A program made the position numbers and the translations under genes. Source: Clostridia bacterium (GTDB lineage: Bacteria; Bacillota; Clostridia; Oscillospirales; Acutalibacteraceae). From it: a DNA stretch of 64,000 bases. The notes beneath the pieces are model-generated. The model was given only the letters and a program-made list of their open reading frames with translations. It was not told the DNA's origin and ran no database searches. Within the stretch, counting starts at the first letter, position 1. The number at the start of each line of letters is the position of its first letter. Below, one piece after another: positions 1 to 64,000 of the stretch. The stretch covers positions 61,073 through 125,072 of the forward strand of contig JAFSYP010000028.1 of assembly GCA_017449935.1 (NCBI GenBank). The letters are read 5' to 3'.

Positions 1-2
1 GC

Positions 3-290
3 GCAAAGAAAAAGGCGTTTGCGGATATGCCGTGTCCGTATGAGGAACAGACGGCGAAGCGTCTGTGCGAGCTGACGAAAGAAGCGTTCACGCAGCTGCG
101 CGCGCTTGAAGAAAGCGTGGAGAACGCGAGCGGGATCGAGGGCTCGCAGGAGACCGCCATGTACTACAAGAACGTCGTTTTGGCCTGCATGGAGCGCCTG
201 CGCGCCGCTGTGGACGAGGCGGAAACGATCACCGCCAAGGAATACTGGCCGTATCCTTCCTACGGCGATATGCTGTTCAGCATCAAATAA
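3..290 (+). CDS. glnN: Glutamine synthetase type III, C-terminal fragment (cut by window start)
   Basis: Last 95 residues of an open frame that enters from outside the window. The C-terminus (ERLRAAVDEAE followed by EYWPYPSYGDMLFSIK) matches the conserved end of type III (GlnN) glutamine synthetases, large dodecameric enzymes that make glutamine from glutamate, ammonia and ATP in the cytoplasm. The usual length is about 700 residues, so the catalytic part lies upstream of base 1. An internal ATG at 27 is not a credible start, because coding similarity continues upstream of it. A good hairpin terminator follows 28 bases after the stop, so this ends its transcript. The call rests on the C-terminal signature only. 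Confidence 0.85.
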   Translation, partial: AKKKAFADMPCPYEEQTAKRLCELTKEAFTQLRALEESVENASGIEGSQETAMYYKNVVLACMERLRAAVDEAETITAKEYWPYPSYGDMLFSIK

Positions 291-318
291 CACCCTGAAT
301 ATCGGCAACATTTTTAAG

Positions 319-356
319 GCTGTCTTGAGGCTTGTCGCTTCACAGACAGCTTTTTT
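319..356 (+). terminator. Rho-independent terminator after glnN
   Basis: GCTGTCT (319-325) pairs with AGACAGC (344-350), followed by six T (351-356). Confidence 0.85.
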
Positions 357-506
357 ATGCATAAAAAAGGTTCGCTCCCAAAAACGCATGGTTCACTCCC
401 TTCCGGTTGTAATGCGTCGGACGCCGCGATAAAGTTAAACTTGATTAAAACCTATGTTTTTATTTGCGTCGATTTCTGCCAAAACATACGAAAAGGAGAA
501 TGCTTT

Positions 507-3500
507 ATGAACAAAACGATCAAACGTACCCTGTGCGTACTGCTGAGCATGGCGTTGATGCTTTCTGCGTTCGGCGGATTGGGCTTCGGCGTGAGCGCCG
601 CTGTTTACGACAATTATTTTCTGTATTCGGTAGCCAATGGGGAGGTGACCATTACCGGCCACGACCATGCGCTTGGGGACGTCCTTGAAACGCGGGAATC
701 TCTGGTCATTCCGGCAGAGATCAACGGATATCCCGTGACATGCATCGGTGACCGCGCTTTCAGCAGCTGCATATGCTATTCGAGCGTGATCATCCCGAAC
801 AGTGTGAAAAGGATCGGCAATGGCGCTTTCTATCAAAACGCGATCCGTTCAGACGTTACGATCCCGGACGGCGTCCTGTCTATCGGTGCGGGGGCTTTCG
901 CCAAAAGCCCGACTCTCCCGCGTGTCACGATCCCGGACAGCGTAACGGATATCGGCGAGTACGTTTTTTCCGAATGCGAGAGCCTTACCGATGTGTCCAT
1001 CGGGGACGGCGTAACGAGCATTCCCGAGGAGGCTTTCAGCGATTGTACGAGCCTTGAAAGCGTATCGGTCGGCAGCGGCGTGACGAGCATCGGCACAGCG
1101 GCATTCGACAACTGCAAAAAACTTACAAACATCACGCTCCCGGACAATTTGACGAGCATTGGCGAACGCGCCTTCGACGTATGCGAGAGCCTTGCAAATT
1201 TCACGATCCCGGACAGTGTGACAAGCATTGGCAAAGACGCCTTTGCCGCATGCGACAGTCTTACGAGCATCGCGATCCCGGACGGCGTGACTGAGATTTT
1301 GGAAGGGACTTTCAAGTTGTGCGACAGCCTTTCCGCGGTTACGATCCCGAACAGTGTGACGAGCATCGGGATTGCTGCCTTTGCATGGTGCAGGAGCCTT
1401 GAAAGCATTACGATCCCGAACAGCGTGACAAGCGTTCGCGAACAGGCGTTTTTCGGATGCAGCGCTCTCGAAAGCGCCGTCATTCCGTACGGCATTACTG
1501 CAATAAAATATGATACATTCTATAAGTGCACAAATCTGAAAACCGTCCACATACCCTCTACCGTCACGGAAATCGGCCGGGACGCATTCGGTCTTTGCGG
1601 CAGTCTGGAATCCGTTTGCTCCGACAAAGAGGATTGTTACGCTAAGACCTTTGCGGACGCGCGCAATATCGCGTTCCGCGTTTGCGGGGGACATGACGCC
1701 GCGAGCGCGGCAGGCGGGCAGGTCAAGACTTTGGCAGTCGGCGAACGGTATTTGATCGGCGACGTCATTTACTTTGAAAATGTTACGACCTTCCCCCATG
1801 AATCGGAGACGTATGTGACTGTGCATTCTACCCAATGGCTGCGCGGCATGATAAATCTGTCGCGGGAGGATATGGTCGCGCTTCCCGAACCGGTATACCA
1901 TACGCCTCCTGTGCATCCGACGTCCGGCTATGAGAACGGAACATGGGTGTTCGATCCGGCTTTCGGCAATGCGGGAGGGGAGAGTATCGTTGATAAGTAT
2001 AAGATTTTTGTGCCGGTGCAAAGCATTACAAAGGTGCCCGTCGGCGTTAAGTGCGTCAGCGGAAACGGTTCCAACGAATCCCCCTATCGCTTTGAGGCGA
2101 TCTATTCCGCTGCCGATTCATGGACGTGGACGTTTTCCGCGAGCGGAAACACGATCACGGCGACCTGCAGCGGTCCGGACGCGATCGAACCGCAGACATT
2201 GACGCTGAACGACGGCGTCAGACAGTATGCGTACAATGAACCGCTGTCTCCCAGCGTCACGGCGTCCGATGGCTGGACTGCGGAAAACAACCTGCCGACG
2301 CCTTCGTTTACGTATTTCAGCTCTCAATACATGTATGACGGCGCCAATCAGGGGCTGCCGGGCGATTATACCGTGACCATGACAGTCGGCGGCGTGAGCG
2401 TGCAGGCAAACTATTCGATCACGGCAAGACAGGCGAGCGATATTGTCTTCACACCGCCCGCGCCGATCCGGAATCTGGTCTGTACCGGCGAAAGCATTAC
2501 GCTGTTCACACCCGGCAGCGTGTCCACGGGCGACTGCGAAATGTATTATAAGAGGTACTATCTCAGTTACGATCCAAACCAATATTACGATGACTACACG
2601 GAGACGGTGCGCCGTGATTTTGAGTCCGCCGGGGTTTTAGGGTTTTACGCCGGCGGTCAATATGACGGATATATCGGCGACGAGTTTAACAGATGGGAGT
2701 ACGGCGCCTCACCGCAGCTCAGTGAACAATTGTCAGGATATATCGCGGGATATTATGTGATCGGATACGCCGTCCGTCATGCATACGACGGCTACGAAAA
2801 CGCCTATGGGTATATTGTCGTCAAGGTCGATAAAGGCGTTCCGGCGCATACCGATCCGCCGGACGTGCTCGACGTGACCTACGGACAGCGTTTCGCGGAC
2901 GTCACCCTGCCCGAAGGGTGGAGATTTACCCGGAACCCATACGGAACGGTCGACAGGTCGGACACTTTCTACGAGAATATCCGCTTTGAAGTCCTCGACG
3001 AGTATGCGTCGCATATGTTCGCGGATATCGATCACGCCGTTCTGCTGCGTTCCGCCAAAAAGACGCTGACGATCACGGCCGATCCGATCGTCAAAACGGT
3101 CGGCGAGGTCGATCCCGAGTTGACCTACACGGTCGACGGTCTGGTCGCGGGCGACACGCTCACCGGCGCGCTTGCGCGTACAGGCGGCGAAGAGGCGGGG
3201 ACCTATGAAGTCACGCTCGGCACTCTGAGCGCCGGAAAAAACTACGACATTCAGTTCGTCGGCTCGACGTTCACGGTCAAGAAGCCGTCCGAGCCGCAGG
3301 ATATGCAGTCCGTGACGATCGACGCGCAGATCAGCGTCAACTTCCTGCTTGACCTCGACGCGCGCGACAACGTGCAGAGCGTGCGGATCGAATACATCGA
3401 CCCGGCGACGGATACCGTGCAGTCCGACGTGGAATATACCGACTTCAGCAATATGGAGAAGCAGAACGATCTGTATAAGATCCGCGCGAAGATCGCGCCC

Positions 3501-4121
3501 GCACAGCTCGGCAACACGGTACAGGCGACGGTATTGTACGGCGACGGCAAATCGGAAACGCTCGGCACCTCTGTCGCGCAGTACTGCAGCAATCTGCTCC
3601 AAAGCGACGTCGGGAGCGACGCAGTCCGGGCGCTCGCGTATGCGATGCTCGAATACGGTCAGGCCGCCAACGAGTACTTCGGGTACAACGACGCGCCGAT
3701 CGGAACGACCGCAAACGCCGAGCGCGACGTTGCGTACGTGAAGGATCTGCCGAGTACGTTAACTTTGAAAACGGATAAGATCACGGGCGCGGCGTTCGTG
3801 GCGCTGACAAAACCGGAGTTCCGCTTCTTCACCGAGGGCCTGACCGAGGCCGAGGCGGCCGGACTGAACGACAGGATCGCCGTCAGCGGAAATGCGCAGG
3901 CGCGGTTCGTCAAGAACGGCGACGCGATCATTCTGGAAGTGACCGGCGTCGAAGCGGCCGATATGGCCGAGAGCGTCACCATAACCGTCGACGGTGCGGA
4001 ATGGGTCACGTTTACCGGCAACGACTTTGCGCGCCTGTTGGCCAATTATGAACCGACTGCCGTGCTCGGCGCCGCGCTGTATAACTACGGCGCTGCTGCA
4101 GCTGCCTGTTTCAACGGATAA
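507..4121 (+). CDS. Secreted BspA-like leucine-rich repeat surface protein with MBG-like domain
   Basis: A 1204-residue exported protein, probably a cell-surface adhesin. The start at 507 is chosen because AAAAGGAG lies just upstream and a clear signal peptide follows (KR-rich start, hydrophobic core, cut near residue 32). Residues about 66-371 are tandem 23-residue LRR_5/BspA repeats of the form IPxSVTSIGxxAFxxCxSL. Middle residues about 400-850 look beta-rich. Residues about 850-928 resemble an MBG domain (ITADP...GKNYDIQF). The last 270 residues contain MLEYGQAANEYFGYN and a similar LYNYGAAAAACF, a pattern I associate with large clostridial surface proteins (recollection, not a search). 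No LPXTG, SLH or dockerin is visible, so how it is retained is unknown. BspA-type proteins elsewhere bind host matrix or other bacteria; the ligand here is unknown. Confidence 0.85.
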   Translation: MNKTIKRTLCVLLSMALMLSAFGGLGFGVSAAVYDNYFLYSVANGEVTITGHDHALGDVLETRESLVIPAEINGYPVTCIGDRAFSSCICYSSVIIPNSVKRIGNGAFYQNAIRSDVTIPDGVLSIGAGAFAKSPTLPRVTIPDSVTDIGEYVFSECESLTDVSIGDGVTSIPEEAFSDCTSLESVSVGSGVTSIGTAAFDNCKKLTNITLPDNLTSIGERAFDVCESLANFTIPDSVTSIGKDAFAACDSLTSIAIPDGVTEILEGTFKLCDSLSAVTIPNSVTSIGIAAFAWCRSLESITIPNSVTSVREQAFFGCSALESAVIPYGITAIKYDTFYKCTNLKTVHIPSTVTEIGRDAFGLCGSLESVCSDKEDCYAKTFADARNIAFRVCGGHDAASAAGGQVKTLAVGERYLIGDVIYFENVTTFPHESETYVTVHSTQWLRGMINLSREDMVALPEPVYHTPPVHPTSGYENGTWVFDPAFGNAGGESIVDKYKIFVPVQSITKVPVGVKCVSGNGSNESPYRFEAIYSAADSWTWTFSASGNTITATCSGPDAIEPQTLTLNDGVRQYAYNEPLSPSVTASDGWTAENNLPTPSFTYFSSQYMYDGANQGLPGDYTVTMTVGGVSVQANYSITARQASDIVFTPPAPIRNLVCTGESITLFTPGSVSTGDCEMYYKRYYLSYDPNQYYDDYTETVRRDFESAGVLGFYAGGQYDGYIGDEFNRWEYGASPQLSEQLSGYIAGYYVIGYAVRHAYDGYENAYGYIVVKVDKGVPAHTDPPDVLDVTYGQRFADVTLPEGWRFTRNPYGTVDRSDTFYENIRFEVLDEYASHMFADIDHAVLLRSAKKTLTITADPIVKTVGEVDPELTYTVDGLVAGDTLTGALARTGGEEAGTYEVTLGTLSAGKNYDIQFVGSTFTVKKPSEPQDMQSVTIDAQISVNFLLDLDARDNVQSVRIEYIDPATDTVQSDVEYTDFSNMEKQNDLYKIRAKIAPAQLGNTVQATVLYGDGKSETLGTSVAQYCSNLLQSDVGSDAVRALAYAMLEYGQAANEYFGYNDAPIGTTANAERDVAYVKDLPSTLTLKTDKITGAAFVALTKPEFRFFTEGLTEAEAAGLNDRIAVSGNAQARFVKNGDAIILEVTGVEAADMAESVTITVDGAEWVTFTGNDFARLLANYEPTAVLGAALYNYGAAAAACFNG
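702..1619 (+). repeat. Tandem 69-bp LRR_5 (BspA) coding repeats
   Basis: About thirteen in-frame copies of a 69-base unit encoding 23 residues. Recurrent DNA words such as acgatcccg and gtgacgagcat recur at this spacing. They are coding repeats, and copy number could vary by recombination. Confidence 0.85.
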
Positions 4122-4133
4122 GGAGGAAAAAAG

Positions 4134-4280
4134 ATGAAAAAAGCATATGAGAGGCCCGAGCTTTATGAAGAACGGTTCGACGTCGAGGATATGATCGTCG
4201 TGTCGTCCGTCGGCGGCCAAAGCCAACCGCTTGATACTATCAATACAGCGTTTCAAAGTCCCGTCCTTCCGGTGAATTAA
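4134..4280 (+). CDS. Small 48-residue protein of unknown function downstream of the surface protein
   Basis: An ATG preceded by AGGAGGAAAAAAG opens a 48-residue frame starting MKKAYERPELYEERF and ending QSPVLPVN. It lies 12 bases after the surface-protein stop, so the two are almost certainly co-transcribed. The pattern MKKxYxxPxLxxxxF resembles short orphan proteins often seen in gut Clostridia (recollection, not a search). The protein is acidic in its N-terminal half, has no cysteine and no membrane segment, and has Ser-Gly and Gln-rich residues in the middle. It could be a peptide precursor, a small chaperone for the exported neighbour, or an uncharacterised regulator. No processing enzyme is next to it. 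The perfect ribosome site is the main evidence that it is translated. Confidence 0.7.
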   Translation: MKKAYERPELYEERFDVEDMIVVSSVGGQSQPLDTINTAFQSPVLPVN

Positions 4281-4302
4281 AAACAAACAAAGTATCATTC
4301 CC

Positions 4303-4335
4303 GCGCGGAGAAGTGTCCGATACGTTTCTCCGCGC
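4303..4335 (+). terminator. Perfect 10-bp hairpin, probable terminator
   Basis: GCGCGGAGAA (4303-4312) pairs with TTCTCCGCGC (4326-4335). The T-tract is poor, so termination may be weak or factor-assisted. Confidence 0.55.
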
Positions 4336-4390
4336 TTGCTGTATCTGCGTCCGGCGATACAAAATAATGTATTTTTGTGTTTAATAAGAC

Positions 4391-4419
4391 TATACATTTC
4401 GCTTCGTATGTGTTATAAT
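4391..4419 (+). promoter_or_regulatory. Promoter of the metallophosphoesterase operon
   Basis: -10 TATAAT (4414-4419) with the extended element TG two bases upstream; weak -35 TATACA (4391-4396), spacer 17. Confidence 0.6.
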
Positions 4420-4448
4420 GATTGAAAATGAGAAAGGTGGCGTAGTGT

Positions 4449-5687
4449 TTGTCTGAACGAATACAGGATTTTCGGCCGACTCTGCGTTTTGCGGTCTGCT
4501 CCGATATACATATGCAGTCGATTTCCGATCTGCGTGCGGACCGGCTGCGCCGCTGGATCCGCCTTGCTTACCGGATCGCGGACACCGATGCGGCATATCC
4601 GAAGCTGGACGCGCTGCTGTTTGCCGGCGATCTGACTGTTGAAGGCACGTTCGAGTCGATCTCGGATTTTTGGCGCGTGGTGCAGAGCGAACTGCGCGGG
4701 GATACGGCTGTGATGTCGGTGCTCGCGAAGAATCATGACAACTGGAGCGAGGGCAGAGCGTGCGTCAAAACGGGCCTGTCTTTCTATCGCAGCGTGACGG
4801 GACTGCCGACAGATTACCGGACAGTGATCGGCGGGTGCTCGTTCATCGGTCTTTCGACCTGTGCCGAGACCGGCGTGTACTATGCGGAGCCTCAGCGCGA
4901 GTGGCTGCGCACGCAGCTTTCCGACGCGCTGTGCGAAACGCCCGGAAAACCGATATTCGTCATGCATCACGAGCATGTGTCGAATACGGTCTACGGCAGT
5001 TATCCGCAGGACGGCTGGGGCATGGACTTTTTCCGGGACATTTTCGACGAGTTCCCGCAGGTCGTGCATCTTTCCGGACACTCGCATTATCCGATCAACG
5101 ATCCCCGGTCAGTCTGGCAGGGCACCTTTACTGCCGTGGGATGCGGCGCGCTCAGCTATGCGGAGCTGACGGTGGACGGCCAAAACAAGATCCACCCGCC
5201 CGGCCATGAAATGATCGCGCAGGGCTGGATCGCCGAACTGGACGCGGACAATCGGCTGCGCCTGCGCGGGTACGACGCGTTGACGGATTCGCTGCTCTGT
5301 GAATACCTTCTGGACCTTTCCGACGTTCCGCGCAGCTTTTCCCTCACACCGGAGGAACAGCGCGCACGCGCCGCGGCGCCGGAGTTTCCGCAGAACGCGG
5401 AGCTTTCGGTCGAGCGCAGCGGCGGGCAGATCGCGCTGACTGTCCCCGAAGCGGTCTGTCCGGACGGTTCGCCCGTCTTTCTGTACCGCGTGTCCTTGTC
5501 GGACCGAAACGGCGCGGAACTTCTGCGGACGGTTCTGTACAACGAATACTGGCGCAAGACTGACGCGGCTTCCGCCGTTTCCTTCCCGGCGCCGCCGGGC
5601 GTATATGCGGTTTACGTTCGGGCGGAGAACGCCTTCGGGATGCAGTCGGCTTTACTGAGTAAAATATTGAAAGAAGGAGATACATGA
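4449..5687 (+). CDS. Calcineurin-like metallophosphoesterase with C-terminal beta-sandwich
   Basis: A 412-residue protein starting at TTG, with AGAAAGGTGG at 4430-4439 and no in-frame ATG near. The dimetal-site motifs are present in order: SDIH (18-21), GD (60-61), NHDN (95-98), HH in VMHHEH, and GHSH near residue 211. The family hydrolyses phosphomonoesters or diesters with two metals. The C-terminal 130 residues (VPEAVCPDGSPVFLYRVSL... VYAVYVRAENAFGM) look like an Fn3-type domain. There is no signal peptide, so it should act in the cytoplasm. It is first in a five-gene operon with a sugar-type symporter and a GH127-like enzyme, which suggests work on phosphorylated or carbohydrate-derived substrates. 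The substrate is unknown. Confidence 0.85.
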   Translation: MSERIQDFRPTLRFAVCSDIHMQSISDLRADRLRRWIRLAYRIADTDAAYPKLDALLFAGDLTVEGTFESISDFWRVVQSELRGDTAVMSVLAKNHDNWSEGRACVKTGLSFYRSVTGLPTDYRTVIGGCSFIGLSTCAETGVYYAEPQREWLRTQLSDALCETPGKPIFVMHHEHVSNTVYGSYPQDGWGMDFFRDIFDEFPQVVHLSGHSHYPINDPRSVWQGTFTAVGCGALSYAELTVDGQNKIHPPGHEMIAQGWIAELDADNRLRLRGYDALTDSLLCEYLLDLSDVPRSFSLTPEEQRARAAAPEFPQNAELSVERSGGQIALTVPEAVCPDGSPVFLYRVSLSDRNGAELLRTVLYNEYWRKTDAASAVSFPAPPGVYAVYVRAENAFGMQSALLSKILKEGDT

Positions 5688-7204
5688 TGGGCATTAAGCA
5701 AAAGCTCGGCACGATCCTCTATGACATCCGTCATAATCCGTCGTTTACGGTCAAGGAACAGCTCGGTTATGCCGGCGGTATGTTCGGCAACGCAATGGGA
5801 CAGGACTGCGTGCTGACGTACTCCGACAAGTTCAATCGGGACTTTATGGGCATCAAGCCGAACCATATCGTTCCGTTGATGAATGTCACGACGCTCCTGA
5901 GCTTTTTCGTGCCTCCCGTGGCAGGTACGCTCCTGGACCTCCCGACGCCGCAGGGCAAGAAGAGCAACACCAAGCGCATCCTGCAATTGACGCCGCTGCC
6001 CTTTGCCGTGACGTCGATGATGTTGTTTTTTGTCCCGCCCGGAAGCTATCTGGTCAGGCTTTTCTGGACGTTTCTGTTCACCGTTTTGTTCACGACGGTC
6101 GACACGTTCTTCGACATGGCGCTGAATACCATCTCGCTGCGCATGACGACGAACCCCAAGGACCGTAAAAACTTCTATACGATCTCGTCGCTTGCCCAGT
6201 CGCTCGGTTCCATGCTGCCGGGATGGCTTCTGCCGATCGTCGTCGACCGGTTTGCGACGGCGAACGAGCAGAGATGGGCGCATTTCTTCGTCGCGCTGTT
6301 CTTCTGTATTCTGGGCGTTTCTTCCATGTCCGCGCCGTACTTCACGCTCAATGAAAAGGTCGGCAACATCAAAGTCAACGAATCGGAAAAGATCACGTGG
6401 GATCGCCGAACAATCTCCGCTATCCTGCATAACAAACCGTTCATCGTCTATCTGTTTGCGACGATGTTCGAGACGATCCGCAAGGTCACGTACGATCTGC
6501 TGCCGTTCCTGTATCAGAACACCTTTGACGATTATGGGATGAAGGCAATCATCGACATGGTCAGCGGTTCGCTCTCGTATGTCGGACTTGCGCTCGTGCC
6601 GCTGCTCGGCGGTAAGATCTCCGCGCGTACGATGCTGGTCAGCGGACACGCCTATACGGGACTGTTCTATACGCTGATCGGTCTGCTCGCGCGCAAGTCG
6701 GACATCAAGAAAATGCGCAGGCGCCGGTATCTGGTCGGCATCATGATCGGCCTTTCCGGTATGCCGAACGCCGGTATGTCCGCGGCGCAGAGAGTGCTTG
6801 TCGCCGACTCGACAGACTATATGGAGTGGAGTTCGTTCAAGCGTTACGGAAAGTCGATCCGCAGCGACGGCTTGCTGCTGGCGACCGGCAGCATCATCAC
6901 GCATATCAATACGATGATCCGCAAGAATATCAAGGAGCTGTCTCTGAACGCCATCGGGTATAAGAGCGGCGAGCAGGACGCGTCCGGAAAGGCGATTGAT
7001 ATCAAGCAGACCGACAAGACGCTGCGCGGCATTTATTATATCGTTGCCATCTGCGGCATCGTCGGCAATTTCCTGCCGGGCATTACCTATCTCTTTGACA
7101 GTTACACCGGCAAGCGGCAGAAAGAGATCGAAGCAGAGCTTGCCGAGATCCGCGCCAAACAGGTTGAGCAGACGATGCAGGAGATCAACGAATCCTGCAC
7201 GTAA
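5684..7204 (+). CDS. GPH-family sugar:cation symporter (MFS, MelB-like)
   Basis: A polytopic protein of 506 residues with about 12 hydrophobic segments and the GPH-type N-terminus (EQLGYAGGMFGNAMGQD). This family imports glycosides, pentosides or hexuronides with Na+ or H+ across the cytoplasmic membrane. The start overlaps the previous stop as ATGA, with AAGAAGGAG upstream. A second ATG at 5687 is equally possible and changes only one residue. Directly before a GH127-like enzyme, it is likely the uptake system for that enzyme's substrate, perhaps an arabinose-containing oligosaccharide. Specificity cannot be read from sequence. Confidence 0.85.
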   Translation: MMGIKQKLGTILYDIRHNPSFTVKEQLGYAGGMFGNAMGQDCVLTYSDKFNRDFMGIKPNHIVPLMNVTTLLSFFVPPVAGTLLDLPTPQGKKSNTKRILQLTPLPFAVTSMMLFFVPPGSYLVRLFWTFLFTVLFTTVDTFFDMALNTISLRMTTNPKDRKNFYTISSLAQSLGSMLPGWLLPIVVDRFATANEQRWAHFFVALFFCILGVSSMSAPYFTLNEKVGNIKVNESEKITWDRRTISAILHNKPFIVYLFATMFETIRKVTYDLLPFLYQNTFDDYGMKAIIDMVSGSLSYVGLALVPLLGGKISARTMLVSGHAYTGLFYTLIGLLARKSDIKKMRRRRYLVGIMIGLSGMPNAGMSAAQRVLVADSTDYMEWSSFKRYGKSIRSDGLLLATGSIITHINTMIRKNIKELSLNAIGYKSGEQDASGKAIDIKQTDKTLRGIYYIVAICGIVGNFLPGITYLFDSYTGKRQKEIEAELAEIRAKQVEQTMQEINESCT

Positions 7205-7240
7205 GACTTAGGCGTTAATGTGAATGAATGGAGAAGGCAT

Positions 7241-8929
7241 ATGTACGAACATTTTGACCCGCTGCACAGCACGTCGCTGGTGCATCACTATATCACGAAC
7301 ATGGTCGATCCGGCCAACGATAATCTGCCGTACTGGCTTTTGCTGCCGAACAAAAAGCCTGCGGAGGCCGCGCACTGCCGCGTGGACGACGCCGAGCTGG
7401 TCGGCTCCTGGTACGAGGGACTGACCGCCGCGATGCATGTGCTGGGCACAAAGGAAGGCGAGGACGTTCGTCAGTCGCTGCGCCGACATCTGATGCGCTC
7501 GTGGGGCGAGCACGGTCTTCGCTTCTGCGAGCCGTATCCGTGGACGCATACCGTACACGCCTCGTTCCATGAAATGGGATATATCCTTCCCGCCATGAAT
7601 CTGATCTGCGCCGAATATCCGGACGATGAAGAGGCTGAGCGCCGCACGTCGGAACTGATCCGCGGGATGCGCAGTCTGGTGATCGAGCGCAAGGTCCGCA
7701 CATTCTGGTCGGGTGATTTCATGGAAACGGAGCCGATCTATGAGTTCCCGAACGACGTGTATCTTCGGGACGGCGGCTTCGATCTGACGCGGCATACGGG
7801 CCGCGGCGAACCGGCCATCCGCAACGCGCTGATGCTGCACGCGCTGGTGCAGCGGTATGCGCAGAAGCAGGACGAGGTTGCGCTCGATCTCGCGCAGGGC
7901 ATCGCCAATTACGTCCTCGGCGTTTCGCGTTATTTCAACTATAAAATGGAATTTTTCGGCCACGTCCATTCCGCGGCATGGTTCGCGTGCGGCCTCGTTT
8001 ATCTCGGCAGAGTGACCGATAGGGAGGATTACATCCGCAAGGGACGCGCGATCTATGACTATATCCGTTCGCTGTCCTCCGATTTCGGCTGGGTACCCGA
8101 ATACGCCCAGTGGCATCCGATGGACGAGGAGCATTGTGAGACGTGCTGTGTGCGCGATATGATCCTCTGCGCGCGGGAGCTGACGAAGTGCGGCTATCCG
8201 CAGTACTGGAACGACTTCAATCTGTTTGCGCGCAATCAGCTGATCGAAAACCAGATCCGCTATACCGGCTACGTCACGACGGACAATACGAAGCCCGACG
8301 GCAACGGCATCACCTATCACGATATCGACAAGCGTATGATCGGCGGTTTTACGGGCGGCAGCGAGCCGAACTCCATCTCGCTCATGCGTTTCCGCTCCGT
8401 GGCGGGCTGCTGCGTCGGCACGGCGCCGACGGCGCTCAAGGCAGTCTGGGACGACGCGATCACCGATGAAGACGGCGTGCTGACGGTCAATGTACCGTTT
8501 GACCGCGAAACAGACGATCTGTGCATGGAGTCGCAGATCCCGAGCTGCGGCTGTGTGCGTCTGCGCGCGAAGCGGCCGTGCAGGGCAGGCTTCCGCCGCT
8601 ATGGCTGGATGGGGGACAGCCCCGTGCTGACCAGGAACGGCGAACCTGTTCTGACCGATCCGGACGACGCGGTGCTGAGCGCCGAGCTGAACGCGGGCGA
8701 CGTATTGGAGCTGACGTTCGATCTTCAGACCGAGGCCAGACAGGAAACTGTGCGCGGCACGGATTTCACCGTGTACTGGCGCGGTTGCGATGTGGTCGCG
8801 CTTTCGCCGGCGGGCGAGCATGTGCGGCTGTACCAGCGCGATCTGTCCGTGCCGAAGGTCTATCCGCTGCCGGAGGATGTGCAGTATACCGGCGCCGCCA
8901 ATTACGGCCCGACACAACAAAAAGGATAA
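7241..8929 (+). CDS. GH127-like (beta-L-arabinofuranosidase-type) alpha/alpha-barrel enzyme
   Basis: A 562-residue cytoplasmic protein. ATG at 7241 is preferred because GGAG (7230-7233) sits 7 bases upstream; a GTG at 7220 would add seven residues. The helical N-terminal two thirds fits a six-hairpin glycosidase barrel. Cysteine pairs occur where GH127 enzymes hold a zinc near the nucleophile: CETCC (about residue 300) and GCCVG (about 395). The C-terminal 120 residues are beta-rich, as in the family. GH127 members release L-arabinofuranose from plant hydroxyproline-rich glycoproteins. Similarity looks distant, so another sugar or an unlinked activity is possible. It sits between a GPH symporter and an alpha/beta hydrolase. 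Confidence 0.6.
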   Translation: MYEHFDPLHSTSLVHHYITNMVDPANDNLPYWLLLPNKKPAEAAHCRVDDAELVGSWYEGLTAAMHVLGTKEGEDVRQSLRRHLMRSWGEHGLRFCEPYPWTHTVHASFHEMGYILPAMNLICAEYPDDEEAERRTSELIRGMRSLVIERKVRTFWSGDFMETEPIYEFPNDVYLRDGGFDLTRHTGRGEPAIRNALMLHALVQRYAQKQDEVALDLAQGIANYVLGVSRYFNYKMEFFGHVHSAAWFACGLVYLGRVTDREDYIRKGRAIYDYIRSLSSDFGWVPEYAQWHPMDEEHCETCCVRDMILCARELTKCGYPQYWNDFNLFARNQLIENQIRYTGYVTTDNTKPDGNGITYHDIDKRMIGGFTGGSEPNSISLMRFRSVAGCCVGTAPTALKAVWDDAITDEDGVLTVNVPFDRETDDLCMESQIPSCGCVRLRAKRPCRAGFRRYGWMGDSPVLTRNGEPVLTDPDDAVLSAELNAGDVLELTFDLQTEARQETVRGTDFTVYWRGCDVVALSPAGEHVRLYQRDLSVPKVYPLPEDVQYTGAANYGPTQQKG

Positions 8930-8954
8930 ATATCGTATATAGAAAGGAACGGCT

Positions 8955-9920
8955 ATGAAAAAGAGTAAGAAATGGCTGTTGGGTTCTGCCGCTGTCGGTA
9001 CGGCGCTATATGCCGGTCTGTGCGGACTGATCCATTATGAGATCTTTCACCGCGACGCGACGATCCCCGGCAAGATGTTTGAAGGCAACAAAAAGACGAT
9101 CATGGGCGACGAGCCGAAGGAACAGGACCCGCGCGACGCATGGATGCAGGCGCAGTCGTTTGAGCAGCTCACGCTCTGCAGCGCGGACGGCCATTTTCTC
9201 AAGGCGTATTATCTCGCGCCCGAAACGCAGAGCGACCGTTGGGCGCTTTGCGCGCACGGCTACCGCAGCCGCGGCAAGAGCGAGTTCCGCCTGATGACGA
9301 AATACTATCACGATCACGGTTTCCATGTGCTGCTGGTCGATCATCGCGCCAGCGGCGAGAGCGAGGGCAGTTATATCGCGTTCGGCAAGAAGGAGAGCGA
9401 GGATCTTCTGCTGTGGCTCGACTGGATCCGGACGGAAAAGAACGCCGACGCGAAGGTCGTGCTGCACGGCGTCTCGATGGGCGCCGCGACGGTCATGCTT
9501 CTGAGCGACCGCGAAGAGATCCTGCCGAACGTAAAGTATATTGTCGCGGACTGCGGCTTTACCGGCGTGACGGACGAGTTTACGCGCGTTCTGCAGAGCG
9601 CGCATATCCCGCACCGTGCGCTGATCTTCGGCGTCAACACGGTCAACCGTCTGATCAGCGGCTTTTCGCTGTACGACGTACAGCCGCGTGAGCACGTAAA
9701 AAACGCGCTTGTGCCGATACTGTTTATTCACGGCGATGCGGACACGTTCGTGCCGACCGATATGTCGCTGGAAAACTATGCGGCTTGCACGTCCGAAAAA
9801 TCGCTGCTGCTGGTCACCGGTGCCGGTCATGCCAGAAGCTATCCGACCGACACCGCCGCATATGAAGATATGCTCGATCAGTTTGCCGAGAAGTATCTGC
9901 AAACGCCGGTACAGTCATGA
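8955..9920 (+). CDS. Membrane-anchored alpha/beta hydrolase
   Basis: 321 residues with one N-terminal membrane segment (about 8-27), then an alpha/beta hydrolase fold. The catalytic triad is visible: Ser174 in GVSMGA, Asp261 or Asp263 in HGDAD, His292 in GAGHARS. The oxyanion region AHGYRSRGKSE is typical of the BEM46/YqkD-like group, which are serine esterases or peptidases of largely unknown substrate. Start ATG follows AGAAAGGAAC. The next gene begins inside its stop codon (ATGA), so translation is coupled. Possible role: de-esterification of the material handled by the same operon. Confidence 0.8.
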   Translation: MKKSKKWLLGSAAVGTALYAGLCGLIHYEIFHRDATIPGKMFEGNKKTIMGDEPKEQDPRDAWMQAQSFEQLTLCSADGHFLKAYYLAPETQSDRWALCAHGYRSRGKSEFRLMTKYYHDHGFHVLLVDHRASGESEGSYIAFGKKESEDLLLWLDWIRTEKNADAKVVLHGVSMGAATVMLLSDREEILPNVKYIVADCGFTGVTDEFTRVLQSAHIPHRALIFGVNTVNRLISGFSLYDVQPREHVKNALVPILFIHGDADTFVPTDMSLENYAACTSEKSLLLVTGAGHARSYPTDTAAYEDMLDQFAEKYLQTPVQS

Positions 9921-11206
9921 AGACGGATAAAACAAAGATCGTCGTTGCCGGCGGCGGACACGGCGGACTTGCTGCTGCCGCGCTGCTCGCACGCAAAGGA
10001 TTTGACGTGACTGTATTCGAGGCGCAGGCCGAAGAAGCTATGGGCTACGACTGGTGCGACTGCATCCGTATGTCCTGCTTCGACCGCACGGGGCTCGAAC
10101 GGCCGAACGACGAATGGCTGACGCCGATGAAAGCGATCAGCTACTATAATCCGCGCAAATCGGTCTGCATCCGTACCGGGACGCAAGACTCTTCCGTATC
10201 GTTCGTGATCGAACGCAAGCTCCTGCTGCGCCATTTGATCGCGCTCGCGCGCGGCAGCGGCGCAAAACTGTGCTTTTCGCGGCGCGTTCTGTCCGCCGTC
10301 ACACAAGGTGATCGCGTCGTGGGTGTGCTGACCGAAACGGGCGAGGTGCGCGCCGATATCGTGATCGACGCCGCCGGAATGGATTCTCCCGTGCGCAGAA
10401 GTCTGCCGGCAGGGTGCGGCATTCAGAGAGAGATCGACGCGTCGGATACGCTGTTTACATACCGTGCGCTGTTTGAAGATACGGGGACCGCATCCGATAT
10501 GCCGGCGTACAGCGCGTACTTTTGCCATCTCGGCGTGGAGGGCTTCGACTGGGTCATTCGCGAGACCGATCACGTCGACGTCCTGATCGGCGCGTTTGGC
10601 GGTCTGTCCGAAGAAATGATCCGTAACGCCGTCGACGATTTCAAGCGCGATCACCCTTATATCGGCGATCAGATCCTGCGCGGCGGAAGCTGCTCCAGGA
10701 TTCCGGTGCGCCGCACGCTGCCGAAGTTCGTCTGCGACGGATATGCGGCGATCGGCGACAGCGCGGCGATGATAGAACCGCTCAGCGGATCGGGCATGAC
10801 GCTTTCCATCCGCAGCGCCGGTTTTCTCGCCGATGCGATCGAACAGGCGCAGGATTGTTCTACCGCGTCGCTCTGGTCGTATGAATCGGCCTATTTCCGC
10901 TCGAATCTTTCGTTGATCCTGCGTCAGCAGACGCTGAAGGACGTCATGCACTGCTTGGGCGCGCGCAATATCGACACGCTGTTTGAAAAGCAGATGGTCA
11001 CGGTCAAGGATTTTACTTCGGGCAAACAGACTTCCTCGGATCTTCTGCACAAAGTGACCGGCGCTGTGTCCGCGCCGTCGATGCTCCCGGTATTCGCCGA
11101 GATGCTGCTGCGCAGTCGGAAACAGAAGAAGCTGCTGCGCACGCTGCCGCAGGACTATTCTTATGCGCATGTTCTGCGCTGGATCGACGACTATGACCGG
11201 TTCTGA
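9917..11206 (+). CDS. FAD-dependent oxidoreductase (geranylgeranyl-reductase-like)
   Basis: 429 residues beginning with an FAD-binding Rossmann motif (VVAGGGHGGLAAA, residues 9-21) and carrying the second flavin motif near residue 280 (GYAAIGDSAAMIEPLSGSG). This is the layout of PHBH-type and geranylgeranyl-reductase-like flavoproteins, which reduce or hydroxylate lipid-like or aromatic substrates. No membrane helix is seen. It is the last gene of the operon from 4449, overlapping its upstream neighbour by four bases, and a bidirectional hairpin terminator follows. The substrate is unknown, and its link with sugar genes is not explained by family knowledge. Confidence 0.75.
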   Translation: MKTDKTKIVVAGGGHGGLAAAALLARKGFDVTVFEAQAEEAMGYDWCDCIRMSCFDRTGLERPNDEWLTPMKAISYYNPRKSVCIRTGTQDSSVSFVIERKLLLRHLIALARGSGAKLCFSRRVLSAVTQGDRVVGVLTETGEVRADIVIDAAGMDSPVRRSLPAGCGIQREIDASDTLFTYRALFEDTGTASDMPAYSAYFCHLGVEGFDWVIRETDHVDVLIGAFGGLSEEMIRNAVDDFKRDHPYIGDQILRGGSCSRIPVRRTLPKFVCDGYAAIGDSAAMIEPLSGSGMTLSIRSAGFLADAIEQAQDCSTASLWSYESAYFRSNLSLILRQQTLKDVMHCLGARNIDTLFEKQMVTVKDFTSGKQTSSDLLHKVTGAVSAPSMLPVFAEMLLRSRKQKKLLRTLPQDYSYAHVLRWIDDYDRF

Positions 11207-11225
11207 TACAGGAAGAAAAGAGTAT

Positions 11226-11270
11226 GCAAAAAACAAAACGACTGCCGTTTTTGCGGCGGTCGTTTTTGCA
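11226..11270. terminator. Bidirectional terminator
   Basis: ACGACTGCCG (11238-11247) pairs with CGGCGGTCGT (11254-11263) with one G-T pair; A-run on the left and TTTTT on the right, so it could serve both strands. Confidence 0.85.
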
Positions 11271-11285
11271 TATGATATGTTATTT

Positions 11286-11451
11286 AGGGCAATACCGCAC
11301 AATTCCGGTGTGCGGATTGCGAAGCAAGATTTTTCGTCAGGTTGTACAAAAAGATCGAAGGCTTGCTGACGCAAGTCAAGAGATTTTTGTGCTGCATGAC
11401 GGAATAAGATTCGAGCAAGGCGTGCATCGCGAATTGTGCGGTGTTGCCTTA
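11286..11451. mobile_element. MITE-like 166-bp imperfect inverted-repeat element
   Basis: The two ends are near-perfect inverted repeats: AGGGCAATACCGCACAATTC at 11286 and its complement ending at 11451, with two mismatches. The similarity continues inward along the whole element, and the centre is CTTGC-tgac-GCAAG at about 11362-11375, exactly midway. The ends abut TA dinucleotides, as expected for insertion at TA (IS630/Tc1 style). It has no coding capacity and lies 3 bases beyond the stop of the next gene. A structured untranslated RNA is the alternative. Confidence 0.7.
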
Positions 11452-11453
11452 GC

Positions 11454-12638
11454 TTATCCGAAGTCCTCGTGTTCTTCCTGCGGCGTCGGCTCCGGCTCTT
11501 TGTCGGCGCGGTTCCGGCCGTAACCGGCAAAGACGGAAATGAATGCGGCGGACGTCAAAAGCACGGCGACAAGGATCGAACCGACGAATTTGATCTTTCC
11601 GGCTGCGGAGTATTGTTCTGCGAAGGTCTGCGTAGTCTCGCACGTGACGGAGGCCGATGTTTCCGCTGCGGCCGTATCGGTCGGAACAGTTTCGGAAACC
11701 ACTGCGGCTGCGGTGGTCGTACTCGTTTCCTTCCTCGTTTCCTTTTTGGATGAAGCCTGCGCGGCTTTGCTGCTTTTGGCCGCGGCGCTTTTCTTACCCG
11801 CGGCGGCAGCGGCTTTTGTTTGTACGATCGTCTGCGTCGTCTGTGACGTCTGTGTCGTCGTCATTTTTTGCAGTTCGGCGACGGCTGTTCGCGGATCGGG
11901 CACCGTCGGATGTGTGGTCGTTTCCGCTTTCTTTTCGGCGGCTGTTGTGCTGCTCGCCGCCGCAGCAGAGGTCGTTTTCGGCGCAGCCGTCGTTTTTTCA
12001 TTCGTCGTTTTGTCGGTCGTTGCTTTTTTCGTTGTCGCTTTTTCGGTCGTGGAGCGCTCTGTTGTCGGCTTGGTCGTTGTTGTTGTCTGCAGCTCCGGCG
12101 CGGGCGAGTGAACAATCTGCCGGCGGTAGTTTGAGGGGATGCCGCTGCAGTCGAAGATACGCAGTCCGACTTCGATCGCGCCGTCCGGCCAGTATTTGAT
12201 GCCGACGCGAATCTCGCAGTCGAAGCCCGCGGGCGTTTCGGGCTGAATGCGGTACTGGCTTTCGACGAAGAACAAATTGGTATTCAAATCTGTGACAGGT
12301 TCGTTCGGATGTACCGTACCGCACAGCTCGCCGTTGACTGTGATCTCCACAGCGGTCTTGCCGCCGTCCGGCTCAAAATCCGAGGTTTCGTACATGATCC
12401 CCAGATAAATCGAGTTGTCCTCCGGACTGCTCGCCCAGTGCAGATAGGCGAGCGTCACGTTGCTGTTGGACTCGTTGGATTCCAGCTGCAGCGCGGCGAC
12501 CGTATCGTTATACTCTTTGTGCACCAGGATATTGCCGTCAATCGTAATATCTGTCTTCGCGTACGCCTGTATCGAAGCCAGACACGCGAGAGACAGCATG
12601 ACGATCAGTTGTATAATCCGGTTGACGGTTCTTTTCAA
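11454..12638 (-). CDS. Exported membrane-anchored protein with Thr/Ala/Lys-rich stalk
   Basis: 394 residues: signal peptide (about 1-27), a globular extracellular domain (28-185) with four cysteines, a long low-complexity Thr-rich stalk (about 190-345) with many TTT, TTEK and AAAA runs, one C-terminal membrane helix (about 350-372) and an acidic cytoplasmic tail. This is a type I membrane protein whose head is held away from the surface on a possibly glycosylated stalk. I do not recognise the head domain. Its start overlaps the stop of the PrsW-like gene (ATGA), so the protease and this protein are made together. A single-pass protein next to an intramembrane protease could be its substrate (inference). 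Confidence 0.75.
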   Translation of the reverse strand: MKRTVNRIIQLIVMLSLACLASIQAYAKTDITIDGNILVHKEYNDTVAALQLESNESNSNVTLAYLHWASSPEDNSIYLGIMYETSDFEPDGGKTAVEITVNGELCGTVHPNEPVTDLNTNLFFVESQYRIQPETPAGFDCEIRVGIKYWPDGAIEVGLRIFDCSGIPSNYRRQIVHSPAPELQTTTTTKPTTERSTTEKATTKKATTDKTTNEKTTAAPKTTSAAAASSTTAAEKKAETTTHPTVPDPRTAVAELQKMTTTQTSQTTQTIVQTKAAAAAGKKSAAAKSSKAAQASSKKETRKETSTTTAAAVVSETVPTDTAAAETSASVTCETTQTFAEQYSAAGKIKFVGSILVAVLLTSAAFISVFAGYGRNRADKEPEPTPQEEHEDFG

Positions 12639-13393
12639 ATCTTCTCATTCTCTCCCCAAACGGCTTGTTCTTCCTCAAAAGGTTGCGCAATATAATGGTC
12701 GTCGGCGGATGCGCGTTTGACCAGTTTATAACAGAATATAAACATGCCCAGAATAAAGGCCGCAAAGAACCAGCTGTATCGCTTGAGCGGAATGGTTGCG
12801 AGAAAATCGTAAGCGCCGTGCATGAACGCCGGCAGCAGCAAAGCGGCCTTTCGCAGACGTTTCGCGCTTTGTTCGTTTCGCATTCCTTCCATCCGCTTTG
12901 CCGCGCCGTAGAAAACGCCCATGAATACGCCGAAGCAGGCGTGGCCGGGCATGGCGGTCACGGAACGGATCAAGGCCGTCCACAACCCGCTTCCGGCGAC
13001 ATAGCTGATGTTTTCCCAAAGTGCGAAACCGAGCGACACAAACACGGCGTAGACGACGCCGTCAAATTGACAGTTGAACGCATAATGGTTCCATGTGCGC
13101 TTTTTCAGCAGCAGATACTTCGCGCCTTCTTCGCTGAATGCGACGACGCCGAAATAGAGAAGCGCGTTATACAGGATCGTATCCTCCGTGACGAAGTGCG
13201 GCAGAAGCCACATGCCGATATGCTCCAGCATCAGCGCGATCAGCGTGGAGAGGATGCCGAACAGCACAAGAGATATCAGCAGCCCGGGCGGCTCGCGGTC
13301 GAGCTTGTCGGCTTTATAGACGCGAACAAGAAGAATGATCGCCGGAATGACAGCAGCGGCGATCAGAATGGGATTCATCGTAAAATAGGTCAT
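12635..13393 (-). CDS. PrsW-family intramembrane metalloprotease
   Basis: 252 residues with about 8 membrane helices and the PrsW-family signatures: EE (88-89) in FSEEGAKY, His151 in PGHACFG, and His192/Asp196 in MHGAYD. PrsW of Bacillus cleaves the anti-sigma factor RsiW at site 1; relatives share the Abi/CPBP-like glutamate-histidine centre. The start is ATG with GGAGG six bases upstream. It is the middle gene of a three-gene minus-strand operon: 15 bases after the lipase stop and overlapping the stalk protein by four bases. No sigma or anti-sigma gene is nearby, so the substrate may be the adjacent single-pass protein. Confidence 0.85.
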   Translation of the reverse strand: MTYFTMNPILIAAAVIPAIILLVRVYKADKLDREPPGLLISLVLFGILSTLIALMLEHIGMWLLPHFVTEDTILYNALLYFGVVAFSEEGAKYLLLKKRTWNHYAFNCQFDGVVYAVFVSLGFALWENISYVAGSGLWTALIRSVTAMPGHACFGVFMGVFYGAAKRMEGMRNEQSAKRLRKAALLLPAFMHGAYDFLATIPLKRYSWFFAAFILGMFIFCYKLVKRASADDHYIAQPFEEEQAVWGENEKI

Positions 13394-13408
13394 GCGGCGC
13401 CTCCGTCT

Positions 13409-14557
13409 TTACGATTCGATTGTGTTCTGAAGCATGGTCAGCATGTCTAGATAAAACTTGTGTGTTCTGTCCGGATCGGCAAACAGACCGATCGGTGTGC
13501 CGTGATCTCCGAACAGCGTCGGCATCACATACCAGACGCCGGGTTTCGCTTTCTGCTTGCGGTATTTAACGAACGGATCGCCGCTTGGATGCAGCGCAGC
13601 CGAGACCTGTACCAGCCCGTCGTTGCGCGAATCCTGTTTATCCGCGCCCATTCCGCGGCTGTACAGACGCATCAGCGAAGAGGTCGCCTTTAAAAACGGG
13701 AAATCCGTTTCGGACGCTTTTTCCCGTTTCCCGTCGTTCTTGACCGCGTTGAACGAATAGGAAAAATAATAGATATTCGGACTGGTCTTGATTTGCCGAT
13801 TGATCCGTTCGGCCCCTTCAACGCTCATGTCATACTCGATATTGTCGTTGTATTTCATGTATTCGCGCTTTGCTCTGCGCAGCGGCGAAGCGTCGTCCAT
13901 ACCGGGCGTATCGCTTATCCCGTACTGTTCCAGATGCATATCGAGGAAACCGCCTTCGGCAGGGGAGCGGCCGAGGATCGCCGCGCCGTTGTAGACGATG
14001 GTTTGCAGCATCGGAAGGATCTTGTATTTACGGAACGCTTCCAGAGCGAATGTGCCGTTATGCGGCGAGCATATCGTGACGATGCTCTGTACCCAGTCTT
14101 CTTTTCCGCCGGTGAACAGGCCGGACAGTTCGTCCGGGTTCGTCGTTTCCTGTTCGTCCGGATCGCCGTATGTCAGCAGATGCGCAAGCAGACGGATCGT
14201 GTTTCCGCCGAAGCTGTGCCCGATGAAATGGATCTTTTTTTCGCTGCCCCAGCCGTCGACCAGAGGCTCTGTATAAGTCCGTCCGAAGCGACGGTGATTT
14301 GCGCGCGCGGAATGCGCGGCGCCGTAGTCGACCGTCGTACCGGTCAGCCGTGCGTACAGCTCGCACGCGCGATCCCAGGCGCTCGAGATCGGTCCGACCG
14401 AGGCGCTGTAGCATTCCACGCCCTGTTCGGTCAGATAGTCCACAAGACTGCCCGTAGTCGCACCCCAGTACGGCAGCTTTCGGTCGATCCCTTCGTCGCA
14501 GCCCCAGCCGAACAGACCGTGGACAAAGACGATGGGGTAGGTGAATTTTTCAAGCAT
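13409..14557 (-). CDS. Family I.5-like triacylglycerol lipase without signal peptide
   Basis: 382 residues resembling Geobacillus/Staphylococcus family I.5 lipases: VFVHGLFGWG (11-20), YWGATTGSL, VGPISSAWDRACELYA, the VDYGAAHS...RFGRTY block, nucleophile Ser115 in GHSFGG, Asp313 in RNDGLVQVS and His352 in GDHGTP. These enzymes hydrolyse ester bonds of acylglycerols and normally carry a long secretion signal. Here the mature part begins at residue 8, so the protein appears cytoplasmic or non-classically exported. It is first in an operon with a PrsW-like protease and a stalk protein. The promoter at 14593-14621 is divergent from the zinc-ribbon gene. Confidence 0.85.
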   Translation of the reverse strand: MLEKFTYPIVFVHGLFGWGCDEGIDRKLPYWGATTGSLVDYLTEQGVECYSASVGPISSAWDRACELYARLTGTTVDYGAAHSARANHRRFGRTYTEPLVDGWGSEKKIHFIGHSFGGNTIRLLAHLLTYGDPDEQETTNPDELSGLFTGGKEDWVQSIVTICSPHNGTFALEAFRKYKILPMLQTIVYNGAAILGRSPAEGGFLDMHLEQYGISDTPGMDDASPLRRAKREYMKYNDNIEYDMSVEGAERINRQIKTSPNIYYFSYSFNAVKNDGKREKASETDFPFLKATSSLMRLYSRGMGADKQDSRNDGLVQVSAALHPSGDPFVKYRKQKAKPGVWYVMPTLFGDHGTPIGLFADPDRTHKFYLDMLTMLQNTIES

Positions 14558-14592
14558 CGAATCACCGCCAATGCGAAACTTATACCACTATC

Positions 14593-14621
14593 AGCATACA
14601 CTTTTTCGACAAAAATTGCAA
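14593..14621 (-). promoter_or_regulatory. Promoter of the lipase operon
   Basis: Minus-strand TTGCAA (14616-14621), spacer 17, TATGCT (14593-14598). Confidence 0.6.
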
Positions 14622-14689
14622 GTGCTTTTAGTTATCCGTTTGAAAAAACGGCAGATCGGCAGAAGAGTTATTAACTATCAAAACATCAA

Positions 14690-14718
14690 TTGACTTAGAG
14701 CTCAAGGTGTATTATAAT
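14690..14718 (+). promoter_or_regulatory. Promoter of the zinc-ribbon/TPM operon
   Basis: TTGACT (14690-14695), spacer 17, TATAAT (14713-14718): near consensus for the main sigma factor. The untranslated leader is about 85 bases. Confidence 0.8.
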
Positions 14719-14809
14719 GAAGACACGGCAACGGATCACGACACATCATGATAAAGAAGCGACCGCCTTTGTGCGTTAATCATTCATAAACATTAAGGAG
14801 GTAATTCTA

Positions 14810-15868
14810 TTGGCTGAATTGATGGATTACAAATGTCCGGCTTGTTCCGGCGCGCTGGAATTCGATCCCGTGACGCAGAAGATGCAGTGCCCGTACTGCG
14901 GCAGCGCTTTTGACATCTCCGAGCTGCAGACTGACGACGATGAAGCGGCGTCCGCGCAATCGGAAAGCATGGAAGGCCGGGATGATTCGGAGAACATGTC
15001 CGTGTTTCAATGTGCGTCCTGCGGCGGAGAGATCGTCGGCGACGACACCACGGCCGCCGCGTCTTGCCCGTATTGCGGAAATCCCGTGACCATGACCGGT
15101 CGTCTGACAGGCGAGTTCAAGCCGGAGCTTGTCCTGCCCTTCAAGCTGGAAAAGAAGCAGGCGCAGGAAAAACTGAAGCAGTATCTCGCCAAGAAAAAGT
15201 TTGCGCCGGCAGCATTCGTGAAGGGAAACCGTATCTCGGAGATCCGCGGTCTGTATGTGCCGGTCTGGCTGTATGATTCCGATATCCATGCATCCGCGTC
15301 TTTTGAAGGCACCAAAAAGACCACATGGACGCAGGACGATACGGAATATACGGAAGTGAGCTATTATGACATTTTCCGTGAGGGCGATATGTCGTTCGAG
15401 CATATCCCGGTCGACGGTTCGACCAAGCTCCCGCAGGAATTGCTGGAATCCTTGGAGCCGTTTGACTTTGGCGAAGCCGTTCCGTTCCGGACCGCGTATC
15501 TTGCCGGCTATCTGGCCGACAAATATGATATTTCGATGGACGAAGGCGCCAAAAGAGCCAACGAGCGCGTCGAGAAGAGCGCGTCCGATACGCTTCGCGC
15601 CACAGTCAAGAGTTTTGACGACGTTCGCGAAAAGAATATCCGCGTGGAGCTCACACGCGGCGCCTCGAAGTATGTGCTGTACCCGGTCTGGCTGCTGAAT
15701 ACTGTGTTCGACGGCAAGACATACACATTTGCCATGAACGGTCAAAGCGGAAGGTTCCTCGGCGACGTCCCTGTCGACGGTGGAAAGCTGGCCGGACTCG
15801 GCGCGGGCGTTGCCGTGGGCGTGGCGGCTGTTCTGTTCGTGCTGGGCAAGCTGTTCGGTATGATTTAA
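14810..15868 (+). CDS. TFIIB-type zinc-ribbon protein with C-terminal hydrophobic tail
   Basis: 352 residues. The start is TTG with GGAGG (14797-14801) eight bases upstream; the next ATG is four codons in and lacks good spacing. Two zinc ribbons open the protein: CPAC...CPYC (about 8-30) and CASC...CPYC (about 65-90). A central region follows that I do not recognise, and the tail ends in a hydrophobic Gly/Ala/Val-rich segment that could insert in the membrane. Such proteins are often labelled primosomal-like or TFIIB zinc-ribbon proteins in Firmicutes, but no function is established. It is co-transcribed with a TPM-domain protein 13 bases downstream, suggesting an envelope-related role. Confidence 0.7.
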   Translation: MAELMDYKCPACSGALEFDPVTQKMQCPYCGSAFDISELQTDDDEAASAQSESMEGRDDSENMSVFQCASCGGEIVGDDTTAAASCPYCGNPVTMTGRLTGEFKPELVLPFKLEKKQAQEKLKQYLAKKKFAPAAFVKGNRISEIRGLYVPVWLYDSDIHASASFEGTKKTTWTQDDTEYTEVSYYDIFREGDMSFEHIPVDGSTKLPQELLESLEPFDFGEAVPFRTAYLAGYLADKYDISMDEGAKRANERVEKSASDTLRATVKSFDDVREKNIRVELTRGASKYVLYPVWLLNTVFDGKTYTFAMNGQSGRFLGDVPVDGGKLAGLGAGVAVGVAAVLFVLGKLFGMI

Positions 15869-15881
15869 GGAGGGCTGCATC

Positions 15882-16721
15882 ATGAAAAAGAAAGTCTTAT
15901 CATTTCTGCTGATCGCGCTCATGCTTTTTGCGTCGGCGTTTTCTGCGAGCGCAGCCTACACCTACGGGCGCGGCGCGGATTCCGACCAGGAAGGCAACAA
16001 AACTGTGGGCGCGCTGTATATCGACATCTACGATACGTACGGCGTGGACGCGTTCTTTATCCGTGCGACGGAGTATAACGGCGAGGGCAGCGCGCAGGAA
16101 TTCGCAAACGTAGCAGTCGGCAATCTGACGAACGAAGCGGACCATATCCTGTTCGTTGCGACGGAGGACGATTCCTATATTCTCACGGGCGGTAAGTGCA
16201 CCGATATGATAGACGACGCTTCGCTGGCAAAACTGTATTCGGCGTGTCAGGAGTATTTGGATGTTGATGACTACGGAATCGCCGCAACGATGTTTTTCGC
16301 ACAAGTCAAAATGATCCTCGCGCAGATCAGCGATCCGCAGTCGGTCGTGACGGTTGCGGTCAAACCTGTTGAGGAAACGCCGGAGGATGAAACAGAGCCG
16401 GCAGACGCAACGGACCCGACAGAAGAGCCGACGGTTTTGCTCTACGGCGTCGGGGAGGTCGAAGAACCGACTATGGTCGCCGCGCCGCCGTCTGCGCCGG
16501 CACAGAAGACAAGCGTAGTGAAGGCGCTCGTTATCTGCCTGGTGATCGGCGCCGTGATCGCTTTGATCGTTGTATTCGCGGTCAAGAGCAGTTATAAACC
16601 CGTTCAGAAAAAAGCCAACGCCAACGAATACCTGGTCGACGGCAGCCTGAATATTACGGCGTCGAACGAGAAATTCATCCGTAAGGAAACTTCCGAGCGA
16701 AAGATAAGCACCAACAAGTAA
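15882..16721 (+). CDS. TPM-domain (DUF477-like) membrane protein
   Basis: 279 residues: signal peptide (1-24), an extracytoplasmic domain (about 30-160) resembling the TPM fold (DILFVATEDDSYILTGGKCTDMI), an acidic Pro/Glu/Thr linker, one membrane helix (about 207-230) and a basic cytoplasmic tail. TPM proteins in other organisms act in photosystem assembly or as membrane-bound phosphatase-like factors; in Clostridia the role is unknown. ATG follows AAGGAGGGCTGCATC, a good ribosome site. It shares an operon with the zinc-ribbon gene and ends at a bidirectional terminator. Confidence 0.65.
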   Translation: MKKKVLSFLLIALMLFASAFSASAAYTYGRGADSDQEGNKTVGALYIDIYDTYGVDAFFIRATEYNGEGSAQEFANVAVGNLTNEADHILFVATEDDSYILTGGKCTDMIDDASLAKLYSACQEYLDVDDYGIAATMFFAQVKMILAQISDPQSVVTVAVKPVEETPEDETEPADATDPTEEPTVLLYGVGEVEEPTMVAAPPSAPAQKTSVVKALVICLVIGAVIALIVVFAVKSSYKPVQKKANANEYLVDGSLNITASNEKFIRKETSERKISTNK

Positions 16722-16740
16722 GAATAATAGTACGGAATAT

Positions 16741-16779
16741 AAAAGAGCGAATGGACATTACAGCCCGTTCGCTCTTTTT
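16741..16779. terminator. Bidirectional terminator
   Basis: AGAGCGAA (16744-16751) pairs with TTCGCTCT (16768-16775), with A-run before and TTTTT after; it can end the TPM operon and the guaA operon. Confidence 0.85.
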
Positions 16780-16851
16780 GTAAGGCTTGCGGTCAGAAAC
16801 ATGGTCGTCTCGCTCGCGTGGGGCGCATCGCGATACTCCCTGTTTCTTCCT

Positions 16852-16899
16852 AATAATCGCATTCGCTATGCGTCCCCCGGACGCACGAATGCGATTATT
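16852..16899. other. 21-bp two-part hairpin overlapping the guaA stop codon
   Basis: Outer arms AATAATCGCATTCG (16852-16865) and CGAATGCGATTATT (16886-16899) are perfect complements; inner arms TGCGTCC (16869-16875) and GGACGCA (16879-16885) also pair, loop CCC, with one 3-base bulge. The guaA stop lies in an arm. No T-run follows on either side, so it may stabilise the mRNA end rather than terminate. Confidence 0.75.
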
Positions 16900-17878
16900 C
16901 CCATTCGATCGTGGCGCAAGGCTTCGGGGTAAGATCAAAGAGGACGCGGTTGACGTTCTTGACCTCTTTGGTGATGCGGTCGGTGATGTGCTCGAGCAGC
17001 GCGAAGGGAACGTCTTCGACCGTTGCGGTAATGGCGTCGACCGTATTGATGGCGCGAATGATCACGGGGTACGCAAAGGTACGCTTGCCGTTTTCGATGC
17101 CGACCGCCTTGAAATCCGGGATGGCGGTGAAATACTGCCAAACCTTGCCCTGCAGACCGTTCTTCGCAAATTCTTCACGTAGGATCGCGTCGGATTCGCG
17201 CACGGCTTCCAGTCTGTCGCGCGTAATGGCGCCCAGGCAGCGCACGCCGAGACCGGGGCCGGGGAACGGCTGGCGGTATACCATACCGTCCGGAAGACCG
17301 AGCGCCTTGCCGACCACGCGGACTTCGTCCTTGTACAGCAGCTTTACGGGTTCGACCAGTTCAAACTGCAGATCGTCCGGCAGACCGCCGACGTTATGGT
17401 GCGATTTGATCCCGTCGTCGCTTTCCAGGATGTCGGGGTAGATTGTGCCCTGTGCCAAAAACTCTATACCTTCCAGCTTGCGCGCCTCTTCCTCGAATAC
17501 GCGGATGAATTCCGCGCCGATGATCTTACGTTTCTTTTCGGGGTCGGCGACGCCGGCGAGCTTATCCAAAAAACGGTCGACAGCGTCGACATACACGAGA
17601 TTGGCGTCCATCTGGTTGCGGAAAACCTCGATGACCTGTTCCGGCTCGCCTTTGCGCAGAAGGCCGTGATTGACGTGTACGCAGACGAGCTGCTTGCCGA
17701 TCGCTTTGATCAAGAGCGCGGCGCATACCGAAGAGTCCACACCGCCGGAGAGCGCCAGAAGCACTTTCTTATCACCGACCTGCGCGCGAATTGCGGCGAT
17801 CTGTTCGGCGATGAATGCATCCGCCAGCGCCTGCGTGTTGATACGCGCCATTGTTTCGGGGCGTTTGTTGCTGTCCAT
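16895..17878 (-). CDS. guaA: GMP synthase, ATP-pyrophosphatase subunit (no glutaminase domain)
   Basis: 327 residues covering only the ATP-PPase and dimerisation domains of GMP synthase: the PP-loop SGGVDSS at 44-50, VHVNHGLLRKGE, GTIYPD, the KSHHNVGGLPDD block, QPFPGPGLGVR and the C-terminus KPCATIEWE. The enzyme adenylates XMP and aminates it to GMP. Ordinary bacterial GuaA is about 510-525 residues with an N-terminal glutamine amidotransferase; here that domain is absent, and the bases upstream are a clean start (GGAGG seven bases before ATG). This is the two-subunit arrangement known in archaea, so a separate glutaminase should be encoded elsewhere. It is last in a run with CAP and PI-PLC genes, 27 bases downstream of the latter. 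Confidence 0.92.
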   Translation of the reverse strand: MDSNKRPETMARINTQALADAFIAEQIAAIRAQVGDKKVLLALSGGVDSSVCAALLIKAIGKQLVCVHVNHGLLRKGEPEQVIEVFRNQMDANLVYVDAVDRFLDKLAGVADPEKKRKIIGAEFIRVFEEEARKLEGIEFLAQGTIYPDILESDDGIKSHHNVGGLPDDLQFELVEPVKLLYKDEVRVVGKALGLPDGMVYRQPFPGPGLGVRCLGAITRDRLEAVRESDAILREEFAKNGLQGKVWQYFTAIPDFKAVGIENGKRTFAYPVIIRAINTVDAITATVEDVPFALLEHITDRITKEVKNVNRVLFDLTPKPCATIEWE

Positions 17879-17905
17879 AGGAATACCTCCGTATCTATAA
17901 AGAAT

Positions 17906-18793
17906 TTATTCTAAGCCTTTGAGAAACGCTTCGCGTTTGTCTTCGCACACGAGTCCCTTGTCCAGGTTGAGGCGAATGATCTCACGGCATTTGACGCCGT
18001 CTGTCATGAAATCGCCGCCGATCACGTTGGCCTGGCGAAGATGATCGGGGTCCGAAGCGATGGCTCGCATCAATTCGGCATAATGCGCCGTGATTTCTCC
18101 GTTCAGCTTTTTCGGCGTCACGAAGCCGATCTCCGTGCCGAGATTGGGCGTTTGCTGTGTCTGGAACCAGTAGATGCCGTCGGTGTGTTCCCGGTCAAAG
18201 ATCTTCGGGATCTCGCGCAGGAATGTTTTCGGGCGGCTGCCGTACAGCTTTTTGTCCCAGGGAAGGATGTTCGGACAGTCGACGCTGTACGCATAGGCGC
18301 GTTCATAATTGAGCAGAATGTACCGCTTGCCGCTTTTGCGCATATCGCCGATCGTGAGGTCGCGGATATGCCCGAAATCGCAGCAGGCATACTTTTCCGG
18401 GGAAATGTATTTGTCCAGAATGGCGTCGACCTGTGCGGGATCTGCTTTATACCGCAGTGTAACGGGACCGACCTGCTGCGGATAATACTCGCGCAGATCG
18501 AGGATGAACACTTCGGTCGGGCAGTCCTCCATGGCTTTTTGGAAATCCCGGAGCGCGTGTTCAAAAAGATCGCCTTTCGTTATGCCGTGACTGAAAACGA
18601 TCCCTTTTCCGATGGTGTCCAGCCGCAGGCAAAAGTGCCGCACGCCGCTCACGACCTGCCGGTACAGGTTGTCGCTCTGGCAGCAGGCGGTCGGCGCCAT
18701 GCCGTAGCTTCCCGCGTTGTGAGCGCCGGGCATGACAATCTGCGTCAGCTTGGCGTCGTCGGAAAGATACGACATCCATTGACGGAAAAACAT
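17906..18793 (-). CDS. PI-PLC X-domain protein without signal peptide
   Basis: 295 residues with the N-terminal signature of bacterial phosphatidylinositol-specific phospholipase C: WMSYLSDDAKL, then IVMPGAHNAGSYG with His25, and FSHGI with His69, the two catalytic histidines of the family. LDLREYY is also in place. Secreted PI-PLCs cleave PI or GPI anchors; this one starts directly with the catalytic domain, so it is predicted cytoplasmic or non-classically released. The usual GTHDS is GAHNA here, which may alter activity. It sits 13 bases after a CAP-domain gene and 27 bases before guaA on the same strand. Confidence 0.75.
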   Translation of the reverse strand: MFFRQWMSYLSDDAKLTQIVMPGAHNAGSYGMAPTACCQSDNLYRQVVSGVRHFCLRLDTIGKGIVFSHGITKGDLFEHALRDFQKAMEDCPTEVFILDLREYYPQQVGPVTLRYKADPAQVDAILDKYISPEKYACCDFGHIRDLTIGDMRKSGKRYILLNYERAYAYSVDCPNILPWDKKLYGSRPKTFLREIPKIFDREHTDGIYWFQTQQTPNLGTEIGFVTPKKLNGEITAHYAELMRAIASDPDHLRQANVIGGDFMTDGVKCREIIRLNLDKGLVCEDKREAFLKGLE

Positions 18794-18806
18794 GGCGTAC
18801 GCTCCT

Positions 18807-19349
18807 TTAGGGTTTGTAGAGGATCAGGATGGTATACACATCGCCGCCCATTGCGGCGCAGCCGATCCCGCAGGACGTGTATTCCGCGCTTAAAAGACCG
18901 TTGTTGATGGCTTCGGAAGAGACCCAGGAGCGCAGCAGTTCTTCTGAAGACTGGCTGCTTTTTCCCGCGATCTCGGAGTAATTGTAGTTCTGTTCGATGC
19001 CGAGGACCGTATACCATTGTTTCCCGTCCGGGCGAACGTGGGATTTTGTGCCGAGTATCGAGCACTCCGTCGCGCGGACCTTCGCAGAATCATTGAGCTG
19101 CTGGTCGATTGTCCAAGGGGTAAGGGAGAAGCGTTCGCGGTATGCGTTGATCACCGTCAGCAGTTTGGCGCTGAATTCCTCCTCCGAGAACGTGAACTCG
19201 GTGACAGGCTGCGCCGTTTCGGAGACAGGCGCGGTAACGGCGGGACCCTGTTGGGAGGGATCGTCGCTCTCAAAGTTGCCGAATCGGATAAAACAGAAAC
19301 AGATAGCCGCAACCAGCACAATACACAGGAGCCATTTGTACACTTTCAT
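18807..19349 (-). CDS. CAP/SCP-domain (PR-1-like) exported protein
   Basis: 180 residues from ATG 19349 (GAAGGGG lies upstream; a GTG at 19376 would add nine). A signal anchor (about 5-24) precedes a short linker and a CAP domain: LLTVINAYRERF, LNDSAKVRATEC, IAGKSSQSSEELLRSWVSS and the terminal strand VYTILILYKP. Bacterial CAP proteins are extracellular or spore-associated and of varied, mostly unknown function. The usual GHN/HxxN metal motif is weak (THSHV-like element reads TKSHVRP). First gene of the minus-strand run CAP, PI-PLC, guaA. Confidence 0.75.
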   Translation of the reverse strand: MKVYKWLLCIVLVAAICFCFIRFGNFESDDPSQQGPAVTAPVSETAQPVTEFTFSEEEFSAKLLTVINAYRERFSLTPWTIDQQLNDSAKVRATECSILGTKSHVRPDGKQWYTVLGIEQNYNYSEIAGKSSQSSEELLRSWVSSEAINNGLLSAEYTSCGIGCAAMGGDVYTILILYKP

Positions 19350-19468
19350 TGTCGACACCCCTTCAAATTGCTGCACCTATTTTAGCAAATCCGCGGGGAT
19401 TTGTCAATTCACGGCGTATATTTTCCGGGCAATCGACAAAAAAATATGAATAAATTTTTAAAAAGGGC

Positions 19469-19497
19469 TTGAAATTTACGAAAACATATTGTATAAT
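19469..19497 (+). promoter_or_regulatory. Promoter of the GreA-like gene
   Basis: TTGAAA (19469-19474), spacer 17, TATAAT (19492-19497); the transcript would start only about 13-20 bases before the start codon. Confidence 0.75.
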
Positions 19498-19515
19498 GCA
19501 CATTAGGTAGGTATA

Positions 19516-20475
19516 TTGTCCGTGAAAAAGAAGGTGATTTATTTGCCGAAAGGAAAAATGTATAAGCTGGCCAACGGAGAACCGGTGGAAGTCGTGTCCA
19601 AGTACAACGACCGGATCGTCGTTCTGTACAATGGCGCGCGTTTGGATCGTCCGGCAGATATCATCGGTCGTGTGATTTTTCCCGCGGAGGATGCGGTGGA
19701 CGTTTCTCTCTCCGAGACCGAGAAGCACGCGCAGGTCAATTCCTTCAAGAATTCCAAATCGCCCGATCATATGCGCCGCAAGGTGATCCATCCCGGCGAT
19801 ACGGTATGTATCAAATTCATCGAGACCGGACGCAAGGCCGTTTATACATTGACAAGCGACGAAAAAAACGCCACGGTCGTGGACGTTTATCCGGACGAGG
19901 GTATCGTGTCCGAAAAGTCTCCGCTCGGTATTGCGCTGCTCGGCATGGGCACGAACGACATCGTGACCTTCTACGACGCCGACCGCGTGATCGTGATCCA
20001 GATCCTTTCTTTCTTCCTGAAGAAAGAGGGAATGTATCAGCGCATGAAGGAGCAAAAAGACGCGCAGAAGATGCTGGAGCATCAGAAAAAGAAACGCAAG
20101 ACAGAAGAAAAGGTCCAGAAAACAGCGTCCAAGATCCGCACGATCAGGACAGGGGATACGGTCTGTATCGAGTTTCTGGATACCAAGGAGAAGAAGGCCT
20201 TCAAGATTGTGCAGGCGTGGGTCGAGGTACACGGCGGCTTTGCCGCAAAGCCGTACCGCCCGATGTCCTACGACAGCAAAACCATCACCGACGCAAATCC
20301 CGACGAGGACACCATCAGTGAGACGTCGCCCTTAGCGCGCGCCGTGATCGGCAAAAAGCGCGGCGACATCGCAGCGTTTACTGTCGGTTCTCATAAAACG
20401 CAGGTTCGGATCATCGCATTTTTCAACAATGACGCGTGGCTTCAGAAGCAGAAGAATTTGTCATCGGATTCCTAA
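19516..20475 (+). CDS. Protein with two tandem GreA/GreB C-terminal-like domains
   Basis: 319 residues. Residues about 92-165 and about 210-302 each follow the GreA C-terminal (FKBP-like) pattern: GDTVCIKF ... SEKSPLGIALLGMGTNDIV and GDTVCIEF ... SETSPLARAVIGKKRGDIA. In GreA this domain docks on RNA polymerase, and an N-terminal coiled coil inserts in the secondary channel. Here no antiparallel coiled coil precedes them; a basic, charged helix (about 170-205) links the two copies, and residues 1-70 form an unassigned domain. The start is TTG 19516 or GTG 19522, both with AGG nearby. It may be an RNA-polymerase-binding regulator. The fold assignment is by motif only. Confidence 0.65.
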   Translation: MSVKKKVIYLPKGKMYKLANGEPVEVVSKYNDRIVVLYNGARLDRPADIIGRVIFPAEDAVDVSLSETEKHAQVNSFKNSKSPDHMRRKVIHPGDTVCIKFIETGRKAVYTLTSDEKNATVVDVYPDEGIVSEKSPLGIALLGMGTNDIVTFYDADRVIVIQILSFFLKKEGMYQRMKEQKDAQKMLEHQKKKRKTEEKVQKTASKIRTIRTGDTVCIEFLDTKEKKAFKIVQAWVEVHGGFAAKPYRPMSYDSKTITDANPDEDTISETSPLARAVIGKKRGDIAAFTVGSHKTQVRIIAFFNNDAWLQKQKNLSSDS

Positions 20476-20482
20476 AAAAGGC

Positions 20483-20510
20483 TTGACTTTTTCTTTTTCC
20501 GTGTTATAAT
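20483..20510 (+). promoter_or_regulatory. Promoter of tRNA-Val
   Basis: TTGACT (20483-20488), spacer 16, TATAAT (20505-20510), 10 bases before the tRNA. Confidence 0.85.
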
Positions 20511-20520
20511 AGTTGCTGTT

Positions 20521-20597
20521 GGACGCGTAGCTCAGCTGGTCAGAGCGCTCGCCTCACACGCGAGAGGTCTTCGGTTCGAGCCCGAACGTGTCCACCA
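20521..20597 (+). tRNA. tRNA-Val (anticodon CAC), CCA encoded
   Basis: A 77-base cloverleaf: acceptor GGACGCG with CGTGTCC, D-arm GCTC/GAGC, anticodon stem CTCGC/GCGAG with loop CTCACAC (anticodon CAC, reads GTG valine codons), T-arm with GTTCGAGCC-type loop, discriminator A and genomic CCA at 20595-20597. It has its own strong promoter and a hairpin terminator directly after it. Confidence 0.95.
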
Positions 20598-20598
20598 C

Positions 20599-20634
20599 AG
20601 ACTTGAGATTCCGGAGGAGTTTCAAGTCTTTTTA
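20599..20634 (+). terminator. Terminator after tRNA-Val
   Basis: AGACTTGA (20599-20606) pairs with TCAAGTCT (20622-20629), followed by a T-run. Confidence 0.85.
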
Positions 20635-20679
20635 TATTTAGAATCATATTCGTGATACACCGTGGAAGGAGGTGGATCT

Positions 20680-21693
20680 ATGCAGCCTTTGCAACTGATC
20701 CTGCGCAGAGCGGAGCTCGGCAGCGTGCAGCGCATGATCCGCAACATCAAGCAGGTGCGCGCGCAGTTCGGACAGTCGGCGATCCGCACAACGGCGGACA
20801 TGCTCCGCTGCATGTCGCAGGGCTTCGGGCATCTGGATTATCTGACGTTCGGTTTCGCACAGAACCGCGGAGAGAACCGAAAAACATTTATGACGATGCA
20901 GGACAACCTGTCCTTGGCCAAGCGATTGAACGATCCGGAATACCGTCATTTTTTCAAGAATAAGCTCGACTTCAACCGGACGTTTCACGCGTATCTGGGC
21001 AGAGAGTATCTCGACCTGAACGGCGCGGAGGACGCTTTCATATCCTTCTGCACGCGGCATCCGATCCTCTTTGCCAAGGCGCCCGTATCCTTCGGCGGGC
21101 AGGATGTGTTCCGCGTGGACACGCGGCAGAGCGACGATCTGCACGCGCTGTACCGTTCGCTGATGGAAAAGGGCTGTTGCCTTGTTGAAGAGCCGATCGT
21201 GCAGCATCCGCAGATGGATCTGCTCTGCGGCGCCTGCGTCAACACGCTGCGTGTGGTAACGGTCGTTGACGCCCAAAACGCGCCCAAGGTCGTTTATACG
21301 CTCCTTCGTGTCGGCAACGGCGAAAGCGCCGTGGACAATATCTCCTCCGGCGGGATGTATACCATGCCGGACGACGACGGCAGGATCGTCTATCCGATGT
21401 TTTGCGACAAGACCGTACAGTATTACGACAAACATCCGAAGACCGGCTTTTCATTTTCGGGGTTTGAGATCCCGTTTTTCCGCGAGAGTAAGGCGCTGTG
21501 TCTTCGCGCGGCAGCCGAGCAGACGCATATGCGCTATATCGGCTGGGATGTGGCGATCACGCCGGACGGCCCCGTGCTGGTGGAGGGCAATCCGCTGCCG
21601 GGTTATGATATGTGCCAGAACTATCGTTTCCATGACGACGGGATCGGCATGAAGCCGCGGTTCCGGGCGGCGCTTGGCGACGACGGGATCTGA
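20680..21693 (+). CDS. Sugar-transfer-associated ATP-grasp enzyme
   Basis: 337 residues from ATG 20680 (AAGGAGGT six bases upstream; a GTG at 20662 lies within the ribosome site). The sequence follows the ATP-grasp family seen near glycosyltransferases: LFAKAPVSFGGQDVFRVD (lysine and glycine loop), CCLVEEPIVQHPQM, RVVTVVDAQ, DNISSGGMYTM, and the metal/ATP region IGWDVAITPDGPVLVEGNP. Such enzymes join a carboxyl group to an amine, probably on glycans or wall precursors. No polysaccharide genes flank it here; it lies between tRNA-Val and an ABC-F gene. The acceptor is unknown. Confidence 0.7.
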   Translation: MQPLQLILRRAELGSVQRMIRNIKQVRAQFGQSAIRTTADMLRCMSQGFGHLDYLTFGFAQNRGENRKTFMTMQDNLSLAKRLNDPEYRHFFKNKLDFNRTFHAYLGREYLDLNGAEDAFISFCTRHPILFAKAPVSFGGQDVFRVDTRQSDDLHALYRSLMEKGCCLVEEPIVQHPQMDLLCGACVNTLRVVTVVDAQNAPKVVYTLLRVGNGESAVDNISSGGMYTMPDDDGRIVYPMFCDKTVQYYDKHPKTGFSFSGFEIPFFRESKALCLRAAAEQTHMRYIGWDVAITPDGPVLVEGNPLPGYDMCQNYRFHDDGIGMKPRFRAALGDDGI

Positions 21694-21725
21694 GCGAGAA
21701 TCAAATAGAAGGGAAATCTGCTGTC

Positions 21726-23318
21726 ATGATCAGTACAGTCAACGTCGGTCTGCAATATGCCGGCCGGGAATTATTCAAGGGCGTCGATATCAAATTCACC
21801 AACGGCAACTGCTATGGGCTGATCGGTGCGAACGGCGCGGGAAAATCCACATTTTTAAAGATCCTTTCCGGCGAGATCGAGCCGCAGAAGGGACAGGTGA
21901 TCGTCACGCCCGGCGAACGCATTTCCGTGCTGCGTCAGGATCACTATGCGTTTGACGCGTACGATGTCATCCGTACCGTGCTGATGGGCAATGCGCATCT
22001 GTGCGAGGTCATGGACGAAAAGGAAGCGATCTACCTCAAAGAGGATTTTTCCGAAGAAGACGGGATCCGCGTCAGCGAGCTGGAGGAAGAATTCGCGGAA
22101 ATGGGCGGCTGGAGCGCAGAGAGCGACGCGGAGATATTGCTGAACGGTCTGGGCGTCACGAATGAATACCATGCCATGCAGATGGCGGAGCTGCCCAATG
22201 AGATCAAGGTCAAGGTGCTTTTGGCGCAGGCGCTGTTCGGCAATCCCGATATACTGCTGATGGACGAGCCGACGAACCATTTGGATCTGGCCGCGATCGC
22301 GTGGCTCGAGGAATTCTTGATCGATCTGGAAAGCACGGTGATCGTCGTTTCGCATGACCGTCATTTTCTGAACAAGGTCTGCACGCATACCGTCGACATC
22401 GACTTCGGCAAGGTGACGATGTATGTCGGAAACTACGACTTCTGGTATGAGTATACGCAGATGGCGCAGCGTCAGCTCAAGGAGCAGAACAAAAAAGCGG
22501 AGGCGAAGGCAAAGGAGCTTCAGGAATTTATCGCGCGGTTCAGTGCGAACGCTTCCAAATCCAAGCAGGCGACGAGCCGGAAAAAGCTGCTGGAGAGTTT
22601 GGTCATCGAGGATATTCCGGTTTCTTCGCGCCGCTTCCCGTATGTAGCGTTCAAGCCGGACAGGGAGATCGGCAACGAGGTCCTGACCGTAACGGATATC
22701 TGCAAGACGATCGGCGATCGCATGGTGCTGGACCATGTCAGCTTTGTGATCCGTCCGCACGACAAGGTAGCTTTCGTCGGAACGGATTCGCTGGCGAAGA
22801 CGACGCTTTTCCAGATCCTTATGGGCGAGATAGAGCCGGACAGCGGCAGCTTCAAATGGGGCGTGACGACTTCGCAGGCTTATCTGCCCGGCGACAACTC
22901 CGCGTTTTTTGACGGCTGCGAGGATTCGCTGATCGACTGGATCCGGCGGTATTCCAACCTGATCTTCGAGTCCGACGTGCGCAGCTGGCTGGGACGAATG
23001 CTCTTTTCCGGCGAAGAGGCGACCAAGAAAGCAAAAGTGCTTTCCGGCGGCGAACGTGTGCGCTGTATGCTGTGCAAGATGATGCTTTCCGGCGCGAACG
23101 TCCTGCTGCTGGACGAGCCGACGAACCACCTCGATCTGGAGTCCATCGCGTCGCTCAACGACGGCGTGATCCGTTTCCCGGAGACGGTGCTTTTTACGTC
23201 GCACGATCACCAGTTTGTGCAGACGATCGCCAATCGCATCATCGATGTGACGACAGGCAGCTTCTACGACAAGGTCATCACGTTCGACGAGTATCTGGAA
23301 GAAAAAATGAATCCGTAA
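21726..23318 (+). CDS. ABC-F family ATPase (YkpA/YbiT-like)
   Basis: 530 residues with two ABC cassettes and no membrane segments: Walker A GANGAGKST (34-42), Walker B LLMDEP (about 177), linker helix rich in Lys/Glu (about 240-290), second Walker A GTDSLAKTT (about 352), signature LSGGERVR (about 439) and second LLLDEP. ABC-F proteins bind the ribosomal E-site and relieve stalling or confer antibiotic protection. Two departures are visible: the first signature reads LPNEIKVK instead of LSGGQ, and the second Walker A has Ala for the last Gly. Both may be lineage-specific. Length and lack of an extended linker favour a housekeeping YkpA/YbiT type over a resistance factor. Confidence 0.88.
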   Translation: MISTVNVGLQYAGRELFKGVDIKFTNGNCYGLIGANGAGKSTFLKILSGEIEPQKGQVIVTPGERISVLRQDHYAFDAYDVIRTVLMGNAHLCEVMDEKEAIYLKEDFSEEDGIRVSELEEEFAEMGGWSAESDAEILLNGLGVTNEYHAMQMAELPNEIKVKVLLAQALFGNPDILLMDEPTNHLDLAAIAWLEEFLIDLESTVIVVSHDRHFLNKVCTHTVDIDFGKVTMYVGNYDFWYEYTQMAQRQLKEQNKKAEAKAKELQEFIARFSANASKSKQATSRKKLLESLVIEDIPVSSRRFPYVAFKPDREIGNEVLTVTDICKTIGDRMVLDHVSFVIRPHDKVAFVGTDSLAKTTLFQILMGEIEPDSGSFKWGVTTSQAYLPGDNSAFFDGCEDSLIDWIRRYSNLIFESDVRSWLGRMLFSGEEATKKAKVLSGGERVRCMLCKMMLSGANVLLLDEPTNHLDLESIASLNDGVIRFPETVLFTSHDHQFVQTIANRIIDVTTGSFYDKVITFDEYLEEKMNP

Positions 23319-23333
23319 CGTTCATTCAGGATC

Positions 23334-23365
23334 GCTCTTCGCGGAAAACCGCGGAGAGCTTTTTT
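23334..23365 (+). terminator. Terminator of the ABC-F gene
   Basis: GCTCTTCGCGG (23334-23344) pairs with CCGCGGAGAGC (23349-23359) and a T-run follows. Confidence 0.88.
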
Positions 23366-23371
23366 GTTCGC

Positions 23372-23402
23372 AAAAACGGACGCCGACAAGCAGCGTCCGT
23401 TT
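23372..23402 (-). terminator. Terminator of the PHP/HAD operon
   Basis: AAACGGACGC (23374-23383) pairs with GCGTCCGTTT (23393-23402); on the minus strand the arm runs into TTTTT. Confidence 0.8.
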
Positions 23403-23417
23403 ATAAAACAAATCAAA

Positions 23418-24068
23418 TCATACTTCGCGTATCCAGTCGAGCGCGTCGTCCAGACTGTCGACCACTTTATCTGCGCCGGCGTCGAGCAGCGTCTGCCGGT
23501 CGAACGACGTCGTGAGCGCGACGCATTTCATACCGCCGGCTTTGGCCGCCTGCACGCCGGAGACCGCGTCCTCAAAAACGAGGCATTCCGCAGGGGAGAC
23601 GCCGCATTTTTCGGCGCATTTGAGAAAGATCTCCGGGTCCGGCTTTTTACGCGTGACCTCCGAGGCGGTCACGACCGCGTCAAAATCGGATCGGTCGGCG
23701 CCGATACACGCGAGGTTGCACAGGACCTTCACGTCGTCCGCCGCGGAACCTACCGCCACGCGGAAGCCGAGTTCTTTCAGCTTTTTCGGCAATGTGTACG
23801 CCCACGGAAAGACGGTTACACGGTCCTTGGCGGTGTCGCAGTAGATCCGGTATGTTTTCTCGCGCATCGGTTCACAGAAAGAAGCGCCGTACTTTTCGGC
23901 GACCGAACCGATGAACACGCGTTCGCCCATACCGGTAAAGGGCTTGAAATCCTCATATCGGACGGGCAGACCGTAATCCTCACTAAGCGCCTGCATCGCG
24001 GCGCGCGTAATGGCGTCCTCCGAGTCGATGAGAACGCCGTCCATGTCGAAAATCACCAGCCGGATCAT
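23418..24068 (-). CDS. HAD-superfamily phosphatase (beta-phosphoglucomutase-like)
   Basis: 216 residues with all HAD motifs: DMDGVLIDS (8-16) with the nucleophile and acid Asp8/Asp10, VGSAAD (motif II), KKPDPEIF (motif III lysine) and FEDAVSGVQAAKAGG (motif IV). The helical cap between motifs I and II is of subclass IA, as in beta-phosphoglucomutase and phosphoglycolate or sugar phosphatases. The phosphoryl substrate is not evident. It overlaps the upstream PHP gene by four bases, so the two are translationally coupled. Confidence 0.88.
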   Translation of the reverse strand: MIRLVIFDMDGVLIDSEDAITRAAMQALSEDYGLPVRYEDFKPFTGMGERVFIGSVAEKYGASFCEPMREKTYRIYCDTAKDRVTVFPWAYTLPKKLKELGFRVAVGSAADDVKVLCNLACIGADRSDFDAVVTASEVTRKKPDPEIFLKCAEKCGVSPAECLVFEDAVSGVQAAKAGGMKCVALTTSFDRQTLLDAGADKVVDSLDDALDWIREV

Positions 24069-24961
24069 GCTTCTTCCTCTGCGGCTTTGGCGGCTGCCTT
24101 TGCCGCCTTCGCGAGCCTGCGGCGTTTACGGGATTTATACGACAACAGAGCGTCCAGATGCTCGTCCGGCGTCATACATGCGCCGACGGACACGCTGCCC
24201 ACACTGTACATGCCGTGAAAATCGCTGCCGCCGGTCATCAGCAGACCGTTCTTTTTGGCGATCTTTTGCAGGCGGACGACGGTTTCTTCCTGTGCGGAAG
24301 GATGCCAGACCTCCACGCCGTCCAGTCCGTCTTCGATCAGTTCGTCGAGCAGATCGAAACTGTCATACAGAGCCGGATGCGCCAGAACGGCGATGCCGCC
24401 GGCGTCATGGATCGCTTCAAGGATCTCCTTCGGTTCGGGATAGCTGCCCTCGCGCAGCACGTTATTTTCGCTGTCCGGGGAAAAGAGCTGTCTGTGCAGA
24501 TCGCCGTAGATCCGATCTGTCAGACCGCTTTCCATCATCGCGTGCAGGATATGCTGCTTGTACACGCCGGTGGAACCGGTTGCGCATTTGATGATAAACT
24601 CCGGGGTGACCGGGTACAGCAGCGAGGCCTTCAGGATCATATACTGGCTGACCTTTTTGCTCTCTAAAAGATTCCGGCGGCACAATCCCTCCAGCCTGTC
24701 GGGACTGTCGGGAAGATAGCACAGCAGATGCGCCTTGCGTCCGCGCGCGTGATCCGTCGCCGAAAGCTCGACGCCGGGGATCACGCGGATACCGTGCTGT
24801 TCGCCGATCCGCTTGCCGCGCACATTTGCGGCCAGACAATCGTGATCCGTGATAGATATCGTTTCAACACCTTGCTTTTTCGCAAGGACGATTAGATTAT
24901 CAATGCCCATCGACCCGTCCGAAAGACGGGTATGACAATGCAAATCCGCACCCATAAACAT
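24065..24961 (-). CDS. PHP-domain metal-dependent phosphoesterase
   Basis: 298 residues with the PHP metal motifs: DLHCHTRLSDG (6-16), ITDHDC (37-42), PGVELSA, AHPALYD and GGSDFHG. Relatives of the YciV/RNase AM type hydrolyse 3',5'-nucleoside bisphosphates or 5' ends of short RNAs. The C-terminus is a Lys/Arg/Ala/Glu-rich tail (about 275-298) not needed for catalysis, perhaps a nucleic-acid contact. First gene of a two-gene operon with a HAD phosphatase, compatible with a nucleotide-salvage role (inference). Confidence 0.85.
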   Translation of the reverse strand: MFMGADLHCHTRLSDGSMGIDNLIVLAKKQGVETISITDHDCLAANVRGKRIGEQHGIRVIPGVELSATDHARGRKAHLLCYLPDSPDRLEGLCRRNLLESKKVSQYMILKASLLYPVTPEFIIKCATGSTGVYKQHILHAMMESGLTDRIYGDLHRQLFSPDSENNVLREGSYPEPKEILEAIHDAGGIAVLAHPALYDSFDLLDELIEDGLDGVEVWHPSAQEETVVRLQKIAKKNGLLMTGGSDFHGMYSVGSVSVGACMTPDEHLDALLSYKSRKRRRLAKAAKAAAKAAEEEA

Positions 24962-25021
24962 ACCCCCTAAACCCGATACTCAGGAATGATCCGATGCATA
25001 AAAATTCACACTATATATTCT

Positions 25022-25050
25022 ATTTTACACCTTTTTCGTCAAAAATGCAA
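25022..25050 (-). promoter_or_regulatory. Promoter of the PHP/HAD operon
   Basis: Minus-strand TTGCAT (25045-25050), spacer 17, TAAAAT (25022-25027). The surrounding sequence closely resembles the lipase promoter. Confidence 0.6.
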
Positions 25051-25109
25051 GAGTTTTATTTTATAATTCGGAATTTATTTTTTGATTATTCGCAGCCGAT
25101 CCGCACAGC

Positions 25110-25940
25110 TCAGACGCGAGCGGCTTCCGGTTTTTCTTCATTTTCCTTGCGCGTATTCCGTGCGAACGCGGGCGTAAAGTTGACAAGCAGAAGCACCAGA
25201 TACACGGACCAGACCGGTACGCCTTCGATCAGACCGTCCTTGCCGATGACGACAAGCAGCGTGAACGCGCCGACCAGTACGGCGCAGAAAAAGACGGTCA
25301 GCAAAACGAAGCGTTTCTCCTTTGTGCGCGCCATACCGATGAGAAACAGAACGACGGGCGCCGCCGCGCCGAACGCGAAGACGAGCGCGCCTGTCCAGTG
25401 GGACATACAGCGCAGAGAATTCAGGATCAGGTCCTCTCCGGCGGAGGGGACGTTGATCGTGATGAAAAGCGCCGCGCAGCCGATACAGGCGGCGGTCAGA
25501 CCGATGTGGTTGCGATAACCGAATTTACGGAACATGTACAGCGTGTTGACAAAGATTGATTCGGTCGACAGGATGCCCCAGAGCTTGAAGCACCACGGGT
25601 AATCGAGCCCGATCATGCTGGCGGTGTACTGGCGCGGATTCTTCAGAAACGCATATACGGTGATGAACGCACAGCCGACGATCAGCGACGTGAGCGCAAA
25701 GACGCGGTCGTATTTGTGTTCGGCGTCATAAAGGATCCGCTGCATGTAAACCGGGAACAGCAGCATGATGCAGGCGGAGATTACGATCCAGATCGGATAG
25801 ATCCAGGCATAATGCATGCCGGTCTCCGCGGTCGGATAGGTATTCCAATGCAGAAAGAATACCATCCAGACAAGATACGCTGCGACGAAGAAAAGCCAAA
25901 GCGCTTTATACCCGACGGGCAGTTTGTTCGTCTTTTCCAT
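25110..25940 (-). CDS. Eight-helix membrane protein of unknown function
   Basis: 276 residues from ATG 25940, with GGAGAAG just upstream; the longer frame upstream lies in the epimerase gene and is discarded. Eight hydrophobic segments are spread evenly (first at about 12-32, last near 245-262), with short loops and a polar, Lys/Glu-rich C-terminus. I do not recognise a family; there are no conserved charged residues inside the helices that would suggest a transporter. It is 19 bases behind the aldose-epimerase-like gene at the end of the rnf run, so it may be co-expressed with Rnf. Confidence 0.6.
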   Translation of the reverse strand: MEKTNKLPVGYKALWLFFVAAYLVWMVFFLHWNTYPTAETGMHYAWIYPIWIVISACIMLLFPVYMQRILYDAEHKYDRVFALTSLIVGCAFITVYAFLKNPRQYTASMIGLDYPWCFKLWGILSTESIFVNTLYMFRKFGYRNHIGLTAACIGCAALFITINVPSAGEDLILNSLRCMSHWTGALVFAFGAAAPVVLFLIGMARTKEKRFVLLTVFFCAVLVGAFTLLVVIGKDGLIEGVPVWSVYLVLLLVNFTPAFARNTRKENEEKPEAARV

Positions 25941-25959
25941 CACACTTCTCCTCAACAGC

Positions 25960-26811
25960 TTACAGGATCTCCGCCGTGTAGACGAGATCGAAGATCCCGC
26001 CTTCGGGGAGACGCAGGATCGCGTCCTTTTCGGACAGATCGTCACGCTCGCGGCGGTCGTCGTTGACGCCGCACCACGGTTCGATACAGACGTACGGCGC
26101 GCCGGGTTTTGCCCAAATGCCGAGATAAGGAACGTCGCCGAACGTAAAGCGCACGTCGCACGACGGCGCAGCGCGGCGAAGCGTCACGGCGCGGGAACGA
26201 ATGCGCGAAAAGATCAGCGCGTCGCGGTCGAAGATATGCGCCGTGATCTCGATCTCTTTTTCATTTTGCAGCACAGGCGATTTTTCGGGCAGACGCAGCG
26301 AATCGTCGTCGATCGTTTCGGTGTCCAGCGTTTCCGGCTGGTCGAATTCGAGCTTGTCGCCGAGCGCGCAGTTGAATCCGGGATGGCCGCCGATCGAGAA
26401 AAACATCTCGCCGTCGGTGCGGTTGACCACGGTATGCGTGGCGCGCAGCGTTTTTCCGAGCAGCTCAAATCGGACATACAATTCAAACTCAAACGGATAG
26501 TTTTGCCGCGTCTGCTCGTCGCTGCACAGACGGAATACCGCTTCGTTCCGTTCGCAGGAAACGACGTCAAACAGGCGCTTGCGTGCGAAGCCGTGCTTCT
26601 GCATCGTGTACTCCGTGCCGCGGTAGCGGTATTTGTCGTCGAGCAGACGGCCGATGATCGGGAACAGGACGGGCGACTGTCCGTACCAAACGGCGGGGTC
26701 GCCCTGCCAGATATATTCGTGTCCGTCCGCGCGGCGCACGAGCGAATGCAGCTCCGCGCCCATATCGTTGATTTGTGCGGTCAGGTATTCGTTTTCGATT
26801 TGATAAAACAT
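25960..26811 (-). CDS. Aldose 1-epimerase-family protein (LacX/YihR-like)
   Basis: 283 residues with the galactose-mutarotase fold pattern: NDMGAELHSL, WQGDPAVWYGQSPVLFPIIG, MQKHGFAR with the family histidine, and SIGGHPGFNCAL with the second. These enzymes interconvert alpha and beta anomers of free or phosphorylated sugars in the cytoplasm. It lies 12 bases after rnfB on the same strand, so it is probably transcribed with the Rnf operon, although no mechanistic link is known. Confidence 0.85.
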   Translation of the reverse strand: MFYQIENEYLTAQINDMGAELHSLVRRADGHEYIWQGDPAVWYGQSPVLFPIIGRLLDDKYRYRGTEYTMQKHGFARKRLFDVVSCERNEAVFRLCSDEQTRQNYPFEFELYVRFELLGKTLRATHTVVNRTDGEMFFSIGGHPGFNCALGDKLEFDQPETLDTETIDDDSLRLPEKSPVLQNEKEIEITAHIFDRDALIFSRIRSRAVTLRRAAPSCDVRFTFGDVPYLGIWAKPGAPYVCIEPWCGVNDDRRERDDLSEKDAILRLPEGGIFDLVYTAEIL

Positions 26812-26823
26812 ACAGCTCGTCCT

Positions 26824-27642
26824 TTACTCGATGATTGCGGCTTTAGAGCCGGGGATATGGATGCATTTGACAGGACAACCCTCGGCGCAAACGCCGCAGG
26901 ATACGCATTTCTCCGGGTCGATCTTGGCGCAGAAGTTGATGACGGATACGGCGCCGACCTTGCAGTTCTTGACGCATTTCATACAGCCGATACAGCCGGC
27001 GCTGCACGCCTTGCGCGTCGCGGCGCCCTTATCGTGGTTGCTGCACAGCACGGCGGGGATGCCGGCGTTCTTCGGCACAACGGAGATCAGATGCTTCGGA
27101 CAGACGGCGACGCATTTCTTGCAGGCGTGACACTTGTCCGGATCGATCCAGGCGACGCCGTCGCAGATCGTGATGGCTTCGAAGGGACATTCGCGCCGGC
27201 AGTCGCCGAAGCCGAGACAGCCGTACGCGCACGCCTTCGGACCGCCGAAGACCTGGATTGCCATGCGGCAGCTTTCAATGCCCATGTATTCCAGCTTGTT
27301 GACCGCGCTGGCGTGATTGCCGCAGCAGTGCACGACCGCGGTCATCGGAACGGATTCCGATACGGAAAGACCCGTGATCGCGGCGATCGCCTCGGCGGCG
27401 TCTCTGCCGCCGGGAGAACACAGTGCCGTATTCGTCGTCTTGCCGGTCGAGAGCGCGTCGGCGTAACCGTCGCAGCCGGAGAAGCCGCATGCGCCGCAGT
27501 TCGCGCCGGGCAGACATTCGCGGATCTTTTCTGTTTTTTCATTGACGGGGACCGCCATCACCACGGAGGCCACGGAAAGACCGAGCCCCGCGATCAGACC
27601 GATGGCGGAAACGAGAAGCACAGCAAATAAGATCGGATTCAT
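26824..27642 (-). CDS. rnfB: Electron transport complex protein RnfB
   Basis: 272 residues: one N-terminal membrane helix, then the RnfB iron-sulfur motif PGANCGACGFSGCDGYA (about 45-61) and several 4Fe-4S ferredoxin motifs (CAYGCLGFGDCRREC, CHACKKCVAVCP, CIGCMKCVKNC, CVSCGVCAEGCP). RnfB receives electrons from reduced ferredoxin and passes them into the Rnf complex, which pumps Na+ or H+ while reducing NAD+. It is the last rnf gene in the order C-D-G-E-A-B and 12 bases behind rnfA. Confidence 0.96.
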   Translation of the reverse strand: MNPILFAVLLVSAIGLIAGLGLSVASVVMAVPVNEKTEKIRECLPGANCGACGFSGCDGYADALSTGKTTNTALCSPGGRDAAEAIAAITGLSVSESVPMTAVVHCCGNHASAVNKLEYMGIESCRMAIQVFGGPKACAYGCLGFGDCRRECPFEAITICDGVAWIDPDKCHACKKCVAVCPKHLISVVPKNAGIPAVLCSNHDKGAATRKACSAGCIGCMKCVKNCKVGAVSVINFCAKIDPEKCVSCGVCAEGCPVKCIHIPGSKAAIIE

Positions 27643-27654
27643 TGCGCGCCCTCC

Positions 27655-28260
27655 TTAACCGAAAATATGCTCGATCACGCCGCCGAAGCCGAGGAACGAA
27701 ACCGAAACGAGAGATGCGGCGACGAGTGTGATCGGCAGACCTTGCATGAACTTGGGAATATCCGCCTGCTCGATCTTGGAGCGTACGCCGGAGAACATGA
27801 CCATGGCGAGCATGAAACCGAGTCCTGCGCCGACAGAGTTGAACATCGACGCCGCAAACCCGAACGATGTGTCCGCGGCGGCCTTTTCCACGTTCAGCAG
27901 CACCACGCCGAGCACGGCACAGTTGGTTGTGATCAGCGGCAGATAGATGCCCAGCGCCTGATACAGCGCCGGAATGTACCGCTTGAGAACAATCTCGACG
28001 AGCTGCACCAGCGCCGCGATCACGAGGATGAAGACGATCGTCTGCAAATACGCCAGATCATGCGGCAGCAGCAGGAACTTGTTGATGGGGAATGTGACCG
28101 CGGTTGCCATCGCCATAACGAAGATCACGGCCGCAGACATGCCGACGGCTGTGTTCAGCTTTTTGGACACGCCGAGGAACGGACAGATGCCTAAGAATTT
28201 GGCCAGGACGAAGTTTTCCGTCAGGATGGCCGTCAGGAGTATGGCAAGATACACTTTCAT
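27655..28260 (-). CDS. rnfA: Electron transport complex protein RnfA
   Basis: 201 residues with six membrane helices and the RnfA/NqrE signature LTENFVLAKFLGICPFLGVS near the N-terminus. RnfA and RnfE form the membrane core that coordinates a 2Fe-2S centre and is part of the ion path. The ATG overlaps the rnfE stop by four bases. Confidence 0.96.
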   Translation of the reverse strand: MKVYLAILLTAILTENFVLAKFLGICPFLGVSKKLNTAVGMSAAVIFVMAMATAVTFPINKFLLLPHDLAYLQTIVFILVIAALVQLVEIVLKRYIPALYQALGIYLPLITTNCAVLGVVLLNVEKAAADTSFGFAASMFNSVGAGLGFMLAMVMFSGVRSKIEQADIPKFMQGLPITLVAASLVSVSFLGFGGVIEHIFG

Positions 28261-29021
28261 GCGTTGACCGCCTCCTTTGCGTCCGTTTCACAGGCGCCGC
28301 CGCGCATCGTGCAGGCGGCTGCCATCGGGCAGTTTTCACAGCTGTTCAGCTGCGCCTTGGGCTTGCCCTTGCGTTCGGCGATGCGGTTCGCGCACGCCAT
28401 CAGCAGACCGAAGGTGAAGAATCCGCCGGGAGCCAGTACGAAGATCAGTATCGGCTCGATGCCGGGAATATGCGAAAAGACGTCGATACCGGTAAACGAC
28501 GTAACGCCGAACAGGCCAAGCAGACTGTCGGCGCCGCGGAAGAGCGTGCCGCTGCCGAAGAATTCGCGGATCGTCGCCATGCAGAATACGGCGGCGGTGA
28601 ACCCGATGCCCATGCCGAGACCGTCCGCTGCGCTGGCGAGGACCTTATGCTTGCCGGCGAACGCTTCCGCACGGCCGAGCAGGATACAGTTGACGACGAT
28701 CAGCGGAAGGAATACGCCCAGCGCCTCGTCCAGCGCCGGTACGAACGCTTTGATGAGAAGCTGGATGATCGTCACGAAAGAGGCGATGATCACGATATAG
28801 GCGGGGATGCGCACTTTGGACGGGATCACTTTTCGCAGCAGGGAGATAACAATGTTGGAGCACAGCAGCACCAGTGTCACGGAGATGCCCATGCCGATGG
28901 CGTTGACCATCGAGGTGCTGGTAGCCAGCGTCGGACAAGTGCCGAGCACGAGTCGAAGCACGGGGTTTTCCTTCAGCAAGCCCTTGCTGAATTCCTGCCC
29001 GAGCGATTTACGTTCAGCCAT
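28257..29021 (-). CDS. rnfE: Electron transport complex protein RnfE
   Basis: 254 residues, six membrane helices, family block NPVLRLVLGTCPTLATSTS (about 20-38) and IREFFGSGTLF. The C-terminal extension carries three or four cysteines (NSCENCPMAAACTMRGGAC), more than a typical RnfE tail, which could bind a metal. It overlaps rnfG by eight bases and rnfA by four. Confidence 0.95.
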   Translation of the reverse strand: MAERKSLGQEFSKGLLKENPVLRLVLGTCPTLATSTSMVNAIGMGISVTLVLLCSNIVISLLRKVIPSKVRIPAYIVIIASFVTIIQLLIKAFVPALDEALGVFLPLIVVNCILLGRAEAFAGKHKVLASAADGLGMGIGFTAAVFCMATIREFFGSGTLFRGADSLLGLFGVTSFTGIDVFSHIPGIEPILIFVLAPGGFFTFGLLMACANRIAERKGKPKAQLNSCENCPMAAACTMRGGACETDAKEAVNA

Positions 29022-29583
29022 TTGCGGAGCCTCCTTTCGGGATCTGATCGAACAGCTTGAGTGCGAGATTGACGGCGTCCGTGACGCCGCGCGAGGTATA
29101 CGTCGCGCCAGTGAGCGCGTCGATCCCGTTCTCGGCGGATTTGCTGGCGGTGCTGACGCCGATCACGCCGGATTTGTCATAGAACTGCGCTTTGAAGCCG
29201 TCCTGCTTCGCGTTCTGTCCGAGACCGGGCGTCTCGTTGCTGACGTCCAGGATCTCCACGGCACGGACAGTGCCGTTTCGGCGAACGCCGGTCATCACGG
29301 ACACGTCGCCGCCGTAGCCTTTGGCGGACGTGGTGAAGGTATAACCGATGCATTTGCCTGTGCTGTCCAGCGCTTCGCAGTATGTCGCGCTGTCGACCGT
29401 CTTAGCTTCTCCGAAGGATCTCGCCTCCGGGAAAACGCGCGCACGCGCTTCGTTTTCCGCCTGTGCGGCGATGGTTTCAATGCGCGCAGCCGTGACTTGA
29501 TTGGTCAGCGCAAGCAGGGAGGTCGCCACAAGGCAGATCAGCAGCAGCGCGACGGCGGGCATAATGATCTTTTTGAAGCTCAT
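29014..29583 (-). CDS. rnfG: Electron transport complex protein RnfG
   Basis: 189 residues: one membrane helix (about 7-28), then an FMN-binding extracytoplasmic domain with DALTGATYTSRGV, where the FMN phosphate is attached to the second Thr (SGAT-type motif). NETPGLGQNA is also conserved. RnfG carries electrons between the peripheral and membrane subunits. Four-base overlap with rnfD. Confidence 0.95.
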   Translation of the reverse strand: MSFKKIIMPAVALLLICLVATSLLALTNQVTAARIETIAAQAENEARARVFPEARSFGEAKTVDSATYCEALDSTGKCIGYTFTTSAKGYGGDVSVMTGVRRNGTVRAVEILDVSNETPGLGQNAKQDGFKAQFYDKSGVIGVSTASKSAENGIDALTGATYTSRGVTDAVNLALKLFDQIPKGGSANG

Positions 29584-30590
29584 GACGGCTGCACCTCCTT
29601 CTTGTCTTTGCGCGGTTTCTTTTCCTTTTCGACGCCGAACGGCCTCGGGACCGTCAGCCGTTCGATATGCGGGACCAGAATGTTCATCAGCAGAATGGAG
29701 AAGGATACGCCTTCGTTCATGTTGCCGAACAGACGGATCAGGCAGGTGAGCAGACCGCAGCCGACGGCAAAGATTACCTTGCCGCGGGAACTGATGGGAG
29801 AGGTCGCGTAATCGGTCGCCATGAAGAACGCGCCGAGCATCAGGCCGCCGCTGAGCAGCTCATAGGCCGTGAAGAGGAACGCGTTTTCTTTTTGTGCGAA
29901 GCCGTAAAGCAGCATACACATGCCGACCGTGCCGATATAGCAGAACGGAATGATCGGAGAAATGACGCGTCGGATCATCAGGTACACGCCGCCGAGCAGG
30001 AGCGCGGCCGCGCAGACCTCGCCCAGACAGCCGGCCTTTGCGAAGCACATGTTCAAAAGCGCAGGCAGTGTGCCTTCGCCGGTCTTGAGGATCGCAAGCG
30101 GCGTAGCGGACGTGACGGCGTCGGGCGTATCGGAACGCCATGCGAAGGGCGTCGCCCAGGAAGCGAGCATCGCTTTGGGGAAGGATACCATCAGAACGAT
30201 GCGCGCGAGCAGCGCGGGATTGACGAAGTTCTGACCGATGCCGCCGAACATCTGTTTGACGACGATGATCGCGATCGCGGCGCCGAAAACAACCATCCAG
30301 AAGGGGATCGTCGACGGCAGATTGAACGCGAGGATCATGCCTGTGACGGCGGCGCTCAGATCGCCGATCGTGTTCGCGCGGCGCATAGCCTTGCGGCTGA
30401 GGTATTCAAACAGGACGCAGCTCGCGATACTGACCGCGGTCACCGCGAGAGAGCGCAGACCGAACAGAATGACCGACGCGATCAGGGACGGCGTCAGCGC
30501 GATCAGCACGTCCAGCATGATGATCCGCGTCGTGTCGCGCGTGCGCACATGCGGAGAAGCGCTGGCAGTCAGGAGTTTGTTGTCAACCAT
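29580..30590 (-). CDS. rnfD: Electron transport complex protein RnfD
   Basis: 336 residues, about nine membrane helices, with the covalent FMN motif near DAVTSATPLA (about 177-186) and the conserved GGIGQNFVNPALLAR. RnfD with RnfG forms the flavin relay and probably the ion channel. The Lys-rich C-terminus is cytoplasmic. Overlaps rnfC by eight bases. Confidence 0.95.
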   Translation of the reverse strand: MVDNKLLTASASPHVRTRDTTRIIMLDVLIALTPSLIASVILFGLRSLAVTAVSIASCVLFEYLSRKAMRRANTIGDLSAAVTGMILAFNLPSTIPFWMVVFGAAIAIIVVKQMFGGIGQNFVNPALLARIVLMVSFPKAMLASWATPFAWRSDTPDAVTSATPLAILKTGEGTLPALLNMCFAKAGCLGEVCAAALLLGGVYLMIRRVISPIIPFCYIGTVGMCMLLYGFAQKENAFLFTAYELLSGGLMLGAFFMATDYATSPISSRGKVIFAVGCGLLTCLIRLFGNMNEGVSFSILLMNILVPHIERLTVPRPFGVEKEKKPRKDKKEVQPS

Positions 30591-31929
30591 TAGATTTCGC
30601 CGCCTCCCTTATGATGGATTTTGCAAGTCGCATATTCTGCACGAGCGGTCTTCCGGCAGGGCAGGAGAACGCGCACGAGCCGCATTCCATGCAGACGTTT
30701 GCGCCTGCGCGGATCAGCGCCTGCGCGTCGCCCGTCTTCGCGAGCCGCGCGATGACGCTGGCCTGCAGATTCATCGGACACGCCGAGGCGCAGCGGCCGC
30801 AGTTGATGCAGTCCGTTTCTTTTTTCAGACCGTCTTCCTTTGAAAAAGCCAGGATGGCGTTGTTCTGCTTCATAACGGGGATGTCGGTGCTGATGACCGC
30901 AAGTCCCATCATCGGACCGCCCGTGATGATTTTGTGCGGCGTCACTTTGAAGCCGCCGCAGTGTTCGATGATGTCGCCGATTATCATACCGATCGGCACG
31001 CGTACGTTCTGCGGCGTACAGATCGCCGAACCGTCCACGGTCAAAGAGCGGCTGACCAGCGGTTTGCCGCTTTTGATGTAGCGGGCGATGAATGCGACAG
31101 AGGCGACGTTCATGACAAGGCAACCGACGTCCGACGGCAGCTTGCCGGCCGGAACGCGCCGGCCGGTCGCGGAATAGATCATGACCTTTTCGGCGCCCTG
31201 CGGATACACGGAACGAAGCTGCATGACCGAGATCTCGCCCTTCGTTTTTTCGATCTGGCTGGCGATAGAGGACAGGATCGTGATGGCCTTCGGCTTGTTC
31301 TTTTCAATTGCGATGACCACGCGCGGGATCTGCAGGATCTCCTTGAGGATCTGGATGCCTGACAGCACGTCCCAGGAGTTTTCAATGCATTCGCGGTTGT
31401 CGACGGTGATGTACGGTTCGCATTCCGCCGCGTTGACGATCAGCGTATCGACAGTGCCGGGCTTGAAGCCCAGCTTGACGTGCGACGGAAAACCGGCGCC
31501 GCCAAGTCCGACCAGGCCCGACGCGCGCACAGCGGCGATCAGCTCCTCGCGCGTATCGGCTTTCGGCGGTTCAAGCCCTTCAAACAGACGCATTTCACCG
31601 TCGGACTCGATCGTCACCGCGCGGGACGAAACGCCGTTTGCCAGCGTGATGTCGCCCACAGCCGTCACGGTTCCGGAAATCGAGGCATGGACCGGCGTGC
31701 TGACAAACGCGGTCGTATCGCCGATAACCTGTCCGATGCTGACCGTGTCGCCGACATTGACGATCGGTGCGCACGGCGCGCCGATATTCATCTGCATCGG
31801 GATCACGACTTTGTCCGGGGCAGGCAGACGCACGATCTCCTGATCAGCCGTGTTTTTATGATGCTGAACGTGCACGCCGCCGCGTATCTTTCCGACGGCG
31901 GAGCGCACATGCGGAATTGCATTCCCCAC
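30583..31929 (-). CDS. rnfC: Electron transport complex protein RnfC
   Basis: 448 residues from GTG 31929, chosen because GGGAGAG lies 6 bases upstream and the usual RnfC N-terminus (GGVHxxxxK) follows. The NADH/FMN motif LVGLGGAGFPSHVK (about 137-150) and two 4Fe-4S motifs (CINCGRCASACP and CMECGSCAFSCPAGRP) are intact. RnfC is the NAD-facing subunit. It lacks the long Ala-rich C-terminal repeats of some proteobacterial RnfC. First gene of the operon, with its own promoter. Confidence 0.95.
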   Translation of the reverse strand: MGNAIPHVRSAVGKIRGGVHVQHHKNTADQEIVRLPAPDKVVIPMQMNIGAPCAPIVNVGDTVSIGQVIGDTTAFVSTPVHASISGTVTAVGDITLANGVSSRAVTIESDGEMRLFEGLEPPKADTREELIAAVRASGLVGLGGAGFPSHVKLGFKPGTVDTLIVNAAECEPYITVDNRECIENSWDVLSGIQILKEILQIPRVVIAIEKNKPKAITILSSIASQIEKTKGEISVMQLRSVYPQGAEKVMIYSATGRRVPAGKLPSDVGCLVMNVASVAFIARYIKSGKPLVSRSLTVDGSAICTPQNVRVPIGMIIGDIIEHCGGFKVTPHKIITGGPMMGLAVISTDIPVMKQNNAILAFSKEDGLKKETDCINCGRCASACPMNLQASVIARLAKTGDAQALIRAGANVCMECGSCAFSCPAGRPLVQNMRLAKSIIREAAKSNG

Positions 31930-31976
31930 TCTGATCTCTCCCTTCGTAACAAATATTACATTATGAAACATCTTGA

Positions 31977-32005
31977 ATTATAGAACAATATGTGTCAAAA
32001 TGCAA
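31977..32005 (-). promoter_or_regulatory. Promoter of the rnf operon
   Basis: Minus-strand TTGCAT (32000-32005), spacer 17, TATAAT (31977-31982); leader about 40 bases. Confidence 0.7.
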
Positions 32006-32047
32006 GCATAAAACAGTATTTTTTCAAAAAGACGGCGGCGGAATGTC

Positions 32048-32075
32048 TTGACATTTCAACGCAGTTTGTTACAAT
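32048..32075 (+). promoter_or_regulatory. Promoter of the OPA transporter gene
   Basis: TTGACA (32048-32053), spacer 16, TACAAT (32070-32075), divergent from the rnf promoter. Confidence 0.75.
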
Positions 32076-32148
32076 TGTTTCAGCGCTTCCGCACGGCTCT
32101 TTCCATGCGGTCCGCAGCGCAAGAACGACTCTGGCGGAGGAACGAACG

Positions 32149-33462
32149 ATGCACCGAAAACAACCGGATACGCTTGGATATACGAACGCCGAATATCGCA
32201 TTTTTCGCAAATATGCGGTGCGGTATCTGCTGTTCTTTTCTTTTTTATACTGCTGCCTGTACTGTACGCGGCTGAACCTTTCGGGGGCGGGCGCCGCTAT
32301 GATGGGCTCGCTGGGTATCGACAGCCGGCAGTTCGGCGTCCTGACCGGCACGCTGTTCTGGACGTACGGCATCGGCCAGCTTGTCAACGGCAGGCTCAGC
32401 GAGATCGCGGGCACGACGCGTTTTCTGATCCTGTCCGTTCTGCTGTCTTCCGGCGTCAATATCCTCATGGGCTTTCAGTCCGCTATGTGGGTGATGGTCC
32501 TGCTGTGGGGACTCAACGGCTTTTTCCAGTCCATGGCCTGGACGCCGGGACTTGCGTCGCTGACCAACTGGTGGCCGGGCAATTCGCGCGGCTTTGCGAC
32601 GGGGTTTGCCAATGCGTTTTCCGGATTCGGACAGGCGGTTGCTACGCTCGCCGTAACGCTCGCGTTTAAAGTCATGCCGGCGCAGGGCTGGCGTGCGGCG
32701 TTCTGGATTCCGACGGTCTTCCCGCTTTGTATGCTGCTGCTTTTTGTTCTGTTCACGCGCTCGACGCCGACGGCCGTCGGTTTGCCGGAGTATACCGAAA
32801 ACGATCCGGAACGCGCCGGATATGAACAGCAGCTGCGCGCGATCGCCGCGGAAAAGGGGAAGCTGTATCCGTTCCGCTACGTTTTGTCCAACGGGCGGTT
32901 CTGGCTGTGGATCATGATCGGCGTGATCATGGGGATCGCGCGTTACGGGCTGTCCACGTGGATCCCGTTGTACTTTGTCGAAAAGTTTCAAATGGAGATC
33001 ACGAGCGGTCTGCTGCAATCGCTGACGCTGCCGGTCGGCATGGGGATCGGGACGCTGGTCGTTCCGGCGCTGACCGATCGCTTCTGCCCGCAGAACCGTC
33101 TGCCTGCCGTGATCCTCAGCGCGGTCGTCGGCGCGGCGTCTGTCGGCGGGATCATGCTGCTTGACCCGCGCGTCGGCGCGCAGCGTGTGCTGCTGCTGGC
33201 GCTGCTGTTTATTGCGGGCTTCTGCATTTATGCGATCAGCGGAACGTCCTGGGCGTATGCCACGGACATCGGCGGACGTGTGTTCTCCGGAACGTGCTCC
33301 GGAATACTGGACTTCTCCGCCTATTTCGGCGCAGCGCTGCAGTCGATGCTGTACGGCTTCCTGATCCGTGTGACGGGCTGGAGCATGGTATTTGTTTCCA
33401 TCGCCGTGCTCTGCGCGAGCATCGCGCTGCTCGGCGCGCTCGGTTCGCGAAAAAAAAGCTGA
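32149..33462 (+). CDS. MFS transporter, organophosphate:phosphate antiporter-like
   Basis: 437 residues from ATG 32149 (GGAGG eight bases upstream; the longer upstream frame covers the promoter and is excluded). Twelve membrane helices; the N-half carries FSFLYCCLYCTRLNLS and NWWPGNSRGFATGF, resembling the GlpT/UhpT (OPA) group, which exchanges sugar phosphates or glycerol-3-phosphate for phosphate. Monocistronic by its promoter. The substrate is unknown. Confidence 0.8.
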   Translation: MHRKQPDTLGYTNAEYRIFRKYAVRYLLFFSFLYCCLYCTRLNLSGAGAAMMGSLGIDSRQFGVLTGTLFWTYGIGQLVNGRLSEIAGTTRFLILSVLLSSGVNILMGFQSAMWVMVLLWGLNGFFQSMAWTPGLASLTNWWPGNSRGFATGFANAFSGFGQAVATLAVTLAFKVMPAQGWRAAFWIPTVFPLCMLLLFVLFTRSTPTAVGLPEYTENDPERAGYEQQLRAIAAEKGKLYPFRYVLSNGRFWLWIMIGVIMGIARYGLSTWIPLYFVEKFQMEITSGLLQSLTLPVGMGIGTLVVPALTDRFCPQNRLPAVILSAVVGAASVGGIMLLDPRVGAQRVLLLALLFIAGFCIYAISGTSWAYATDIGGRVFSGTCSGILDFSAYFGAALQSMLYGFLIRVTGWSMVFVSIAVLCASIALLGALGSRKKS

Positions 33463-33484
33463 ACGGATAAAAACAAAGAAAAGT

Positions 33485-33512
33485 GGCAGCCGCATTGTTT
33501 GGTGCAGCTGCC
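33485..33512 (-). terminator. Probable terminator of fhs
   Basis: GGCAGC (33485-33490) pairs with GCTGCC (33507-33512); on the minus strand ACTTTTC follows. The stem is short. Confidence 0.5.
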
Positions 33513-33543
33513 GCGATGTTTATTCGGTTGTTTTCTCTATGGA

Positions 33544-35211
33544 TCAGAACAGACCGCTGATCACGCCGTTTGCGTCCACGTCGATCTTTTCGGCGGCGGG
33601 GACTCTCGGCAGACCGGGCATGGTCATGATGTCGCCCGTGAGCACGACGATGAAGCCGGCGCCCGCGGAAACCTTGACTTCCTTGATCGTCACGACGAAA
33701 TCCTCCGGCGCGCCGAGCTTAGCGGGGTCGTCGGAGAAGCTGTACTGTGTCTTGGCCATGCAGACGGGGATGTTGCCGTAGCCGAGCGACGTGAGCGTAT
33801 CGATGGCTTTCTTCGCCTTGGGCATGATTGTGATGCCGGCGCCGCCGTATACGCGTTTGACGACCGCTTCGATCTTCTCCTCGATCGTGCCGTCCAGCTC
33901 ATAGCTGAAGGAGAAGTCGTTCGGTTCCTCGCACAGACGAACCACTTCTTCGGCAAGCTCCGTGCCGCCGTTTCCGCCGTCTGCCCAGACGGTGGACAGA
34001 CGCACGTTGACGCCGAGCGCCTTGCACTTTTCGATCACAAGCTCGACTTCCGCGTCCGTGTCGGTCGGGAAGCGGTTGACCGCGACGACGCACGGCAGCT
34101 TGTAGACGTTCTTCATATTGGAAACGTGACGCAGCAGATTCGGCAGGCCCTTTTCGAGCGCCTCGAGGTTCTCTGTGCCGAGCTGCGTTTTGGCAAGACC
34201 GCCGTGCATCTTCAGCGCGCGGATCGTGGCGACGACCACGACTGCCGACGGGCGAAGACCGGCATAGCGGCACTTGATGTCGAGGAATTTCTCCGCGCCG
34301 AGGTCAGCGCCGAAGCCGGCTTCCGTGACGGGGTAGTCGCCGAGCTTGAGCGCCATCTTGGTGGCGATGACGGAGTTGCAGCCGTGCGCGATGTTGGCGA
34401 ACGGACCGCCGTGCACGAACGCGGGCGTGCCTTCGAGCGTCTGCACGAGATTGGGCTTGAGCGCGTCCTTGAGCAGCGCGGTCATCGCGCCGGCGGCGTT
34501 GAGCTGGCCGGCCGTGACAGGCTGTTCGTCGTAGGTATAGCCGACGATGATGCGTGACAGACGCGCCTTCAGGTCGGACAGCGAGTTGGCAAGGCACAGA
34601 ACCGCCATGATCTCGGACGCCACGGTGATGTCGTAGCCGTCCTCGCGCGGCGTACCGTTGACGCGGCCGCCCAGACCGTCCACGACGAAGCGCAGCTGGC
34701 GGTCGTTCATGTCGACGCAGCGTCTCCAGGTGATGCGGCGCGGGTCGATGTTCAGCGCGTTGCCCTGATAAATATGGTTATCCAGCATGGCGGCCAGCAG
34801 ATTGTTGGCCGCGCCGATGGCGTGGAAGTCGCCGGTAAAATGCAGATTGATGTCCTCCATCGGAACGACCTGGGCATAGCCGCCGCCGGCCGCGCCGCCC
34901 TTGACGCCGAAGACCGGGCCGAGAGAAGGCTCGCGCAGCGCGATCATGACGTTTTTGCCGATCTTGCGCAAACCGTCCGCCAGACCGATCGTGGTCGTGG
35001 TCTTGCCTTCGCCTGCGGGCGTGGGCGTGATCGCCGTGACGAGGATCAGCTTGCCGTCCTTCTTTTCCGTTTCGTTCAGAAAAGCCAGATCGACCTTTGC
35101 CTTGTACTTGCCGTACTGTTCAAGGTATTTGTCCTCGATCCCCGCGCGTTCTGCGATCGCGGTAATGGGTTCCATTTGGTTGGCCTGGGCGATTTCGATG
35201 TCTGATTTCAT
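33544..35211 (-). CDS. fhs: Formate--tetrahydrofolate ligase
   Basis: 555 residues, full family length. The nucleotide loop [14 protein letters not shown] (about 67-80) and the conserved [22 protein letters not shown] region and [14 protein letters not shown]-terminus identify it. Fhs makes 10-formyl-THF from formate, THF and ATP, feeding purine synthesis and one-carbon metabolism; it is also the second enzyme of the Wood-Ljungdahl methyl branch, but no other pathway gene is in the window. ATG follows AAAGGGAGG. Expression is likely controlled by the ZTP riboswitch in its leader. Confidence 0.97.
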
Positions 35212-35231
35212 GACAGTTTTTCCTCCCTTTC

Positions 35232-35268
35232 AAAAATTAAAAGAGCAGTTCCCGAAAAGGAACTGCCC
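35232..35268 (-). terminator. Expression-platform terminator of the ZTP riboswitch
   Basis: GCAGTTCC (minus strand, 35266-35259) pairs with GGAACTGC (35252-35245) and is followed by TCTTTTAATTTTT. It begins in the last aptamer bases, as expected for ligand-controlled termination. Confidence 0.85.
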
Positions 35269-35330
35269 AGGCGGTCGGCATTCAACGTTTTTTGCTCCAC
35301 AGTGTTCGACACTTATCCGCCAGTCACAAA
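35264..35330 (-). ncRNA. ZTP (pfl motif) riboswitch upstream of fhs
   Basis: Minus-strand leader contains the two conserved blocks of the pfl aptamer: GTGACTGGCGG (35327-35317) and GCCGACCGCCTGGGCA (35278-35263), separated by a hairpin (AAGTGTCGAACACTGTGG) and linker; the CGCC/GGCG pseudoknot pairing is present. Known ZTP riboswitches sense ZTP/ZMP, the signal of low 10-formyl-THF, and turn on fhs, purH and related genes. The terminator right behind predicts that ligand binding allows read-through. Confidence 0.9.
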
Positions 35331-35343
35331 AAACTGTACAATC

Positions 35344-35372
35344 ATGTTAGCATACAATGAGGAAAATGTCAA
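35344..35372 (-). promoter_or_regulatory. Promoter of fhs
   Basis: Minus-strand TTGACA (35367-35372), spacer 17, TAACAT (35344-35349), just before the riboswitch. Confidence 0.75.
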
Positions 35373-35425
35373 TCATTTTTTGAAAGATTTCCGACGGAAT
35401 GCAGACGAAAAAAGAAAAAGATAAA

Positions 35426-35929
35426 TTACGGCTTTTCGGTAAGATCCGGCATGCCGAAACGCGCGAGCGCGCTGTTGCGGAAGCGCTTGTCCGCCGTGAC
35501 GTCGCGCTGCGTCCAGTCCGGCGAGGGAAAAGACTGCGCCTGTGCGACGTCCCCGAATTCGATTTCCAGATACGCGAGCCCTTCCAAATCGCCGCGGAAC
35601 AGATCGATCTCCTCCAAAAGGCCGTCCGAACGGCGCACGAGATACCGCGTTTTGCGGATCACACGGCCCTCCGCTTTTTTCAGGAGCGAATCATAAGCCT
35701 TGCGGTCGATCGGCAGTTCAAATTCCTCGCGTGCGAGCGATCCGCCGTCGACGGCCGCGGATTTCACGGTCAGCACGAACCGCTCCGCGCCGTTTTTGCC
35801 GCGCAGTCTGCGCACGCGCACAGACGGACGAAAAGAAATATATGCCTGCTCGATCTCATATGCTTCCAAAGTGTCAAGATCGTACGGGATGCGCTCTGTA
35901 TCCAGCAGCCATTTGCGTTCGATTTCCAT
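35426..35929 (-). CDS. CYTH-domain protein (triphosphatase/adenylate-cyclase-IV-like)
   Basis: 167 residues from ATG 35929 (AAAGGAG upstream; a GTG nine bases earlier is less well placed). It starts MEIERKW, the ExExK signature of the CYTH superfamily, followed by VRVRRLRG, FVLTVKS, KTRYLVRR, EIDLFRG and LEIEFGD, the alternating charged strands that line the triphosphate tunnel. Family members hydrolyse inorganic or thiamine triphosphate or make cAMP; single-domain bacterial ones are usually triphosphatases. Upstream of the fhs promoter on the same strand. Confidence 0.88.
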   Translation of the reverse strand: MEIERKWLLDTERIPYDLDTLEAYEIEQAYISFRPSVRVRRLRGKNGAERFVLTVKSAAVDGGSLAREEFELPIDRKAYDSLLKKAEGRVIRKTRYLVRRSDGLLEEIDLFRGDLEGLAYLEIEFGDVAQAQSFPSPDWTQRDVTADKRFRNSALARFGMPDLTEKP

Positions 35930-36030
35930 GCCGATCACTCCTTTTTCTCATTATATTGTCACAAAACCCTTCTGTCAATCTTTACTTTTGCTTTCTCTTT
36001 TGCTATACTTCAGGCATGGGGGTGACGCCG

Positions 36031-37062
36031 ATGCAGTCGTTTGCGCTTTTGCCGCGCGCGCTTCCGCCGTGGTTTCGGGAGAACGCCCGTCAATTGCCGT
36101 GGCGGCAGGATCGCGATCCGTACCGCGTTCTCGTGTCGGAGATTATGCTCCAGCAGACGCGCGTCGAGGCGGTCATCGGGTACTATACGCGCTTTTTGGA
36201 GGCGTTCCCGACGGTCGAGGCGCTGGCTGCGGCGCCGGAAGACCGGCTGTTTAAGCTCTGGGAGGGCCTGGGGTATTACAGCCGCGCGCGCAATCTGCAA
36301 AAGGCGGCGCAGGCGATCGTGCGTGCGGGCGCCTTTCCGTCGGATCTGCGATCCGTACGCGCGCTGTCGGGCGTCGGGCCGTATACGGCGGGAGCGATCT
36401 GCTCGATCTGCTTTGATCTGCCGACGAGCGCCGTCGACGGAAACGTCCTGCGCGTTGCGGCGCGGTATACGAACGACGCGACGCCGGTCGACCTTCCCGC
36501 GTTCAGGCGGTCGGTCGCCGAACGGCTTGAAGCCGTTTATCCTTCGGGCGCGTGCGGCGAATTCACACAGGCGCTGATGGAGCTGGGCGCGACGGTCTGC
36601 ACGCCTCGTTCGCCGAAATGCGCCGACTGTCCGCTGCGGGAGAAGTGTGAAGGCTTCGCGGCCGGGACAGCCGCGGCTCTTCCGGTCAAAAGCCCGAAAA
36701 AGGAAAAGCGACTCGTTCGCAAAACGGTGTTCCTTCTCTGGCACGGCGACGAGATGGCGCTTGTGCGCCGGAAGGACAGCGGACTTCTCGCCGGTATGTG
36801 GTCGTTTCCCGATGTGGACGAACCGCTCGACGCGGAAGGCGCGCTGCGCTGGGCAGAGAGGGCAGGCGTACAGCCGGCGGCGCTTCTTGAGCAGACGCAC
36901 CGCACCCATGTGTTTACGCATATCCGCTGGGAGATGGACGCGTTTACGATCCTCTGCGGCGCCGAGACGGATGCGTTCGTGTGGCGCACGCCGGGAGAGA
37001 TACGCCGTTCCTTCGCGCTTCCTACGGCATTTAGAATTTTTTTGAAGGAGACAGATGTATGA
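36031..37062 (+). CDS. mutY: A/G-specific adenine DNA glycosylase MutY
   Basis: 343 residues from ATG 36031 (GGGGGTG upstream; ATG 36016 would add five). HhH-GPD fold: SEIMLQQTRV with catalytic Glu37, the hairpin LSGVGPYTAGAI, catalytic Asp136 in AVDGNVLR, and the 4Fe-4S cluster Cys190-x6-Cys197-x2-Cys200-x5-Cys206. The C-terminal Nudix-like domain (about 225-343) reads 8-oxoG. MutY removes A mispaired with 8-oxoG. It leads a plus-strand operon whose next gene overlaps its stop by four bases. Confidence 0.95.
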   Translation: MQSFALLPRALPPWFRENARQLPWRQDRDPYRVLVSEIMLQQTRVEAVIGYYTRFLEAFPTVEALAAAPEDRLFKLWEGLGYYSRARNLQKAAQAIVRAGAFPSDLRSVRALSGVGPYTAGAICSICFDLPTSAVDGNVLRVAARYTNDATPVDLPAFRRSVAERLEAVYPSGACGEFTQALMELGATVCTPRSPKCADCPLREKCEGFAAGTAAALPVKSPKKEKRLVRKTVFLLWHGDEMALVRRKDSGLLAGMWSFPDVDEPLDAEGALRWAERAGVQPAALLEQTHRTHVFTHIRWEMDAFTILCGAETDAFVWRTPGEIRRSFALPTAFRIFLKETDV

Positions 37063-38195
37063 ATCCGTATGATATTGCAGCGTTTATCTGGCCGTCCTAT
37101 ACCGGGGACGAGCCGCGCACCCGCATTTTCTGGCCGGAGGGCTACGGCGAATGGCAGACCGTCAAGTCGATGGGCGACAAAGGCTATCCCGGATGCCGTT
37201 GGCCGCGAAAGCCGGTCTGGGGCTACGTCAACGAGGCGGACCGGTACGTCATGGAGATGCAGATCGAAGCCGCCGTGTCACACGGCGTGAACGTCTTTAT
37301 CTACGACTGGTATTGGTACGACGACCGTCCGTTTCTGGAAAACTGCCTGAACGACGGATTCCTGAAGGCGCGCAACAACGATAAGATGCGGTTTTATCTC
37401 ATGTGGGCGAACCATAACGCGACGCACCTTTGGGATAAACGCAATTCCGCCGACCTGTCGACGGTCATCTGGAACGGCGCCGTGACGCCGGAGATCTTTG
37501 ACAAAATCTGCGATCGCACGATCGAGCGATATTTCAAACGGGACAATTATTACAAGATAGACGGCTGTCCGGTCTATATGGTGTTCGACGTCGACAACCT
37601 GATCCGCACATTCGGTTCGACCACGGCGTGCCGGGAGGGACTTCGGCGCTTTCGCCGTAAAACACAGGAAGCGGGCTTCCCCGGCCTTCATCTGCAATTC
37701 GTTCATTGGGACCGCCACCATTACAACTGGCTGGCGGAGGACGACGCGATGCGCGGCAAGTCGAACGCCGAGATATACGAATTCCTCGGCGTCGATTCCG
37801 TGACGAGCTACAATTGGGGCGCCTCCATCCGGTTTGACGGCGAATATACGGACGTTACGGACGCATACGAAAAGAGCATCCGCGCGACGCAGGCGAGCAT
37901 TTCGATCCCGTTCTATCCGAATCTGTCGATCGGGTGGGACAACAATGTTCGATTCCAAGATTTCGTGCCCGGCGTGGTCGTGAACAACACGCCGGAAAAC
38001 GTCGAGGCGGCCTGCCGCAGGATCAAGGCCTTTGCGGACGCGTCGCTGCAAAGCGGCAGGATGCACGCGCCGCTTATTACGGTCAACAGTTGGAACGAGT
38101 GGACGGAAACGAGTTATCTGGAGCCGGACGACCTGTACGGATACGGTTATCTGGAAGCGTTCCGCCGTGTGTTTTTGGAGGAGGTAACGGAATGA
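37059..38195 (+). CDS. GH99-like (WbsX-family) protein
   Basis: 378 residues resembling the GH99-like WbsX group: IAAFIWPSYTGDEP at the N-terminus, VFIYDWYWYDDRPFLE (about 75-90), YLMWANHN, and the C-terminal VNSWNEWTETSYLEPD...GYGYLEAFRR. GH99 proper are endo-alpha-mannosidases; WbsX relatives sit in O-antigen loci and their chemistry is unproven. No signal peptide, so intracellular. Its neighbours (mutY, nitroreductase, phosphoesterase) do not suggest a polysaccharide pathway, so its place in this operon is unexplained. Confidence 0.8.
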   Translation: MNPYDIAAFIWPSYTGDEPRTRIFWPEGYGEWQTVKSMGDKGYPGCRWPRKPVWGYVNEADRYVMEMQIEAAVSHGVNVFIYDWYWYDDRPFLENCLNDGFLKARNNDKMRFYLMWANHNATHLWDKRNSADLSTVIWNGAVTPEIFDKICDRTIERYFKRDNYYKIDGCPVYMVFDVDNLIRTFGSTTACREGLRRFRRKTQEAGFPGLHLQFVHWDRHHYNWLAEDDAMRGKSNAEIYEFLGVDSVTSYNWGASIRFDGEYTDVTDAYEKSIRATQASISIPFYPNLSIGWDNNVRFQDFVPGVVVNNTPENVEAACRRIKAFADASLQSGRMHAPLITVNSWNEWTETSYLEPDDLYGYGYLEAFRRVFLEEVTE

Positions 38196-38722
38196 ACGAA
38201 GTATTGAATAACCTGAAAACGCGCAGAAGTATCCGAAAATTCAAGCCTGATATGCTGCCGAAAGCCGATCTTGAACAGATCGTGGAGGCCGGATTGTATG
38301 CGGCGAGCGGCCGCGGGAAGCAGGCGGTCGTCACGATCGCCGTGACGGACAAGGCGCTGCGCGACCGTATCGCGGCGGACAACTGCCGTATCGGCGGCTG
38401 GCCGGAGAGCTTCGATCCGTTTTACGGCGCGCCGGCCATCCTGATTGTGCTGGCGGACAAGAGCTGTCCGACCGGGATCTATGACGGTTCTCTGGTGATG
38501 GGCAACCTGATGCAGGCGGCGCACGCGCTGGGACTGGGCAGCATCTGGATCCACCGCGCCAAGGAGGAGTTTGAAACAGACTTCTACCGGAAGCTGCTTG
38601 CCGACCTCGGCGTCGAAGGCGAATGGGAAGGGATCGGGCACTGCGCGCTCGGATATGCCGACGGCGACGCGCCTGCCGCCGCCCCGCGAAAAGACGGCAG
38701 GGTGTTCTGGATCGAAGGGTAA
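38192..38722 (+). CDS. Nitroreductase-family flavoprotein
   Basis: 176 residues from ATG 38192, overlapping the previous stop (ATGA) with GGAGGAGG upstream. The family pattern is clear: TRRSIRKFKPD (10-20, FMN phosphate contact), AASGRGKQ, DGSLVMGNLMQAAHALGLGSIWIHR and IGHCALGYAD. These are NAD(P)H-dependent FMN enzymes acting on nitro compounds, quinones or flavin-like substrates. In anaerobes the physiological substrate is usually unknown. Confidence 0.9.
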   Translation: MNEVLNNLKTRRSIRKFKPDMLPKADLEQIVEAGLYAASGRGKQAVVTIAVTDKALRDRIAADNCRIGGWPESFDPFYGAPAILIVLADKSCPTGIYDGSLVMGNLMQAAHALGLGSIWIHRAKEEFETDFYRKLLADLGVEGEWEGIGHCALGYADGDAPAAAPRKDGRVFWIEG

Positions 38723-38752
38723 AGAGTACGCGGACAGGAGTCTGAAAAGAGC

Positions 38753-39592
38753 ATGCTCTATTGGTTCATAGGCGCAGCCGCGGTTTTGGCGGCGCTGGTT
38801 TACTATTTGCATTTTGAAAATACGTCGCTGAAAACGACAAGGTATTCCGTTTCGTTCGATTCGCTGCCGCAAGGCTTCGACGGACTCACGGTCGCGCAGA
38901 TCTCCGACTACCATAACACGCAGTCCGCCGCGCTGAACCGCAGGCTGCGTGAAGCGGTGCGGTCGGCAAAGCCGGACGTCATCGCTCTGACCGGCGATCT
39001 GATCGACCGCCGCCGAACGGATACGGATACGGCGATACGTCTGGCGCGCGATCTGTGTGAGACGGCGCCGGTCTACTATGTCTGCGGCAATCATGACACG
39101 GTCAGCGCGGAACGTGACGCGCTGCTCGTGCGTCTGACCGAAGCGGGCGTACATGTTCTGATAAACGAAAAGACCGCGCTGCAAAACGGCGCGGACGGGA
39201 TATGTATTGCTGGGATCGACGATCCGGCAAGAGCGCCGGAATGGGAGATCGGCAGCGAGGTCGTGCGCAGGGAGCTTTCGCAGCTTTCTCTCGATGCGCG
39301 GCAGTTCACGATTCTCCTGTCCCACCGTCCGGAAGCATTCGCGGTCTATGCGCAGCAGGGCGTACAGCTGGTCCTCGCGGGGCACGCGCACGGCGGACAG
39401 ATCCGTCTGCCGTTTGTCGGCGGATTGTTCGCGCCGGTCCAGGGCATGTTTCCGAAGTTTACCTGCGGCGTCTTCAGGCAGGATCGGACGACGATGGTCG
39501 TCAGCCGCGGGGTCGGCAACAGCGGCTTCCCGTTCCGTGTGCATAACCGCCCGGAGCTTGTGGTCGTAACACTGACATTAAAGAAATCGTGA
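38753..39592 (+). CDS. Membrane-anchored metallophosphoesterase (YkuE/YaeI-like)
   Basis: 279 residues with one N-terminal membrane helix (2-19) and calcineurin-like motifs in order: ISDYHN, LTGDLIDRR, CGNHDTVS, LLSHRPEAF and LAGHAHGGQIRLP. YkuE-type enzymes are extracytoplasmic and some hydrolyse UDP-sugar or lipid pyrophosphate linkages. The first metal motif reads DYH where DxH is usual, so it conforms. Thirty bases after the nitroreductase, same operon. Confidence 0.88.
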   Translation: MLYWFIGAAAVLAALVYYLHFENTSLKTTRYSVSFDSLPQGFDGLTVAQISDYHNTQSAALNRRLREAVRSAKPDVIALTGDLIDRRRTDTDTAIRLARDLCETAPVYYVCGNHDTVSAERDALLVRLTEAGVHVLINEKTALQNGADGICIAGIDDPARAPEWEIGSEVVRRELSQLSLDARQFTILLSHRPEAFAVYAQQGVQLVLAGHAHGGQIRLPFVGGLFAPVQGMFPKFTCGVFRQDRTTMVVSRGVGNSGFPFRVHNRPELVVVTLTLKKS

Positions 39593-39607
39593 GAAAGGAA
39601 AACGGTT

Positions 39608-40036
39608 ATGGAGTATAAAAGATTCGGTAATTCGATCGCGCTGCGGCTCGATCCGGGCGACGAGATCCTTGAGCAGATCCTTTTGACGGCGAAAAAAGAA
39701 AACGTCACGCTTGCGGGCGTGACGGGTATCGGCGGCGCCGGCGAGATCGAGATCGGCGTGTTCGATACGGAAACCAAAAGCTATGACCGCCGCACGCTGA
39801 CCGGTACGCACGAGATCACCTCGCTCGTGGGTAATATCAATACAATGAACGGCGAAGCCTATGCGCACCTGCACATCACCTGTGCGGGAAAAGGCGGAAC
39901 GGTCGTCGGCGGGCATCTGCTGCGGTGCGTGATCTCGCTCACGGCGGAGATCTTCCTGCAAGTTGTCGACGGGAAAGTCGACCGGAAGCGCCGCGAGCCT
40001 TTGGGGATCAACACGTGGGACTTCGTCGGGGAATAA
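39608..40036 (+). CDS. PPC/DUF296-domain protein
   Basis: 142 residues of the PPC fold: ALRLDPGDEILEQIL, VTGIGGAGEIEIGVFD, the metal-type HLHITCAG and GGTVVGGHLL blocks. In plants the fold joins AT-hooks; bacterial stand-alone members are trimers of unknown function, possibly DNA-linked. Last gene of the mutY operon, and its stop is four bases from the convergent Rrf2 gene. Confidence 0.88.
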   Translation: MEYKRFGNSIALRLDPGDEILEQILLTAKKENVTLAGVTGIGGAGEIEIGVFDTETKSYDRRTLTGTHEITSLVGNINTMNGEAYAHLHITCAGKGGTVVGGHLLRCVISLTAEIFLQVVDGKVDRKRREPLGINTWDFVGE

Positions 40037-40040
40037 GCCG

Positions 40041-40475
40041 TCAGATCACATAATCGTTTCCGACGCCGCTTTGTCTGTCCAGAATATCCTGCAGTGTGAT
40101 GCCCTCCAGATATTCGCGGATCACGCGCGTCAGTCCCTGCCATATGGGCAGCGTGGGGCAGTCGGCGCACCGTTCGCAGACGACGGGGTCCGCATCCGCG
40201 CAGGCGACGGGGGAGAGAGAGCCTTCCGTCAGCTCCAATATCTCCGCGACCGTGTACTCGCGCGGGGCGCGCGCGAGCATATATCCGCCCTGCGCGCCGC
40301 GTTCGGTACGCAGGATGTTTCGCTTGTTGAACATGGGGATAATCTGTTCAAGATACTTTTTGGAGATGTTCTGCCGCTCTGCGACGTCCTTGAGTGCGAC
40401 AAATCCGGCGTCCCGATGCTCCGCAAGATCTACGAGCATCCGCAGTGCGTAGCGGCCTTTGGTTGAAATACGCAT
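40041..40475 (-). CDS. Rrf2-family transcriptional regulator with cysteine cluster
   Basis: 144 residues: Rrf2 winged helix (MRISTKGRYALRMLVDLA; NISKKYLEQI; RGAQGGYMLAR) followed by Cys92, Cys100, Cys103 and Cys106. IscR-like members ligate a 2Fe-2S cluster with three cysteines in this loop; CymR members lack them and sense cysteine status through CysK. The four cysteines here favour iron-sulfur or redox sensing. It is divergent from a LysR gene followed by metY, so it may control sulfur metabolism (inference from position). Confidence 0.88.
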   Translation of the reverse strand: MRISTKGRYALRMLVDLAEHRDAGFVALKDVAERQNISKKYLEQIIPMFNKRNILRTERGAQGGYMLARAPREYTVAEILELTEGSLSPVACADADPVVCERCADCPTLPIWQGLTRVIREYLEGITLQDILDRQSGVGNDYVI

Positions 40476-40501
40476 GGTATCTTCCCCTTTCCTTTTACCC
40501 C

Positions 40502-40530
40502 ATTATACCATGGCTTTTGTAGGTTTTCAA
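40502..40530 (-). promoter_or_regulatory. Promoter of the Rrf2 gene
   Basis: Minus-strand TTGAAA (40525-40530), spacer 17, TATAAT (40502-40507). Confidence 0.75.
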
Positions 40531-40557
40531 GTACTGTTTCTGATAGGAGAACGCATT

Positions 40558-41481
40558 ATGACGATCCAACAGCTGCATTATGCGATCACGATCTCCGAGA
40601 TGGGATCGCTCAACAAGGCGTCGGAGGTGCTGTACGTATCGCAGCCGTCGCTCACCGCTTCCATGCAGGAGCTGGAAAAAGAGATCGGCGTCACGATCTT
40701 TTACCGCAGCGGCCGCGGCGTCACGCTGACGAGCGAGGGCGAGGAATTCCTGTCCTATGCGCGCGCGGTGATGCAGCAGGTCGACGCGCTGCAGGAGAAG
40801 TACGGAAAGAGCGGCGCGCGCAAGAAAAAGTTCGGAGTGTCCTGCCAGCATTATTCGTTCGCGGTCAAGAGCTTTGCGGAGCTGATGAAACGGTACAATA
40901 CCGCCGAGTACGATTTCGCGATCCGCGAAACGAAAACGCTCGAAGTCATCGAGGACGTGCGCACCGGCAAAAGCGAGCTGGGCGTATTGTTTCTGAGCAA
41001 CTTCAACCGAAAGGCGCTCGAAAAGCTGTTTCAGACGCACAAGCTCGCGTTTCATAAGCTGATCGACTGCGGCGCATACGTTTATTTATGGAAAGGGCAT
41101 CCTCTGGCAGACCGTCCGTCGATCCGCTTCGAGGAGCTGGCGGATTATCCGTGCATGGCGTTCGAGCAGGGGGGAACGGCTTCCTTCTATTTTGCGGAGG
41201 AGATATTGAGCGCCTATGAGTACCCGCGCATGATCCGCGTCAACGACCGCGCGACGATGCTCAATCTGATGGTCGCCGTGGGCGGGTATACGCTTTGCTC
41301 CGGCATCATCTGCAAGGAACTGAACGGATCGGATTATGCGGCAGTGCCGCTTGTGTCGGACGACGCGGACGCATCCGACCGCATGGAGATCGGCTACATC
41401 GCGCGGAAGAATCTGCCGCTGAGCGACTTGGCGCAGGCATACGTCGAAGAATTGGAAAGATATCTGCTTTCGTATAAGTAA
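40558..41481 (+). CDS. LysR-family transcriptional regulator
   Basis: 307 residues from ATG 40558 (AGGAGA upstream; the longer frame crosses the Rrf2 promoter). LysR helix-turn-helix at 1-60 (MTIQQLHYAITISEMGSL, SQPSLTASMQELEKEIG), then two lobes of a co-inducer domain. LysR proteins bind T-N11-A palindromes. One such palindrome (41486-41504) lies between this gene and the metY promoter, so metY is the likely target and O-acetylserine or a related sulfur metabolite a plausible inducer (inference). Confidence 0.9.
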   Translation: MTIQQLHYAITISEMGSLNKASEVLYVSQPSLTASMQELEKEIGVTIFYRSGRGVTLTSEGEEFLSYARAVMQQVDALQEKYGKSGARKKKFGVSCQHYSFAVKSFAELMKRYNTAEYDFAIRETKTLEVIEDVRTGKSELGVLFLSNFNRKALEKLFQTHKLAFHKLIDCGAYVYLWKGHPLADRPSIRFEELADYPCMAFEQGGTASFYFAEEILSAYEYPRMIRVNDRATMLNLMVAVGGYTLCSGIICKELNGSDYAAVPLVSDDADASDRMEIGYIARKNLPLSDLAQAYVEELERYLLSYK

Positions 41482-41485
41482 AAGT

Positions 41486-41504
41486 GATTGTTATAGGGAC
41501 AATC
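41486..41504 (+). promoter_or_regulatory. Candidate LysR operator upstream of metY
   Basis: Perfect palindrome GATTGT-N7-ACAATC, containing the LysR T-N11-A form, 26 bases upstream of the metY -35. Confidence 0.6.
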
Positions 41505-41530
41505 TATTACTGACTATTTTTATAGAGTAT

Positions 41531-41559
41531 TGGACAAATGCATAGTTTCGTTGTATACT
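41531..41559 (+). promoter_or_regulatory. Promoter of metY
   Basis: TGGACA (41531-41536), spacer 17, TATACT (41554-41559). Confidence 0.65.
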
Positions 41560-41565
41560 TCGGGT

Positions 41566-41643
41566 AGAACGCAGGCGCAAAGCCCCGCGATCCGAAGAAA
41601 CGGATCCGATCGGGAAGCGCAGCGGCGTTTCCCGAATTTTTTT
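41566..41643 (+). promoter_or_regulatory. metY leader with hairpin and attenuator-like terminator
   Basis: The leader holds hairpin GATCCG-aagaaa-CGGATC (41589-41606) and a terminator TCGGGAA (41610-41616) with TTCCCGA (41629-41635) and seven T (41637-41643), ending 14 bases before metY. An upstream GC-rich segment (41572-41588) could pair with the terminator arm. I cannot match it to T-box, SAM-I, cobalamin or other classes I know. Confidence 0.6.
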
Positions 41644-41657
41644 AAGAAAGAAGGATC

Positions 41658-42947
41658 ATGACCATGGCGAATTACAGATTTGAAACCTTGCAGCTTCATG
41701 TCGGACAGGAGCAGCCCGATCCCGCGACCGATTCGAGAGCGGTGCCGATCTATCAGACCACTTCCTATGTTTTCCGTGACTGCGCCCATGCGGCGGCGCG
41801 CTTCGGTCTTGCGGATGCAGGCAACATTTACGGCAGACTGACCAACAGCACGCAGGGCGTTCTTGAAGAACGCGTGGCGGCATTGGAGGGCGGCGTTGCG
41901 GCGCTGGCGCTTTCGTCCGGCGCGGCGGCGATCACCTACACGATCGAAGCGCTCGCGCAGAAAGGCGAGCACATCGTAGCGCAGAAGAGCATTTACGGCG
42001 GTTCGTTCAATCTGCTCGCGCACACGCTGCCGAACTACGGTATTGAAACGACGTTTGTGGACATCCACGATCTTGCCGAAGTGGAAGCGGCCGTGCAGGA
42101 CAACACAAAGGCGATCTACATTGAAACGCTCGGCAATCCGAACAGCGACATTCCGGACATCGAAGCCGTCGCCTCGATCGCGCATCGTCACGGGATCCCG
42201 CTGGTCATCGACAACACGTTCGGCACGCCGTACCTGATCCGGCCGATCGAATACGGCGCGGACATTGTGGTGCATTCCGCCACGAAGTTCCTCGGCGGCC
42301 ACGGCACGACGCTCGGCGGCGTCATCGTCGACTCCGGCAAATTCGACTGGAAAGCGAGCGGCAGGTATGCCCCGATCGCCGCGCCCAATCCCAGCTATCA
42401 CGGCGTATCGTTTGCCGATGCGGTCGGTCCGGCGGCGTTTGTGACGTATATCCGCGCGATCCTGCTGCGCGACACCGGCGCAGCGATCTCTCCGTTCAAC
42501 GCGTTTCTGCTGCTTCAGGGCGTCGAAACGCTGTCGCTTCGTCTCGACCGGCATGTGGAAAACACAAAGAAGGTCGTGGAGTATCTTTCGCAGCATCCGC
42601 TTGTCGAACGCGTCAATCATCCGTCGCTGCCCGATCACCCGCAGCACGCGCTGTATGAAAAGTATTTTCCGAACGGCGGCGGCTCGATCTTCACCTTCGA
42701 TATCCGCGGCGGTCAGGAGCAGGCGCACGCGTTCATCGACCATCTCGAGCTGTTCTCGCTGCTTGCGAATGTGGCGGACGTCAAGTCGCTTGTGATCCAT
42801 CCCGCGACGACGACGCATTCCCAGCTCTCCGGCGAGGAATTGCTTTCGGCGGGCATCCGGCCGAACACCGTCCGTCTGTCGATCGGTACGGAGCACATCG
42901 ACGACATCCTCGAGGACCTCGAAAAAGGCTTTGCCGCCGTGCGCTAA
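41658..42947 (+). CDS. metY: O-acetylhomoserine sulfhydrylase (aminocarboxypropyltransferase)
   Basis: 429 residues, full length for the Cys/Met PLP family. Signatures: QLHVGQEQPDPATDSRAVPI, YGRLTNSTQ, SSGAAAITYTIEAL, the PLP lysine Lys210 in VHSATKFLGGHGTT, and VKSLVIHPATTTHSQL. The length and the insertion in the middle (about 230-260) favour MetY over MetB/MetC. It converts O-acetylhomoserine and sulfide to homocysteine. Regulated by a promoter, candidate LysR site and leader terminator directly upstream. Confidence 0.92.
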   Translation: MTMANYRFETLQLHVGQEQPDPATDSRAVPIYQTTSYVFRDCAHAAARFGLADAGNIYGRLTNSTQGVLEERVAALEGGVAALALSSGAAAITYTIEALAQKGEHIVAQKSIYGGSFNLLAHTLPNYGIETTFVDIHDLAEVEAAVQDNTKAIYIETLGNPNSDIPDIEAVASIAHRHGIPLVIDNTFGTPYLIRPIEYGADIVVHSATKFLGGHGTTLGGVIVDSGKFDWKASGRYAPIAAPNPSYHGVSFADAVGPAAFVTYIRAILLRDTGAAISPFNAFLLLQGVETLSLRLDRHVENTKKVVEYLSQHPLVERVNHPSLPDHPQHALYEKYFPNGGGSIFTFDIRGGQEQAHAFIDHLELFSLLANVADVKSLVIHPATTTHSQLSGEELLSAGIRPNTVRLSIGTEHIDDILEDLEKGFAAVR

Positions 42948-42982
42948 GACGTTTAAGAAAATGATCGATCTCTCTTCCTTTA

Positions 42983-43016
42983 CTCCGGTATGATCCTTTC
43001 ATGCCGGAGCTTTTTT
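42983..43016 (+). terminator. Terminator of metY
   Basis: CTCCGGTATG (42983-42992) pairs with CATGCCGGAG (43000-43009) with one G-T pair, then six T. Confidence 0.9.
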
Positions 43017-43028
43017 CTGAAAAAAGGA

Positions 43029-43057
43029 TAGACTTCGCCGTCTGTTCGTGGTATACT
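43029..43057 (+). promoter_or_regulatory. Promoter of the M20 peptidase operon
   Basis: TAGACT (43029-43034), spacer 17, TATACT (43052-43057). Confidence 0.6.
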
Positions 43058-43084
43058 GTTTACACAAAGAGGAGGTGCAGAGCG

Positions 43085-44527
43085 ATGCGGTATGTTCTAT
43101 TTGCGCTTTTGGCGGTTTTTGTGATCCTGATCGCTGTTTTGCTGACGCGCGCACTGCGGCTGCGTCCGGCAAAAACGGACGGTCACGCGCCCTTTGCGCC
43201 GTCTTTGGACGAGGACGGCGCGCTTCGGCGTTTCGGGGAAACGATCCGGCTTCAAACGGTCTGGCCGCGATACGGTGAGATCGACTATACGCCGTTCCGG
43301 GATTTCCTGCCGCTGCTGCAAAAGCTCTATCCGCAGCTGTTCGCCGTACTGGAAGTGAACACCGTCAACGAGTACGGTCTGCTGCTGCGGTGGAAGGGAA
43401 CGGGCAGCGGCGCGCCCGTGGTGCTGATGAGCCACTATGACGTTGTGAGCGCCGATCCGGAAAAGTGGTCGCATCCGCCGTTCAGCGGCGATGTGATCGA
43501 CGGCGCTGTCTGGGGCAGAGGCACGGTAGATACCAAATGCATCCTTGCCGCGCTGCTTGAAGCGTCCGAGCGCCTTCTGCAAACGGGCTTTCGTCCGTCG
43601 CGCGACGTATATTTTTCCTTTACCAATAACGAGGAGACCGGCGGTGATACGACGCCTGCCATCGTGCGGTGGCTGAAAGAGCGGCAGATCGAACCGTGGT
43701 TCGTGCTCGACGAGGGCGGCGCGGTCGTGTACTCTCCGGCGTTCGGCGTCAAGCAGGAGTTCGCGATGGTCGGCGTGAGCGAAAAAGGCGTTGTCGATAC
43801 GGTCGTGCGCGTCGGCGGCGTGCCCGGTCATTCTTCCATGCCGCGCTCGACAGACTCCACCTACCGTCTGGTGGACGTGCTCAGCGCCGTGCGTTCTTCT
43901 CCGTTCCCGGCGCAGTTGTCGGACGTGACGCGACAGATGCTGCGCACGATCGCGGCGTATTCCGGATTCGGCAACCGGCTTGTGTTCGGCAACCTCTGGC
44001 TGTTCGCGCCGCTTGTCAAAAGGATCATGATGCAGAACGGCGAAACGGCTGCCATGCTGCGCACGACCGTCGCGCTGACGAAGCTGCGCGGCAGCGAGGA
44101 GATCAACAGCATCCCCAATACGGCGGAGGTCGGTTTCAGCGTGCGCGTTGCGCCGTGGGACACGACGGAATCCGCGCTGCGCCATATCGCCGAGTCTGCG
44201 GGCGAACACGCCGAGGTGCGGTATGATTATAAATTCGAGCCGTCGCCGTTTTCTCCGACGGATACCGATGCGTTCCGTCTGCTTTCGCGGACTGTGGACA
44301 GCGTTTATCCCGGCGTTCCCGCAGTGCCTTATGTGATGAACGGCGGCACGGATTCCAAGCACTTTACCGCCATCTGCAAAAACGTCTATCGCTTTGCGGG
44401 CTTCCGCTTCACGGCGGAGGAACGCGCGGGTATGCACGGCAACGACGAACGCCTGTCAACGCAGAGCTATCTCGACGGCGTCCGGTTCTATATGAAACTG
44501 CTGCAAAATATCAGCGAAGGAGCATAA
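43085..44527 (+). CDS. M20-family metallopeptidase with N-terminal membrane anchor
   Basis: 480 residues from ATG 43085 (GAGGAGGT nine bases upstream). One membrane helix (1-22), then an M20 catalytic domain: VLMSHYDVV (first metal His/Asp), WGRGTVDTKC (bridging Asp), NNEETGG (catalytic Glu and metal Glu), and the lid domain beginning VRVGGVPGHSSMP. The size and anchor resemble yeast CPS-type or PM20D1-like enzymes, which cleave or form N-acyl amino-acid bonds. Topology places the catalytic part outside if the helix is a signal anchor. Confidence 0.88.
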   Translation: MRYVLFALLAVFVILIAVLLTRALRLRPAKTDGHAPFAPSLDEDGALRRFGETIRLQTVWPRYGEIDYTPFRDFLPLLQKLYPQLFAVLEVNTVNEYGLLLRWKGTGSGAPVVLMSHYDVVSADPEKWSHPPFSGDVIDGAVWGRGTVDTKCILAALLEASERLLQTGFRPSRDVYFSFTNNEETGGDTTPAIVRWLKERQIEPWFVLDEGGAVVYSPAFGVKQEFAMVGVSEKGVVDTVVRVGGVPGHSSMPRSTDSTYRLVDVLSAVRSSPFPAQLSDVTRQMLRTIAAYSGFGNRLVFGNLWLFAPLVKRIMMQNGETAAMLRTTVALTKLRGSEEINSIPNTAEVGFSVRVAPWDTTESALRHIAESAGEHAEVRYDYKFEPSPFSPTDTDAFRLLSRTVDSVYPGVPAVPYVMNGGTDSKHFTAICKNVYRFAGFRFTAEERAGMHGNDERLSTQSYLDGVRFYMKLLQNISEGA

Positions 44528-44531
44528 AACT

Positions 44532-45080
44532 ATGGCATTCATCCCGATGACCGAGTACGAGACCGCGGACGAGGCTGTCCGCCGCGAATACGACGACCAG
44601 ATCGCAAAGCACGGCCGCATCACCAACATGAAGCGCACGCTGCTGCACGACGTGCAGTCCTTTAAAACTTACATGGACTGGTATACGCTCTATGACGAGC
44701 TGCGCCCCACGTTCGGCGACCGCGCATTGTCGATCTTTTCCTATGCCATCTCCACGGGCAACGACTGTCTGATCTGCGGCACGTTCTTCCGCAAGATCCT
44801 GGTGGACGCGGGCGAGGACCCGGAGAATCTGGTCCTGAACGAAACGGAGCAGCTGCTTCTGGATTTCGGCGTGCAGATCACAAAGCGGCCGCACAGCATC
44901 GACAGCGCGATCTATGAAAAACTGCGCGCACAGTATACCGACGCGCAGCTCGTGCAGCTGATCGCCTTTGCGGGCATCATGTACGCCACGAATCTGTTCA
45001 ACACGGTGGCGAAGGTGCCGCTGGACGAAGTTTTATACAGCTATCTCAACGACAAAAAGGAGGATAAAGACAATGGCTGA
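44532..45080 (+). CDS. Carboxymuconolactone decarboxylase/AhpD-like protein
   Basis: 182 residues, helical, with the AhpD-type CxxC at Cys79-Cys82 (NDCLICGTFFRK). AhpD proteins are thiol peroxidase adaptors; CMD proteins are decarboxylases. The CxxC favours a redox role. It starts four bases after the peptidase stop and overlaps the SDR gene by eight bases, so CMD and SDR are coupled, a pairing often seen in small oxidative modules. Confidence 0.85.
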   Translation: MAFIPMTEYETADEAVRREYDDQIAKHGRITNMKRTLLHDVQSFKTYMDWYTLYDELRPTFGDRALSIFSYAISTGNDCLICGTFFRKILVDAGEDPENLVLNETEQLLLDFGVQITKRPHSIDSAIYEKLRAQYTDAQLVQLIAFAGIMYATNLFNTVAKVPLDEVLYSYLNDKKEDKDNG

Positions 45081-45876
45081 TTTTGAAAATAAAGTCGTGT
45101 TCATCACCGGTGCGGCGCACGGACAGGGCAGAGCGACAGCGCTCGCGTTCGCGAAGGAGGGCGCGGACGTCGTGGCGTTCGACGTGGCGAAAAAGATCGA
45201 GTACCCGGCGTACGAGTTCGGTACGAGCGACGAGCTGCAGAGCCTGAAAGCGGAGATCGAGGCGCTTGGAAGACGCGCGATCATTGCCGCGGGCGACGTG
45301 CGTTCGGACGAAGCGGTCACGGCCGCGGTGGAGCAGGCGATCGCCGCGTTCGGCAAGATCGACGTCCTGTTTAACAACGCCGGCATCTGCGCATACGCCG
45401 AGGTTGATACCATGACGGACGACGAATGGAACGCCATGATCGACATCAACTTAAAGGGCCCGTTCAACGTAGCGCGCCGCGTCGTGCCGTATATGAAAAA
45501 AGCCAAGAACGGCGTCATCATTAACAACTCCTCCGTCATGGGCCTGCGCGGCGGCAACCGTCTGTCGCATTACACGGCGTCCAAGTGGGGGTTGACGGGA
45601 CTGACGAAGGCGTGGGCGATCGAGCTGGCGCCGTACAATATCCGTGTGGTGAGCATCCATCCGACCGGCGTCAACACGCCGATGAACGACGGCCTTGCCG
45701 CGATGGAGGGCATGACGCCCATCGAGATCGCGGAGCGTTCGGCGGGTAATCTCCAGCCTGTGCCGTGGATCGAACCGGAGGACGCGGCAAATCTGGTGCT
45801 GTTCCTTGCCAGCGACAAGGCGCGGTACTGTACCGGCGGACAGTATCTGGTCGATGCGGGACTGCTGAGTGTGTGA
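45073..45876 (+). CDS. Short-chain dehydrogenase/reductase
   Basis: 267 residues from ATG 45073. Classical SDR: cofactor loop TGAAHGQGRA (12-21), NNAG (101-104), catalytic Ser154, Tyr167 and Lys171 (YTASK), C-terminal TGGQYLVDAG. The GQGR variant and an insertion near residues 40-58 resemble SDRs that use a bound nicotinamide with mycofactocin in other phyla, but no mycofactocin gene is visible here. Substrate unknown. Confidence 0.88.
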   Translation: MADFENKVVFITGAAHGQGRATALAFAKEGADVVAFDVAKKIEYPAYEFGTSDELQSLKAEIEALGRRAIIAAGDVRSDEAVTAAVEQAIAAFGKIDVLFNNAGICAYAEVDTMTDDEWNAMIDINLKGPFNVARRVVPYMKKAKNGVIINNSSVMGLRGGNRLSHYTASKWGLTGLTKAWAIELAPYNIRVVSIHPTGVNTPMNDGLAAMEGMTPIEIAERSAGNLQPVPWIEPEDAANLVLFLASDKARYCTGGQYLVDAGLLSV

Positions 45877-45880
45877 GCCT

Positions 45881-46381
45881 ATGAAACTATATCTCAAACA
45901 GAAATTCTTTTCCTGGAAAGATCGCGCGTGGGTAAAGGATGAGACCGGCGCGGATCGGTATTATATCGAAGGCAAGGTGTTCTCGATCGGCAAAAAGCTG
46001 TGGATCATGACGCCGTCCGGCGAACAGATCGCGTTCGTTCGGCAGAAGATCCCGTCTTTTTTGCCGCGCTTTATCGTTGAAATCGGCGGGCAGGAGGTCG
46101 CGCAGATCACGAAAAAATTCACGCTTTTCAAGCCGACGTATGTGATCGAAGGCCTCGGCTGGGAGGTGCAGGGCGATTTCTTTGCGCATGATTATACGGT
46201 CAGCGAAGGAATGCGAACGATCATCGCGATCCACAAGCACTGGATGAGCTGGGGCGATTCGTTCGAGCTGGACATCGCAGACGGCACGGACGAGGTGATG
46301 GCGCTGGCGGTCGTTCTGGCGATCGACGCTGTCATGGACGCACAGCAGGCCGCGTCCGTATCCGCATCCTCATCCTCATAA
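45881..46381 (+). CDS. LURP-one-related (tubby-like barrel) protein
   Basis: 166 residues from ATG 45881. The pattern MKLYLKQKFFSWKDRAWVKDETG ... YYIEGKVFSIGKKLWIMTPSGEQIAFVRQK matches LURP-one/YxjI-type tubby-like beta barrels, thought to bind lipids or nucleic acids; no enzymatic role is known. The C-terminus ends in a Ser run. Last gene before a strong bidirectional terminator. Confidence 0.8.
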   Translation: MKLYLKQKFFSWKDRAWVKDETGADRYYIEGKVFSIGKKLWIMTPSGEQIAFVRQKIPSFLPRFIVEIGGQEVAQITKKFTLFKPTYVIEGLGWEVQGDFFAHDYTVSEGMRTIIAIHKHWMSWGDSFELDIADGTDEVMALAVVLAIDAVMDAQQAASVSASSSS

Positions 46382-46397
46382 GAGGCTCAAACAACAA

Positions 46398-46442
46398 AAA
46401 CGGGGCTGTCGCAATTCAAGCTGAAGTGCGACAGCCCCGTTT
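46398..46442. terminator. Bidirectional 16-bp terminator
   Basis: AAACGGGGCTGTCGCA (46398-46413) and its exact complement (46427-46442) flank a 13-base loop; suits both convergent operons. Confidence 0.9.
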
Positions 46443-46458
46443 GCGGTTGCTGCTTTAA

Positions 46459-46977
46459 TTATACTTTCGTCTGTTCCTCGACGGCCTCTTTGATCCTTCT
46501 TTTGATCGTGTCGAACGCGATCGGCGTGTATTGGATCCTTTCCACGGAAACGCAGCAGTGCTGTGCGCTGAGATCCTTCACGATCGGAGAATTGTGGACA
46601 TGGCCGAACAGATTGGCATAGGGCATGTTCGTGTTCACATACACGGCGTCGTGCGACAGTATCCAGAAGCTGTCAAGAAGGATAGGGTGGTCATAGACCT
46701 CGGCAAATCCGAACGCGCGGTATTCCGCGTTGCTTTTCGTATCGTGATTGCCTTTGATCAAATATTTTGTTCCGTTCAGCCGCGAGAGTGTTTCGGCCTC
46801 TCTGCCGTCTGCGCCGAAGTCGCCGAGAACGTAGACGACGTCCTCGTTCTGCACCGCGGCGTTCCATCGGGCGATCATTTCCTCGTCCATCTCCCGCACC
46901 GATGCAAACGGACGGTTCTCGTACCGAAAAATGGAACTGTCGCCGAAATGCGTGTCCGCTATAAAGAAAGTCTTCAT
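46459..46977 (-). CDS. Small calcineurin-like phosphoesterase
   Basis: 172 residues with FIADTHFGD (metal Asp/His), VLGDFG, KGNHD, LSHD and LFGHVHN. The short length and order match the small stand-alone phosphoesterase group. Starts four bases after pepD with GAGGTG upstream; last gene of the trmB operon. The third calcineurin-like enzyme in this window, so substrates must differ, but none can be named. Confidence 0.88.
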   Translation of the reverse strand: MKTFFIADTHFGDSSIFRYENRPFASVREMDEEMIARWNAAVQNEDVVYVLGDFGADGREAETLSRLNGTKYLIKGNHDTKSNAEYRAFGFAEVYDHPILLDSFWILSHDAVYVNTNMPYANLFGHVHNSPIVKDLSAQHCCVSVERIQYTPIAFDTIKRRIKEAVEEQTKV

Positions 46978-46981
46978 TTTT

Positions 46982-48385
46982 TCACCTCAAGCGTTTCAGA
47001 ATATCCCACACGAGCGCGTACGTCCGCGCGACCGAGGCGGCGGACAGGCGTTCCGACGGGGAGTGGATGTCGAAAATATCCGGACCCATGGAGATGCAGT
47101 CGAGGTCCGGGAGCTTGCCGCAGAACAAGCCGCATTCCAATCCTGCGTGGATCGCTTCGACGGAAGGCGCGCGGCCGGTCAGCGCCGTAAACGCCTGAAC
47201 GGCTGTTTCGCGCAGCGGGGAATCCTTGCGATACTGCCACGCGGGATATCCGCCGGACGTCCGGGACGAGGCGCCGAAGGATGCGGCCGTTTCCGTGATC
47301 CTTTTGACCAGCGCTTCGCGGGCGGCGTCCACCGAGCTGCGCACGCTGTAATGCAGCTCTGCGCCGTCGCGGCCGATCCTGCACACGCCGAGATTGAGCG
47401 ACGTTTCAACGAGCCCTTCGATCTCGCGGCTGAACGCCTGCACGCCGTTGGGCAGCGCGTCAAGAAGGTCCAGCACGGCGGCGGTGTTTTGCGAATTCAG
47501 CGCGGGCTGTGCGTCGGTCGGCCGGACGGAAAGACGCGCGTTCGGTTCCGTATCTTCCCATGCGCAGCGCGCGTGCTCAAACGCCGAACGCAGCGCGTCG
47601 GGGCTGCCGCAGAACACCGCGGTACATTCGGCAGGGATCGCGTTGTCGACCTTGCCGCCGGAAAGAGAGCACAGCCGCAGCTGCGGGACGCTTCGCAGCA
47701 GCTTCGCCGTCGCCAGAACGGCATTCTGCCGTCCCTTGTCGATCTCTGTGCCGGAGTGTCCGCCGCAAAGTCCGGTCAGCTCCGCCGCAAAACACGGCGC
47801 GCTCGCCGCTTCGGTTTCCGTTTGCATCCGGATCGTGACGCGTTCGCCGCCGGCGCAGCTGACCCACAGTACGCCTTCCGCCTCGGAGTCGAGGTTGATC
47901 ATCCGTCTGCCGCGCAGCACGGAAACGTCCAGCCCTGCCGCGCCGCGCATACTTGTTTCCTCGTCCATCGTGAACACGGCTTCGATCGGCGGCAGATCCT
48001 TCGTATCGGCGGCGAGGATCGCGAGGATCATGGCCACGGCGATCCCGTCGTCCGCGCCGAGGCTGGTGCCGCGGCTGAATATAAATTCTCCGTCCGTGCA
48101 CAGCGGCAGACCGTCCCGGAGAAAGTCGATCTGAACGTCCGGCTCCTTGACGCACACCATGTCCAGATGTCCCTGCAGGATCACCGGCGCCTTATTCGGA
48201 TCGCCGTCCTTGAATATGATCAGATTGCCGAACCCGTCGCGGATATACCGAAGTCCGTGCGCTTCGGCAAAACGCGCACAGAAATCGCCGATCTGCCGCG
48301 GATGTCCCGAAGGGTGCGGGATCGCGCAGATCTGCTCAAAATACCGAAATACTTCTGTCGGTTCAAGCCCTTGTAATACACGCAT
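46982..48385 (-). CDS. pepD: Aminoacyl-histidine dipeptidase (PepD)
   Basis: 467 residues from ATG 48385 (GAGG six bases upstream; a TTG 12 bases earlier is rejected). M20C signatures: PSGHPRQIGDF, ILQGHLDMV, GTSLGADDGIA, MDEETSMRGA, GLCGGHSGTEID, HAGLECGLF and SMGPDIFDIHSPSER. PepD is a cytoplasmic zinc dipeptidase acting on Xaa-His and other dipeptides. Co-transcribed with trmB and the DUF6472 gene. Confidence 0.93.
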   Translation of the reverse strand: MRVLQGLEPTEVFRYFEQICAIPHPSGHPRQIGDFCARFAEAHGLRYIRDGFGNLIIFKDGDPNKAPVILQGHLDMVCVKEPDVQIDFLRDGLPLCTDGEFIFSRGTSLGADDGIAVAMILAILAADTKDLPPIEAVFTMDEETSMRGAAGLDVSVLRGRRMINLDSEAEGVLWVSCAGGERVTIRMQTETEAASAPCFAAELTGLCGGHSGTEIDKGRQNAVLATAKLLRSVPQLRLCSLSGGKVDNAIPAECTAVFCGSPDALRSAFEHARCAWEDTEPNARLSVRPTDAQPALNSQNTAAVLDLLDALPNGVQAFSREIEGLVETSLNLGVCRIGRDGAELHYSVRSSVDAAREALVKRITETAASFGASSRTSGGYPAWQYRKDSPLRETAVQAFTALTGRAPSVEAIHAGLECGLFCGKLPDLDCISMGPDIFDIHSPSERLSAASVARTYALVWDILKRLR

Positions 48386-48393
48386 AAGAAACC

Positions 48394-48576
48394 TCAATTC
48401 TGACGGCGCACGATAGTATACTCGTCGCCGCCTTGATAATACGGACAGTCCGAAACGGTGTCTGTGACGAATCGCTCATACTCGTCCATGTCCAGATCGA
48501 TCTCGCATGAATAACATTCGCTGTCCTCGTCGAACGTATAGTGCAGACAGAATTCACAGCTGCTTTTGTCGCGCAT
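48394..48576 (-). CDS. DUF6472-family small cysteine-rich protein
   Basis: 60 residues: CEFCLHY (7-13), CYSCEIDLDMDEYERF and DCPYYQGGDEYTIVRRQN, the conserved DUF6472 profile seen across Clostridia. Five cysteines in CxxC-like pairs suggest a metal site. Function unknown; its constant position near RNA or peptidase genes has no explanation. AGAGGAAAG provides the ribosome site. Confidence 0.85.
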   Translation of the reverse strand: MRDKSSCEFCLHYTFDEDSECYSCEIDLDMDEYERFVTDTVSDCPYYQGGDEYTIVRRQN

Positions 48577-48603
48577 TTGCTTTCCTCTTTTCTTGTTCGG
48601 ATA

Positions 48604-49275
48604 TTACGGAAGGTACGCCTCCAGCCGGTAGATCGGCGCTCCCTGCGCCGCGAAACGGCTTTCGTATTCCGTGACGATGTTGTCCGCTAATCCGCTGTTG
48701 TGCAGATCGAGCGAAACATTCTGCAGAGCGAAACCGTTCTGTGTCAGGTTTTCGATGCTGAACTCGAAGAAATGCATGTTGTCTGTTTTTTGCCAGATCT
48801 GCGCGCCGGGCAACAGAATCTGCTTGTAGATCCGCAGGAAACGCGGAGCCGTCAGACGGTGATTGCGGTACTTTTCTTTCGGAAACGGACAGGAAAAATT
48901 CAGATACAGCCGCGCGATGCTCTGCGGCGGCAGATACCGCCACAGGTATTCGGCGGAGAGCTTGAGGAACCGGACGTTCGGAAGTCCGAGCGCCTGTACC
49001 GTCTCGCATCCGCAGACGATCACGTTCGCCGTTTTTTCGACCGCAAGGAAATTGACGTCCGGATTTCTGCGCGCCGCTTCTGCCACGAACCCGCCTTTTC
49101 CGCAGCCGATCTCCAGATGCACCGGACGGTCGTTGCCGAACAGCGCGGCGAGATCGAGCGTCAGATCCTCGTCGACCGGCGCGTCGAAATGGCGGTCGGC
49201 ATACCGGATCGGGACAAGCACGTCCGTGCAGGCGGCAAGCCGCTGTTCCAGATTTTTCTTTCTCCGCATTCGCAT
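48604..49275 (-). CDS. trmB: tRNA (guanine-N7)-methyltransferase TrmB
   Basis: 223 residues from ATG 49275 (AAAGGA upstream; the longer frame runs through the promoter). EIGCGKGGF (55-63) binds SAM; FLAVEKTANVI, VRFLKLSAEYL and KTDNMHFFEF follow the family. In place of the usual FPDPWPK the sequence reads FSCPFPKEK (127-135), losing the conserved Asp at position 129. TrmB makes m7G46 in tRNA. The variant may be active with a lineage-specific change or may be a TrmB-like protein with altered role. Confidence 0.88.
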   Translation of the reverse strand: MRMRRKKNLEQRLAACTDVLVPIRYADRHFDAPVDEDLTLDLAALFGNDRPVHLEIGCGKGGFVAEAARRNPDVNFLAVEKTANVIVCGCETVQALGLPNVRFLKLSAEYLWRYLPPQSIARLYLNFSCPFPKEKYRNHRLTAPRFLRIYKQILLPGAQIWQKTDNMHFFEFSIENLTQNGFALQNVSLDLHNSGLADNIVTEYESRFAAQGAPIYRLEAYLP

Positions 49276-49307
49276 GATTTCACGTCCTTTGACAGTGTAC
49301 GCAGGGT

Positions 49308-49336
49308 ATTGTATCACAATGCGAACGAAAAAGCAA
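49308..49336 (-). promoter_or_regulatory. Promoter of the trmB operon
   Basis: Minus-strand TTGCTT (49331-49336), spacer 17, TACAAT (49308-49313). Confidence 0.6.
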
Positions 49337-49375
49337 CGAACAATAAACTGTCCGTGGATGATGTATATTATTATG

Positions 49376-49411
49376 AAAAAACGGGGCTGTCCGTTTTCAG
49401 GGCAGTCCCGT
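49376..49411 (-). terminator. Terminator at the 3' end of the capsid cassette
   Basis: ACGGGGCTGTCC (49381-49392) pairs with GGGCAGTCCCGT (49400-49411); on the minus strand TTTTTTC follows. It separates the head cassette from trmB. Confidence 0.85.
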
Positions 49412-49418
49412 AAAAACG

Positions 49419-50258
49419 TTATCTGGACGTCACGATCCCATAGCGGCATCCCGCCATGTTCAGCTTCGGCATTCCGCCGGAGTAATCGCTCTGATCGGAG
49501 TACACGCGCAGCGTTCTGCCGTCCAGCGTGATCCCGTGCTGGCAGCCGTATCTGCCGGCAAAGGCGGTGTAGTATTCGACCCGCTGCGCGCCGGCGTTAT
49601 ACAGCGCGGGCGGGTATTCAAAAGCGAAAACCTGGACCCATGCCGGCTCGAAATCGAGCGTGATGGTGCGCGAATTCGCTCCGGTGCCCACATAGGAAGA
49701 CACGATCAGCGGATGGTTCCACTGCGTCTTTTCCGCAGCGCTGGCATGCAGCTCGGCGTCACGGATATGCGTCCCGCACAGCAGCTCTTTATCAAAAAAA
49801 GACTGAAAGTTCATATTGGAGGAAACTGCGGGACAAAAATCCGCCGAGATCTGCACGTATCCTTTGAGCACCAGCGCATCCGTGTCTCTGTCCTCCGTGA
49901 CATTTTCGCAGCCGGATTCCTCGATGTGCAGATTCGAGGCAAAATTCAGCGCGTCGGTCACGTCGGAGAAAACCTCGTGGCACGTATGGCCGCCGAGAGA
50001 GAACGGGACATGGATCGCCAGTTGGATGCGCATGGCGGCGGTACGGCAGTATTCCTGCCGTACCAGCACGCCGTTTCCGTCGTCGCGGAATTGATCGGTC
50101 AGTGTGACGGACTGAAGTCCGACCGCCACGATGACCTTGCGCAGCGGGACGGCTTTTTTGATGGCGGGATATTCCGTCAGGAACGTGATGTGGGACAGAT
50201 CCGGCTGTGCGGACAGCCACCGGACGATCTCGCCCGGCAGGGCGCTGACAGAGCTCAT
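49419..50258 (-). CDS. Tail-completion-like protein fused to a fibre-like C-terminal domain
   Basis: 279 residues from ATG 50258, overlapping the previous stop (ATGA). Residues about 1-165 (LPGEIVRWLSAQPDLS ... IVAVGLQSVTLTDQF ... IQLAIHVPFSLGGHTCHEVFSDV) have the size and alternating pattern of phage tail-terminator/completion proteins. Residues about 170-279 (SYVGTGANSRTITLDFEPAWVQVFAFE, ending GCRYGIVTSR) resemble a beta domain found at the ends of clostridial phage tail proteins. The fusion is unusual and it is the last gene: no tail tube, tape measure or sheath follows. Assignments are by pattern only; a stand-alone adhesive cap is one possible role. Confidence 0.5.
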   Translation of the reverse strand: MSSVSALPGEIVRWLSAQPDLSHITFLTEYPAIKKAVPLRKVIVAVGLQSVTLTDQFRDDGNGVLVRQEYCRTAAMRIQLAIHVPFSLGGHTCHEVFSDVTDALNFASNLHIEESGCENVTEDRDTDALVLKGYVQISADFCPAVSSNMNFQSFFDKELLCGTHIRDAELHASAAEKTQWNHPLIVSSYVGTGANSRTITLDFEPAWVQVFAFEYPPALYNAGAQRVEYYTAFAGRYGCQHGITLDGRTLRVYSDQSDYSGGMPKLNMAGCRYGIVTSR

Positions 50259-50602
50259 GCGGGTTCCTCGCTTTCTTCCACGACGGTGCGCACGATCGCC
50301 CAGATGTAGTACGGGTCCTTGCCGCAATATACCTTTTCCGCGCGGTCGATCCGGTAGCTTTCGTCTCCGATCCGAAGCTGCACGTTGTCGCCGAGCGCTG
50401 TCAGGTCATGCTCCGGCGGGCCGATATACAGGTAATGTCCCTGCGCATTGTGACCGATCTGGGTGTTCACACCGTAGAGATACATTTTGTTTTTGTACCG
50501 AAGCGGCTGCAAAAAGCAGCAAAAGGGCGTGCTCTGCCAGCCGTCCGGCTGCCGCAGCGTCGCCTTGCGGCCGAAGCGGTCCATGAATTGTTTGATCTGC
50601 AT
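50255..50602 (-). CDS. Phage head-closure/head-tail joining protein
   Basis: 115 residues from ATG 50602 (AAAGGAG seven bases upstream). The pattern HYLYIGPPEHDL ... VQLRIGDESYRIDRAEKVYCGKDPYYIWAIVR is typical of small proteins between connector and tail genes in clostridial prophages. In tailed phages such proteins seal the head after packaging. Third from last gene position fits a head-completion role. Confidence 0.65.
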   Translation of the reverse strand: MQIKQFMDRFGRKATLRQPDGWQSTPFCCFLQPLRYKNKMYLYGVNTQIGHNAQGHYLYIGPPEHDLTALGDNVQLRIGDESYRIDRAEKVYCGKDPYYIWAIVRTVVEESEEPA

Positions 50603-50614
50603 AAACACGCTCCT

Positions 50615-50974
50615 TTACACGCTGCGGAAGAGGAAGCGGTCGTCGCGCAGCAGAGGCAGCGCGGGCAGCAGCAGGCTTTCGCGCACCTGAAGCGCGCGGC
50701 TTTGTGCGGCTTTGTCCGAGCGGTGGACAACGACGTCGCCCGCCTTGAAGTAGCTCATATCCGCATCCTCGGCGTTTTTTCGCAGCATGGCATAGTAGTA
50801 GGCGACGCCTGCCGCCGCACGGATGATGCGCGGATCGTCGGCGTCGGCAGGATCTTTCAGCTGCGGCAGCAGCTCGTCCGCCGCGGCGCGGCAGAGACGG
50901 AGCATTTCGCCGCGCGTGTCATCCGTAATGTGCAGCAGCGTATGCAGACTTTCCAGTACGTTCCATTCGTTCAT
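50615..50974 (-). CDS. Phage head-tail connector protein
   Basis: 119 residues, mostly helical: LESLHTLLHITDD, then IRAAAGVAYYYAMLRKNA and YFKAGDVVVH. It follows the major capsid gene by 12 bases, the usual position of gp6-like connectors that extend the portal ring. Sequence is divergent from model phages, so the call leans on position and pattern. Confidence 0.65.
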   Translation of the reverse strand: MNEWNVLESLHTLLHITDDTRGEMLRLCRAAADELLPQLKDPADADDPRIIRAAAGVAYYYAMLRKNAEDADMSYFKAGDVVVHRSDKAAQSRALQVRESLLLPALPLLRDDRFLFRSV

Positions 50975-50986
50975 CCCGCGCCTCCG

Positions 50987-51997
50987 TCAGATGTGCAGCA
51001 GACGCGAAGCGTCGCGGAAGATCTTGGAGAAGCCGGCCGTCGAGGTGATGGCGGCGCGTTCGAGCTGGCGGTCAATGAGCTTGTCGTACTCGGTCGTCAC
51101 TTCGCCCGCCTTGACCATCTCCAGCGCGCACGTATTGTCGAGGCCGAGGATCTCGTCGTCCGCGACCGCGCCGGAGCGCAGCAGCTCCGCGCCGATGGGC
51201 GTGATCATCTTGCCCGTGCTCTGGAAATTGAAGCCGGCTTTCGCGTCCTTGAATTCGGAGAGCTTGAGCAGCTTCGCCAGTACCGCGGGGGAGGCGATCA
51301 GCGTGCGCAGACTGTACGGGGAAAACAGGTTCCAGAAATCCACCAGATCGCCGTAGGTCAGCGTGTGGTTCGTCGTGTCCGCCACGTTCGAGGACGACGC
51401 GGCGTTGTTGTTGCCGTCGCCGTTTTTCAGCACGGTCACCGCGTCCGTGAACTGCGTGCGCGCGATGTAGGCGCCGATCTGCTTGAGCGTGATGGTGAAC
51501 AGATCGAGCTTCTGGAAGCGGATGGCTTCATATGAAGCGGTCAGCATCCTGCCGCGCTTGTGCAGACGGACAAGGTTCTCCTGCGTGCGCACGCGCGTTT
51601 CGGGGATGAACGCGCCTTCCGCGACCGGCGAGAGCGCTTTTTCCTCCTCGGTGGGGACGGATTCGATGGAGCGGTAGTCCAGCGAGTCGATCAGCGTGGT
51701 GGCCGCGACGATAGACGACAGCAGATCCGCTTCCTCCATGCCCTGCCGCACGGCGCGGGAGACGTATTCGGGGAACAGTGCGGCGGAGTCGGTCGTGGCG
51801 AAGAACTTCTCGACCGGACTGCTGCCGGGGCCGCTGATGCGGATGTCGAAGCGTTTGAGCTGGCGCTGGTAGGCGTCAAGGCCTTCGAGCGCGGTGCCCT
51901 TGTACTGCTCTGACGGATCGAGCGCCTCCAGCGTTCCGGTGAAGGAACGTCCGGTGGTATACAGACCCTTTTCCAGTTTCAACGTATCAAATGCCAT
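50987..51997 (-). CDS. Major capsid protein (HK97 fold)
   Basis: 336 residues, the size of HK97-type capsid proteins. An N-terminal arm is followed by VSRAVRQGMEEADLLSSIV, a spine-helix-rich centre with RMLTASYEAIRFQ and ITLKQIGAYIARTQFTDAV, and the A-domain-like region LRTLIASPAVLAKLL and GKMITPIGAEL. It carries no scaffold domain of its own; that role belongs to the upstream protein. The frame is intact. Start ATG follows AAAGAGGAGG. Confidence 0.8.
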   Translation of the reverse strand: MAFDTLKLEKGLYTTGRSFTGTLEALDPSEQYKGTALEGLDAYQRQLKRFDIRISGPGSSPVEKFFATTDSAALFPEYVSRAVRQGMEEADLLSSIVAATTLIDSLDYRSIESVPTEEEKALSPVAEGAFIPETRVRTQENLVRLHKRGRMLTASYEAIRFQKLDLFTITLKQIGAYIARTQFTDAVTVLKNGDGNNNAASSSNVADTTNHTLTYGDLVDFWNLFSPYSLRTLIASPAVLAKLLKLSEFKDAKAGFNFQSTGKMITPIGAELLRSGAVADDEILGLDNTCALEMVKAGEVTTEYDKLIDRQLERAAITSTAGFSKIFRDASRLLHI

Positions 51998-52012
51998 AGT
52001 TGTTCCTCCTCT

Positions 52013-52354
52013 TTACAGAATACAGGTGAGCGTGCCGCGCACCGTGTCCACGGCGAGGACGCACACGCTCGTGCCGCTTTCGGCAGACTTGACGCCGCCG
52101 TCTCCGTCGCTGACCAGTACGGCCGGACCGACGGACGGTGCCGTGCCGGAATAGGGCAGCGTGACGGCGCCGCGCATCTGTACCGCGCAGAGCGCGCCGC
52201 TGCATGTCAGCACGACGCCGACGAACGCATCGCCGTTTTCCGCGGCGGATGCGGTGAAATTATCCGTCAGCTTGACGGTCGTGCCGCTGGGGATCGTATC
52301 GGCCGCCTGCATAGTCAGCGCGGCCTGCAGGAAACCGTTTGCGGAAAGATTCAT
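52013..52354 (-). CDS. Capsid decoration-like protein
   Basis: 113 residues, small and beta-rich, Gly/Thr/Ala-rich (TIPSGTTVKLTDNFTAS, GDAFVGVVLTCSG, VTLPYSGTAPSVGPAVLV), placed between protease/scaffold and major capsid genes. That position and composition match head-decoration or stabilising proteins, which bind the capsid exterior after expansion. No cysteine pattern or membrane helix is apparent. Confidence 0.6.
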   Translation of the reverse strand: MNLSANGFLQAALTMQAADTIPSGTTVKLTDNFTASAAENGDAFVGVVLTCSGALCAVQMRGAVTLPYSGTAPSVGPAVLVSDGDGGVKSAESGTSVCVLAVDTVRGTLTCIL

Positions 52355-52366
52355 GGAATGACCTCC

Positions 52367-53338
52367 TTAAATTATGAATGCGCTGTCCTCTTCGGACGGC
52401 GAATCGGGGAGACGGAGCTGCGGCTGCAGCGGGATACGGTGATTTGCGAGCGTCGTGAAGCCCTTGCGCAGCGCCTGAAGTTCGTCCGCCGTCAGCTTTT
52501 CGCAGACGCTTTTGAGCGCGTCGCCGTCAGCGTCCGGCATCGCGGCGAGCGCCAGACGCATCGTATCCTGTATGAGCTGTACGTGGTACGCCTTGCCCAG
52601 CGACGCCTCGGACTCCAGCTCGCAGAGCTGCGCCTGCAGCGCGGTGAGCTGCTGCGGCGAAAGCGTGAGAGAATCCGTGGACTTACGCACGGTTGAAAGA
52701 ATGTCCTGCATGGGTTCCTCCTTATTTCGGAATGATTTGACGACGCCAGCTGCGCGCTGCGCCGGGACCGCGACGAACGACCACTCGTATGCGTCCGTCG
52801 GCGCGGAGAGGATGTGGTGGCAGACCTTGCCGTCCACGACGTCGCCCTTGCGGTGCGCGCAGGGCGCGTGCAGCACGTCCGCGCCGCAGACCGAGCAGCG
52901 GCGTACAGCCGAGCTGCAGTGGACGCTGACCTCTTTTTTGATCCCGGCGTCGATCTCCGTGCGCAGAGACGCGTTCTCCGGCGTGAGCGGCATATACGCC
53001 GCGGCGAATACGTATGTGTACGGTTCGCCTGTTTCGGTGCGGCGCGTCGGGTCGGTGCGGCATTCAGTCTTATAGATGCGCGCGGTCTGGTCGCGGCTTT
53101 GCAGACTGTGATCGAACAGTCCGGTCGTGCCGACGAACATCCCCGCGATCGTTTCAAGCGCGTCGATCCCGAACCGTTCCAGGTCGCGGTCGATCTCGTT
53201 GTCGCACAGCACCATTGAAAAAGTATACAGCTCGTCGGCCGTCATCGGCCTGCGGGTGTACCTGTGGATGCATTTGAGATCCTCGTCGGTCAGCGTCTGC
53301 TGTGTGTTTTCCAGAGCAGACAAATAACTTTTGATCAT
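52367..53338 (-). CDS. Prohead protease/scaffold-like protein with zinc-binding motif
   Basis: 323 residues. The N-terminal half ends with TDAYEWSFVAVPAQRAAGVVKS, a block I associate with protease-scaffold proteins of clostridial prophages. A cysteine/histidine cluster (CSVCG, then CAHRKG and CHH, about residues 147-180) could hold zinc. The C-terminal 110 residues are helical and acidic, fitting a scaffold that is removed after assembly. Catalytic residues of a His-Ser protease cannot be assigned with certainty. Overlaps the portal gene by four bases. Confidence 0.6.
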   Translation of the reverse strand: MIKSYLSALENTQQTLTDEDLKCIHRYTRRPMTADELYTFSMVLCDNEIDRDLERFGIDALETIAGMFVGTTGLFDHSLQSRDQTARIYKTECRTDPTRRTETGEPYTYVFAAAYMPLTPENASLRTEIDAGIKKEVSVHCSSAVRRCSVCGADVLHAPCAHRKGDVVDGKVCHHILSAPTDAYEWSFVAVPAQRAAGVVKSFRNKEEPMQDILSTVRKSTDSLTLSPQQLTALQAQLCELESEASLGKAYHVQLIQDTMRLALAAMPDADGDALKSVCEKLTADELQALRKGFTTLANHRIPLQPQLRLPDSPSEEDSAFII

Positions 53339-54477
53339 GTGTCGGCCTCCTTTTCAAGGCTTTGCAGCAGCTTTTTCGCCTGCGCGTCATACAGGCGTGC
53401 GCGGCTGAGCTCCACCTCATCCTGCAGCGTGACGTCGTTCCAGACGATCTGCGGCTCCTCGGCGGATCCGGACAGACGCAGGAACGTGCGCAGGATCTTC
53501 TGCAGCACGGGCGTCAGCAGTGCGCGGTAGGCCTCCAGCTCGCTCGTGAGCAGATCGGCCTGCTGCGCGGACATGCGCTCCGTGGACGACCAGGACAGGC
53601 CGAGCAGGAAGGGTGGCAGGCCGGTTTTGGCGAGGATCTGTTCGAGCATTTGACGCACGGGGACCTCGCAGTCGGGGATCGGGCAGTCCGCGCCGATCGC
53701 GCGGATAGACACGTCGCCCACCGTCACGAAATCCTTCGCGTGCGCGCCGCTCTGCATCGCTTCGCTCCATTCCTTTGCGACCTGCATGGCGCGTTCCTTC
53801 GCCCAGGCGCGGTCGATCGCGTCGTTCTGCGGTTTGTACGTCACGGCGAAGCGCACGTTGCCCAGACGATCCCAGTTCTCGCCTGTCGCGGTGAAGATCT
53901 TTAAAAGGATCGAGGTCACGAACGGCAGCCCGTGCAGCAGCGACGTGCCGTACAGCGCGCCGGGCGCGGGACGCAGCGCGGACAGAAGCAGCAGATCCGG
54001 ATAGGGGACAGGCGTCTTGTGCGGATCGCCGGCGAGGACCTCGGCGGAGAAGCCGTCGGCTGCGCGTCGCAGTTCGATGCACCGCAGCGGCGCGTTGTAC
54101 AGTCCCATGACCTGTCCGTTCTGCACGACGATCTCGCCGATCGCCGTACCGTAGGTCAGCAGCTGATCGAGGTAGGCGCTCAGAAACGCCGGTACGCCGC
54201 AGCCGCAGCCGCCCAGCGGAACGTGCTGGATAAAGTCCTGCAAAGCGCGATCGGCGTCGCCGTCCTTGCAGTGCGCCTCGAAACCGAGCGTCAGACGCAC
54301 CAGCTTGCCGACGGCCGCGTCGATGATCGGCACGGCTGTGCGCAGCGTGTCGTACAGCGCGAAGCTCGCCGCCGACGCGTACCATTGCGGCAGCGTGAAC
54401 GGATCGCCCGCGAAGGGATGGCGCGGCGCCGTCTGGACTGCTGCCGCAGGCGCGGCTCTTTTCTTTTTAAAGGGCAT
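53335..54477 (-). CDS. Phage portal protein
   Basis: 380 residues from ATG 54477 (AAGGAGGT just upstream); an ATG at 54492 overlapping the terL stop would add five residues. Portal features: TVPIIDAAVGKLVRLTLGF-like stretch, FLSAYLDQLLTYGTAIGEIVV, DLLLLSALRPAPGALYGTSLL, LGLSWSSTERMSAQQADLL. Portals form the dodecameric entry for DNA and dock TerL. Shorter than the typical 420-500 residues, mainly at the C-terminus, but open throughout. Confidence 0.75.
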   Translation of the reverse strand: MPFKKKRAAPAAAVQTAPRHPFAGDPFTLPQWYASAASFALYDTLRTAVPIIDAAVGKLVRLTLGFEAHCKDGDADRALQDFIQHVPLGGCGCGVPAFLSAYLDQLLTYGTAIGEIVVQNGQVMGLYNAPLRCIELRRAADGFSAEVLAGDPHKTPVPYPDLLLLSALRPAPGALYGTSLLHGLPFVTSILLKIFTATGENWDRLGNVRFAVTYKPQNDAIDRAWAKERAMQVAKEWSEAMQSGAHAKDFVTVGDVSIRAIGADCPIPDCEVPVRQMLEQILAKTGLPPFLLGLSWSSTERMSAQQADLLTSELEAYRALLTPVLQKILRTFLRLSGSAEEPQIVWNDVTLQDEVELSRARLYDAQAKKLLQSLEKEADT

Positions 54478-54488
54478 AAAAACCTCCT

Positions 54489-55748
54489 TCATCGCTCTAC
54501 CGCCACGGAAAAGAAACCGCCGTCCGCTTTTTGCATGACAGTGGTCACGAAGTAACGCAGATCGTCCATGGCGTGGTCATTTTGTTTTTTCGGCACGTCA
54601 CGCACGCTGTTTTCGTCCCAGCGGTAGAGTGAGAATTCCCGCAGGGTATCCGTACAGGACGGATCGATGCGGATCTTTCCGTCCTTAAGCGCACAGGACA
54701 CCTTGCGGATCCCGTCCAAAACGTCGTTGTCGGCCGGCAGCACACGGAACGCGCCGTGTCGGCGGATGCATTCCATGAAGCTGGCGGCGGACGGGTCGAC
54801 AACGACCGCTTCGATCGGCAGATCTCCCGCGAGAGCCGTCAGTCCTTCGTAGTGCTCCTCATCGGTACGCTGTACGCCGGTCCTGCGCGAGTCGTGGTAA
54901 TACTCGCGCATACGCGTCCAGACGCCGTCGGTCCCCAGTCCCCACAGTCCGAAGGAGGACGGGTTGACCGTACCGTAGTCGCAGGAGATAAAGCAGCGGC
55001 AGGGCGTTCCCTGCAGGGAGGCGACGTGCAGATCCTTGCGGAACATCGGATAGACCAGCCCCGATACGTTTACCCATCTGCCGCGGATGAACCGTTCGTA
55101 GAACGCGCCGGAGTACAGGTTTTCGTACCTTCGGCGCACATCCGCAGACAGTGACGGGTTGTCCTGCATCGTAAAGTGCAGATACAGGCAGTTTTTTTGT
55201 TCGGCCTTCTGCACCCATTCACGGTAGAACCAGTGGTACGGGTTTTCCGGGTTGCAGTTGAACCAGAGCTTCGCACCCTGCACGGAGCAGCGCGCCATCG
55301 CCTGTTCCACGAAGGAGCGCGGCATCAGCGCCACTTCGTCCATCAGGACGCCGCCGAGCGTCATCCCCTGGATCAGTGCCGCGGAGCCTTCGTCCTTGCC
55401 GCCGAAAAGATAGAAGCGGTGGGTAACGGAGCCGCGACGGATCTCCACGAGATTGCGCGAGACTTTTTCGTCGCAGTCGAAGCCCAGCTCCCGCAGCAGC
55501 GGCAGCATCGGTGTGAGAATGTTGCGCCGCAGAGAAGCGATGGTCTTGCCGCACAGGGCGAACGATGCATCCGGAAAACGGTAGAACGCCCAGAGGACGA
55601 AGGACAGGGTCATGCAGACCGTTTTGCCGGATCGCACCGCGCCGTCGCACAGGATCGCGTCGCGTGTGCGGTGCGGACTGTTGTCGCACCACCACGTCAG
55701 CACAGTCAGCTGCTTTGGGGAGAATCGTCCGAAATCGGATAACGGAAT
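54489..55748 (-). CDS. terL: Terminase large subunit (PBSX type), probable ATT start
   Basis: 419 residues if started at ATT 55748. ATPase: Walker A GAVRSGKT (36-43) and Walker B LMDE with Glu138. Nuclease: Asp257 in SCDYG, Asp318 in VVDPSA and Asp395/396 in NDHAMDDL. The packaging motor therefore looks functional. The frame is open from a TGA directly upstream and contains the conserved SPKQLTVLTWW; the first ATG/GTG start (GTG 55703) would cut off SPKQL. GGAGG lies nine bases before the ATT, an initiation codon known from infC. The region overlaps terS by 43 bases. Confidence 0.82.
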   Translation of the reverse strand: MPLSDFGRFSPKQLTVLTWWCDNSPHRTRDAILCDGAVRSGKTVCMTLSFVLWAFYRFPDASFALCGKTIASLRRNILTPMLPLLRELGFDCDEKVSRNLVEIRRGSVTHRFYLFGGKDEGSAALIQGMTLGGVLMDEVALMPRSFVEQAMARCSVQGAKLWFNCNPENPYHWFYREWVQKAEQKNCLYLHFTMQDNPSLSADVRRRYENLYSGAFYERFIRGRWVNVSGLVYPMFRKDLHVASLQGTPCRCFISCDYGTVNPSSFGLWGLGTDGVWTRMREYYHDSRRTGVQRTDEEHYEGLTALAGDLPIEAVVVDPSAASFMECIRRHGAFRVLPADNDVLDGIRKVSCALKDGKIRIDPSCTDTLREFSLYRWDENSVRDVPKKQNDHAMDDLRYFVTTVMQKADGGFFSVAVER

Positions 55749-56227
55749 GCGTCGTCACCTCCCGTGTTCCCGACCGGCTGCGGGACGCTGTTCATGAGCG
55801 CGCGGTACAGCGGCAGAGCGGGGTCCGCGCGGTCTGCCCCGGAAAGCTGCTGCAGGCGCTCGAGCGCGCGCAGCCGGTCGAAGAACTTGATTTCCAGCGC
55901 GCCGTCCTTGGGCTTCTTGATCTCCGACACGTTAAACAGATCCAAGGCGTCCAGTTCGTCCGGCGGCACGCTGCCGAAGAGAAGCCGCAGAGCGTCGGCG
56001 CCGCTTCCGAACGCCAGTTTGCGGTAACCTGCCAGCAACTCGGCCGGCTCAGCCCGGCATACGCGGGTGTTTTCCGCGACGGCCTTCTGGATATCCTGCC
56101 GCTGCAGCAGCCGCACAGCCGTCTGCTGCGGGTCGGAGTATCCGGCTTTTGCAGCAGCAGCTTTGCCGTTTCTGTCCTGCGCATAGTACAGACAGAAGAG
56201 CATTTCCTTACGGTTCGGTTTTTTCAT
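55706..56227 (-). CDS. terS: Terminase small subunit
   Basis: 173 residues of the Terminase_2 type: N-terminal helix-turn-helix (KEMLFCLYYAQDRNGKAAAAKAGYSD, with RLLQRQDIQKAVAE) for pac/cos recognition, then an oligomerisation region (RLRALERLQQL). AAAGGAG is ten bases upstream of ATG. It starts 40 bases after a terminator with no clear promoter between, so its transcription source is unclear. Confidence 0.78.
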   Translation of the reverse strand: MKKPNRKEMLFCLYYAQDRNGKAAAAKAGYSDPQQTAVRLLQRQDIQKAVAENTRVCRAEPAELLAGYRKLAFGSGADALRLLFGSVPPDELDALDLFNVSEIKKPKDGALEIKFFDRLRALERLQQLSGADRADPALPLYRALMNSVPQPVGNTGGDDAFRYPISDDSPQSS

Positions 56228-56266
56228 CGGCGGTCAACTCCTTTCGTTCCCTTCACTTCCGGGCAT

Positions 56267-56305
56267 AAAAAGACCCCCGGTTGTCCTAAACAGAGCAACC
56301 GGGGG
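56267..56305 (-). terminator. Terminator upstream of the capsid cassette
   Basis: CCCCCGGTTG (56274-56283) pairs with CAACCGGGGG (56296-56305); on the minus strand it ends in TCTTTTT. It ends the DUF4474 gene transcript. Confidence 0.88.
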
Positions 56306-56324
56306 GGAAAATAAAAAAATTTTT

Positions 56325-57536
56325 TTACCAGGTCAGATAGGCCGTCAGACCGTCGACCGTATAGTGCACGTCATGGCGGTAGTTGCGGTCGACCGCTTTC
56401 AGGAAAGCGCCGAGCATCTCTTCGTCGCGCAGGACGATCGAAGCGCGCATCGTCAGCGAGGACGGAGCGTAGCGCACCTTGTCCATTTTGAATCCGTTGA
56501 TCCACCAATGTCTGGCGGCCGGAAGCGAAAACAGTTCCTCGTCGCCGTGAGAAACGGACATGGACATTTCCAGCATATCCTCGTCGCCGACGCAGTCGTA
56601 GTGCGTGCCGATCTTTTTCTTGTCGCGGTTATACACGCCGATCTCGCCGCCGTTAGTGACCAGATAGCTGCCCTTCCAGATCTGGATCATCCATTCGCGG
56701 TCGTCGTACTTGAATTTAAAACGTCGGGTGGTGTAGTTCCACATCCAGTTCGGCGAGAGGTAGCACGCTAAATCATACCCGAAACAGAAGCCGTAATCGC
56801 GCATCCATGCGTTGACGGGCGCGTACACGAGCAGTTCATAGATCGAGCAGTTAAAGCCTGTTTCCACAATGCCTTTGCCGTCGCGGTTGTACGCTTCGTT
56901 CGTCACGGTGTTGATGAAGATGCCGGGATGCACGTCCTCGCGTTCGCCGTCGCGGTACGTCAGATACAGCACGACTTCGATCACGTTTTCCTCGTCGGTC
57001 GTCACGGCGGTCACGTCGCAGGACTTCATCACGCTGTAATACGCGCCGAGGAAGTAGTAGATCATCGCTTCGGCTTCCTTGCCCTCGCCCCAGAGCTTGT
57101 CGCGCTTTTCATACATTTTTCGGCGCATCTGCTCGGTGTCGATCCGGAATACCTTCACCGCCAGCTCGGCGGGCAGGCTGGTGTCGGGCAGATTCGTCAG
57201 GATGCGCGTGATATCCAGATCGGAATTTGCGGCGATGTAGGCGCAGTAGTTGTCCAGCAACGGGTCCATCCGCACGTCGAAATTGCGGTCGGGCAGCAGA
57301 AGTTGTCCGGTCATGAGCCGGATTATGAAGCGCGCTGTGCGCAGAAAACGGTAAAAGCCGGGCCCGGCGCTTTTTTCGGACTGCGCCTGCACGAAGCTGC
57401 GGTACTGTTCGATGCTGACCATATCCGGCGCATCCTGCGGGAAAGACGGCGCCGCTGCGGCAGGCAGACAGACGCCGACGGTCAGGATCGCCGCGAGCAG
57501 AAGCGCGAGCAGGCGTTTGGGAAAGGATCGGTTCAT
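56325..57536 (-). CDS. Exported DUF4474-domain protein
   Basis: 403 residues with a signal peptide (1-28). The C-terminal half carries the DUF4474 block: VNAWMRDYGFCFGYDLACYL, FKFKYDDREWMIQIWKGSY and LVTNGGEIGVYNRDK. The family is widespread in Firmicutes, extracellular and uncharacterised. The N-terminal half (FYRFLRTARFIIRLMTGQ...) is helical. Nineteen bases after the acyl-CoA ligase stop, so in its operon. Ends at a strong terminator before the head cassette. Confidence 0.85.
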   Translation of the reverse strand: MNRSFPKRLLALLLAAILTVGVCLPAAAAPSFPQDAPDMVSIEQYRSFVQAQSEKSAGPGFYRFLRTARFIIRLMTGQLLLPDRNFDVRMDPLLDNYCAYIAANSDLDITRILTNLPDTSLPAELAVKVFRIDTEQMRRKMYEKRDKLWGEGKEAEAMIYYFLGAYYSVMKSCDVTAVTTDEENVIEVVLYLTYRDGEREDVHPGIFINTVTNEAYNRDGKGIVETGFNCSIYELLVYAPVNAWMRDYGFCFGYDLACYLSPNWMWNYTTRRFKFKYDDREWMIQIWKGSYLVTNGGEIGVYNRDKKKIGTHYDCVGDEDMLEMSMSVSHGDEELFSLPAARHWWINGFKMDKVRYAPSSLTMRASIVLRDEEMLGAFLKAVDRNYRHDVHYTVDGLTAYLTW

Positions 57537-57555
57537 GGCTTTCTTTTCCTTTAGT

Positions 57556-59268
57556 TTATTCGTCCTCCAGATTTTCCTTGCGGAAACGCTGGATCTTGGC
57601 GGTCGTTGTTTTGATGAATTCCGTTTTGCGGATGGAGAAACGCGTGATGCGTTTGTAATTCGGCACGACGCGATTGGTCTCCTCCACGGCCTCGCGGATG
57701 ACCTCGGTGACTTCTTCCTCCGAAACCTCGTCCTTGCCGAGCTTTTCCTTGATCTCGGCGTAGTTGGGATGGATCTTCGCCATGACGGCGAGCTTGCCCT
57801 TCTGATCCTCGGCGCCGTAGACCAGCGAATCGGATACGACGGTGCTGCGGCCGAGATGGTATTCCAGCTCCTCCGGGAAGATGTTCTTGCCGTTATCGGT
57901 GACGATCACGTTTTTGCTGCGCCCGCAGATGTAGAAGTGGTTTTTCTCATCAACGCGTCCGAGGTCGCCCGTATGGAAGAAGCCGTCGCTGTCGATCACT
58001 TCGCGCGTCGCTTCTTCATTTTCATAGTAGCCCTTCATCACCATCGGACCGCGCACGCAGATCTCGCCGACGCCCTGCGCGTTGGGATTGAAGATCTTCG
58101 CCTCCACGCCCGGCAGCGGTTCGCCGATGGATTCGGCCAGATGCAGACGGTCGTTATTGATGATGACGAGCGGGGAGCATTCCGTCAGACCGTAGCCGTA
58201 AATGATCTGGATGCCGAAGGCGTCGAAATCCTGCAATATCTGCGGATCGATCGGCGCGGCGCCGCAGATGATCAGACGCATCTTGCCGCCGAACGCCTCC
58301 TGGATCTCTTTGAAAAAGACCTTCTTGAGGTCGATGCCCACTTTTGAGCCGGCTCTGCACAGCGCTTTGCCGATCTTGAATTTTGTCTCTCCGTGCGGCT
58401 TTTCCTTGATCGCTTTGAGAAGCCGGCGATGCACCGTTTCGAGGATCAGCGGCACGCTGACAAAGACCGTTGGATTGAATTCCTTCATATTGCGCAGCGC
58501 ATACTTGAATCCGTCGCAGAAGGTGACCTTCGCGCCGCAGTACGGTGCGCAGAACAGCATGATCGTGCTCTCGTAGGTGTGGTGCAGCGGCAGGATGGAC
58601 AGACCGCAGTCCTCCGGATCGATCTTCACGACCTCCATCGTATGCAGCACGTCCTGACAGAGATTGCGCTGGCAAAGCATGACGCCCTTTGCAGTGCCGG
58701 TCGTGCCGGACGTGAACAGCAGCGTACACATTTCCTCCGGGTCGATCTGCGCGTTTTGATAGCTGTCCTTTCCGCCGGACAGCAGACGCCGTCCCTTGCG
58801 CACCAACTCGTCGAAGGACAGCACGCCGTCTTTGTCCTCTTTCTGTTTGAAACAAACGAGCGTGACGCCGCTGATGCGTTCCGGATCGAGCTTTTCCAAG
58901 GTGTTTCGGTCGCAAAAGATCAGCTTCGCGCCGGACTTCTTGAGGATGCCGTAAATGTCCTCTGCGGCCAGTTCCTTGTCGGTCGGCACGATCACGCCGC
59001 CGCCGCAGACGACCGCCAGGTAGGACAGGCACCATTCGTAGCAGTTGGCTGCCGCGATGGCGATGCGCGCCGAACCAAGCCCCATCTCAAACAGCGCCGT
59101 ACCGAGCGCGTCGATCTCGCTGCGGTAGTCGCGGTATGTGATGAAGTAGTGTTCGCCGTTTTCGCGCTTGACCTCAAAGGCGTATCTGTCGCCGAAAAGA
59201 TCCACGCTCATATCCATCAGTTCCCGCAGGTCGGAGAACGGACGGACTTTGTAAAAGGGCTTTGTCAT
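57556..59268 (-). CDS. Long-chain acyl-CoA ligase/AMP-dependent synthetase
   Basis: 570 residues from ATG 59268 (a TTG two codons earlier is possible; neither has a strong ribosome site). Adenylation motifs: LLFTSGTTGTAKGVML (A3), YGLTECSPL (A5), GFFHTGDLGRVDE (A7), GRSKNVIVTDNGKNIFPEE (A8) and the C-terminal lysine in KTTTAKIQRFRK. It activates fatty acids to acyl-AMP and acyl-CoA or acyl-ACP. The chain-length preference cannot be read. Cytoplasmic, with its own promoter. Confidence 0.92.
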   Translation of the reverse strand: MTKPFYKVRPFSDLRELMDMSVDLFGDRYAFEVKRENGEHYFITYRDYRSEIDALGTALFEMGLGSARIAIAAANCYEWCLSYLAVVCGGGVIVPTDKELAAEDIYGILKKSGAKLIFCDRNTLEKLDPERISGVTLVCFKQKEDKDGVLSFDELVRKGRRLLSGGKDSYQNAQIDPEEMCTLLFTSGTTGTAKGVMLCQRNLCQDVLHTMEVVKIDPEDCGLSILPLHHTYESTIMLFCAPYCGAKVTFCDGFKYALRNMKEFNPTVFVSVPLILETVHRRLLKAIKEKPHGETKFKIGKALCRAGSKVGIDLKKVFFKEIQEAFGGKMRLIICGAAPIDPQILQDFDAFGIQIIYGYGLTECSPLVIINNDRLHLAESIGEPLPGVEAKIFNPNAQGVGEICVRGPMVMKGYYENEEATREVIDSDGFFHTGDLGRVDEKNHFYICGRSKNVIVTDNGKNIFPEELEYHLGRSTVVSDSLVYGAEDQKGKLAVMAKIHPNYAEIKEKLGKDEVSEEEVTEVIREAVEETNRVVPNYKRITRFSIRKTEFIKTTTAKIQRFRKENLEDE

Positions 59269-59312
59269 TTTCAAGCGATATCAACTCACACTGTCAGAAT
59301 TCAGTAAGTCAC

Positions 59313-59341
59313 ATTATAACAAAAGTGTTCCGGTAAAGCAA
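59313..59341 (-). promoter_or_regulatory. Promoter of the acyl-CoA ligase operon
   Basis: Minus-strand TTGCTT (59336-59341), spacer 17, TATAAT (59313-59318). Confidence 0.75.
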
Positions 59342-59444
59342 GACTATTTTTCGACAAGAACTGCGAAATTGTGAATTTTAATCAATTCTTAATAAATTGA
59401 CCGGAAAGCGTACAAAACAAATGTACGTTTTTTGCGAAAAACAC

Positions 59445-59473
59445 TTGCCCTGCCCGTCAAAAAATGTTATACT
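59445..59473 (+). promoter_or_regulatory. Promoter of ftsK
   Basis: TTGCCC (59445-59450), spacer 17, TATACT (59468-59473); leader about 70 bases. Confidence 0.7.
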
Positions 59474-59551
59474 AAATTATCATGGTATAGTTTGACCGAT
59501 TCAGTCTTCGAAAAACAAGACCGCATCTGTAAAGATAAGAGAGGGATACAA

Positions 59552-62221
59552 TTGGCTGCCAAAAAAACGACCTCCGGCGCAAATAAAACGACGTCGGCAA
59601 AGCCCGCGGCAAAATCTTCCACCGCAAAAAAAACGCAGCCTGCTGCCAACGAGTCGATGCAGCAGGCGAAGCGGCAGCGGATCGCGATCGTTCTGTTTGC
59701 GTCCGCGGCGCTGCTGTTCTTTATTGCCGTTATCCGCGGAGAGGGCGCATGGTACGCGCTGCACCACGGGCTGTACGGTGTGTTCGGCGGCGTGTGTACG
59801 TTTGCCGTGCCGCTGATCCTGCTGGTGCTCGCGATCCTGTTTTCCACGAACAAACCGCTGGGCGGGATCAAGTCGGAGATGATCTTCGCGTCGCTGTGCG
59901 TGCTGTTTCTCGGCGGGATTATCCACGTCGGCTTCAACGATCCCGAATATTTGTCGTCCACCGGCTTTGCCACGCAGCTTGCCGACGCGTGGACGACGGA
60001 GTCTTTCTCCACGAGCGGCGGCGCGCTGGGCGCGTCGATCGGGTTCTGTCTTGCGAAGCTGGGCAAGGCGCCTGCGCTGATCACGATGTTCCTTGCGCTG
60101 TTCGTTTTCTTTATGCTGTTCTCCGGGACCACGCTGCCCACGCTTATGCATTTCTTCTCTAAGCCCGTTAAAAAGGTCGGCACGATGGCTGACGAGCGCA
60201 TCGAGAAAGGGATGCAGCGTCACCGTGAGCTGGAGGTCGAGCGCGCCGAGCGCCGCAAGCGCCGCGAAGAGGAACGCGCGCAGCAGGCTGCCGAGGCGAA
60301 CAGAAACAGGCAGAGCGGCGTCAAGACGTTCAATCCCGACATCCCCATCGGACCGGAAGCGTCCGAAAAGCTGGAATATGAGCGAAACGATAATTTCCTT
60401 CCGGATTTCATCTATCCCGACAACGCCAAGGACCGCCCGGCGTCCGGGATGAATCCGCCTGTCCTGCCGCCCATCGTTCCGGACGGGTCGCAGACGCCAG
60501 CCGCGGACGATCCGCAGCAGCCGCAGATCGTGCCGCCGATGCAGAAGCCGCCGCGCAATATTCGCAAAAAGAAAACGCCGGACCCGGAGCCGGAAGAAAC
60601 ACAGGAGGAAAAAGCCGATCTCGACGTGCCCGCGTCGAAGGGCGAGCCGGACAAGCCGCCCGTCTACCGCAAGCCGCCGATCACCTGTCTGCACGAGCCG
60701 GTGTACAATTCCGAATACGGCAACAGCAAAGCGGAGGAGGAGCAGAACGCCGCGCTGCTGATCAAAACATTGGAGAGCTTCAACGTCAAGGCGACCATCA
60801 CAGGTATATTCCGCGGTCCGTCCGTGACGCGCTATGAGCTGCTGCCCGCCGAGGGCGTCAAGATCAGCAAGATCACGGGACTTGCCGACGACCTTGCGCT
60901 GCGTCTGGCGGCGTCGGGCGTGCGCATCGAAGCGCCGATCCCCAACAAGGCGGCCATCGGCATCGAGGTGCCGAACCGCGCCAAAGCGTCCGTGACGCTG
61001 CGCGAGATCATCGACACGGACGTGTACCGCAAGGGCAGAGCCAAGAGCATCCTCAACGTGGCGCTTGGCAAGGACATCGCCGGCAACGTGATCTGCGCGG
61101 ATCTGGCGCGGATGCCGCATCTGCTGATCGCCGGCACGACCGGTTCCGGCAAATCCGTGTGTGTCAATTCCATGATCATGAGCATCCTCTACAATGCCGA
61201 ACCGTCCGAGGTCAAGCTCCTGATGATCGATCCTAAGCAGGTGGAATTCACCGTGTACAGCGGCATACCGCATCTTTTGGTGCCGGTCGTTTCCGACCCG
61301 CGCAAGGCGTCCGGCGCGCTTGGCTGGGCGGTGACGGAGATGCTCGGCCGCTATAAAAAATTCGCCGAACGCAACGTGCGCGACATCACGGGCTATAACC
61401 GTCTGGCCGACGAGGAACCGGAAATGGAGCGCATGAACCGGATCGTCATTTTCATCGACGAACTGTCCGACCTGATGATGGTCGCCCAGAGCGAGGTCGA
61501 GGACGCGATCTGCCGTCTGGCGCAGATGGCGCGCGCCGCCGGAATGCATCTGGTGATCGCCACACAGCGTCCGTCCGTGGACGTCATCACAGGCCTTATC
61601 AAAGCGAATATCCCCAGCCGGATCGCGCTGTCCGTGTCGTCGCAGGTGGACTCGCGGACGATCCTCGACACGGCGGGCGCGGAGAAGCTGCTGGGTTATG
61701 GCGATATGCTGTTCAGCCCCGTCGGCATGTCCAAGCCGCTGCGCGTGCAGGGCTGCTTCGTCTCGGAGGGCGAAGTGGAGGAAGTAGTCAGATACATCCG
61801 CAATCAGGAAGAAACGTCGTATGACGAGAGCGTCATGGACGAGATCGAGCGCCAGTCCGTCGCCAAAAAGAAAGGCGCGGAGCCGCCTGCCGAGGAAGGC
61901 GGCGCGGCGGCGCCCGGCGACGAAAAGCTGCAAAAAGCGATCGAGGTCGTCGTCGAAGCGGGTATGGCGTCCACGACGCTGCTGCAGCGCAAGCTCAGTC
62001 TCGGCTACGCGCGCGCCGCGCGGCTGATCGACGAGCTGGAGGAACGCAAGATCGTCGGCCCCTTCGAGGGCAGCAAACCGCGCAAGGTGCTGATCACCAA
62101 GCAGCAGTGGATGGAGATGTGCGCACTGTCTTCGGACGCGCCTGCGCCCGTTCCGGCGCCGGACGACGCGCCGCCGTTTGATACGGACGACTACGAGGAC
62201 GTGGAGGACGACTTTGAGTAA
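59552..62221 (+). CDS. ftsK: DNA translocase FtsK/SpoIIIE
   Basis: 889 residues from TTG 59552 (GAGGG six bases upstream). A basic, Ala/Lys/Thr-rich N-terminus precedes four membrane helices (about 48-210), an acidic Pro-rich linker (about 260-380), the motor with Walker A GTTGSGKS (528-535) and Walker B-type IVIFIDEL, and the gamma winged helix ([20 protein letters not shown]) that reads KOPS/SRS-like DNA. It moves chromosome DNA through the septum in division or sporulation. The next gene starts inside its stop region. Confidence 0.95.
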
Positions 62222-63290
62222 CTACACAGACCATACAGATCACCCTGATCGCGAACCGGAGGACGTAAACGAAGAAACCGTGCAGGCCCCGCAGCCGGAC
62301 GAACCGGAAGAGGAGAGCATGCAGCCGGAGAATTCGGCACCCGCGCGTCCGCCGCGGCGCAGCGCGGCCAAAGCCGTTACGATCATCCTGCTTGCGCTGA
62401 TCGCAATCGCCGCTTTGGCCATCACGCTTTTCGGGAAGCGCGACGGTCCGCTGCCGACATGGCAGGAGCTGTACGAACTGGCGGGCTTTACCGAAGCGCC
62501 GGAGACACACGCCGATCAGCTTGCCGTGCATTTTATCGACGTGGGACAGGGCGACGGCATCCTGATCCAGACGCCGACGGGCGAGACTGTCGTGATCGAC
62601 GCGGGTGAGCGCGGCAACGAAAAAAAGATGATCTCCTATATCAAACAGTACGGCGACGACACGCTGGAATATGTGGTTGCCACGCATCCGCACTCCGATC
62701 ATATCGGCAGTCTGGACAACGTGATCGCCGCCTTTACCGTGCGGAACGTGGTGATGCCGCGACTCACACAGATCAACACGCCGACGCATTCGTTCTATAA
62801 AGACCTGCTGACAGCCGTCAAAAAGTCCGGCGCAAAGATGATTTCCGCAAAACCCTGCTATACCATTCCGCTTGGCAGGGGACAGTGTACCGTTTTGTCT
62901 CCCTCTGTTCAGTCGGAGAAGCTCAACGATATGTCCGTCGTGCTTCGTCTGGATTGGGGTGAAACGTCGTTCCTGTTCATGGGCGACGCCGGAGTCGCCG
63001 TCGAGAAGCAGCTTCTGAACGGCAAGTATGCCGGCTATCTCGACGCGGACGTCCTCAAGGTCGGGCATCACGGTTCCGGCACTTCGTCGTCGGCGATGTT
63101 TCTGAAAGCTGTCGATCCGCGCTTCGGCGTGATCTCCTGCGGCGCGGGCAACGATTACGGCCATCCGCATAAAGGAACGATGGATAAGCTCACAAAGCTC
63201 GGCACGACCGTGCTGCGCACCGATACGATGGGCAGCATCCGCATCTATTCCGACGGTCGGCAGATGTATACGGAGACGGACAATGGATAG
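62214..63290 (+). CDS. ComEC-like metallo-beta-lactamase-fold protein, membrane-anchored
   Basis: 358 residues from TTG 62214 (GGAGG six bases upstream), overlapping ftsK by eight bases. Acidic cytoplasmic tail, one membrane helix (about 55-75), then an extracytoplasmic MBL domain: [23 protein letters not shown] (zinc ligands), [17 protein letters not shown]. It matches the nuclease-like C-terminal domain of the ComEC DNA-uptake channel but without the channel. Its role may be DNA or nucleotide processing at the surface. Paired with DUF3006. Confidence 0.88.
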
Positions 63291-63504
63291 AGCGTTTTCA
63301 ATCGACCGTTTTGAAGGCGCGCTTGCCGTGCTCGTGCCGGACGGCGGCATGCCGGTGCATGTGCTGGCGGAAAAGCTCCCGCCGGATGCGCGCGAGGGCG
63401 ACCGCGTTTCGCTCGTCGACCGCCGCTGGACGATCCAGCGCGCGGAAACGGACGGTTTACGCGCCGAACTGTTCGAGCTGCAGGAATGCCTGTTTGACGA
63501 GTAG
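63283..63504 (+). CDS. DUF3006-family protein
   Basis: 73 residues: FSIDRFEGALAVLVPDGG ... REGDRVSLVDRRWTIQRAETD, the DUF3006 profile of a short beta-barrel. It overlaps the MBL gene by eight bases. DUF3006 genes commonly accompany ComEC-like MBL genes, so the products probably work together, but no function is known. Confidence 0.85.
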   Translation: MDRAFSIDRFEGALAVLVPDGGMPVHVLAEKLPPDAREGDRVSLVDRRWTIQRAETDGLRAELFELQECLFDE

Positions 63505-63532
63505 AAGCGGCGAAAAAAATATAAAAAAACAC

Positions 63533-63561
63533 TTGCATATTCCGATACGCTGTGCTATACT
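63533..63561 (+). promoter_or_regulatory. Promoter of rpsB
   Basis: TTGCAT (63533-63538), spacer 17, TATACT (63556-63561). Confidence 0.8.
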
Positions 63562-63567
63562 ATATCG

Positions 63568-63660
63568 GCAAATCCGCACGGGCAGGCGTTCTGCGCGCCG
63601 GTGGCGGCGGCCTTTAAAGCCCCGCTGCGCGCCTAAACAGCCGCCCGGAGGTATAACTAA
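63568..63660 (+). promoter_or_regulatory. Structured GC-rich rpsB leader
   Basis: About 90 bases between the likely transcript start and the ribosome site are GC-rich and self-complementary: GGGC near 63580 with GCCC at 63644, and CGCGCC/GGCGCG-type arms within. It may be an S2 autoregulatory leader; I cannot match a specific consensus. Confidence 0.5.
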
Positions 63661-63674
63661 AGGAGGAAAAAACA

Positions 63675-64000
63675 ATGTCAGTCGTATCCATGAAGCAATT
63701 GCTGGAAGCCGGTGTCCATTTCGGCCACCAGACCAGGAGATGGAATCCCAAGATGGCGCCCTACATCTTCACAGAGCGCAACGGGATCTACATCATCGAC
63801 CTGCAGAAGACCGTCAAAAAGCTGGAAGAAGCGTATATGTTTGTACGCGAGCTTGCGGCGAACGGCGACGAGATCCTGTTTGTCGGCACCAAGAAGCAGG
63901 CGCAGGATTCCGTGCGCGACGAGGCGCTGCGCTGCGGCATGCCTTTCGTCAACGCCCGTTGGCTCGGCGGTATGCTCACCAACTTCAACACCATCCAGAA
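63675..64000 (+). CDS. rpsB: 30S ribosomal protein S2 (N-terminal part; runs off the window)
   Basis: 109 residues seen of about 240. [23 protein letters not shown] and [31 protein letters not shown] and [11 protein letters not shown] are the conserved N-terminal S2 blocks. S2 joins the 30S subunit late, next to S1. AGGAGG lies ahead of ATG. tsf normally follows, beyond the window. Confidence 0.97.

Follow-up and report, generated by a model that had tools for sequence, protein, structure and literature searches.

The cassette at nt 49419–56227 of the window, that is, the 64,000-nt stretch of DNA from a Clostridia bacterium analysed here, is probably a domesticated phage element, inherited largely vertically and found across the order, which in this lineage has lost tail and baseplate and kept head assembly and packaging under selection. 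Its best reading is an element similar to gene transfer agents (GTAs) that has been reduced to a DNA-packaging head, which has no tail and bears a possibly cell-binding neck ring.

The cassette contained nine consecutive minus-strand genes, all with open frames, flanked by a DUF4474 gene and a trmB-like gene. Reading of the frames, together with Pfam and PHROG matches, bore out the earlier note, which had described nine unbroken frames between these two neighbours. The genes provided a full packaging motor and head genes, while tail, lysis and integration genes were absent. terS (nt 55706–56227) encoded a terminase small subunit of 173 aa (PF03592, E 2.2e-13), including an N-terminal helix-turn-helix-like part, and terL (nt 54489–55703) encoded a terminase large subunit of 404 aa (PF03237, E 4e-15; phrog_2) with intact ATPase and nuclease motifs. 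The Walker A/B residues of TerL, previously noted as retained along with the acidic nuclease residues, were invariant in the aligned loci (K27 in 73 of 73, D122 and E123 in 75 of 75), as were the nuclease acids D242, D303, D376 and D380 (76 of 76 each). The next genes encoded a portal protein of 380–385 aa (nt 53335–54492; phrog_30703, E 3e-120), a prohead protease with a helical, scaffold-like C-terminal part (323 aa; nt 52367–53338; phrog_16951, E 3e-97), a head decoration or cement protein (113 aa; nt 52013–52354; phrog_4588, E 2e-24, with PF09956 below cut-off), and the major capsid protein, MCP (336 aa; nt 50987–51997; phrog_3922, E 8e-96; PF25209, E 2e-16). The AlphaFold2 model of the protease/scaffold protein had a pLDDT of 85; its best viral match in a fold search was a prohead serine protease (E 3e-19), and a search against the PDB gave no match under E 0.001. 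Connector 1 (119 aa; nt 50615–50974) and connector 2 (115 aa; nt 50255–50602) matched no Pfam or PHROG family and were named adaptor-like and stopper-like by position only; their own profiles had matches in relatives, with the order kept. The genes scanned in about 7 kb upstream and 4 kb downstream of the cassette were ordinary chromosomal genes, and no integration or replication gene was found in the cassette (Pfam and PHROG) or among the scanned window neighbours (Pfam).

The ninth gene (nt 49419–50258), with its start near nt 50258, encoded a terminator-fibre fusion protein of 279 aa, identified by profile matches, AlphaFold2 and structure matches. A tail terminator occupied residues of about 3–141, followed by a linker (143–173) and a fibre-like beta domain (184–279). 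In a 302-residue reading of the gene, residues of about 1–160 matched the tail-terminator gene of tailed relatives and residues of about 180–302 matched their last, fibre-like gene; in those relatives, about 5 kb separates the genes for the two halves. In the AlphaFold2 model (mean pLDDT 76, pTM 0.47), the first half resembled a terminator, the linker had low confidence and the beta domain was modelled confidently. Structures matching the first half came from a wide range of phages, tail terminators as well as neck proteins, and included a native GTA virion chain. The gene, earlier named "tail-completion-like", is thus corrected to a fusion of a tail terminator and a fibre-like domain.

The ninth-gene protein was matched in 107 of 300 sampled family genomes, and the fusion, defined as one match spanning both halves strongly (E at most 1e-63), was found in 30 of the 300, belonging to 10 genera. 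Loci were read for 29 of these 30 and for a further fusion from another genus (G003). All eight core genes were present in 26 of the 30 fusion loci read; three of the other four were cut by contig ends, and in the fourth (G227) terS was missed by the gene caller and recovered by other searches. Frames were intact in every fusion locus unaffected by contig ends. The decoration gene was not found in 10 of the 30 loci, one of these 10 being cut by a contig end. At locus L309, two extra small frames lay between the capsid gene and connector 1.

Comparison of element forms in 40 plus 40 further loci showed a series of longer elements with tails, of which the cassette is the reduced end. The longest form (12.0–13.3 kb in 13 loci measured) encoded a sheath (PF04984, PF17482) and a contractile-type tail, together with a tube-like protein, small proteins, a LysM protein, a hub, a small protein in the position of a spike, a gp25-like protein, baseplate J, a Gp48-like protein and, in some loci, a fibre-like protein. 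It was carried by Flavonifractor plautii ATCC 29863 (L242:151–13219). A middle form (9.3–11.5 kb in 18 loci measured) had no sheath, the window's form measured 6.4–7.5 kb (27 loci), and other head-only and hub-only forms also occurred. In one longer element (L175), a holin adjoined the last gene. The longer relatives thus encode a tail, whereas the fusion loci had no tail genes beyond the terminator and the fibre-like domain.

The absence of tail, lysis and integration genes had been noted for the window's cassette, with the suggestion that the remaining functions might lie elsewhere in the genome. The absence was upheld, but the suggestion gained no support for two baseplate genes. In a profile search, baseplate J and hub of the element type were found in 0 of 30 fusion genomes, including that of the window, whereas all 10 tailed controls gave strong matches; 7 of these controls contributed rows to the baseplate J profile and 6 to the hub profile. 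Weak baseplate-J-like matches occurred in 3 of the 30 fusion genomes, all of genus g128. The PF05105 holin was absent from 27 of 30 fusion genomes, that of the window included, and present in 5 of 8 others. The PF04984 sheath was found in none of the seven genus genomes searched, again including the window's genome, which is 87% complete.

All 11 genomes of the genus had the capsid protein; absence from close relatives, which the earlier note had named as a refutation, was therefore not seen. At wider ranges, it was found in 177 of 300 sampled family genomes (80 of 135 genera), in 71 of 394 genomes of the order, representing several families, and in 6 of 291 genomes of the class. Two of the 177 family genomes had two MCP matches and the others one. 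No MCP match was found in 123 of the 300 family genomes, including 79 of the 229 most complete. A search limited to two short patterns yielded 109 named loci, of which 80 were kept; these were mostly from gut and rumen Clostridia. In the loci read, close homologues were not parts of complete prophages, which had been the other possibility raised; two distant ones (L167, L419) lay in prophage-like regions, the distant genomes concerned being G587 of the order and G922, one of the six in the class.

In an element tree built from TerL, portal, capsid and protease (79 rows), 29 fusions formed one clade (SH-aLRT 97), while the G003 fusion and other head-only loci were placed elsewhere; head-only states require several separate changes on this tree. 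The element tree shared 36 of 66 splits with that of RpoB, compared with 0.2 on average and at most 2 across 200 shuffles, and the distances of the two were correlated (Mantel r 0.70; 0 of 999 permutations as high). This comparison covered the 69 genomes with usable rows, the window's RpoB being partial; of the rest, G285 was left out, and the others gave no RpoB match or lay outside the search. RpoB alone scattered some fusion hosts with weak support, and its tree neither recovered nor rejected the fusion hosts as a single clade (AU p 0.72). An MgtE-like gene, checked with Pfam in one of nine genomes, adjoined terS in these nine, tailed and tail-less, being two genes away in one case; the locus is thus in part the same. 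Neighbour genes were common to some genera only and differed elsewhere. Inheritance of the element is largely vertical.

The cassette is under purifying selection, as dN/dS lies far below 1. Across seven fusion-genome pairs, this ratio was 0.05–0.20 for the capsid gene and at most 0.18 for TerL, and the highest value of any gene was 0.34 where dS was computable; these values are rough because dS was high or not computable in many pairs. Three tailed pairs had similar or higher dN/dS, up to 0.67 (connector), and in one other head-only pair dS was mostly saturated. Relaxed selection, which the earlier note had also named as a refutation, was not seen in these values. Presence in all 11 genus genomes, near-single copy number, host-like phylogeny and purifying selection together support a domesticated, GTA-like element, as had been proposed.

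A hairpin followed by a T run was located at each end of the cassette (segment energies −13.4 and −25.8 kcal/mol), the downstream one, which is terminator-like, at nt 49376–49411 on the minus strand. The terminators previously assigned to both ends were thus recovered as hairpins, but a consensus terminator scan listed neither of them and gave no excess of sites (9 versus a shuffle mean of 9.3). The upstream hairpin contains a palindrome, for which some relatives keep a fixed distance to a second motif, and it may therefore exceed a terminator role. In the window, this candidate control site (nt 56249–56299, minus strand) comprises the palindrome at nt 56299–56280, 23 nt, and then GTGAAGGG at nt 56256–56249; palindrome and spacing are kept, and the TAT-like letters that precede the motif in relatives are missing. 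Of 75 genome loci, 20 had the arrangement of palindrome, 23 nt and TGA-containing motif upstream of terS, as had 15 of a further 100 loci, counted without correction for kinship. The same pattern was found at 49 of 1472 other genes, where spacings were flat, in contrast to the 23-nt peak upstream of terS. It was seen in families f1 and f26, and one f14 locus had 22 nt. Both a promoter with an operator and a leader hairpin are possible.

The profile match of the window TerS begins at position 2. The N-terminal part was matched in 26 of 27 fusion loci, the window's included, and in all four sheath-type loci of the window's family; the match started at position 40 or later, missing this part, in all six sheath-type f14 loci and, within the window's family, in 11 of the 19 loci of baseplate type. 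As TerS keeps a DNA-binding-like N-terminal part, packaging may not be random, and the tail-less form could load chosen DNA through it.

Judged from its genes, the cassette is likely to package DNA. By the proposed mechanism, a small head assembled on the portal by the protease/scaffold and capsid proteins would be filled with DNA by TerS and TerL and closed at the neck by the two connectors. A tail terminator normally caps the tail tube; here it would end the particle, its fibre-like domains forming a ring with a possible role in binding cells. We infer that particles form with host DNA inside, that cells are bound by the ring and that other cells receive the DNA. A stronger version, in which the neck ring itself is the cell-binding device of a minimal, tail-less capsid vehicle for DNA delivery, derived from a contractile phage without tube, sheath or baseplate and perhaps loading chosen DNA, is possible but doubtful. 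Retention of this tail-less set by a gut bacterium and many of its relatives suggests that the hosts use the cassette, perhaps to make shells filled with DNA that take genes from cell to cell.

Such a particle might also serve a purpose other than transfer, for example to store or remove DNA or, when lysis releases it, to act as a decoy or to kill. The lack of a tail and of a known delivery route speaks for this, as does the absence of the PF05105 holin from 27 of 30 fusion genomes, but the conserved terminase nuclease and the retained fibre-like domain would fit export and binding better, and we regard it as unlikely. A slowly decaying remnant, whose tails went first and whose head genes are on the way out, would agree with the several separate changes behind head-only states and with the lack of an MCP match in 123 of 300 family genomes. 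Against it stand the intact frames of all fusion loci uncut by contig ends, the invariant catalytic residues of TerL, the low dN/dS, the spread of the fusion across 10 genera and the MCP of all 11 genus genomes, which make decay quite improbable.

Capsid-forming phage-inducible chromosomal islands encode heads and packaging functions and no tails; they possess genes for integration and replication and spread by horizontal transfer. That the cassette is a satellite of this kind, forming its own capsids and borrowing the tails of a helper phage, is very improbable. Such satellites do carry genes for head and packaging but none for a tail, and TerS of the cassette retains its DNA-binding-like part. 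However, the integrase and replication module of a satellite was found neither in the cassette nor among the window neighbours scanned with Pfam, descent of the element is host-like, and the fusion of terminator and beta domain might crowd the face on which a tail would dock. In the flanks of relatives (74 proteins), no integrase was among the 25 listed of 47 PHROG-matched proteins. The cassette differs from the islands in showing no sign of integration or replication genes, in itself or in the scanned window neighbours, or of horizontal movement, and the satellite suggested by the earlier note found no support.

As a reduced GTA-like element, the cassette shares with GTAs a phage-derived structural cluster that is inherited with the host chromosome and, in the fusion loci and window neighbours, has no replication or integration genes; the tail structure that GTAs encode is missing from the fusion loci and present in the longer relatives. 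These relatives, with sheath, LysM hub, gp25-like, baseplate J and Gp48-like proteins, probably resemble the PBSX-type defective myophage of Bacillus, whereas none of these tail and baseplate genes is in the cassette of the window's lineage. RcGTA, one of the alphaproteobacterial GTAs, has a tail, unlike the present cassette. The nearest published system, compared by architecture and description, is FpGTA of Faecalibacterium, presumably a member of the same bacterial order as the cassette host.

For FpGTA, 40-nm heads with about 9 kb of DNA and no visible tails are described (Borodovich et al. 2026, PMC12946183), together with a head operon, in some strains a second operon that encodes baseplate, fibre and lysis functions, and a TerS with no obvious DNA-binding domain. 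Its authors searched their own scaffolds and 16 reference genomes from three genera for homologues, and present it as the first such element in the human gut microbiome and among very few outside Alphaproteobacteria (PMC12946183). The likeness lies in a head operon that encodes TerS, TerL, portal, scaffold and capsid, in the lack of reported replication genes, and in particles without visible tails, the present cassette being tail-less by its gene content. The cassette differs in its terminator-fibre fusion and in a genome without element-type baseplate J or hub. As far as these sources describe it, TerS of several GTAs, not all, has no specific DNA-binding domain (PMC11841831, PMC12946183); that of both FpGTA and RcGTA is so described, whereas the fusion TerS keeps its N-terminal part. 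Kinship of the cassette with FpGTA is plausible from their architecture. An element that looks like FpGTA occurs in several families of the order and, within the window's family, in 177 of the 300 genomes sampled. It is graded from a contractile-type tail to a head only, a series that amounts to a natural experiment in how much of a phage must be kept by its host. Since the cultured F. plautii ATCC 29863 carries the full version, a direct test of the movement of DNA by such heads is feasible.

A site composed of a palindrome, exactly 23 nt and then a TGA-containing motif recurred upstream of terS in relatives, the copy in the window being located at nt 56249–56299. The inner stem letters of the palindrome varied among the loci, and a search of the window against Rfam gave no match. 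One DUF4474 gene was present in the window; two consecutive DUF4474 genes were located upstream of terS in a genome of the same genus (locus L112, nt 2586–5221). As judged by profile matches, members of the tail-less clade, together with some of the tailed loci, have retained the DNA-binding-like N-terminal part of TerS; this part was unmatched in many tailed relatives, such as loci L117, L120, L122, L128, and L175.

Between loci L305 and L306 (genomes G253 and G063, respectively), the identity shared by the major capsid proteins was 59%, versus 78% for TerL and 73% for the portal protein, a pattern suggestive of an exchange of the capsid gene. A second capsid homologue of 309 aa, unaccompanied by other element genes, was observed at locus L179 in genome G217, which also possesses a full element.

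A head-only element was contained in a scaffold labelled as a human faecal "bacteriophage" (L265, MT835508), where it adjoined an apparent ribosomal protein operon, as judged from gene sizes. Loci L162-L166 and L168, belonging to another family, possessed a distinct short form in which the head genes and connector 1 are accompanied by small genes and by a hub-like protein (about 312 aa). This short form is a candidate relative of FpGTA, the gene transfer agent of Faecalibacterium.
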